From positions 1-33,120 of the forward strand of contig CAIZIQ010000199.1 in assembly GCA_903933015.1 (NCBI GenBank): a stretch of DNA of 33,120 nucleotides, in the 5' to 3' direction. A program made the translations under genes and the position numbers. The DNA comes from an uncultured Spartobacteria bacterium (GTDB taxonomy: Bacteria > Verrucomicrobiota > Verrucomicrobiia > Chthoniobacterales > UBA6821). This document shows, in pieces, positions 1 through 33,120 of this stretch. The notes under the pieces are model-generated. The model searched no databases, had not been told where the DNA came from, and saw only the letters and a list, made by a program, of their open reading frames with translations. Each line of letters starts with the position of its first letter. Position 1 is the stretch's first letter.

Positions 1-14
1 CGGCCAATGGAACC

Positions 15-2369
15 TTGGCGGTGACCAATACCAATACCCTCGGATCCGCCACCAACTTCTACCTTGCCTCAAGCGGCACCCTGCGCGCGGCAACCGGAGT
101 CACCAACATCACCCAGAGCATCGACGTCACTAACGGAACCGGTGTCATCAATAACGCCAGTGGAGCCACTCTCGCGCTCAATGGAACGCTTACCAAGAGC
201 GGCACGGTCCTCGTGCTTGCCGGAGGCAACTTCGCGGTCAACGGCCAGGTCACCGGCAGTGGCCCTGCTGGCTCCTTCGACTCCGATCTGGTGGTCAGCA
301 ATGCCACCGTCACGCTCAACTCCGGCAACAACAACTACGTGGGCCCGACCTACGTCATAGCCGGATCCAGCCTCTCCAACGGCATCGTCAACGCCCTGCC
401 GAGCAATACCATCCTCAATATCGGGGCAACCACCGATGGAGCAGTGACCAACCGCTACGACATGGCGGGCTACAACCAGATCATCGCAGGATTCGCCTCC
501 GCAGGAGGAGCCTCCAACATCGTCACTACCTCCAGTGGTGCCACCACCCTCACGCTCAATGACAGCTACCTGGGTACGGCAGTCAACACCACCTACGGGG
601 GAACCATCACCGGAGCCGTGGCACTCATCCGTGCCGGCACCGGCAGCACCCTGCTCACCGCCAGCAACAGCTACAGCGGAGGCACCACCATCACTAGTGG
701 CAAGCTCATCACCCAGAACGTCCAGGCCCTGGGTACCGGTGGAGTCGCCCTCAACGGAGGAACCCTTGAGGTCCAATCGACCCTCAACATCGCCTCCCTC
801 AACTGGACCGGCGGTCAAATCGCCCTGCCCAATGCAGGAAGCGGCCAGTACGTCGTGGTGACCGGATCCGGATCACCCTTCACCAACACGGGAGTGAATA
901 CCTTCAACCTGACGGGTGCCACCCTGACGATTGGAACTCCGACTGCCCTCTTGGGAGCCACCAACATCACCAGCTACTCGACCAACGACTTCACGGTCAC
1001 CGGCGTGGGCAACTACGAGCTGCTCATGAGCAACAACATCCTCTGGATCGAGGCCCTCAACGCCCCGGTTGAGACCGTCACCTATCCGAACTTCCTCGGG
1101 TACGCGGTCAACCGCAACCAGAGCAACGTGGCCATGGCCCTCAACAGCTTTGAGAGCCACCCCAATGCCGACCAGACCGTTGTCCTCAACAGCCTCCTGG
1201 CACTCACCAACAGCCCCGCTGCCATGCAGCAGGCCTTCAACGCCATCATGCCGAACTTCTACCAGCAGATCTCCACGATCGCCTTCAACTCGGCCAACGC
1301 CCAGAACATGGAACTCTCCCAGCGCCTCTGGGGACTCCGGGTTGCCGAGGGTGGAGGATTTAGCATGAACGGCCTGGGAGAGAACTACCCCATGATGCAG
1401 GATGGGCCAGTGGAAGGCCAGGGAGATGGAGGCAAGAGCGTCCTTGATGCCAAAAAAGACATCCTCCGACCCGGACCCGACAACCGCTGGGGCATGTTCG
1501 CGGATGCCAACGGCATCTTTGCCCAAGCCAACAGCGGCAACATGCTCCCCGGCTACAACTCGGAAGCCGGAGGCATCACCACCGGACTCACCTACAAGTG
1601 GAGCGACACCGTGGGCACCGGCATCTACGCCGGCTACGAAGGCACCTATGACAAGTGCGGAGCAGCAGGCTCCGGACTGGGGGTCGGCAGCACCCTCATC
1701 GACAATGCCGTCCGCTTTGGACTCTTCGGCACCTACGGGCAAAAGAACTCCAAGGGAGAGCCCCTGGGCTTCTATGGCAATGCGCTGGCAGGAGGTGGTT
1801 ACCACAACTTCCAAGCCTCCCGCATCATCCAGTACACCGGAGTCGATCGCACCGCCAACAGCTCCCCCGGCGCCGGAGAACTCGATAGCATGCTCGGAGG
1901 AGGCTACGACATGAAGAGCGGCAACTTCACCTTCGGACCCACCGCCTCCCTCCAGTACACCTACCTGGGAGTCAACTCCGTGAATGAAACCGGAGCGCAG
2001 AGCCTGAACTTCAACTCGGGAGGATGGAACAGCTCCAGCATGCTCTCCAGTGTCGGTGCCCATGTGGCCTACAGTTGGGTAGCTCATCATGGCAGTGGAG
2101 GGGACATCGTGGTGGTCCCGCAGCTATCCCTCAACTGGCAGCATGAGTTCATGCAAAACCCCTACGCCATTAGCGGCAACCTGGGAGGAACCAGCCCGAC
2201 CTTCAGCAATTGGAGTGCGGAACCGATCCGGGACTTCCTCTACACGGGAGTCGGTGTGACCGTTGAGTTCGGCAAGAGATGGAACACCTCGTTCTTCTAC
2301 AACGCCGCCGCCGGTAACAACAATCTCGAGAGCCAGAATATCTTCTGGTCCCTAGGCGCCAAGTTCTAA
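15..2369 (+). CDS. Autotransporter outer membrane protein, 3' part (passenger beta-strand repeats plus C-terminal beta-barrel); 5' end outside the window
   Basis: Gly/Asn/Thr-rich repeats such as GGTTITSGKLITQNVQALGTGGVALNGGTLEV resemble autotransporter-associated beta strand repeats; C-terminal barrel-like region ends in aromatic F (NIFWSLGAKF). The frame is open upstream of the TTG at 15, so the true start is off-window. Confidence 0.85.
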   Translation: MAVTNTNTLGSATNFYLASSGTLRAATGVTNITQSIDVTNGTGVINNASGATLALNGTLTKSGTVLVLAGGNFAVNGQVTGSGPAGSFDSDLVVSNATVTLNSGNNNYVGPTYVIAGSSLSNGIVNALPSNTILNIGATTDGAVTNRYDMAGYNQIIAGFASAGGASNIVTTSSGATTLTLNDSYLGTAVNTTYGGTITGAVALIRAGTGSTLLTASNSYSGGTTITSGKLITQNVQALGTGGVALNGGTLEVQSTLNIASLNWTGGQIALPNAGSGQYVVVTGSGSPFTNTGVNTFNLTGATLTIGTPTALLGATNITSYSTNDFTVTGVGNYELLMSNNILWIEALNAPVETVTYPNFLGYAVNRNQSNVAMALNSFESHPNADQTVVLNSLLALTNSPAAMQQAFNAIMPNFYQQISTIAFNSANAQNMELSQRLWGLRVAEGGGFSMNGLGENYPMMQDGPVEGQGDGGKSVLDAKKDILRPGPDNRWGMFADANGIFAQANSGNMLPGYNSEAGGITTGLTYKWSDTVGTGIYAGYEGTYDKCGAAGSGLGVGSTLIDNAVRFGLFGTYGQKNSKGEPLGFYGNALAGGGYHNFQASRIIQYTGVDRTANSSPGAGELDSMLGGGYDMKSGNFTFGPTASLQYTYLGVNSVNETGAQSLNFNSGGWNSSSMLSSVGAHVAYSWVAHHGSGGDIVVVPQLSLNWQHEFMQNPYAISGNLGGTSPTFSNWSAEPIRDFLYTGVGVTVEFGKRWNTSFFYNAAAGNNNLESQNIFWSLGAKF

Positions 2370-2388
2370 GGCCGATTACATAAGAGAC

Positions 2389-2421
2389 GGCCCGCCATGG
2401 AATGTGGCGGGCTGTTCTTTG
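2389..2421 (+). terminator. Rho-independent-like terminator after the autotransporter gene
   Basis: Perfect 8-bp stem GCCCGCCA (2390-2397) / TGGCGGGC (2405-2412), 7-nt loop, followed by tgttcttt. Confidence 0.75.
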
Positions 2422-2576
2422 CGTAAAGTCTATCCCAGCCGTCCCTACGGCCTGGTATTTAGCGTGGTGCGTCGTTATTGCTCGCTCGCCGCAGGTTCGA
2501 CTACGGCGTCGTTCTCACGCCTAGCCCCTCATCTAAAATCTGTTCTCCTAATTAGGGTTCTGCGGTGATGGCTTTA

Positions 2577-2671
2577 AGTCTGAACAAGTGACAGGGAAGT
2601 CACGCGGAAGACTACGACAAAGTAGTAGCCCAAAGGTTGCCACAGCTTTCCTGGGAGAGAAGTGGCATCAA
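2577..2671 (+). repeat. Copy 1 of a two-hairpin dispersed intergenic element (candidate structured RNA)
   Basis: Aligned by eye with 29887-29981: shared AGTCTGAAC, GCGGAAGAC, GCCCAAAGG, CACAGCTT, AAGTG and TCAA blocks; two hairpins at the same positions in both copies. Strand is assigned arbitrarily. Confidence 0.6.
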
Positions 2672-2841
2672 CACTGTTACATTAATAGGTGGAATCCACT
2701 GAGAAATAGACCTCAACTGAAAAGGTGGTAGCGTTTCCGTGCAAGAGGTCGGGAAAAATGACCACTAGAGCAGTTTCATTTCAATTTGTCGGTTGGCATC
2801 AATTCTTGAAATTCCTGTTTTCCTGAGTTCCAGATTAAATT

Positions 2842-2859
2842 GCAGTCACTTCTGACTGC
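2842..2859. other. Short perfect hairpin upstream of the discoidin-domain gene
   Basis: GCAGTCA cttc TGACTGC, 7-bp perfect stem, no T-tract. Confidence 0.5.
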
Positions 2860-2919
2860 GAAAGATTAAAGGCAAGGTGTTCTGAGAAGGCACCATGGCG
2901 CGAAGAAGGTGAACATGTA

Positions 2920-5073
2920 GTGATCCCTTTCCTCCATCCTCTGTGGCTTTGCGTCTTGGCGCGAAAAGCTCTATGTTTTTTTCTCCTTGTGAGAATCGTT
3001 ACCGTATTCCTCCTGCTAAGCAGACTGCTTTGTGCTGCGGAGCAGCCAATCGAGGTAAAGGTTTCGATCGAAAAGAATCATCCGGGGGTGGTCTTTGATC
3101 CTCGTGTGGCCTTTGGAGCGGGGATCGATGGGCATGATGAGGGGGATAGTCTGCGGATGCTGTCCCCTGAAAGTGTGAAGCAGATGCTAAGAGCAGGGCT
3201 CGGTCCCATCTCCTCACGACTTCGAACCGAATTGGCCGTTGAGGCGTGGCATTGGAATCCGAAGGGATTGTGGAGTGACCCGAATCATACCCAAGGGTAC
3301 TGGTCTTCTGAAACAATACCCGATCCGAAGGCTCCCATCTTGGTCTCTTATGGATACAAGCTTCCCCGGCGGGGTAACACCCTCGACGAGGCGAATGACG
3401 ATGGGTACTCGCGGCTCGATGACGGGGATTCCAAGACCTTCTGGAAGAGTAATCCCTACCTGACCTCCGCCTATACGGGTGATCCCGATTGCCACCATCC
3501 CCAGTGGGTCGTGCTCGATTTTGGCAAGCCGGTACCCATGAATGCGATCAATATCCAGTGGGCGGAACCGTATGCCACGAGATTCCGGGTCGAGTATGCC
3601 AACAGCGGACGCGTCTATTTCGGAGGGCATCCCGGCCCGCTTCTTTCTCCTGTCTGGCGCTCCTTTCCCCAAGGTGTCGTTGGCGCTGGAAAAGGTGGCG
3701 ATCAGTTCCTGAAATTGTCTGATCATCCGGTGAAAGCCCGTTATCTCAGGATCTGGATGACGGAGAGTTCAGGCACCGCGCTCCCCGGTTCCACCGATCC
3801 GCGAGATCATCTCGGGTATGCCATCCGGGAGATCAGCGCCGGCGAGGCTGGACGATTCGATTTCGATGATCATGTGATCCATAGCCCGGACAAGAAGCAG
3901 ACAATCACCTATGCCTCCTCAACCGATCCGTGGCATCGCGCCATCGACCGTGATCCGAAAGTTGAGCAGCCTGGAATCGACCTGCTTTTCCGTTGCGGGA
4001 TCACGCGCGGACTTCCCCTGATGCTCGCGGTTCCGGTGTTCTATGACACCCCGGAGAATGCCACTGGTCTGACCGCCTATGTCCGCCGTCAGGCTTATCC
4101 CGTGAGCCGGTACGAAATGGGGGAGGAACCGGATGGTCAGCGGATCGATCCCAAGGATTTCGGGAGCCTCTACGCGCAGGTGGCGAAGGGGATATCGCAA
4201 GTCGCTCCCGAGGCAATCATGGGTGGCCCGAGTTTTGTGACGGTGGATGTGGATCGCAGGGATGACCAGACCTACCGTTTTGACAAGAGATGGTGGATCC
4301 GGGATTTTCTGAGTGAGTTGAAGCGGTGCGGACAATCGGGAAATTTCCGCTTCCTTTCCTTTGAGTGGTATCCGTTTGATGATGTCGACGGTAACGAGTC
4401 ACAGCAACTCCCCCGGGCATTCGGGATGCTTCATCGGGCCATGGCCCTGCTCCGTTCTCCAGGGATGCCCCGGGTTCCCCTGGTGATCGGAGAACTGAAC
4501 TACTCCGTCTTCCCCTGCCGTCAGGAGGTGGATCTGTCGGGTGGATTGCTCAATGCCGAAACGATGGCCCAGTTCCTCAGTGAGGGAGGTGATGGCGTCT
4601 ACTACTACGGCTATGAACCGAATAAACTCGATGGCAGTAGCGGATCCTGGGGAAATCAGCTCATGTTGCTGGATCAAAAAGCCGGGGAGGTTCCTGTTGC
4701 CACCTTCCAGACCCTGCGGATGCTTTCACAGCAATGGATGGATCCTCGCGGAGGATTGCATCAGGTTTTTCCATGCCATTTGACCCGGTCAGGCAAGCGG
4801 GGAGATCTCCTGAGTGCCTTTGTGCTGAAGCGTCCCAACGGGAAATGGTCGCTGCTACTCCTCAACAAGGATGCAACGCATGCTGCCCAACTATCCTTCA
4901 TTGGACTTGATTGGGAGCCCCATACTTTCACCACCTACTCTTCTGCGGAATACATCTGGCATCCGGATGGTCCCAACGGTCATCCCTCACCGAATCTTGC
5001 TCCTTCCACTCGAAGGGTTTCCCATAATCAACGGATTCTCATCCCTCCTTGGTCCCTGACGGTGATCAAGTGA
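2920..5073 (+). CDS. Secreted protein with discoidin (F5/8 type C)-like segment and glycosidase (TIM-barrel)-like region
   Basis: 717 aa ORF, hydrophobic N-terminus (LVRIVTVFLLLSRLLCAAEQ); segment NTLDEANDDGYSRLDDGDSKTFWKSNPY...WVVLDFGKPVPMNAINIQWAEPYATRFRVEY is discoidin-like; C-terminal half resembles glycoside hydrolase proteins. GTG start uncertain. Confidence 0.65.
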   Translation: MIPFLHPLWLCVLARKALCFFLLVRIVTVFLLLSRLLCAAEQPIEVKVSIEKNHPGVVFDPRVAFGAGIDGHDEGDSLRMLSPESVKQMLRAGLGPISSRLRTELAVEAWHWNPKGLWSDPNHTQGYWSSETIPDPKAPILVSYGYKLPRRGNTLDEANDDGYSRLDDGDSKTFWKSNPYLTSAYTGDPDCHHPQWVVLDFGKPVPMNAINIQWAEPYATRFRVEYANSGRVYFGGHPGPLLSPVWRSFPQGVVGAGKGGDQFLKLSDHPVKARYLRIWMTESSGTALPGSTDPRDHLGYAIREISAGEAGRFDFDDHVIHSPDKKQTITYASSTDPWHRAIDRDPKVEQPGIDLLFRCGITRGLPLMLAVPVFYDTPENATGLTAYVRRQAYPVSRYEMGEEPDGQRIDPKDFGSLYAQVAKGISQVAPEAIMGGPSFVTVDVDRRDDQTYRFDKRWWIRDFLSELKRCGQSGNFRFLSFEWYPFDDVDGNESQQLPRAFGMLHRAMALLRSPGMPRVPLVIGELNYSVFPCRQEVDLSGGLLNAETMAQFLSEGGDGVYYYGYEPNKLDGSSGSWGNQLMLLDQKAGEVPVATFQTLRMLSQQWMDPRGGLHQVFPCHLTRSGKRGDLLSAFVLKRPNGKWSLLLLNKDATHAAQLSFIGLDWEPHTFTTYSSAEYIWHPDGPNGHPSPNLAPSTRRVSHNQRILIPPWSLTVIK

Positions 5074-5189
5074 ACGAGGTGTTTTGGAGAGATTTTATTT
5101 TTCGACGACCTGGAGGGTTTTGCCAGGAACGAAAGATTAACTAAAGAATGATGGATTGGCAGTTGCGGTGCCTCACAGCCTCGTTGAGC

Positions 5190-5732
5190 TCAGCGCAAAA
5201 AGGCCCAACTGATGGCCGCCGCGGCAACGATCATGATGACGGGGTTGAGTTTGGTGAACACCATCAGGCAAAGGGCAATGAGGCCCATGATGGCCGTGGG
5301 GATCGTATGGATGGAGTTTTTTGCAATGATGAACGTGGCCGCCAAGATCAGACCTGTGGAAATCGGCATCATGGCCTGCTGGATGGAATCGTGCCAGGGA
5401 GAGGTCTTCCAGCTATCCCAGAATCTCCCCACAATCAGGACCAGAATCGAACTGGGCAGGAACATCGCGATCGTGGCAACCAAGGCCCCCAAGAGTGCGA
5501 TCAAATAACCGTACTCGAGACAGGCTTTCAGACCCACCAGGGTGACCACCATCATGGAGGGGCCGTCAATGATGCTGATACCGAAGAGGTCCACGAACTG
5601 CTGGTCGGTCATCCAGTGATATTTGCCCACCGCCTGTTCGTGCATGGTCGGAAGGACGACCTTTCCTCCGCCGAAAGCCGACACCGAGAGAATGGTGAAC
5701 AAGGCAACAAGATGGGTGAAGGTCTGGATCAT
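5190..5732 (-). CDS. Chromate transporter family protein, half-size (second half)
   Basis: VALFTILSVSAFGGGKVVLPTMHEQAV...WMTDQQFVDLFGISIIDGPSMMVVTLVG is typical of ChrA-family domains; overlaps the upstream gene by 4 nt (ATGA). Confidence 0.85.
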   Translation of the reverse strand: MIQTFTHLVALFTILSVSAFGGGKVVLPTMHEQAVGKYHWMTDQQFVDLFGISIIDGPSMMVVTLVGLKACLEYGYLIALLGALVATIAMFLPSSILVLIVGRFWDSWKTSPWHDSIQQAMMPISTGLILAATFIIAKNSIHTIPTAIMGLIALCLMVFTKLNPVIMIVAAAAISWAFLR

Positions 5733-6382
5733 GCAGTTTCTCCTTTGTGCTCTGCTTCGCCACCCTTTTTGTCATGCCGTGGTCTGTGCCACCAGATCGC
5801 CAGGGGTGCGAGGATCATGATCACATACTGGACATGCAGGTGCCCGAGTCGGACCAGCAAGAATGTCACAAGGATCATGGCAATATCGAAAATCCCCTTG
5901 ATCGCTTTCTGGCCAGCCTCGAACACCATACTGGCCATGAGGCCGCAGGCTACCGCAGTCACGCCGGCCAGCAGGGCCTTGGAATCATTGTTTTCCCCGA
6001 AATGGAAATAAAGAAAACCCAGGAAGCAGACGAGGATGAACGGTGGCGTCATGATCGAGATGAGCGCAACAATCGCACCAAGCAGACCGCGGAGATGATT
6101 TCCTATATAGACTGAAATCCCGACCACCCGGGCCCCGGGAAGAATCTGGACGATCGCAAGGGCTGAAAAAAACTCCTCGTCGGTGAGCCATCCTTTTTGA
6201 GTCACAGCCAGTCGACGAATGTATGCCGTCAGCCCCCCTCCGAAGCTCGTCAATCCAATGAGGCCGAAGAAGAAGACCAGCTCCCAAAGGCTGGGTACGT
6301 TGGCCGGCGCAGCCTCAGCCTCGGGTGGAACAGGAGTGACTGGGACCTCAGGCGGGTTTTCCATTCTGCTGCTTTTCGGCAA
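5729..6382 (-). CDS. Chromate transporter family protein, half-size (first half)
   Basis: LFFFGLIGLTSFGGGLTAYIRRLAVTQKGWLTDEEFFSALAIVQILPGARVVGISVYIGNHLRG is typical of ChrA-family domains; an internal Met (MENPPEVP) is an alternative start. Confidence 0.85.
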   Translation of the reverse strand: MPKSSRMENPPEVPVTPVPPEAEAAPANVPSLWELVFFFGLIGLTSFGGGLTAYIRRLAVTQKGWLTDEEFFSALAIVQILPGARVVGISVYIGNHLRGLLGAIVALISIMTPPFILVCFLGFLYFHFGENNDSKALLAGVTAVACGLMASMVFEAGQKAIKGIFDIAMILVTFLLVRLGHLHVQYVIMILAPLAIWWHRPRHDKKGGEAEHKGETA

Positions 6383-7391
6383 GCTCCTTGGCGGCGTGCT
6401 TTTCCTGATCGGCCTTGATCCCCTCGTCGGTGAGATCCATCCGTTTGGAGGTTTCCCAATCCGCCTCGAAAATCTTGACCAGACGCTTGATCAGTTCTGG
6501 ATCACTGAAGCGGATGCCGAGTTCACGACGTTCGTTGAAACACTTTGGATAGATATTGAAGGAGCTGAGCAGAGCTCGCTCTTTATCCGCAAGGATCAGT
6601 TTTGCGTGGAGGTGAACCCCGTGAAGCTTGTGCACATTGATGCCGAGGTCTTCCAGGAGGCGCAGACCCGCAACCCCCTCGAGGATATAGAAATCACGAA
6701 GTGAGTGGACCGGTAACGCCGTGGCATGAACCTTCACGTCACGTTTCATTTTGGCACGGACAAGGGCTTCGATGACCGGGGTGTCGACGTATTTTTCGTG
6801 CTGAATATAGAGTGACTTCTTCGCGTCATCGATGAAGTTGATCACCTCCTGCCGGGAACGTCCGACGCTCCAGATCAGGTTCGATGTCGTCGGGGGCACG
6901 AAGTCGACGCGATTCCAGTCCGCCTCGAAACAACCGGCGACTTCAGCGACTTCCTCGGGGTCATTTGTAACCAGTCCATAGTCGCGGGTGAGGCCGAAGT
7001 ATTTCGGAGCCCAGTTGAGGGACATGATGAAGGCCTGCTTGCCATCCACCACCATCGATTTCTCATGGGTGATCGGGTACTTCGGATTGGTTTCCTTGAC
7101 ATCAACCTTGGCATTCTTGAAGTGTTCGAAGGCCTCGTCGTTGTCATGCTCTCCGGTGAAGCGGGAAGGGTTGAGCATCACGCGGACCTTGGTGCCTCTC
7201 CTGTGGGCCGCGATCACCGCCTCAATCAAGACGGGGTCAGTGAACTGGAACATCTTGATGTCCAGGGAATGCTTGGCTCCCTCGATGGTCTTGAGGATCG
7301 GTGCGATTCCATCGTCAGGTTGAACGATCAGGCTGTGGACGGCGTCTTTGAACATGGGGATACTCTGTAGCCAGCTTTGTCCATCTGTCAA
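6348..7391 (-). CDS. Phospholipase D-like (HKD) domain protein
   Basis: Two HxK-type motifs: HEKSMVVDGKQAFIMSLNW and HAKLILADKERALLSSFN. TTG start at 7391 uncertain; MFKDAVHSL is an alternative. Confidence 0.85.
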   Translation of the reverse strand: MTDGQSWLQSIPMFKDAVHSLIVQPDDGIAPILKTIEGAKHSLDIKMFQFTDPVLIEAVIAAHRRGTKVRVMLNPSRFTGEHDNDEAFEHFKNAKVDVKETNPKYPITHEKSMVVDGKQAFIMSLNWAPKYFGLTRDYGLVTNDPEEVAEVAGCFEADWNRVDFVPPTTSNLIWSVGRSRQEVINFIDDAKKSLYIQHEKYVDTPVIEALVRAKMKRDVKVHATALPVHSLRDFYILEGVAGLRLLEDLGINVHKLHGVHLHAKLILADKERALLSSFNIYPKCFNERRELGIRFSDPELIKRLVKIFEADWETSKRMDLTDEGIKADQEKHAAKELAEKQQNGKPA

Positions 7392-7408
7392 AACATCTGC
7401 TTGATCTT

Positions 7409-7456
7409 CGGTGGTAAAAAAGAAGCCCCGGCTCCCGTGAAGGGAAGCCGGGGCTC
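7409..7456 (-). terminator. Rho-independent terminator of xylA (minus strand)
   Basis: 10-bp perfect stem AGCCCCGGCT (7424-7433) / AGCCGGGGCT (7446-7455); read on the minus strand it is followed by TTCTTTTTTACC. Confidence 0.9.
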
Positions 7457-7481
7457 TTGAATCTGGAAGTCAGGGTGATTC

Positions 7482-8798
7482 TTAGATCAGCTCATTGACG
7501 ATGTTCTCTATGAGTTCCTGACGGCCGCTGCCGTGCTGGATCGGATCGGGGTGGCTGAGGGCGTACTTCTCGAGGCTCGCGAAGCTGGCCTTGCCCGCCT
7601 CGACCTCGGCGCCGATGCCACTGTCCCAGGAGGCGTAGCGCTCCTTGACGATCTTGGCGATGCGTCCGTCGGCGCGGATTGCCGCGGCGTTCTTGAGTCC
7701 GCGGGCGAAGGCATCCATGCCGCCGATGTGGGCGTAGAAGAGGTCAATGGGCTCAAAGCTCTCGCGACGCACCTTGGCGTCGAAGTTCATGCCGCCTGTG
7801 GTGAGTCCGCCCATCTTCATCACGCCCAGCATGATCTGGGTGGTTAGGTAGAGATTGGTCGGGAACTGGTCGGTGTCCCAGCCGATGAGCTCGTTGCCGG
7901 TGTTGGCATCGATGGAGCCGAGGGCATTGGCTCCAAGGCAGACCTCGATCTCGTGGGCCATGGTATGGCCGGCGAGGGTGGCGTGGTTGGTCTCGAGGTT
8001 CATCTTGAAGTGATCCTGGAGGCCGTATTCACGCAGGAAGTTAAGGCAGGCGGCCGTATCGCTGTCGTACTGGTGGGTGGTGGGCTCCTTCGGCTTGGGC
8101 TCGATGTAGAACTGCCCCTTGAAGCCGATCTCCTTCTTGTAGTCGACGGCCATGTGTAGGAAGCGGGCGAGGTGATCGAGTTCGCGCTTCATGTCGGTGT
8201 TCCAGAGCGTGGAGTAACCTTCGCGGCCGCCCCAGAAGGTGTATCCCTCGCCACCCAGCTCGTGGGTGACTTCCATTGCCTTCTTTACCTGAGCCGCCGC
8301 GTGAGCGTAGACATCGGCGTTAGGGCTGGTGGCCGCACCGTGGAGGAAGCGGGGGTTCGTGAAGAGACAGGCGGTGCCCCAGAGGAGCTTGATGCCGGTG
8401 CGCTGCTGTTCCTCCTTGAGGACGGCAACGACGGCGTCGAGGTTCTTGTTGCTCTCAGCAAGGGACTTTCCTTCCGGAGCCACATCACGGTCATGGAAGG
8501 CGTAATAGGGAGCTCCAAGCTTCTGAATGAACTCGAAGGCGTAACGGACGCGATTCTTGGCATTCTCGACGGAGTCGGTGCCGTCATCCCAAGGACGGAT
8601 GGCTGTGCCGGCGCCGAAGGGGTCGGAGAGGGAGTTGCGGAAAGTGTGCCAGTAGACGACCGAGAAACGGAGCCAATCCTTCATCGACTTCCCTTCGATC
8701 ACCTCGGAGGGGTTGTAGTGTTTGAAGGCGAGGGGATTCTTCGAGGAAGGCCCCTCGAAGGGGATGGACTTGATGTCGGGGAAGGCGGATGTGCTCAT
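7482..8798 (-). CDS. xylA: Xylose isomerase
   Basis: ORF track begins at 9191, but the protein starts at [16 protein letters not shown] (ATG at 8798), giving 438 aa; [41 protein letters not shown] and [15 protein letters not shown] are hallmark XylA sequence. Confidence 0.97.
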
Positions 8799-8906
8799 GA
8801 GAGCAAAAACATAGCGTGAAGGCTGTGGAGGTTGTGAAGCTGAAAACGCCCGCGAACGGTTTTTTTCTCGTTTAGGGGGCGGTATTGAAGACAAACTTTC
8901 CGGCTT

Positions 8907-9704
8907 ATGGCTATCCGCGCACTTCTTTTCGATCTCGATGACACCCTTGCTGTCGATGAAGCAGTCTCCCACGAAACCTTTGCCCATGTCGCTGCCGTTG
9001 CTTCGTCTCGCTTCGGGGTCGACCCCGCTGCTTTTGCCGCCGATGCGATGGCGATCGCGAGGGAACTTTGGGCCGAGGGGGAGTGCCGTCCTTTCTGCCG
9101 TTCGATAGGGATCAGTGCCTTTGAGTGTCTCTGGGGAGGGTTCACCGGAGAGAGTCCCGAACTCACTGCGCTTCGCAATTGGGCGCAGCAATACCGCCGG
9201 GAGGTTTTTGCCAGGGCCTTGGCCGCCCAGGGAGCGGAAGTCCCCTCAGAAGCTTCGGAGGTTCTATCCTCCGAGTTCGCAGCCACGCGCCGCGCCAGGC
9301 AGCGTCTGCTCCCCGGAGCCCGTGAACTGATGACCCAACTTTCCCAGTCCTACAGTCTTGCGCTACTGACCAACGGGGCTCCGGATCTCCAGCGTGAAAA
9401 GATAGCCGCCTCCGGTCTGGAACCTTTCTTCAAGGCGATCGCCGTGTCGGGAGAGCATGGTATAGGCAAGCCGAAGCCGGAGATCTTTCACCGACTGCTC
9501 GGTGAACTGGAAGTGTCGGCCGACGAGGTCCTCATGGTCGGCAACAGTCTGGAACGCGACATCGCGGGTGCCCGCAACGCCGGGATTCGCTCCATTTGGA
9601 TCCGCGTGCCCGGCTCTGAGGAGCAGGCCGATGTGGCACCGGATCACACCATCACGGAACTCTCCGAGATTCCCGCCATCATCCACGCCGAGGAGGGGAA
9701 TTAG
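8907..9704 (+). CDS. HAD superfamily hydrolase (subfamily IA-like phosphatase)
   Basis: [13 protein letters not shown] (motif I), [13 protein letters not shown] (motif II), [12 protein letters not shown] / [18 protein letters not shown] (motifs III/IV). Confidence 0.92.
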
Positions 9705-9782
9705 CGGCTTGACCGGAGGCCCCCCGATCCTCATCTAATGACGGGTCATACCGACCTCTTTTCCGTATTTTCTAACCACTCC

Positions 9783-12167
9783 ATGATGACATTCCGTCCC
9801 CTGTCTGTGCTGCGTTTCCTGCTTGCGGCGACGCTGCTTCTTTCCGCCGGGGGCCGTCTGGAGGCGCAGACTCCTTCAACACCCCCTCTCATTCAGGAAA
9901 TCGATGTCAAGTTTGTCGGGCAGACCACGCTCAGCAAGCAGCGCGTTCTGGATAACCTGGCCACGAAAGCGGGTGCTCCCTTCAATGACCGCCTTGTCGA
10001 GGAAGATATCAAGTCCCTCTACGCCACGGGTCAGGTCTCCAATGCCCGTATCTTTGCCGAACCGGCTCCCGGTGGACTGAAAGTGACCGTGCTGCTTCAG
10101 GGTCGAAGCACTGTGGGAGAGGTTCAGATCGAGGGTGCTGAGGCCGTTCCCTCCCGTAAAATCCGCAAGGAGATATCTCTCAAGCCGGGCGATCCGATGA
10201 ATGACGAGCGTCTGAACGATGACCGGCAGAAAATCATCAAACTCTACGAGGACAAGAATTACACCAACGTGAAGGTGGAAGCGAAGAGCTCCGAACTTCC
10301 CGACAAACGCATCAGGGTTGTCTATGCGATCAACGAGGGTCCGAAGCTGACTGTCGGGAAAATTACCTTCACCGGCAACGACTCGGTTTTCCCCAAGGAT
10401 CTGCTCAAAGTGATGAAGACTAAGACCGCAAACTGGCTATCCTTCATCACCAAGGCAGGACGCCTTGTCCCCTCGCAGATGGATGAGGATAAGGAGGCGA
10501 TCCGCACGCTCTATCAGAACAAGGGATTCTCCGACATGCGCGTCACCGATGTCCAGACGCTGCCGCTGCCCAACGGGAAGGGGGTCGATCTGGTAATCTC
10601 GATTTCCGAGGGACCTCAATACCGGGTCAGCAAGCTTTCCATCGAGGGGGCTTCGATCGTTACTCCTGATGAACTCATGCGCCGGCTCAAAATGAAGTCA
10701 GGATCGCTCTATACCCCGGATGGCATGGGAGCTGATATGAAGGCTATCCGGAACTTCTACGGTTCCCGCGGTTATGTAGACATGGTTGCGCAGCCCCAAA
10801 TCACCCCGGAGGGAAAAAGCCAGATCAACCTCACCTACCGTATCGATGAGGGCGTCCAGTCCTATGTGAATCTGATCAATATCCAGGGCAACACCAAGAC
10901 CAAGGACAAGGTCATCCGCCGCGAGTTGGCCGTCCAACCGGGTGGCGTCTTCGATACCACGCTGGTCGATGTCAGCAAGACCCGTCTGATGAACCTGAAC
11001 TATTTTTCCAAGGTCGACACCGCCCCGGTGGATACTCTCGTTCCAGGCCGCAAGGATCTCGATGTCATCGTGGATGAGAAGAAGACAGGTTCCTTCAACT
11101 TCGGTGCCGGATTCAGCTCCATCGACAGTTTGGTAGGCTTTGCCGAACTCCAGCAGTCCAATTTTGACCTCTTCAACTGGCCCAACTTCACAGGTGCCGG
11201 ACAGCGATTCCGTATCCGTGTCCAGTATGGTCTCCAGCGTCAGGATGCCACGATCTCCCTCACCGAACCGTGGTTCATGGGTTACAAGGTCTCTGTCGGC
11301 GGCGAACTCTATTATCACGCAGCAACCTTCCTGAGCCCTGTCTATAGTCAGTCCAATCTCGGAGGAGCCCTTCAGGCCCGCAAGGCACTGACGCCCTTCA
11401 CCGCCCTGCGCGGCGAATACCGTCTCGAGGATATCAGCATCTACAATCTCACCGGTAACTACGGACCGCAAATCGCCTCTGCCGGGGCCAGTTCCCCGTA
11501 TACCAAGAGCGCCATCCTTCTGGGGCTAGATTATGATAACCGTGACAGCCTCTTCTTGACTCACAAGGGAGTGTCCGTCGCCCTGAGTGGGGTTGTGGCC
11601 GGTGGTGGGCTGGGCGGCAATGTCCAAGACTACGGAATCAATCTTGAGGTCAAGAAATACACCCCGCTCCCATGGGATATGATTCTGCTCACCAAGGCGG
11701 CCGTTGGCATGATGAATCCCTGGGGTAGCGGTACTCCGGGAACGTACAATAACGCCGCCCCCATCTTTGACGAACTCTACCTCGGTGGTGCCAATGACAT
11801 GCGAGGCTTTGCCTTCCGTGAGGTGGGTCCAAAGGATCTCTATGGCAATCCGATCGGGGGCAACACCTCGGTTTATGGAACGGGAGAAATCACTTTCCCG
11901 ATCATTCCCCGACTGCGCGGTGCATTCTTCTCGGATTGGGGTTTTGTGAATGCCGGATCATTCGCTTTCAATCCCACCAGCATCACGACTCCTGATGGGT
12001 ACGGCGGAACCACCACCTCCGGAGGGTTGAACGGTGACGTGGGTATCGGTGCCCGCATCGATCTGCCAATCGGACCGATCCGCATCGATTGGGGTTATCC
12101 GGTGATGTACGACAGCTGGAACAAGAGCAGCGGCCAGTTCAACTTCAATGTCGGTTACACTTTCTAA
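9783..12167 (+). CDS. bamA: Outer membrane protein assembly factor BamA
   Basis: Signal peptide, repeated POTRA-like segments (IQEIDVKFVGQTTLSKQRVLDNLATKAGAPF...), C-terminal barrel with DEKKTGSFNFGAGFSSID and LGGANDMRGFAFREVGP, terminal F. Start placed at MMTFRPLSVLRFLLAA rather than the ORF-track 9738. Confidence 0.95.
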   Translation: MMTFRPLSVLRFLLAATLLLSAGGRLEAQTPSTPPLIQEIDVKFVGQTTLSKQRVLDNLATKAGAPFNDRLVEEDIKSLYATGQVSNARIFAEPAPGGLKVTVLLQGRSTVGEVQIEGAEAVPSRKIRKEISLKPGDPMNDERLNDDRQKIIKLYEDKNYTNVKVEAKSSELPDKRIRVVYAINEGPKLTVGKITFTGNDSVFPKDLLKVMKTKTANWLSFITKAGRLVPSQMDEDKEAIRTLYQNKGFSDMRVTDVQTLPLPNGKGVDLVISISEGPQYRVSKLSIEGASIVTPDELMRRLKMKSGSLYTPDGMGADMKAIRNFYGSRGYVDMVAQPQITPEGKSQINLTYRIDEGVQSYVNLINIQGNTKTKDKVIRRELAVQPGGVFDTTLVDVSKTRLMNLNYFSKVDTAPVDTLVPGRKDLDVIVDEKKTGSFNFGAGFSSIDSLVGFAELQQSNFDLFNWPNFTGAGQRFRIRVQYGLQRQDATISLTEPWFMGYKVSVGGELYYHAATFLSPVYSQSNLGGALQARKALTPFTALRGEYRLEDISIYNLTGNYGPQIASAGASSPYTKSAILLGLDYDNRDSLFLTHKGVSVALSGVVAGGGLGGNVQDYGINLEVKKYTPLPWDMILLTKAAVGMMNPWGSGTPGTYNNAAPIFDELYLGGANDMRGFAFREVGPKDLYGNPIGGNTSVYGTGEITFPIIPRLRGAFFSDWGFVNAGSFAFNPTSITTPDGYGGTTTSGGLNGDVGIGARIDLPIGPIRIDWGYPVMYDSWNKSSGQFNFNVGYTF

Positions 12168-12208
12168 ACCAGCCTAAGGCAAAAGCAGAAACTCTCGAGC
12201 GATCTCCG

Positions 12209-12841
12209 ATGAAAAAACAATTTTCAGCACTTCTTCTGGCCGTTGCAGGCCTCAGTCTCATCCTCACGGCATGTAATCGCCAATCCTCAGTCAAGGAGGC
12301 AGCTCCCGGCGTTCTCGCGGCAGGGCTCAAGTTAGGCACTGTCGACATGAACCTTATCTTCAAGGAGTACTACAAGACGAAGGATGCCCAGGCAAAGTAC
12401 GCCCAAGCCGAGGCCGAGGCGGACAAGGACTTGAATGCACGCGTCGACACCCTCAAGAAGAGCATTCAGGAGATCAGTCAGATCAATGCCTCGCTGGAAC
12501 AATCCGATCTCGGCAAGAATGAGCGCGACGCAAAGATCAAGGATCGTGAGGCCCGGGTGACGGCGGCCCGCTCCCTTGACCATGAGATTGCGGAGTACCG
12601 CAGCGCCAAGCAAAAGTCGCTTCAGGATCAGTTTCTGCGGATGCGCAAGGATATCGTCGAAGACATCATGAAGAGTCTCGGTGCTATCGTGAAAGCGAAG
12701 GGATACGATGTTGTCTTTGACAAGTCTGGCCTCAGTGCCGGTGCCGTTCCCGTAGTCATCTATTCACGGGAAGATCTTGATTTCAGCCAGGAAGTCATTG
12801 CCGAGTTGAATGGCAATGCGACCGTCGGCAAGGCCAAGTAA
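12209..12841 (+). CDS. OmpH/Skp-family periplasmic chaperone, predicted lipoprotein
   Basis: Start at [25 protein letters not shown] (lipobox-like LTAC); [25 protein letters not shown] resembles the Skp N-terminal motif, then coiled-coil; located between bamA and lpxD. Confidence 0.85.
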
Positions 12842-12869
12842 CCGCATCACCTGCCGAGGATTCTCCGTG

Positions 12870-13880
12870 ATGAAATTGCACGAACTCGCGGCTCTTGTGG
12901 GGACATCCGTTGGAGAGGACGCCTCCCTCGAGATCACCGGGGTGGCCTCTCTGCAGGAGGCGCGTCCGGGAGATGTCACATTTTTTGGGAATCCACGCTA
13001 CCTTGCCCAACTTCGGACCTGCCGCGCCTCAGTGGTCATCGTTCCCCTGGATTTTCAGGAGGAGATAACTCCCGTGGTATGCCGTGTTGAGAATCCTTCC
13101 GCCGCGTTTGCCGCCGTTGTCGCTGCCTTTGCACCGATTGACATAGTTCCACCCTCCGGAATTCATCCTTCCGCAGTGGTTGATCCGACTGCCATCATCG
13201 GGGCTGATGTTTCTGTCGGGCCCTTGTGCGTGATCGAGGCGGGTGCCGTGATAGGGCAGGGAACCGTGATCGGATCCGGATGCCTGATCGGAGGTGAGTC
13301 TCGGATTGGGACTGGTTGCCGCTTGTATGCGGGGGCTATTGTCCGCGAGCGGTGTGTGCTGGGTGATCGTGTGATTCTTCAACCCGGTGCTGTCATTGGT
13401 TCCTGTGGTTTCGGCTACGAGTTCAAGGAGGGGCGACATGTGAAGATTCCCCAGACGGGAATTGTCGAGATTGAAAATGACGTCGAGATCGGCGCCAACA
13501 CTACTGTGGACCGTGCCCGCTTCGGGCGGACCGTGATCGGGGAAGGGAGTAAGATCGATAACTTGGTCCAGATTGCCCATAACGTGCAGATAGCTTCCCA
13601 TACCATTATCTGTTCCCAGGTGGGGATCGCCGGCAGTACGAGAGTCGGATCGTATGTTACCTTGGCGGGGCAGGTTGGTTTGGCCGGACACCTTGAGATC
13701 GGTGACAAGGCCATCATTGGAGCTCAGTCAGGGCTCTCTAAAAATGTTCCCGAGGGGAGTATGGTCATCGGTGCCCCCGCTAAGCCAATGAAAGAGTGGA
13801 AGCAGAATAATTTTTACATTTCCCAGTTAGGCAAGCTCTACGAGAGGGTTAAGGAGCTTGAGAAGTTGGTGGGAAGGTAA
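12870..13880 (+). CDS. lpxD: UDP-3-O-acylglucosamine N-acyltransferase
   Basis: Left-handed beta-helix hexapeptides, [68 protein letters not shown] at 12870 gives 336 aa. Confidence 0.96.
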
Positions 13881-14033
13881 AAAAGTAAAAGGTTCCAAAG
13901 TGGCAAGGGGTTTCTTATCCCAGAGGTTTTAATCGGAGGGCTTGCACTTTCCCACTTTCGTACTTTCCCACCGCCGCCTTGCCTCCCTATATTGTAGCGA
14001 TCCAACCCCAAACCGCCCCGTAGGCCCAATCCC

Positions 14034-16610
14034 TTGTATAACCAGAACGAAAAAGTCGAACCAATTGATGTGGCCGAGGAGATCTCCCGATCCTTTCTCG
14101 ATTACTCCATGTCGGTTATCATTTCCCGAGCGCTTCCCGATGCCCGCGATGGTCTGAAGCCCTCCCAGCGCCGCATCCTTTTCGCTATGAGCGAGCTCGG
14201 CGTCATGCCGACCCGCAAGCATCTGAAGTGTGCCAAGATCGTCGGTGAAACCATGGGTAACTACCACCCGCACGGTGATCAGGCGATCTACCCGACCCTT
14301 GTTCACATGGCCCAGCCCTGGGCGATGCGCGAGACCCTCATTGAGGGACAGGGCAACTTCGGATCTGTGGAAGGCGATCCCCCGGCATCCATGCGTTACA
14401 CCGAGGCGCGCCTGCGTCCCCTCGGCGCCGTTCTCATGGAGGACATGGATCACGATACGGTCGATTTCGTTCCGAACTACGACGATACCCGTGAGGAGCC
14501 CACGGTCTTCCCAGCCTCGATTCCCAATCTCTTGGTCAATGGTGGTACCGGTATTGCCGTCGGCATGGCAACCAACATCCCGCCGCACAACCTTGGTGAG
14601 ACCATCGACGCCGTCTGTGCTCAGGTCGATAATCCCGACATCACGCTTGACCAGCTGATGAAGCACATCAAGGGCCCCGACTTCCCGACGGGTTGCCAGC
14701 TCTGCGGCATCGGTGGAATCAAGCAGTACTTCGAGACGGGACGCGGTTCGGTGAAGGTCCGCGGCCGTGCCGGTGTCGAAGAAATTAAGGGTGGTCGCGA
14801 GCAGATCGTCATCACGGAGATCCCTTACAATGTCAACCGTGCAACGCTCGTCGAGCGCATCGCCGGTCTGGTGAACGAGAAGATCATCACCGACATCAGC
14901 GCCATCCGTGACGAGTCCGATGAGAACACCCGCGTGGTCATCGAACTCAAGCGCGACGCCATTCCCAAGGTCGTCATCAACAACCTCTACAAGCACACCG
15001 CTCTCGAGTCCTCCTTCTCGATCTCGATGCTCGCCATCGATCGTGGTCGTCCGAAGCTCCTCTCCCTGAAAGAGGCTATTGCCTGTTTCATCGAGCACCG
15101 CCGCGAGGTCATTCTACGCCGCACGCGTTTCCTTCTCCGCGAGGCCGAGGCACGCGCCGAGAAGCTTGAGGGATACCTCATCGCCCTCGCAAACCTTGAT
15201 AACTTCATCAAGATCATCCGAGATTCCCAGAATCGTGACGAGGCCCGCACCCGCCTTCTGGCGCTTGCTTTCTCTAAGAAGGAGATCGAGAAATTCGGCA
15301 TCCTGCTGCGCCACGAGTCCCGGCTCAATGACAAGGGACAGTACTGCTTCAGCGAGCCCCAGGCGGATGCCATCCTAGAGCTGCGTCTCTACCAACTGAC
15401 GGGTCTGGAGCGTGACAAGCTTAACAGCGAGTATCAGGAACTGCTCAAGACCATCGCCGACCTGCTTGACATCCTTGCGCGCGAAGAGCGCGTTTTCACG
15501 ATCATCAAGGCTGAGCTCAAGGCTATTCGAGACAAGCATGCCGGGCCCCGCCTCACCGAACTTGTTCCGGAGGAGGGAGAGATCTCCATCGAGGACCTCA
15601 TCGCCAACGAGGGCTGCATCATCACCGTCACCCACAAGGGACTCATCAAGCGTACAGCCGTCAGCGCCTACCGCTCGCAAAAGCGTGGCGGTAAAGGAGT
15701 CATCGGCATGACCACCAAGGAGGCCCAGAACGAGACGGAGGACGATGACTTCGTTGAGCATCTCTTCACTGCAAGCACGCACGACTACTTAGTTTTCTTC
15801 ACGAAGACCGGTCGCTGCTATGTCGAGCGCGTTTACGAGATTCCCGAGATGAGCCGCACGGCCAAGGGCAAATCGATCGCAAACATCCTCAACTTCCAGT
15901 CCGGCGAGCAAATCGCCGCCACCATGCGCATCGAGTCGACCACAAGCGGTGGCGCCGGTGGCGTGGAGACCACCTGGAACCCGGAGAAGCATATTCTCTT
16001 CGCCACCCGCAGCGGCATCGTGAAGAAGTCGAACTTGGGTGACTTCGCCAACATCCGCAAGGGAGGCATCATCGCCATCAAGATCGAAGAGGACGATGTA
16101 CTCATCTCCGCCGTCCTCACCGAGGGTCATGACGAGGTGGTCCTTGTCACCCGCGAGGGGATGAGCATCCGCTTCAGCGAGGAGGAACTCCGCGATCAGG
16201 CGCGAGCTACGGTCGGTGTCTGGGGCATACGTCCCGACAAGGGGGACTTTGTCGTCTCGGCCAGCCTGGTCCGACCAGGTGCCACCCTGCTTGTGGCGGG
16301 TGATAATGGCATCGGCAAGCGCACGCCCTTCGAGGATTATCGCAAGCAGTCCCGTGGAGGCAAAGGCGTCATCACCATGAAGACCGGTGACAAGACCGGT
16401 CTTGTGGTTGGAGCCCTCACTGTCACGGACAACGACGAACTCATGCTCATTACCAGCGGCGGCCAGATGGTCCGTACCCGGGTTGGTGAGATCCGTGAGA
16501 CCAGTCGCAATACCATGGGTGTAAAACTCATGGGACTACCTGAGGGTGAGAAACTTCAACGCATTGCGCCCGTAGTTTCCCAAAAAGAAGACGAGGTTGC
16601 TGAGGGCTAG
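14034..16610 (+). CDS. gyrA: DNA gyrase subunit A
   Basis: [50 protein letters not shown], catalytic Tyr region [12 protein letters not shown]; GyrA-box-like SQKRGGKGV in the C-terminal domain. TTG start. Confidence 0.97.
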
Positions 16611-16623
16611 GTCTTTCAAGTTC

Positions 16624-16692
16624 TAGCGTCGTTGCCCTGCGCTTGCAGTATGTCTCATACAGCAGCGCTTGGGCGCCTAGCTACCTCCTTAA
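16624..16692. repeat. Hairpin-bearing intergenic element resembling 2469-2536
   Basis: GCGTCGTT - ~40 nt with an imperfect hairpin (GCAGTATG tct CATACAGC) - CGCCTAGC ... TAAAAT; same flanks and spacing as 2470-2536. Confidence 0.4.
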
Positions 16693-16936
16693 AATACCGT
16701 CGCCCCAAGGGATCGAGCTTGCTTCTTTTGCGCCTCTGAACTTCCAAGCACTTGAAGAAGGCTTGTAAGGGATGGATTGTGTCTGGCCTAAAGCCTGCAG
16801 CCTAAACTTGCTAGCGCCTAGCTCGACAGTCTCTCCTGCGAGTCGTGCTGCCTGCTTTCCCCTATCACTTTCCTTTTCACTTCTCTCCCTGCTCCCTACA
16901 GCCTAATCGCCTTAAAACCTATCCTCCCTGGATCAC

Positions 16937-18019
16937 CTAGTTCCGTAGCCTCTCAACCGCTCCCGTCACATCGTCTAGCGTCACCTTGTCGCTCACAAAA
17001 GCAGAGCCGAGTTGTTTGGTCAGGACAAAGCGGATCGCACCGCGGTCGAACTTCTTGTCACGCTGGAGAGCTGCGAGGATTTTCTCGCTCGGGAGATCTG
17101 CCGGAATGGTTGTGGGGAGACCGCATTTCTCGATCACGGTCTGGACTCTGGCAGCCTGATTTTTGGGAAGTCCCGCCAGACGAACGGAGAGGTCGAGTGC
17201 GGCAATCATTCCGATCGACACGCATTCTCCGTGGGATAGGGCTCCATAGCCGGCTACCGACTCGATGGCATGTCCTATCGTGTGACCGAAGTTGAGCAGT
17301 GCACGTGTGCCCTTGGTCTCGAATTCATCCTCGGCAACGATACGGGACTTGATCCCAACATTCCGGGCAATCAGGAGGCTCAGCTCCCCGGAGCGGTCGG
17401 GGGGCAGCATTTCGAGCATCTCCTCATCAGCGATGACCGCATGCTTGATTACCTCGGCCAGTCCTTCCCGGAAAATGTGGTCTGGCAAGGTGGAGAGCAC
17501 AGCCGTGTCAGTAATGACGAGTCGCGGTTGGTGGAAGGTGCCGATCAGGTTCTTGCCAAGAGGACTGTTGACCCCGGTCTTGCCTCCGACCGAACTGTCG
17601 ACCTGAGCCACCACGGTGGTCGGGATCTGGATGACCGGAATGCCACGATAGTGGATCGAGGCGACAAATCCCGCGAGATCGCCGATCACACCGCCGCCGA
17701 GGGCAAAGACGGAAGCCTTGCGGTCGAGCCCCAGTCCGATCAGATGATCGCAGAGTTTGGAGGCCTGCTCCATTGATTTGGAGGCTTCCCCTGCAGGAAT
17801 GGTCAACAAGTGGGGGTCAAAGCCAAATTCCTTCAGGGAGTTCAAGACAGTCGCACCATGAAGCGGTCCCACCACATCATCCGTGATGACGGCGCAGAGG
17901 CCGGCCTTGATGACTTTCTGTGACAAAGCACCAACCCGTGCGAGCGCCCCTGCGCCAATTGCTACTTTGTACGGTTTTGCGGCCAACGCTACCGGAACAG
18001 TGTGCTTTTCTCCTGACAT
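16937..18019 (-). CDS. aroB: 3-dehydroquinate synthase
   Basis: AGEASKSMEQASKLCDHL, FALGGGVIGDLAGFVASIHYRGIPVIQIPTTVVAQVDSSVGGKTGVN, GHTIGHAIE. Start placed at MSGEKHTVPVAL (ATG at 18019), not ORF-track 18193. Confidence 0.97.
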   Translation of the reverse strand: MSGEKHTVPVALAAKPYKVAIGAGALARVGALSQKVIKAGLCAVITDDVVGPLHGATVLNSLKEFGFDPHLLTIPAGEASKSMEQASKLCDHLIGLGLDRKASVFALGGGVIGDLAGFVASIHYRGIPVIQIPTTVVAQVDSSVGGKTGVNSPLGKNLIGTFHQPRLVITDTAVLSTLPDHIFREGLAEVIKHAVIADEEMLEMLPPDRSGELSLLIARNVGIKSRIVAEDEFETKGTRALLNFGHTIGHAIESVAGYGALSHGECVSIGMIAALDLSVRLAGLPKNQAARVQTVIEKCGLPTTIPADLPSEKILAALQRDKKFDRGAIRFVLTKQLGSAFVSDKVTLDDVTGAVERLRN

Positions 18020-18224
18020 TGGTAGGAACTTATTCCCTCGGAACGGCTTTATGAAGTCCTGTTTTCCGGAAAACTTCCCGATTGCCGAGCACCCTGTTTT
18101 ATCTCTCCGGAGGTCATTGTCAGCAAAAGCGGCATCAATGTTGCCATGCCGTACTTGACGGCAGGTCATTCCTCTGTGAAGACAAGGGTTCACACATCAA
18201 CCCCAAAAACTAGGAACACATATT

Positions 18225-19244
18225 ATGCGTATCGGAATGGTCGGTCTCGGTCGAATGGGAGCCAACATGGTTCTCCGCCTCATCAAGGCAGGCAACGAAG
18301 TCGTTGTTTGGGATCGCAGTGAGGCTGCCATCCAGGATCTTGCCTCCAAGGGGGCCATTGCCGCCAAGGATCCAGCGGATCTGGTCAGCAAGTTAACGGG
18401 CCCTAAGGCTGTCTGGATGATGATTCCGGCCGCCTACGTGGATGACACGATCGCCATCTTCGCACCCCTTCTTTCCAAGGGAGACATCCTGATCGACGGA
18501 GGAAATTCCTATTACAAGGATGATATCCGCCGCGCCAAGGAATTGGCCGCCAAGGGCATCGAGTATGTCGACGTCGGCACCTCTGGCGGTGTCTGGGGAC
18601 TCGAGCGAGGCTATTGCGAGATGATCGGTGGATCGAAGGAAGCTGTCGGATACCTCGACCCTATCCTCAAGGCCCTCGCCCCCGGCAAGGGAGATGCCCC
18701 AGTGACCCCGGGCCGTACCCGCAAGGGAACAGCCGAGGAAGGATATCTTCATTGCGGACCCAACGGTGCCGGACACTTCGTCAAGATGGTACACAACGGC
18801 ATCGAGTACGGCATCATGGCTGCCTATGCCGAGGGTCTGAACATCCTCAAGAACGCCAACGCCGGCAAGGTGAAGCGCGAGATTGATGCCGAGACCACGC
18901 CGCTCCGGGATCCTGAGAATTATCAGTATGATCTCGATCTCCCTGAGATCACCGAGGTATGGCGTCGCGGCAGCGTGGTAGCCAGTTGGTTGCTCGACCT
19001 CACTGCCGACGCCATGGCCCGCGATCCTGAGCTCGCTTCCTTCGGAGGGCGCGTCAGCGACTCAGGTGAGGGTCGCTGGACCATCCAGGCAGCGATCGAG
19101 GAGGGCGTGCCTGCGCCCGTTCTCACTACGGCGCTCTACGAGCGCTTCTCCAGTCGTAATCTTGCTCTCTTTGCCGACAAGATCTGTTCGGCGATGCGAT
19201 TCGAATTCGGAGGTCATCACGAGAAGCCGGCCGGCTCCAAGTAA
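18225..19244 (+). CDS. gnd: 6-phosphogluconate dehydrogenase (decarboxylating), short form
   Basis: MRIGMVGLGRMGANMVLRLIKAGNEVVVWDRS Rossmann motif; GYLHCGPNGAGHFVKMVHNGIEYGIMAAYAEG; 339 aa; adjacent to zwf. Confidence 0.95.
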   Translation: MRIGMVGLGRMGANMVLRLIKAGNEVVVWDRSEAAIQDLASKGAIAAKDPADLVSKLTGPKAVWMMIPAAYVDDTIAIFAPLLSKGDILIDGGNSYYKDDIRRAKELAAKGIEYVDVGTSGGVWGLERGYCEMIGGSKEAVGYLDPILKALAPGKGDAPVTPGRTRKGTAEEGYLHCGPNGAGHFVKMVHNGIEYGIMAAYAEGLNILKNANAGKVKREIDAETTPLRDPENYQYDLDLPEITEVWRRGSVVASWLLDLTADAMARDPELASFGGRVSDSGEGRWTIQAAIEEGVPAPVLTTALYERFSSRNLALFADKICSAMRFEFGGHHEKPAGSK

Positions 19245-19265
19245 CCCCACCCGCAGTATACCATC

Positions 19266-20645
19266 ATGTCCGCACTCAAAAGCGACGCCCTGGTTCTTTT
19301 CGGAGCAACGGGAGATCTGGCCCACAAGAAACTCTTCGACACTATCCAGGCGCTCTATCGTCGGGGTGTGTTCGAGGGGCCGGTCATCGGCGTCGCCAAG
19401 AGTGGCATGACCCGCGAGCAGGTCATTGACCGTGCCCGCGAGGGGATCACCACTTACGGCCGTGGCGTGGATGAGGCGAACTTTAAGAAATTTGCCGACC
19501 AGTTTCAGTACGTCGATGGCGACTACGGAGACCCAGCCACCTTCCAGGCGCTCAAGAAAGCTCTCGGGAGCGCCCAACGTCCGATTCATTATCTGGCGAT
19601 CCCGCCGGTTCTTTTCGGAACGGTCACCAAGGGACTGAAGGCAGCCGGTTGCATTGATGAGACCTCCCGCGTCGTGGTCGAGAAGCCTTTCGGTCATGAC
19701 AAGGCCTCCGCAGAGACTCTCAATAGAACACTTCATGATGTTCTCGAGGAGCGTCAGGTCTTTAGAATAGACCATTACCTCGGGAAGGAAGCTACCCAGA
19801 ACGTCCTCTACACCCGTTTTGCCAACGCTTTTCTCGAGCCGGTTTGGAACCGCAACTACATCAGCAACATCCAGATCACCATGGCTGAGTCCTTCGGTGT
19901 GGATGGGCGAGGCGCTTTTTACGACGCCACCGGCTGTCTCCGTGATGTCATCGAGAACCACCTCATGCAGGTGGTCGGATTCCTTTGCATGGAGCCTCCC
20001 TACTGGCCTGACATGGAACGTGTCCGTGACGAGCAGATGAAGCTCTTTCGTTCCATTCGGACAATTTCCCCCAACGACATTGTCCGTGGTCAGTTTGAGG
20101 GATATCTCAAGGAGCCAGGTGTGGCCCCGAATAGTACCACGGAGACCTTTGCGGCTGTCCGTGTCTTCATTGACAACTGGCGATGGCAGGGAGTCCCCAT
20201 CTTCATCCGCGCCGGTAAGAACCTGCCTGTCTCGGCAACCGAAGTGCGTGTTCAGTTCCACCGTCCGCCTCTCGTCGTATTCCCCGACCAGCAGGCGCCG
20301 ATGCATAATTATGTGAGATTCCTCTTCACTCCGCGGATCGAGATTGCCCTCGGGATGCAGGTCAAGATCGACGGCGAGCGTATGGTTGGTGAGCCGATGG
20401 AACTCAAGGTGGTCGACCAGCAACCCGACGAGATGACTCCCTATGAGCGTCTTATCGGAGATGCGATCCAGGGTGACCAAGCCCTCTTTGCACGCCAGGA
20501 TGTCGTTGAGGAGGGGTGGAGAATCGTCGAGAATATTCTCGGAAACTCGGTTCCCGTGCATCCCTACAAACCGGGCACATGGGGTCCCTCCGAAGTCAAC
20601 GATGTCCTCCTCCCTTCGGGCGGATGGCACGCGCCTAAGGTCTAG
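19266..20645 (+). CDS. zwf: Glucose-6-phosphate 1-dehydrogenase
   Basis: [49 protein letters not shown]. Confidence 0.98.
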
Positions 20646-20754
20646 GGTGTTTTAAATAAACATGTGGCCGTCGATTTGAGAGAGGTGAATTGTTGAGGGC
20701 AAGCGGATGCCTTCGCTCTATCGCGATCCATTTGGGGCATGGTAGTCTCACACG

Positions 20755-21975
20755 ATGACTGCCGCCCTTCTGCTTTTAGTTGGTCTCCTGCTTGGTACGG
20801 TGATCGGATGGATTTTCAAGGATGCCAAGAGCCGCGGAGAACTCTCGATTGCGCAGTTCCGCGCTCAGCAGGCTGAGTCAGAGGCTCGGCGCCTTAGCAT
20901 CGAAGTCGCCAAGGCCACCGAGGGGCAGAACCAGTTAGCAGAAACACTGACCGCTCAGTTCAAGAACCTTGCTTCCGAGATCCTTGAGGAGCGGAGCAAG
21001 TCCTTTTCCCAATCCAGCAGTGAGAAACTTGGTGGACTCCTGACCCCGCTTCAGGAGCAGCTCGACCGTTTCCGCAAGCGGGTTGATGAGGTGCACGAAT
21101 CTCAAACCCGGAGTACGAGCGGTCTGCAGGAACATCTCAAAAGCCTATCCCAGCTCAATGTCCGTCTCTCTGAGGATGCGCGCAACCTGGCTTCTGCACT
21201 CAAGGGTGAATCCCAGCGTCGAGGTGCCTGGGGTGAGATGATCCTCGAGAGGACGCTTGAGCTCTCGGGGCTCGAGCGCGGCCGTGAATTTGAGCTTCAG
21301 GTCTCGACCGAGAACAGGCTCCGCCCTGATGCGGTGATTCACCTTCCGGAGGATCGTTTCATCGTGGTCGATTCGAAGGTATCGCTCGTCGATTACGAGC
21401 ACTCCTGCAATGCCGAGGGTGAGGAGGAGCGTCAGCGAGCCTTGGCCGATCATGCCGCTGCGGTACGCCAGCACATCAAGTCACTCTCTGAAAAAGGATA
21501 TCCCGATCTCTTCGAGGGTAAGACTCCCGAGGTGGTGATGATGTTCCTGCCGATCGAACCTGCCTTCGGTGCGGCACTCATGGCTGATCCTAAGCTTTTC
21601 GAATTTGCCTTTGCTCATCGGGTAATTCTGGTGACACCGAGCACCCTGCTGGCAGCCCTCCGAACGGTGAACAATGTCTGGAAGGTCGAGAAGCAGACCA
21701 AGAATGTCCTCGAGATCGCGCGTCTCGGAGGAGTCCTGCATGATAAACTGAGCGAGTTCGCCAAGGGGTTGCTGCTGGTCAGGCAGCGACTTGCCCAGGC
21801 GACTGAGGCACATGACGAATCGATTGCGCGACTCAAGGATCAGCGTGGCAATATCCTTGGAACCGCCATACGGCTCCAAGAACTCGGGGCCAAGGCCGAG
21901 AAACAAATGCCGGCTGAGCTCCTGCCTGAATCTGTTGAATCAGTTAAATCCTCAGAGCCGCCACGCCTGGGCTGA
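20755..21975 (+). CDS. rmuC: DNA recombination protein RmuC homologue
   Basis: N-terminal TM and coiled coil, RGAWGEMILERTLELSGLERGREFELQ, DAVIHLPEDRFIVVDSKVSLVDYE, VVMMFLPIEPAFGAAL. Confidence 0.95.
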   Translation: MTAALLLLVGLLLGTVIGWIFKDAKSRGELSIAQFRAQQAESEARRLSIEVAKATEGQNQLAETLTAQFKNLASEILEERSKSFSQSSSEKLGGLLTPLQEQLDRFRKRVDEVHESQTRSTSGLQEHLKSLSQLNVRLSEDARNLASALKGESQRRGAWGEMILERTLELSGLERGREFELQVSTENRLRPDAVIHLPEDRFIVVDSKVSLVDYEHSCNAEGEEERQRALADHAAAVRQHIKSLSEKGYPDLFEGKTPEVVMMFLPIEPAFGAALMADPKLFEFAFAHRVILVTPSTLLAALRTVNNVWKVEKQTKNVLEIARLGGVLHDKLSEFAKGLLLVRQRLAQATEAHDESIARLKDQRGNILGTAIRLQELGAKAEKQMPAELLPESVESVKSSEPPRLG

Positions 21976-21980
21976 AATCG

Positions 21981-22793
21981 ATGAAAAACATAAGGGCTAC
22001 ACGATTTTTTCTTCTGATTGCCTTGGCAGTTATTGGGTTGGTCGCTTGCCGGAAGTCCCCTGATGACCACGGTTCGCAGCCTCTCTCGCTCATCGTCGGG
22101 ATGGATTTGTCCTATCCTCCATTCGAGACCATTGATGCGCAGGGAGATCCCGCTGGGATCAGCGTCGATTTGGCCAAATCCCTCGGAGAGTTCCTTCATC
22201 GACCGATCCGGATCGTGAACATTCCCTTCACCGGTCTCATTCCATCACTCCTGACCGGCAAAATCGACCTCATCATTTCATCGATGACCGCAACCGTGGA
22301 GAGGGAAAAGACAATCTCCTTCTCCGACCCCTACCTTACGATCGGTCTTGCACTTCTTGCTGGCAGTAAATCTGGAATTTCAGGAGCCAAGGATCTTGAT
22401 CATCCCACCCGTACGATTGCCGTGAGGCAGGGGACGACGGCCCAAGTCTGGGCACAGAAACATCTCACGCAGGCCAAGGTGCTGGTGTTCGACAAGGAAT
22501 CCTCTGCTGTTCTTGAAGTCGTCCAAGGCAAGGCCAATGGCTTTCTCTATGATCAGATGAGCGTCTGGAAGAACCATCAGGAGCATCCCTCCGAGACCAT
22601 GGCCCTGCTTGCCCCCATACAGACCGAGTCGTGGGCGATCGGAATCCGTCCGGGTGATACGGAGTTGCGCGCCCAAGTGAATGCCTTTCTGAAGGCTTTT
22701 CGAGCCTCCGGTGGATTTGAGCGTCTCGGCGATCACTACCTCAAGGATCAGAAAGAGGCTTTTGCCAAAGCCGGAATCCCCTTTTATTTTTAA
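21981..22793 (+). CDS. Amino-acid-type ABC transporter substrate-binding lipoprotein (SBP family 3)
   Basis: Lipobox-like GLVAC; VGMDLSYPPFETIDAQGDPAGISVDLAKSLGEFL, LTGKIDLIISSMTATVEREKTISFSDPYLTIG. No permease or ATPase adjacent. Confidence 0.92.
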   Translation: MKNIRATRFFLLIALAVIGLVACRKSPDDHGSQPLSLIVGMDLSYPPFETIDAQGDPAGISVDLAKSLGEFLHRPIRIVNIPFTGLIPSLLTGKIDLIISSMTATVEREKTISFSDPYLTIGLALLAGSKSGISGAKDLDHPTRTIAVRQGTTAQVWAQKHLTQAKVLVFDKESSAVLEVVQGKANGFLYDQMSVWKNHQEHPSETMALLAPIQTESWAIGIRPGDTELRAQVNAFLKAFRASGGFERLGDHYLKDQKEAFAKAGIPFYF

Positions 22794-22881
22794 TCAAAGG
22801 TTCCGCTTGGGCCCCCCTCAGGCCTATAATCTGAAACCCTAAAGCCGAACTCCCTTTCACTTTCATTCTCACTCCATCTTT

Positions 22882-23811
22882 ATGAAAACAGCACTCCTCT
22901 TCTCCGGTCAGGGAGCCCAAGCCGTCGGCATGGGCAAGGACCTTGCCGCCAGCTACCCTGCTGCCGCTGATCTCTTCGCCAAGGCCGATGGGATTCTCGG
23001 TTACTCCCTTTCGCAGATCGCCTTCGAGGGGCCTGTCGATGAACTCACCAAGACCTCTGTTTGCCAGCCCGCGCTCTATACTCATGGGCTAGCTGCTCTG
23101 GCCGTCCTGAAGGAGAAGTTCCCTGCTCTTTCCTTTGATGCCGCCGCCGGTCTCTCTCTTGGGGAATTCACTGCCCATGCCTCAGCCGGAACCTTTGATT
23201 TCGAGACCGGACTACGATTGGTCGATCAGCGTTCCCGTTTCATGCAGGAGGCCTGCGAGGCCACCGAGGGGGGAATGGCAGCCATTATCGGGGCCGATGA
23301 GCAGGGGGTGCGTGATCTTGCAGCTGCTGCAGATGTCGATGTGGCCAATTTCAACAGCCCTGGTCAGATCGTTATCTCCGGGGAGAAGTCAAAGATCGCC
23401 CTTGCTGTCGGCATGGCCAAGGAATTCGGAGCCCGCAAAGCGGTCGAGTTGACCGTGGCAGGAGCCTTCCATTCCCGTCTCATGGAACCCGCCTACCAGC
23501 GCCTGAGCGCGGTACTTTCCGAGACTCCGATCGTCATGCCGCGGGTAACCGTCGTTGGAAATGTGGATGCCCGTCCTGCAGGATCACCCGATGCCATTCG
23601 CAAGTCACTTGCCGATCAGGTCACGGGATCGGTCTGCTGGACCGCCAGCATCGAGTACATGATCGACCACCTCGGTATCATGCGATTCCTCGAACTCGGC
23701 CCCGGCGGAATCATTGCTGGCCTCGTCGGTCGTATCCGCAAGGGCACTGAAGTCATCAGCGTCTCCGATGCCGCTTCCCTCGAGGCGGCTCTACCGACAC
23801 TTCATTCGTAG
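22882..23811 (+). CDS. fabD: Malonyl CoA-acyl carrier protein transacylase
   Basis: FSGQGAQAVGMGKDL, AAGLSLGEFTAHASAG (GxSxG), AGAFHSRLMEPA. Confidence 0.97.
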   Translation: MKTALLFSGQGAQAVGMGKDLAASYPAAADLFAKADGILGYSLSQIAFEGPVDELTKTSVCQPALYTHGLAALAVLKEKFPALSFDAAAGLSLGEFTAHASAGTFDFETGLRLVDQRSRFMQEACEATEGGMAAIIGADEQGVRDLAAAADVDVANFNSPGQIVISGEKSKIALAVGMAKEFGARKAVELTVAGAFHSRLMEPAYQRLSAVLSETPIVMPRVTVVGNVDARPAGSPDAIRKSLADQVTGSVCWTASIEYMIDHLGIMRFLELGPGGIIAGLVGRIRKGTEVISVSDAASLEAALPTLHS

Positions 23812-23815
23812 CCTC

Positions 23816-24106
23816 ATGTTCCTTGCCTTTGGAATGCCGGCTGCGCCGGAGTGGATCTTCATTGGGATTCTGGCACTTGTCCTTCTTGGGCCCAAGAAAC
23901 TACCGGAACTCGCTCGTGGACTTGGCAAGGCGCTTGGGGAACTGCAGAAAGCCAAAGAGGACTTCCACCGCGAGATCGCCGGGGTTCCTCCGCTGCCCAA
24001 GATCGAGCCGCCGCAGGGACTTCAGTCAACAACTTCAGAGATAGCTTCTCCAACGGAAACTGGGGTTACCCCTGCCCAGCCTGTTTCTCCTCAGGAAAAG
24101 AAGTAG
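23816..24106 (+). CDS. Twin-arginine translocase TatA/TatB family protein
   Basis: MPAAPEWIFIGILALVLLGPKKLPELARGLGKALGELQKAKEDF; ATG at 23816, 4 nt after the fabD stop; the ORF-track start overlaps fabD. Confidence 0.92.
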   Translation: MFLAFGMPAAPEWIFIGILALVLLGPKKLPELARGLGKALGELQKAKEDFHREIAGVPPLPKIEPPQGLQSTTSEIASPTETGVTPAQPVSPQEKK

Positions 24107-24200
24107 CCATAAAAGACGCCTACCCAGTCAGCTTTTGTGGTTAATAATCAATCTAGTTTTTCCTATCTTCCTGTTTTCCAGATTAAGTTCTCAGTTTTTG

Positions 24201-25244
24201 TCAGAGGGTGGCCATGTCGATCACGAAGCGGTACTTCACATCGTTCTTGAGCATGCGGGCGTAGGCCTCGTTGATCTTTCCCATCGGGATCAACTCCACA
24301 TCGCTCGCGATCCCATGCTCGGCACAATAATCGAGCATCTCTTGGGTCTCAGGTAGTCCACCGACCAGTGAACCGACGAGTCGCTTCCGTCCTCCCACAA
24401 GGCTGAAGGCATGCACCGCAGCGGGGACTTCGGGAACGCCGACCAGGCACATCGTGCCATCCCGCTTGAGCAGCGAGAGATAGGCATTGAGATCATGATT
24501 TGCAGAGACGGTATCGAGGATGAAGTCGAACGTTCCCGTTGCCCCCTCCATCTGCTCGGGAGAGGTGGAGAGGATCACCTCGTCTGCGCCAAGTTTCTTG
24601 GCATCGGCGATTTTACCCTCGGAGGTCGTGAAACAGACGACGTGCGCTCCAAAAGAGTGAGCGAACTTCAGGGCCATGTGCCCCAAGCCACCCAGGCCTA
24701 CGACGCCGACCTTCTTGCCGGGACCCACCTTCCAGTGGCGAAGGGGTGAGTAGGTTGTGATTCCTGCGCACAGGAGTGGAGCTGCAGCGGCAGGATCGAT
24801 CTTGTCCGAAACTTTCAGGACAAAGCGCTCGTCGACGACGATCTGGTTCGAGTAGCCGCCGAAGTTCAGACCCTTACCATCACGGGTCTTGCTGTTGTAG
24901 GTGCCGGTGAAGTGATTCTCACAATAGTTCTCCAGGCCCTCATTGCAGCTGGGACAGGTCCGGCAGGAATCGACAAAACAGCCGACACCAACACGATCCC
25001 CCGGCACGAACTTAGTGACGGCAGAGCCGACCTGCTTCACTGTGCCGATAATTTCATGTCCCGGCACCATCGGGTAGAGAGAGCCACCCCACTCGTCACG
25101 CGACATGTGAATGTCGGTGTGGCAGACACCACAGTGAGAAATCTCGAGATGAACGTCATGGGTCCCCGGTTCGCGGCGTTCAAAGGAGAAGGGAGCAATC
25201 GGGGAAGTGGAGCTTTGGGCGGCGTAGCCTTTGGTAGGAAGCAT
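24201..25244 (-). CDS. Zinc-dependent NAD(P)-dependent alcohol dehydrogenase (cinnamyl-alcohol-dehydrogenase-like)
   Basis: HCGVCHTDIHMSRDEWGGSLYPMVPGHEIIGTV, GVGCFVDSCRTCPSCNEGLENYCE, VGVVGLGGLGHMALKFAHSFGAHV. Confidence 0.95.
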   Translation of the reverse strand: MLPTKGYAAQSSTSPIAPFSFERREPGTHDVHLEISHCGVCHTDIHMSRDEWGGSLYPMVPGHEIIGTVKQVGSAVTKFVPGDRVGVGCFVDSCRTCPSCNEGLENYCENHFTGTYNSKTRDGKGLNFGGYSNQIVVDERFVLKVSDKIDPAAAAPLLCAGITTYSPLRHWKVGPGKKVGVVGLGGLGHMALKFAHSFGAHVVCFTTSEGKIADAKKLGADEVILSTSPEQMEGATGTFDFILDTVSANHDLNAYLSLLKRDGTMCLVGVPEVPAAVHAFSLVGGRKRLVGSLVGGLPETQEMLDYCAEHGIASDVELIPMGKINEAYARMLKNDVKYRFVIDMATL

Positions 25245-25615
25245 GATGATAGGTGTTGGAGGGATTCAATCGTGGCCGATCAGGGAAGATCTGCAATGAC
25301 AATTGATGGTTTCTTCATGGAGCAATCCAGATCACTTTTCATCCCTGTTTTTCACCTCAATTTATTCCGGATTGAACATGATTCTGGGGTCGCCAAATCT
25401 GTTCTACAGAGCTAAAAATATCATCTTGTCCTGCAAAGGAGAAAAGCAGACCCAAATCGATAGCGATTCGGCCCAAATTTGAAACATATCCAGGATCTCT
25501 TCAACCGGAGCAGCCAAGTGCGGCAGCATGCCCACCCCAAGTTCCCCCCTTGTACCTTTAACTCGCTCCCCCCTTGCAGCTTAGCCCCCATATCTAAACT
25601 CCTCTTTTCCCAACT

Positions 25616-26497
25616 ATGAAACGTAAAGGCATCGTTCTCGCCGGAGGATCCGGTTCCCGTCTCCATCCCTTGACCATGGCCGTGAGTAAGCAACTCATGC
25701 CCGTCTATGACAAGCCGATGATCTACTACCCGATCTCAGTGCTTATGCTCGCCGGGATTCGGGAGATCCTGATCATCTCGACACCGCATGACCTGCCTGC
25801 TTTTCGCCGCCTCCTGGGTGATGGTTCCCGATATGGGGTGCGGTTTGAGTATGCCGAGCAGCCTTCTCCTGATGGTCTTGCACAGGCTTTTCTTATTGGT
25901 GCGGAGTTCTTGGCTGGATCTCCTGCTGCCTTGGTTCTGGGAGACAACCTCTTCTATGGCCATGACTTCACGGATACTCTGGCAGAGGCTGATGCGCTTC
26001 ATCATCAGTCGACGGTCTTCGGTTACGAGGTTGCTGATCCTACAGCCTACGGTGTTGTCGAGTTTGATGCGGACGGTTGCGCCATCTCGCTTGAGGAAAA
26101 GCCCGTTGAGCCGAAAAGTAACTACGCCGTCCCCGGTCTCTATTTTTATAGTTCCGATGTCGTGGAGATGGCCCGCAAGCTTCAACCTTCGAAGAGAGGT
26201 GAGCTTGAGATCACTGATTTGAACAGGCTCTACCTCGAGGAGGGAAGACTCCATGTCCAGAAGCTAGGCCGCGGCACGGCGTGGCTCGATACTGGAACTC
26301 ATGATTCCTTGCTGGAGGCCGCTGATTTCGTCCGCGCCATCCAGAACCGACAGGGTCTCCGTATTGCCTGCCTCGAGGAGATCGGTCTTCAAATGGGTTT
26401 CTTGGATGAGGAAGCCTTTGAGCGCTCCCTCGAACCACTGGGAAAATCGAGCTACGGAACCTATCTCCGAAATGTTCTCAAACGCAGAAAAAAGTAA
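25616..26497 (+). CDS. rfbA: Glucose-1-phosphate thymidylyltransferase
   Basis: [54 protein letters not shown]. Confidence 0.98.
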
Positions 26498-26527
26498 CCT
26501 TCGGTTCCTTACCTAAAGCCTTAGCCC

Positions 26528-27079
26528 ATGCAAAAACTCCCAACCAAAATTCATGATGCGTTCCTGCTGAAGCCGAAAGTGTTCGGTGATGCGCGTGGAT
26601 TTTTCCTAGAGTCTTGGAATAAAAAGACGTTTCTCGAACTCGTTGGCGACTTTGATTTTGTTCAGGATAATCACTCCCGTTCTTCCAAACATGTCCTTCG
26701 CGGACTGCATTATCAGTCCGGCGATACCGCTCAGGGAAAACTCGTCTGGGTTACGGCAGGAACTGTTTATGACGTACTTGTGGACCTTCGTAAAAGCTCC
26801 CCGACCTATGGCCAATGGGACGGCTACTACCTGACGGCGGATGCGCATGAGCGTCTCTGGGTTCCTCCTGGATGTGCCCATGGTTTTTTGGTTGTCAGCG
26901 ACACGGCTGATTTCCACTACAAGGTGACGTCGCTCTACTCCCCCAAGGACGAACGCGCCCTTCGCTGGGATGATCCCCACCTTGCGATTACTTGGCCCAT
27001 TGAGATTGGTATCAATCCGCTTGTTTCTCCCAAAGATGCATCTGCAGCCTCCTTCGCCGACTGTGAGAAATACGCATAA
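26528..27079 (+). CDS. rfbC: dTDP-4-dehydrorhamnose 3,5-epimerase
   Basis: DARGFFLESWNKKTF, FVQDNHSRSSKHVLRGLHYQ, GKLVWVTAGTVYDVLVDLRKSSPTYGQW, VPPGCAHGFLVVSD. Confidence 0.97.
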   Translation: MQKLPTKIHDAFLLKPKVFGDARGFFLESWNKKTFLELVGDFDFVQDNHSRSSKHVLRGLHYQSGDTAQGKLVWVTAGTVYDVLVDLRKSSPTYGQWDGYYLTADAHERLWVPPGCAHGFLVVSDTADFHYKVTSLYSPKDERALRWDDPHLAITWPIEIGINPLVSPKDASAASFADCEKYA

Positions 27080-27132
27080 AAGGGAATTTGGACAAATATT
27101 GACATAAATTGGCGGGGTGCGAAATTGATGCT

Positions 27133-27396
27133 ATGAATGTTTCCCTAACCACAGAAATGGAGCAGTGGGTGCAGCAGAAAGTAGGAAGTGGGCTCTATAC
27201 CTCTGCTAGCGAGGTAGTTAGAGAGGCTATTCGGGCTCTCCATGCCAAGGAAACGCGCAATAGCACCAAGCTCGCCAATTTGCGTGATGCACTTCAGCAG
27301 GGCATCGATACTGCTGATCAGGGTGACCTCTTGGAGTGGGATGAAACCGTTGCCATGGAAATCAAGCAGACTGGTCGGAAGCGTCGCCAAGCATGA
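27133..27396 (+). CDS. ParD/CopG-like type II antitoxin
   Basis: MNVSLTTEMEQWVQQKVGSGLYTSASEVVREAIRALHAKE is a ParD-family RHH pattern; overlaps the downstream toxin ORF by ATGA; start at 27133 rather than 27109. Confidence 0.9.
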   Translation: MNVSLTTEMEQWVQQKVGSGLYTSASEVVREAIRALHAKETRNSTKLANLRDALQQGIDTADQGDLLEWDETVAMEIKQTGRKRRQA

Positions 27397-27689
27397 GGCT
27401 CCTTCTATCGGGGAGAGCCAAACAGGATCTCATCGAGATCTGGGAGTATATCGCTTCGCATGATGAAGAGGCAGCCGATCAATACATCGATCACTTGAGG
27501 CGACGCGCCATGGAGTTGATAACTCACCCTGAGCTTGGTCGTAGCCGAGACGACATCCATCACGGTATTCGCAGTTTGCTTTCCAGAAACCACCTTCTTT
27601 TTTACCGGATCCGAGCCAATGAGATTCAGATCCTAAGAATCCTCCATGGCAGCATGGATCTTCCAAACCAAGACTTTCCTACAGCCTAA
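27393..27689 (+). CDS. RelE/ParE-family toxin
   Basis: MRLLLSGRAKQDLIEIWEYIASHDEEAADQYIDHLRRRAMELITHPELGRSRDDIHHGIRSLLSRNHLLFYRI is a ParE-family pattern. Confidence 0.92.
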   Translation: MRLLLSGRAKQDLIEIWEYIASHDEEAADQYIDHLRRRAMELITHPELGRSRDDIHHGIRSLLSRNHLLFYRIRANEIQILRILHGSMDLPNQDFPTA

Positions 27690-27728
27690 TAGCCTAAAGC
27701 CTAAACCCCTCTCACTTTCACTTTCCCC
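27679..27728 (+). repeat. CCTAAA-type plus CACTTTC-type degenerate intergenic repeat preceding rfbB
   Basis: cctacagcctaatagcctaaagcctaaacccctctcactttcactttcccc directly before the ATG. Confidence 0.6.
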
Positions 27729-28793
27729 ATGTCCACCATCCTCGTCACCGGCGGCGCCGGCTTCATCGGTTCCAACTTCGTCCTCGACTGGATCGCTCTT
27801 GAGAACGACTCCGTCGTCAACCTCGACAAGCTCACCTACGCCGGGAACCTCCAGAACCTCGCCTCCCTCAAGGGGAACTCCCGCCACACCTTTGTCCGTG
27901 GCGATATCGGGGATGCCGAACTTGTCGCCAAACTCCTTACTGAGCATCGCCCCCGCGCAATCGTCAACTTTGCCGCCGAGTCCCATGTCGATCGCTCCAT
28001 CCATGGGCCTGCCGAGTTTATCCAGACCAATATCGTCGGCGCCTTCACCCTCCTAGAGGCCACTCGCGCCTACTGGAATGGCCTCGATGATGCGGCAAAG
28101 AAGGCCTTCCGCTTCCTCCACGTCTCCACCGACGAGGTCTATGGATCACTGGCTCCGACCGATCCTGCCTTCACCGAGACCAAGCAGTACGAGCCCAATA
28201 GTCCGTATTCAGCGAGCAAGGCCGCTTCGGATCACCTCGTCCGTGCCTACCATCACACCTACGGCCTTCCTGTCCTCACGACGAACTGCTCCAACAACTA
28301 CGGTCCCTACCACTTCCCTGAGAAGCTCATCCCTCTCGTCATCCACAACGCCCTCGCCGGCAAGCCACTCCCCATCTACGGCGATGGGCAACAGGTGCGC
28401 GACTGGCTCTATGTGAAGGACCATGCCTCCGCCATCCGCCGCGTCCTCCAGGCAGGCGGGGTGGGGGAGACCTACAACGTCGGTGGCTGGAATGAGAAGC
28501 CGAACCTCGACGTCGTCCACACCCTCTGTGCCATCCTTGATGAGCTATCACCCCGTGCCGATGGGAAGAGCTACAAAGAGCAGATCACCTACGTTACCGA
28601 TCGTCCCGGTCACGACCGCCGCTACGCCATCGACGCTACCAAAATCAACCGCGAGCTCGGCTGGAAACCCGCCGAGACCTTCGAGACCGGTATCCGTAAG
28701 ACGGTGCAGTGGTACCTCGACAACCAGGAGTGGGTGACCAACGTAACCTCCGGCGCCTACAAGGAGTGGGTGCAGACGCAATATCGTGCGTAG
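27729..28793 (+). CDS. rfbB: dTDP-glucose 4,6-dehydratase
   Basis: [91 protein letters not shown]. Confidence 0.98.
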
Positions 28794-28926
28794 GGTCTAG
28801 GTTCTGGGTTGTTAGGAATTAGGGTTTAATAAAACAGCTTCATTAGATAGCTGAAGCCTACTAATGACATACAGCCTAGAAAACTAATACCTAATCTCTC
28901 CGGTTCCTCTCCCCTATAGCCTAATC

Positions 28927-28945
28927 TCCTAACACCTAAACCCCT
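28927..28945 (+). repeat. 19-nt exact repeat, copy 1 (TCCTAACACCTAAACCCCT)
   Basis: Identical to 30079-30097; ends 6 nt before the GTG at 28952. Confidence 0.85.
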
Positions 28946-28951
28946 CCCTTC

Positions 28952-29719
28952 GTGTCTCCCGACATTGCCTACTGCTGGCGGCTTTTTACCAAGCTGACCT
29001 GGACAAATTTTAAGCTACGCTACTATGGCAGCTATCTGGGCTACTTCTGGTCGCTCCTGAAGCCACTTGGACTCTTTGGAGTTCTTTACATCGTCTTCAC
29101 CGTCGTGATGAAGCAGTCTACGCCTCACTATGGCGTCTTCCTGCTCTTGGGCATCATCCTCTGGGATTTTTTTGTTTCGGGTACCATGGCGGGTATGAAC
29201 GGTTTTATCGGTAACTATCAGATGATCCGCAAAGTCTACTTGCCTCGTATCATCTTAGTGGCAGCAGCGGTTTCCAGTGCCTTCATAGGACTCTTCTTCA
29301 ATCTCATTATTTTCGTCGTTTTCGCACTGCTGGATGGCGTGCGCTTTACTCCGAAAGCCCTCTGGTTTTTGCCCTTGATAGCGGCTTTCTACCTACTGGT
29401 TCTGGGCATTGGGTTCATTCTCAGTATTGTTGTGGTTAAGGTGCGAGACACCCTCAGCCTTTGGGAAGTCGTTACCCAGTTGGGATTCTGGGCTACTCCG
29501 GTCATGTATCCCATGAAGATGGTTCCGGAAAAGTGGCGATTCTTCCTGTTTCTTAACCCGATGAGCGGAATCATTGATTATTCACGCTATCTTCTCGTGG
29601 GCATCGGTGGCCTCACTAAGATCGGTTACTGCTACGTGCTTGGAGTTAGTTTGATTTTCTTTATTCTCGGAGTCCTTGTCTTCAAGACCAAGGAAGGAGA
29701 GATGGTTGAGGACCTCTAA
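28952..29719 (+). CDS. ABC-2 type polysaccharide/O-antigen export permease (Wzm-like)
   Basis: LTWTNFKLRYYGSYLGYFWSLLKPLGLFGVLYIVFTVVMK, six hydrophobic segments, FLFLNPMSGIIDYSRYLLVG; GTG start. Confidence 0.93.
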   Translation: MSPDIAYCWRLFTKLTWTNFKLRYYGSYLGYFWSLLKPLGLFGVLYIVFTVVMKQSTPHYGVFLLLGIILWDFFVSGTMAGMNGFIGNYQMIRKVYLPRIILVAAAVSSAFIGLFFNLIIFVVFALLDGVRFTPKALWFLPLIAAFYLLVLGIGFILSIVVVKVRDTLSLWEVVTQLGFWATPVMYPMKMVPEKWRFFLFLNPMSGIIDYSRYLLVGIGGLTKIGYCYVLGVSLIFFILGVLVFKTKEGEMVEDL

Positions 29720-29737
29720 GCACGCAGTGCTTAGAGG
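29713..29737. other. 11-bp perfect hairpin overlapping the permease stop codon
   Basis: CCTCTAAGCAC gca GTGCTTAGAGG; the TAA stop is 29717-29719; no T-tract follows. Confidence 0.8.
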
Positions 29738-29757
29738 AGGTATTTAGGAGTTAGGCT

Positions 29758-30092
29758 TTTAGGCATTAGGAATTTATACTTTAGGTAATAAAATTTGCGA
29801 CCACACGAAACTCAAAGCCTTTGAATTGGTTGGCAGAATAGCTTCGGAAGCATGTCCCACCTTAAAATCTGATAAATAATTTATGGAGTCTGAACCAAGA
29901 TTTTTGGGAAAAAGCGCGGAAGACAACGATGGAATCGTTGCCCAAAGGGCGGCACAGCTTGTGGGCAACAAGTGCCGTCAAAAAGTGCTTGGATCGCTCA
30001 TTCGCTCACAACGACCTAAAGCCTAATTGCCTACAGTCTAAACAGCTTGCTCCATTGCGCCCCTCCTACAGTCTAAATTCCTAACACCTAAA
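29758..30092. repeat. Inverted-repeat-bounded spacer between the permease and ATPase genes
   Basis: 29758-29776 TTTAGGCATTAGGAATTTA and 30074-30092 TAAATTCCTAACACCTAAA are inverted copies, 17/19 matching. Confidence 0.7.
29887..29981 (+). repeat. Copy 2 of the two-hairpin dispersed intergenic element (candidate structured RNA)
   Basis: See 2577-2671; hairpin 1 CAACGA tggaa TCGTTG, hairpin 2 CGGCA-CAG-CTTGT gggca ACAAG-TGCCG. Strand is assigned arbitrarily. Confidence 0.6.
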
Positions 30093-30097
30093 CCCCT
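30079..30097 (+). repeat. 19-nt exact repeat, copy 2 (TCCTAACACCTAAACCCCT)
   Basis: Identical to 28927-28945; ends 6 nt before the GTG at 30104. Confidence 0.85.
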
Positions 30098-30103
30098 AAC
30101 CAA

Positions 30104-30835
30104 GTGCCTCCCGCCATCACCGTCCGTAACCTATCCAAGACCTTCCGACTTCCGGCAGAACGCCGGGGAACCCTGCGCGAGCGGCTCATGAAGTTCCACG
30201 TAAGGAATGAGCGCCAGCCGAAGCGCACACTTGATGATATCAGCTTTGAGGTTCAGCAGGGCGAGTTTTTTGGAATCATCGGACGCAACGGTTCCGGTAA
30301 GTCCACCCTTCTCAAGATCCTCGCCCGCATTTACAAGCCGGACAAAGGAAGCGAGATTAGCATCCATGGTCGTATCGCCCCCATGCTGGAGCTTGGGGTT
30401 GGATTTAATTCCGAGCTGACTGGCCGTGAGAATGTCTACCTAAATGCCACGATCCTAGGGCTGACCAAGGAGGAAATCGACGCCCGCTATGACGATATCG
30501 TCCGCTTTGCGGAATTGGAGAACTTCATGGAGCTCCAGGTAAAGCATTACTCCAGCGGAATGTCTGTGAAGCTCGCCTTCTCCGTGGCTGCCCAGATTGA
30601 TTGCCCCATCATGCTCTTAGACGAGGTTCTTGCCGTCGGCGATTTCGTCTTTCAGGAGAAGTGCTTCGCTCTCTTCGAGCGCTACAAGAAAGAGGGAAAG
30701 ACCATAATTCTAGTGACACACGATCCGTCTGCCATGGAGCGCTTCGCCGACAGAGCTCTTCTGATCCACCAATCTCGGATCGAGATGATCGGGAATCCTC
30801 ACGAGGTTTTGGTGCGGTATCACGCTTTGGGATAA
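30104..30835 (+). CDS. ABC-type polysaccharide/O-antigen export ATPase (Wzt/KpsT-like, no C-terminal carbohydrate-binding domain)
   Basis: FGIIGRNGSGKSTLLKILARIYKPDKG (Walker A), YSSGMSVKLAFSVAAQIDCPIMLLDEVLAVGD (signature, Walker B); only 243 aa; GTG start. Confidence 0.95.
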   Translation: MPPAITVRNLSKTFRLPAERRGTLRERLMKFHVRNERQPKRTLDDISFEVQQGEFFGIIGRNGSGKSTLLKILARIYKPDKGSEISIHGRIAPMLELGVGFNSELTGRENVYLNATILGLTKEEIDARYDDIVRFAELENFMELQVKHYSSGMSVKLAFSVAAQIDCPIMLLDEVLAVGDFVFQEKCFALFERYKKEGKTIILVTHDPSAMERFADRALLIHQSRIEMIGNPHEVLVRYHALG

Positions 30836-30838
30836 AAT

Positions 30839-32329
30839 ATGACCGGCAGCAACAAAGGAATAATTGTAGACCGTAGGACATGGATCCACGTGATGGTTAT
30901 CCTATTAACTGGAATAGTATTCTGCAGTTGGTCGTTGAGTCCTTCGAACTTTTTCCAATTTGACGATTTCAAGTGGCAGTGGAAAACACAGGTCGCCTCT
31001 TATTTAGGCCTGTTCAATGTTATCCCGAATGCTCCTTTTAATGACCGTCCTGTTGGCGCCGTTCTGATAAAAGGATTGTTCTCACTATTTGGAGTCAATG
31101 CTGTCGCTCATCACATGGTGCTTCTTTTGATCCACTTGGGAAATAGTCTGCTCCTTTATTGGGTCCTGAGTATAATTTTGCATGATTTCCTGAAAAAAAC
31201 ATCTCAGCAGTCCCTTAAGGAACTGCCATGGGTCGCAGCAATTCTCTTCGCTGGATGGTCATCCTCCACACTCAGGGCTGTTTACTGGGATTCTGCGATC
31301 TTCGATTTGTTGGCGGGATTCTTCGCCCTGATCGCCTCCTGCTTTTACTTCATGGCCCAGAATGGTAAGGGGAGAATATGGAAGTCATTACTCTGTATCC
31401 TAGCCTATGGGCTTGCACTTAGATCCAAGGAAATGTCGGTTCTACTCCCCTGCATGTTAGCCGTCATCACGGTCTGGCAGATCACTTGGAATCAGCGTGT
31501 GCTTCGGAGCCAGATTACTTGGAATTTGCCTCTCCTGATGGGACTTATCATCATGATGATCGCCTATGTGGCCAGAATTCTATGGGTTAAGTCTAATTAC
31601 CCAGGGCTGATGGAGCCATCACACCCGTATTTTCTAACGCATGATCCACTAATCCTCGCAAGAAACTTCATCCGCTACCTTGCGATCTACTTTGACCCAT
31701 TCCAGGACGACTACATTGCCGCCAATGGAGGGTGGTCGCTTCCATTCTATGGCTTGGGATCTGTTCTATGCTTGGGGTTCCTGTGGTATGCTGGGAGAAA
31801 ATATCAGCAGGATAGAAATCCATTGATACTGATACCTTGCCTGCTTGTCCTTCAGATGGCGCCAGTTCTACAAATACAGAACATGCAGACAAGATTGTAT
31901 CTCTATATTCCATCAATGATACTAAGCGTACTGACAGGAGCCATAATTTGTCAGATTGTTGGTCAATACAAGCGTGTGGGTGAAGACCTGCGAATCGTGA
32001 TGCTTTTATTAGCCTCCTTCACAATATTAGCTGCAGTAAGCCTGAATGGCTCTAATCCAAAATATAGAAATTTCTACCTGTCAGTGGGACGGGAGAACAA
32101 AAAGCTCTACGGCGAAATCATGAAAATACCAACTCCCCCGCATGGAGCAACGGTTTACCTTGAAGGTGAAAAAAGGGAGTTTGTACCTTATTGCCTATTT
32201 TCAGAGGGCTCGGGCAGCGGTGACGTCGTCAGGAGCTATTACAATGATCCAAGTCTCTCAGTGCAGATAGTTTCAGAAACAAAAATCAACACATATAATA
32301 TTGAAGAACCAACTATTTATTTCAAATAA
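30839..32329 (+). CDS. Polytopic membrane protein, possible GT-C fold glycosyltransferase
   Basis: 496 aa, many hydrophobic segments, early FQFDDFKWQW acidic loop, C-terminal soluble tail; starts 3 nt after the ATPase stop. Family not recognised with certainty. Confidence 0.6.
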   Translation: MTGSNKGIIVDRRTWIHVMVILLTGIVFCSWSLSPSNFFQFDDFKWQWKTQVASYLGLFNVIPNAPFNDRPVGAVLIKGLFSLFGVNAVAHHMVLLLIHLGNSLLLYWVLSIILHDFLKKTSQQSLKELPWVAAILFAGWSSSTLRAVYWDSAIFDLLAGFFALIASCFYFMAQNGKGRIWKSLLCILAYGLALRSKEMSVLLPCMLAVITVWQITWNQRVLRSQITWNLPLLMGLIIMMIAYVARILWVKSNYPGLMEPSHPYFLTHDPLILARNFIRYLAIYFDPFQDDYIAANGGWSLPFYGLGSVLCLGFLWYAGRKYQQDRNPLILIPCLLVLQMAPVLQIQNMQTRLYLYIPSMILSVLTGAIICQIVGQYKRVGEDLRIVMLLLASFTILAAVSLNGSNPKYRNFYLSVGRENKKLYGEIMKIPTPPHGATVYLEGEKREFVPYCLFSEGSGSGDVVRSYYNDPSLSVQIVSETKINTYNIEEPTIYFK

Positions 32330-32432
32330 ATGTTTGCTGCAAATACTAAAATTAGTCATGATATAAGTTTCTGATTAGAAAACAGCTATCAGAAAGTATT
32401 ATAATAATGAAATTAAAATAATTTCACATTAG

Positions 32433-32446
32433 CTTAGCTAGCTAAG
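32433..32446. other. 14-bp perfect palindrome in AT-rich spacer
   Basis: CTTAGCTAGCTAAG equals its own reverse complement. Confidence 0.5.
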
Positions 32447-32527
32447 AGATAAATCTCCTAACTCTCAGGCGGATTTTATTTTAAAGAATATCCTAGGCTC
32501 AAATTAGTTATAAAATATCGCTGTAAT

Positions 32528-33120
32528 ATGAAATCACCGGATATTAATTCAAAGGGACTATTAACGAAAGCACCAAGTGCAAATAGATATGAAAATAAAT
32601 CAACAATCATTGATGATGTTGGTGCACTGATTGCTAGATGTGTTAAACCTGCTTCAAAAGTCTTGGATGTTGGTTGCGGAACAGGGTCGATCTCTGAGGT
32701 CATCAAAGTGTTGTCTCAGTGCAAAATAGAGGGAATCGAGCCCGATGCCGATAGGTGCCAAATTGCAAGAGAACGTGGTATCCCTGTACACGACGGAATT
32801 CTCACCCAAGAATATTTGCAAACTAATGGACCTTATGACCATATCATCTTTGCGGATGTTCTAGAGCATTTGCCGGATCCCAGTACCGTCATTGAGTTGG
32901 CAAGAACCGGACTTAAAGAAGGAGGTTCCATTATCGCCTCCGTTCCAAATATCGCGCACTTTTTCGTCAGGACAGACTTGTTATTGGGTAAGTTTGACTA
33001 CGCTGACTGCGGAATTATGGATGCAACACATCTAAGATGGTTTACCAGAAAAACTCTGTTGACCCTATTTAGAAATTCGGGATTTGAAGTCGTCGCCATC
33101 AGTTACACCGTCAATATTGA
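32528..33120 (+). CDS. Class I SAM-dependent methyltransferase, partial (runs off window)
   Basis: Not in the ORF track (no stop in window). Translation from ATG 32528: MKSPDINSKGLLTKAPSANRYEN...SKVLDVGCGTGSISEVIK...YDHIIFADVLEHLPDPSTVIELARTGLKEGGSIIASVPNIAHFFVRTDLLLGKFDY... Confidence 0.92.
   Translation, partial: MKSPDINSKGLLTKAPSANRYENKSTIIDDVGALIARCVKPASKVLDVGCGTGSISEVIKVLSQCKIEGIEPDADRCQIARERGIPVHDGILTQEYLQTNGPYDHIIFADVLEHLPDPSTVIELARTGLKEGGSIIASVPNIAHFFVRTDLLLGKFDYADCGIMDATHLRWFTRKTLLTLFRNSGFEVVAISYTVNI

Follow-up and report, generated by a model that had tools for sequence, protein, structure and literature searches.

GTAG-type REPs and REPINs, with their RAYT, are small intergenic palindromes that are present in many copies and keep their structure, and an HUH Y1 enzyme acting in trans is the presumed mobiliser of REPs (PMC3733652, PMC8266576). 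A GTAG REP measures 20–40 bp and has one hairpin and a GTAG tag. The CGTC REPs, for which no dedicated transposase is known (PMC3733652), are built of one 8–9 bp stem, a 4–5 nt loop, an unpaired CGTC tag and a CCA tail. IS200/IS605 elements lack terminal inverted repeats, generate no target duplication, integrate on the 3′ side of a tetra- or pentanucleotide and carry enzyme-bound hairpins (PMC7290912, PMC8266576); their ends-only derivatives, the palindrome-associated transposable elements (PATEs), have subterminal hairpins, no inverted repeats and no target duplication (PMC7290912). Classical MITEs are defined by terminal inverted repeats and a target duplication. Most repeats of the Bcr1, NEMIS/Correia, ERIC and BOX type likewise end in inverted repeats and duplicate their target. 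Several of the latter are named in PMC3733652.

The window analysed here is the whole of contig C199 (33,120 bp), part of a 2.33-Mb draft genome in 335 contigs. Positions 2585–2671 and 29895–29981 are old copies of an 87-nt non-coding element with four hairpins. The family to which they belong is real and REP/PATE-like, a variant for which the open literature gave no description and whose mechanism we in part infer. In contrast to a GTAG REP, the element measures 84–92 nt and has four hairpins in place of one; the unpaired GTAG at the hairpin foot is absent (the 5′ foot is CCAAG and the 3′ end TCAA), and a RAYT gene flanked by repeats, another REP feature, was not encountered in 16 genomes of the genus. 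As in CGTC REPs, the motif is present, the base of the last hairpin (P4) reading CCGTC in most copies, but P4 is a stem of 11 pairs interrupted by a CNG bulge and closed by a GGGA loop, the CG of CGTC is paired, and there are three extra hairpins. The likeness to PATEs extends to the hairpins, with P1 starting about 4 nt from the 5′ end and P4 ending 4 nt before the 3′ end, and to insertion at a [GC]AA motif with no duplication, although an AA ambiguity remains; unlike PATEs, no parental IS with these ends was found, and the element is far shorter than the ~271-nt example (PMC7290912). Neither of the two marks of a classical MITE could be demonstrated. The element can be likened to Bcr1, NEMIS/Correia, ERIC and BOX, by description and not by sequence, as a dispersed, intergenic, foldable and lineage-specific repeat.

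Copy number and range of the family

The earlier note had described a pair of 95-nt look-alikes, and both stretches are present where it placed them. Their 33-nt block agrees at 26/33 positions, against 20/33 for the next best of the other + strand positions and 18/33 for the best on the − strand. The element proper, however, is 87 nt long in each, and AGTCTGAA, which had been taken as a shared part, is flank on the target side and is not constant among other copies (Table 1).

Table 1. Element copies, their hairpins and flanking features in the window
Feature	Positions	Strand	Basis
Left flank (target side) of copy 1, AGTCTGAA, GAA insertion motif at its end	2577–2584	+	Left-flank counts
Element copy 1, 87 nt, (C)CAAG to TCAA	2585–2671	+	R1 (84.4 bits, E 8.4e-17 in own genome); ends from 112 copies and empty sites
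P1 of copy 1, GTGAC AGGGAA GTCAC	2588–2603	+	Sequence; family covariation
P2 of copy 1 (hairpin 1 of the earlier note)	2612–2628	+	Sequence; family covariation
P3 of copy 1, short, CCC AAA GG, weakly supported	2629–2637	+	Sequence
P4 of copy 1, CNG bulge, GGGA loop (hairpin 2 of the earlier note)	2638–2667	+	Sequence; covariation
TCAA 3′ end of copy 1	2668–2671	+	Judged element-encoded
Element copy 2, 87 nt	29895–29981	+	R1 (88.8 bits, E 7.5e-18 in own genome)
P1 of copy 2, weak, T-A rich, TTTT/AAAA core	29899–29915	+	Sequence
P2 of copy 2	29924–29940	+	Sequence
P3 of copy 2, CCC AAA GGG	29941–29949	+	Sequence
P4 of copy 2	29950–29977	+	Sequence
TCAA 3′ end of copy 2	29978–29981	+	Sequence
384-bp spacer with copy 2, between ABC-exporter permease gene and its ATPase gene (roles inferred)	29720–30103		Spacer comparison

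The pair turned out to belong to a large family. With copy 2 as query, blastn detected more copies elsewhere in the same genome, and an alignment of 13 copies with four hairpins (A1) gave the covariance model R1. Searching with such a model, as the earlier note had proposed, returned copies far beyond chance in the own genome (16 at E<1e-6) and in 15 of the 16 genus genomes (E≤0.001). Both window copies are in the 13-sequence seed of R1, and the copies of the other 14 matching genus genomes lie outside it. Copy number per genome ranged from 2 (G005) through 16 (own genome), 46 (G004) and 49 (G009) to at least 114 in G007, a lower limit, as all 114 scored candidates matched.

Outside the genus, none of six genomes of the sister genus had an R1 match. 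A second model, run on 214 genomes of the order, brought up weak relatives, most of them in a single genus of another family (best 1.1e-8) and others in the sister genus (best 6.7e-5); one such distant match (L071) has the same plan, with GGG-type hairpin loops and a GAATCAA end. In GTDB, the exact core occurs almost only in freshwater Spartobacteria/Chthoniobacterales MAGs. Copies were also seen in unrelated bins, namely L123 and L124 (JAPJNB, 'Akkermansiaceae') and L116 ('Armatimonadetes'); those of JAPJNB are nearly identical to the copies of a Chthoniobacterales MAG from the same study, and both sets of bin matches are probably mis-binned contigs. Rfam gave no match at the gathering threshold or even at E<1, in agreement with the view that this is no known riboswitch class. 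The phage and plasmid collections had no match to the element, and the open literature, to which the search was confined, gave no description of the family.

Folding of the element

The consensus reads 5′ CCAAG / P1 / CGCGGAAGA / P2 / P3 / P4 / TCAA 3′. P1 has five covarying pairs, usually one extra, and a GGGA loop; P2 has six pairs, seven in many copies; P3 is CCC...GGG; and P4 has 5 + 6 pairs flanking the CNG bulge, with a GGGA loop. The two hairpins first described are part of four: the 5′ hairpin P1, with its GGGA-type loop, and the short CCC-AAA-GGG hairpin had been missed. The compensatory pairs noted at that time (T2613-A2627 vs. A29925-T29939, T2638-A2667 vs. C29950-G29977, and C2640-G2665 vs. 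G29952-C29975) are found in the sequence, and P1 of copies 1 and 2 also differs by compensatory changes.

Among 109 distinct copies, 23 of the 25 pairs had changed on both sides (5/5 in P1, 6/6 in P2 and all in P4), 95.5% of cells were paired vs. 75.5% after shuffling (0/500 shuffles), and covariation was 0.458 vs. 0.132 shuffled. Pairing fell to 33–47% in slid controls. P3, which hardly varies, is the least supported helix. The 109-copy counts lean towards the model, because this alignment was fitted to it; in a 13-copy MAFFT alignment made without structure, 17/25 pairs had changed on both sides (0/500 shuffles). Selection on the structure of the four-hairpin element, as the earlier note had suggested, is strongly supported by the covariation in both alignments. 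In the stems, G-T cells outnumbered A-C cells (67 vs. 22; ratio 3.0, 95% interval 1.9–5.1), and therefore the + strand as written is the strand under selection. The excess, in which G-T is only about 2% of cells, fits RNA and single-stranded DNA alike and was counted as not decisive.

Ends and insertion sites

Comparison of empty with filled sites, orthologous or paralogous, revealed clean insertions of about 86–100 nt with at most AA ambiguous. The empty site CCAAGCGAA/GCTG of L065 (the slash marks the junction) reads CCAAGTGAA/CCAAG...GTTCAA/GCTG when filled in L066; the site GGGACGAA/GGCATC is empty in L114 and filled in L122; and in a second repeat family the site CGCCTTCAA/AAATCAG is empty in L075, L093 and L109 (twice) and filled in L104. 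The ends were analysed on copies with an intact TCAA, a demand passed by 118 of 149 distinct model matches. In the left flanks of 112 copies, G or C (101/112) was followed by A (103/112) and A (104/112), that is, [GC]AA; no strict motif directly follows the element on the right in the same copies.

Where the left flank is not AA (e.g., GTCGAGAG or AGAGTGAG) the right end is still TCAA, which favours a TCAA that belongs to the element over one made by duplication of AA, bearing in mind that a TCAA end was required; the ambiguity of a 2-bp AA duplication remains. The consensus ends have no terminal inverted repeats, and no target duplication is demonstrable at the empty sites or in the flanks of the 112 copies. 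An IS91-type target (GAAC/CAAG) was weighed because the junction reads GAACCAAG, and was rejected: the empty sites read GAAG or CAAA, and therefore the junction C belongs to the element. Some insertions lie directly downstream of a TCA, either that of another repeat or that of a further copy (L114, L146); the latter arrangement fits self-targeting.

Other repeats share these intergenic regions. A ~200-nt repeat hosts a subtype of the element, mostly with a GTTCAA end, in L007, L047, L066, L088, L095 and L144, and is without it in L065. The element often lies directly after the CAGGAA end of a third short dispersed repeat, TTCCTGTTTTCCTGAGTTCCAGATTAAATT (L091, L022, L095), found in the window at 2801–2853 and 24160–24189 and, in near-identical copies, on other contigs of this genome and in the genus. 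Just upstream of copy 1, positions 2458–2540 form another dispersed repeat with dozens of matches in the genus at about 73–85% identity (blastn). The gene before copy 1 (624–2371) has homologues throughout the genus, and in the own genome several close paralogues (78–86%). Degenerate arrays of 7–8 bp units (CCTAAAG/TTAGGCT like) occupy many intergenic stretches (16872–16921, 22823–22870, 27678–27725, 28870–28939, 29750–29785 and 30017–30100), and in related genomes the element is bordered by arrays of this kind that are built of other units (CCTGAAA, TTATGAA, GTCGAGG).

In G010 (L178) and G006 (L179) the gene pair around copy 2 is only 39 and 35 bp apart, respectively, which indicates that the stretch holding copy 2 together with TTAGG-like arrays is additional here; the comparison bears on the element plus the arrays and not on the element by itself. 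In G004 a separate copy, in the opposite orientation, precedes the same ATPase gene by about 60 bp. Copies of the own genome have a median identity of 70%, and the closest pair (92%) has common flanks, so that recent activity in this genome is unlikely; judged from this divergence, they would be relics of an element now inactive here. In JAPJNA (G012), identical copies with different flanks occur in one genome, which points to recent activity in that species.

Competing explanations and candidate mobiliser

Of the two readings offered in the earlier note, structured RNA or foldable mobile DNA, the empty sites and the dispersal uphold the latter. A functional RNA, either cis-regulator or small RNA, that is selected and merely multicopy would account for the very strong covariation and for the G-T excess with selection on the + strand, yet we regard it as improbable. 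The element is unbiased in orientation to neighbouring genes (10 same, 13 opposite, 13 convergent and 8 divergent, by crude gene calls; 44 copies overlap an ORF of ≥80 aa, often a chance ORF), copies are nested in other repeats with empty sites, and sister species range from 2 to 114 or more copies; the small G-T share also counts against an RNA, single-stranded DNA likewise favours G-T over A-C, and covariance-model selection leans the same way. An RNA intermediate, be it reverse-transcribed, SINE-like or reverse-spliced, would agree with single-strand selection and with the lack of duplication and inverted repeats, but the ends are uniform, with no tail or 5′ truncation pattern, and this route of dispersal is very unlikely. 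The coding alternative, a decayed or micro-ORF repeat, had been raised by the frame similarity of the two window copies and can be virtually dismissed: the lengths of the copies are spread over the three classes modulo 3 (43/23/36), stop codons interrupt five of six frames in 20–53% of copies and the sixth in every copy, and the changes follow base pairs.

The reading as a classical MITE, with a DDE transposase that leaves a short target duplication, is as improbable as a functional RNA. Direct repeats of 6–8 bp border some copies (e.g., GGGATGAA at L060), and there is a 7-bp offset signal; against this, the consensus ends are not inverted repeats, the empty sites are clean, and the repeat signal is mostly due to insertion into 7-bp arrays. 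The apparent 7-bp signal tracks tandem arrays in the flanks and recurs at 14 and 21, a weak excess remains in flanks scored non-periodic (2.36 vs. 1.86), and isolated direct repeats of 6 or more were close to the chance level (4/112 copies vs. 1.26 ± 1.17).

Dispersal, structure, ends, target motif and clean insertion are established by the comparisons above. The absence of inverted repeats and duplication, the short fixed left motif and the terminal hairpins are marks of HUH single-strand transposition (PMC7290912, PMC8266576). We consider it rather likely that the element is mobile but non-autonomous, with hairpins at its ends, and that it is moved in trans, probably by an HUH enzyme of the IS200/IS605 or REP type. 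In the mechanism that we propose, one DNA strand would fold into four hairpins in a row, the first and last about 4 nt from the ends, and would be inserted after a short [G/C]AA motif with no target duplication, bringing its own TCAA as the 3′ end; this TCAA would be a new target, which would explain the head-to-tail copies. A trans-acting enzyme, for which an HUH single-strand transposase of the IS200/IS605 or REP (RAYT) type is the likeliest candidate, would recognise the hairpins, so that pairing rather than sequence would be kept. The single-stranded DNA substrate and the HUH enzyme are thus presumed from the marks of the element.

Of the 16 genus genomes, 14, the own one included, had no PF01797 (Y1 transposase) match above the cut-off; the remaining two contained three genes in all (two in G007 and one in G004), none with an element within 1.5 kb. 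These RAYT-like genes (L154 and L156 in G007, L155 in G004) lie in the genomes that rank first and third in copy number; at L154 and L156 the element does not flank the gene, and clear REP hairpins are lacking. The own genome and 0.88 Mb of loci yielded no autonomous parent with split ends; in the loci, candidates had short separations or were a 1.3-kb pair whose 3′ partner is part of a complete copy; at L105, where two copies seemingly surround a 2.8-kb unit, ordinary genes lie between. Draft MAGs tend to lose multicopy IS. In an IS200/IS605-derived element, guide tetranucleotides complementary to the cleavage sites would stand 5′ of the hairpins; by eye, neither CCAA before P1 nor (A)GGG before P4 has evident complementarity to GAA or TCAA. 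With no linked Y1 gene, no parent and no clear guide pairing, the element is said to work like a PATE or REP and is not called one. A new class, in which a folded single strand owes its spread to a mobiliser other than a Y1 transposase or a known MITE partner and offers its own 3′ end as a new target, is unlikely.

Whichever enzyme moves it, the REP/PATE-like family is well delimited, with strong covariation, precise ends, empty sites and a very uneven copy number among sister species, and these traits make the movement of transposase-less palindromic repeats, such as the CGTC REPs, directly testable. The family accounts for part of the intergenic landscape and some of the assembly breaks in freshwater Spartobacteria.

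Follow-up and report, generated by a model that had tools for sequence, protein, structure and literature searches.

Short CCTAA-type units recur in many spacers of the DNA analyzed here, with reverse-oriented TTAGG units directly after stop codons. An earlier note described them as a telomere-like repeat family for which no described bacterial counterpart was known. The question raised by this locus is what these units are and what gives them their orientation. The window, i.e., the whole stretch of 33,120 nucleotides under study, is the entire contig G000:C199 of a MAG of 2.33 Mb in 335 contigs. Relatives of its wzm gene were found in MAGs of freshwater Spartobacteria/Chthoniobacterales, within the phylum Verrucomicrobiota. 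The dense part of the window is an O-antigen operon at 25.6-32 kb, which encodes a nucleotidyl transferase, a dTDP-sugar epimerase, a ParD/ParE pair, a dTDP-glucose dehydratase-like protein, Wzm, and Wzt.

CCTAA and TTAGG arrays in the window

In total, the window holds 26 CCTAA and 14 TTAGG words. Seven CCTAA pairs and four TTAGG pairs lie within 12 nt of each other, compared to means of 0.08 and 0.06 in 100 dinucleotide shuffles (maxima of 2 and 1, respectively), and the clustering reported in the earlier note is thus real. The units are intergenic, degenerate, and oriented relative to genes, and their spacing within arrays is mostly 7 to 8 nt. Five of the sites can be considered good arrays (Table 1). 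Among the remaining ones, the region from 25578 to 25600 is a weak site because it contains no CCTAA at all, and the sites at 22821-22846 and 26509-26527 carry one exact CCTAA each. The stretch from 16779 to 16920 contains three CCTAA words in addition to CCTAC and CCTAT units. As it is located in a convergent spacer, next to where the minus-strand gene aroB ends, it also represents TTAGG after a stop.

Table 1. Positions of array arms and structured element copies in the window
Feature	Position	Strand	Details
Structured element, second copy in the window	2581..2671	+	Covariance model R1, 45.0 bits, E 6.5e-9; also recovered as repeat D6
Degenerate pyrimidine words, right edge of convergent spacer (aroB 3' end, minus strand)	16779..16936	+	CCTAA at 16787, 16801, 16902
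Degenerate pyrimidine-word stretch 5' of gene at 22882	22821..22850	+	Member of repeat family D1, 72%; one CCTAA
Short pyrimidine-word stretch, 30-nt rfbA-rfbC spacer	26509..26527	+	Single CCTAA at 26512
Pyrimidine-word array	27678..27706	+	Good array; gives parE-like gene its stop codon and extends to rfbB-like start; CCTACAGCCTAATAGCCTAAAGCCTAAA
Purine-word (TTAGG) arm, left arm of rfbB-wzm spacer	28795..28831	+	Good array; directly 3' of rfbB-like stop; TTAGG at 28812, 28819, TAGG at 28798; inverted match to 28913-28943, score 15, duplex -25.7 kcal/mol
Pyrimidine-word (CCTAA) arm, right arm of rfbB-wzm spacer	28885..28945	+	Good array; 5' of wzm start; CCTAA at 28890, 28920, 28928, 28935
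Purine-word (TTAGG) arm, left arm of wzm-wzt spacer	29740..29787	+	Good array; 3' of wzm stop; TTAGG at 29744, 29751, 29759, 29766, 29781; 36-nt inverted match to 30065-30100, 83%, score 24, -33.2 kcal/mol
Structured element, ~88 nt, four hairpins, in loop between arms of wzm-wzt spacer	29892..29981	+	Covariance model R1, 60.2 bits, E 6.6e-13
Pyrimidine-word (CCTAA/TCTAA) arms, right arm of wzm-wzt spacer	30010..30100	+	Good array; 5' of wzt start; CCTAA at 30015, 30022, 30080, 30087, 30095

A ParD/ParE toxin-antitoxin pair lies between the rfbC- and rfbB-like genes (27133-27690), and the parE stop codon falls within a CCTAATAG array, where the reading frame closes as ...PTA followed by two stops. 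The pyrimidine word TTCCTGTTTTCCTGAGTTCCAGATTAA, which is the reverse complement of the GGAACTCAGG class, occurs at 2812-2841 and 24160-24189. The latter copy lies at the right-hand end of a convergent spacer, where the polarity rule described below would place it.

Three known types of repeat were considered and rejected. Telomere repeats do not apply, as the units reside in internal spacers rather than at replicon ends and their word class is variable. A CRISPR was rejected since there are no identical repeats with regular spacers, and a plain microsatellite on account of unit spacing and word diversity; on both of these points the earlier note was right.

The orientation of the words was evaluated in the source genome (G000) and two congeners, G004 and G014. 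The counts per kb derive from an earlier, smaller sample of 291, 392, and 394 kb, respectively, and genes were called by a simple purpose-made caller, with approximate starts. Within 50 nt before starts, CCTAA occurred at 2.82, 1.41, and 1.38 per kb in G000, G004, and G014, versus 0.40, 0.35, and 0.26 per kb for TTAGG. Within 50 nt after stops, TTAGG prevailed (1.75, 2.40, and 1.82 per kb versus 1.31, 0.67, and 0.64 per kb for CCTAA). CCTAA was found at 0.14 to 0.26 per kb in coding DNA compared to 0.6 to 2.2 per kb in codirectional spacers. The order proposed earlier, with TTAGG following the upstream stop and CCTAA preceding the next start, is observed exactly in the rfbB-wzm and wzm-wzt spacers. 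The earlier note had named two outcomes that would speak against it, i.e., a lack of enrichment over shuffled sequence or of orientation bias. Enrichment was found, the bias was present in all three genomes, and the interpretation as a whole is partly supported.

The strict triplet CCTAA-x-CCTAA-x-CCTAA was confined to this contig in its own genome (5 matches; control, 2) and was also detected in other members of the genus (23 versus 7 for the control in G004). CCTAA in G000 is thus mainly a word of the O-antigen operon; different words are used in the remaining spacers.

Word classes, polarity, and matched spacer edges

An unbiased k-mer enrichment at gene edges yielded CTGTTAGG, AGGCTGAAG, CGCAGAGG, GTTAAAA, and GGATGAA, and inspection of spacer edges added AACCTGAAACC, GGTGATAGGG, GTCGAG, and GGAACTCAGG. 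Overall, at least eight word classes of 6 to 10 nt were distinguished, TTAGG being one of them: CTGTTAGG, CGCAGAGG, GTTAAAA, GGATGAA, AACCTGAA, GGTGATAGG, GTCGAG, and GGAACTCAGG. Each array consists of several degenerate units of this length. The resemblance to telomeres is therefore a coincidence of one word class, as the same positions carry CGCAGAG, GTTAAAA, GGATGAA, AACCTGAA, and others. CCTAA/TTAGG is one word class of genome-wide short-word direct-repeat arrays at gene edges.

Regardless of the word, the purine-rich strand runs from the gene into the spacer, and the sequence is pyrimidine-rich going into the next gene. Codirectional spacers frequently had arrays before starts, whereas divergent ones did not, and the word cover of divergent leaders was at background level. 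Upstream regions were C-rich (0.30 C, 0.21 G). A Shine-Dalgarno-like motif was present in few genes, i.e., in 15 to 22% of genes within the sampled classes and in 2 of the 36 genes with an arm.

The left edge of each spacer of at least 80 nt was aligned to the reverse complement of its right edge, and a score of 14 or more was taken as an inverted match. For this purpose, genes were called over 291 kb (G000), 792 kb (G004), and 785 kb (G014). Inverted matches were obtained for 7 of 95, 16 of 321, and 25 of 278 spacers (5 to 9%) in G000, G004, and G014, compared to 0.4, 0.7, and 1.1% of mismatched spacers; these 48 pairs were listed before MITE-like sequence was excluded. With MITE-like sequence excluded, spacers that hold a gene 3' end matched in 9.7, 5.9, and 10.1% of cases, versus 0.46, 0.91, and 1.8% for type-matched controls composed of mismatched spacers (P = 2e-7, 4e-8, and 6e-10), and these match rates persisted when the window was omitted. 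Matched ends were found in only 2 of 158 divergent spacers versus 43 of 533 others (P = 0.0014). The purine-rich arm was the 5' arm in 45 of 46 pairs. The median distances were 8 nt from the stop to the left arm and 7 nt from the right arm to the next gene, with a loop of 78 nt (up to 450 nt) and a duplex energy of -30.5 kcal/mol. Matching decreased with distance, from 5 to 9% within the same spacer to 2 to 6% across one gene (10/327; 2/327 in the other direction), with a background of about 1%. The MITE-like inverted ends, GGAAGCGCTGATT(T/C)AATC...GATTTAATCAGCGCTTCC, are a separate repeat family, with members at G014 C3 16045-16340 and G014 C1 269625-269951.

The main rival to the explanation that we favor below is that the arms pair in read-through RNA, forming a functional hairpin as long as the spacer that acts as a 3' stabilizer, attenuator, or insulator, like REP/BIME. 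The arms lie flush with both genes, their duplexes have a median energy of -30.5 kcal/mol, and matched ends, like arrays before starts, occur where a transcript can cross the spacer. An RNA-level role would also fit both the sharing of a class and the near absence from divergent spacers, since both arms are present solely in transcripts that traverse the entire spacer. However, in codirectional spacers GU-compatible mismatches showed no excess over AC-type ones (55:59), and the match between the two arms of a spacer did not exceed that to other arms of their class (mean rank, 0.46). Together, this indicates class sharing without fine pairing, and fine selection for RNA hairpins is not supported. 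The loops are long, and, in a comparison of 54 orthologous spacer pairs, an inverted repeat was present in 3 on one side and 5 on the other but in none on both, these being small numbers. We consider such a hairpin possible but rather unlikely.

Orthologous spacers often swapped words: TTAGG in G014 C4 corresponded to CGCAGAG in G004 C13, and GTTAAAA in G014 C4 to AACCTGAA in G004 C13. Other arrays persisted. The start of the array 3' of wzm (TTTAGGAGTTAG; 29740..29787 in the window) was kept in G011 (L116) and G004 (L117) despite a different next gene, and CCTAA 5' of wzm was kept in G004 despite a different upstream gene. In G004 and G011, the genes that follow wzm are, as read from the sequence, one resembling AbrB/VapB and a further small gene.

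Beyond the genus, samples from other families of the order displayed the same geometry with other words, such as ATGACGA (G026) and CACGGAG (G030). Elsewhere in the phylum, exactly the same words had a patchy distribution among distant genomes. CGCAGAGRCGCAGAG was present in 15 of 115 genomes, with 342 copies in G041 (control, 7), and CCTAACAGYCTAA reached 29 copies in one distant genome (G136) and occurred nearly nowhere else; the same array pair was present at two loci of the latter genome, L202 and L203. For gaps of the type GCGCAGAG...CTCTGCGC, the expected order was found at 11 loci and the reverse order at 4 distinct loci, 3 of them in G041 and G119. This polarity is in the right direction and less clean than within the genus. 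AATCC triplets, the reversed control pattern, were abundant in other families (G026, G030, G029, and G024), which is consistent with the presence of GGATT-type words (AATGACGGATTCCGAATG) in G026.

A structured element within the arrays

The loop of the wzm-wzt spacer harbors a structured element with the layout GAACCAAG-hairpin-GCGGAAGAC-hairpin-CCC..GGG-GGCAC-hairpin-GTGCCRTCAA. Employing a covariance model built from three copies, 41 copies were found in 2.2 Mb. The element occurred in 15 of 16 congeneric genomes at 4 to 135 copies per genome; elsewhere in the order it was weaker and sporadic. Among 29 copies, 93.7% of the cells paired, compared to about 42% in slid controls, 22 of 27 pairs varied on both sides, and covariation was 0.546 versus 0.157 after shuffling. 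Fitting the alignment to the model biases these counts, but the distance from the controls is large. The element was without a match in Rfam 15 at gathering thresholds, and the copy at 29892 had none at an E value of 5 or less. One RsmY match in Rfam, obtained in L199, was at chance level. Within the searches made, this is a new, undescribed high-copy element. With up to 135 copies per genome and a place outside Rfam, it is, independently of the arrays, a candidate new class of repeat RNA in bacteria or of mobile element.

Additional copies were located at L199:1413-1500 and L199:1609-1691, and some copies are arranged in tandem with a 3-nt overlap. Structural subtypes end in GTTCA instead of GTCAA or carry GCGGAGAA in place of GCGGAAGAC (L107:16170-16257, L153:6415-6503, and L168:13982-14069). 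Larger clusters of hairpins with GGGA loops surround some copies, e.g., in L199.

Arrays are interrupted by the element, which lies on the purine strand; where words flank it on two sides, these mostly belong to one class. At least 25% of the 5' flank was covered by purine words on the element's own strand in 36.7% of copies, versus a background of 3.0% and 0% for the antisense strand, using a word list that was compiled after the flanks were seen. When the element is skipped, several arrays continue seamlessly, as in GGGTTGAA-CCAAG...GTCAA-GGGTTGAA (L093) and GTCGAGAGGTCGAA-...-TGTCGAGAGC (L165). Judged from these junctions, the element looks like an insertion into pre-existing arrays.

This insertion-like behavior would also suit the view that the arrays or their paired ends are themselves mobile DNA, akin to REP/RAYT elements or MITEs, given that they are dispersed, intergenic, and often arranged as inverted pairs, and that REPs are known in the phylum (PMC3733652). 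However, no match to the Y1 transposase (PF01797) was obtained in the array-rich genomes G000 and G014. Moreover, the arms are tandem degenerate words, neither palindromes nor constant TIRs, and both word class and loop vary from spacer to spacer. Mobile DNA of this type appears improbable as the source of the arrays.

Proposed origin and related systems

The best explanation, which we favor tentatively, is that the arrays are born by slippage, spread locally, receive their polarity from transcription, and provide insertion sites for the structured element. The arrays would arise by strand slippage and spread by copying between nearby arrays, within the same spacer first and then across one gene. 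They would be tolerated only where the two edges are not both occupied by 5' control regions, i.e., where the spacer holds a 3' end. Transcription leaving the gene, producing purine-rich untranslated RNA, and pyrimidine-rich leaders free of Shine-Dalgarno motifs may together set the polarity. Such arrays could then act as landing sites for the element, and the matched inverted ends would be mainly a by-product of the local spread of one class. Speaking against it, the wzm arrays were retained with their gene in two congeners, which a purely neutral model with fast turnover does not require.

The pyrimidine arrays could alternatively be leader elements for Shine-Dalgarno-free translation through binding of the S1/Csp/Csr type, a role proposed for TAACTGA repeats (PMC4679880). 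The peak of CCTAA within 50 nt of starts and the rarity of Shine-Dalgarno-like motifs in genes with an arm are in line with it. However, divergent leaders, which need translation equally, show only background word cover, and the equal purine arrays after stops are left unexplained, so that we assign this role a low probability. In a further proposal, somewhat less probable still, element and arrays jointly make up a single RNA-based mobile system. As RNA (or single-stranded DNA), the element would recognize purine words and insert or be copied there, and a templated activity, telomerase- or retroelement-like, would lay down and swap the words. If true, this would explain the limited vocabulary common to distant lineages. 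That the G-rich strand serves to form G-quadruplexes is very unlikely: the geometry is the same as that of the G4-forming GGGAATC repeats (PMC4692102), but most words, including TTAGG, CTGTTAGG, GTTAAAA, CGCAGAGG, GGATGAA, and AACCTGAA, are without G3 tracts. Composition or chance, which the C-rich upstream regions might suggest, is refuted by the shuffles, the mismatched-spacer controls, and the polarity of the arms.

In light of these findings, what was a curiosity about a single word, GGGAATC in Xanthomonas, becomes a rule of general scope: spacers that hold a gene 3' end are bordered by purine-rich words going out and pyrimidine-rich words coming in. The identity of the edge word is exchangeable and its polarity is not. 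Rather than which protein reads such a word, the question becomes which process writes these words along the edges of genes. Any lineage represented by many strains can be used to test the rule.

No description of a multi-word repeat system of this sort was found in the open-licence literature. The STRR heptanucleotide repeats of heterocystous cyanobacteria are, as here, short degenerate tandem words in spacers. REP/BIME/REPIN sequences resemble the arrays in being intergenic, near gene 3' ends, and in inverted configuration, but their units are palindromic, tagged GTAG/CGTC, and RAYT-linked, none of which applies here (PMC3733652). The TAACTGA direct repeats near starts in Beggiatoaceae, Cyanobacteria, and Bacteroidetes (MacGregor 2015; PMC4679880) are likewise intergenic, 7 nt long, close to starts, and patchy over distant taxa; unlike the present arrays, they comprise a single word, are mostly placed toward starts, and follow no inverted pair rule.

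Contrary to the earlier note, a described bacterial family does share the gene-edge geometry, namely, the GGGNATC repeats of Xanthomonas and Nostoc (PMC4692102). Rehm et al. (2015) reported GGGAATC (Xanthomonas) and GGGGA(C/T)T (Nostoc) as intergenic, degenerate 7-nt direct repeats whose G-rich strand is the sense strand in the 50 bp following stops and the antisense strand in the 50 bp preceding starts. They are rare between divergent genes and form 70 to 75 convergent inverted pairs per Xanthomonas genome, and their authors leave the function open (PMC4692102). The arrays described here agree in unit length, mainly intergenic location, strand orientation of the purine-rich words, depletion between divergent genes, and convergent inverted pairs. 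They differ in that the known repeats have one G4-forming consensus word per genome, with four units preferred, whereas at least eight classes, most of them not G4-capable, occur here. In addition, the class is matched within a spacer and swapped between orthologous spacers, and a structured element is embedded. Sharing the geometry but lacking a single G4-forming word, the arrays thus represent a many-word variant of a described kind.
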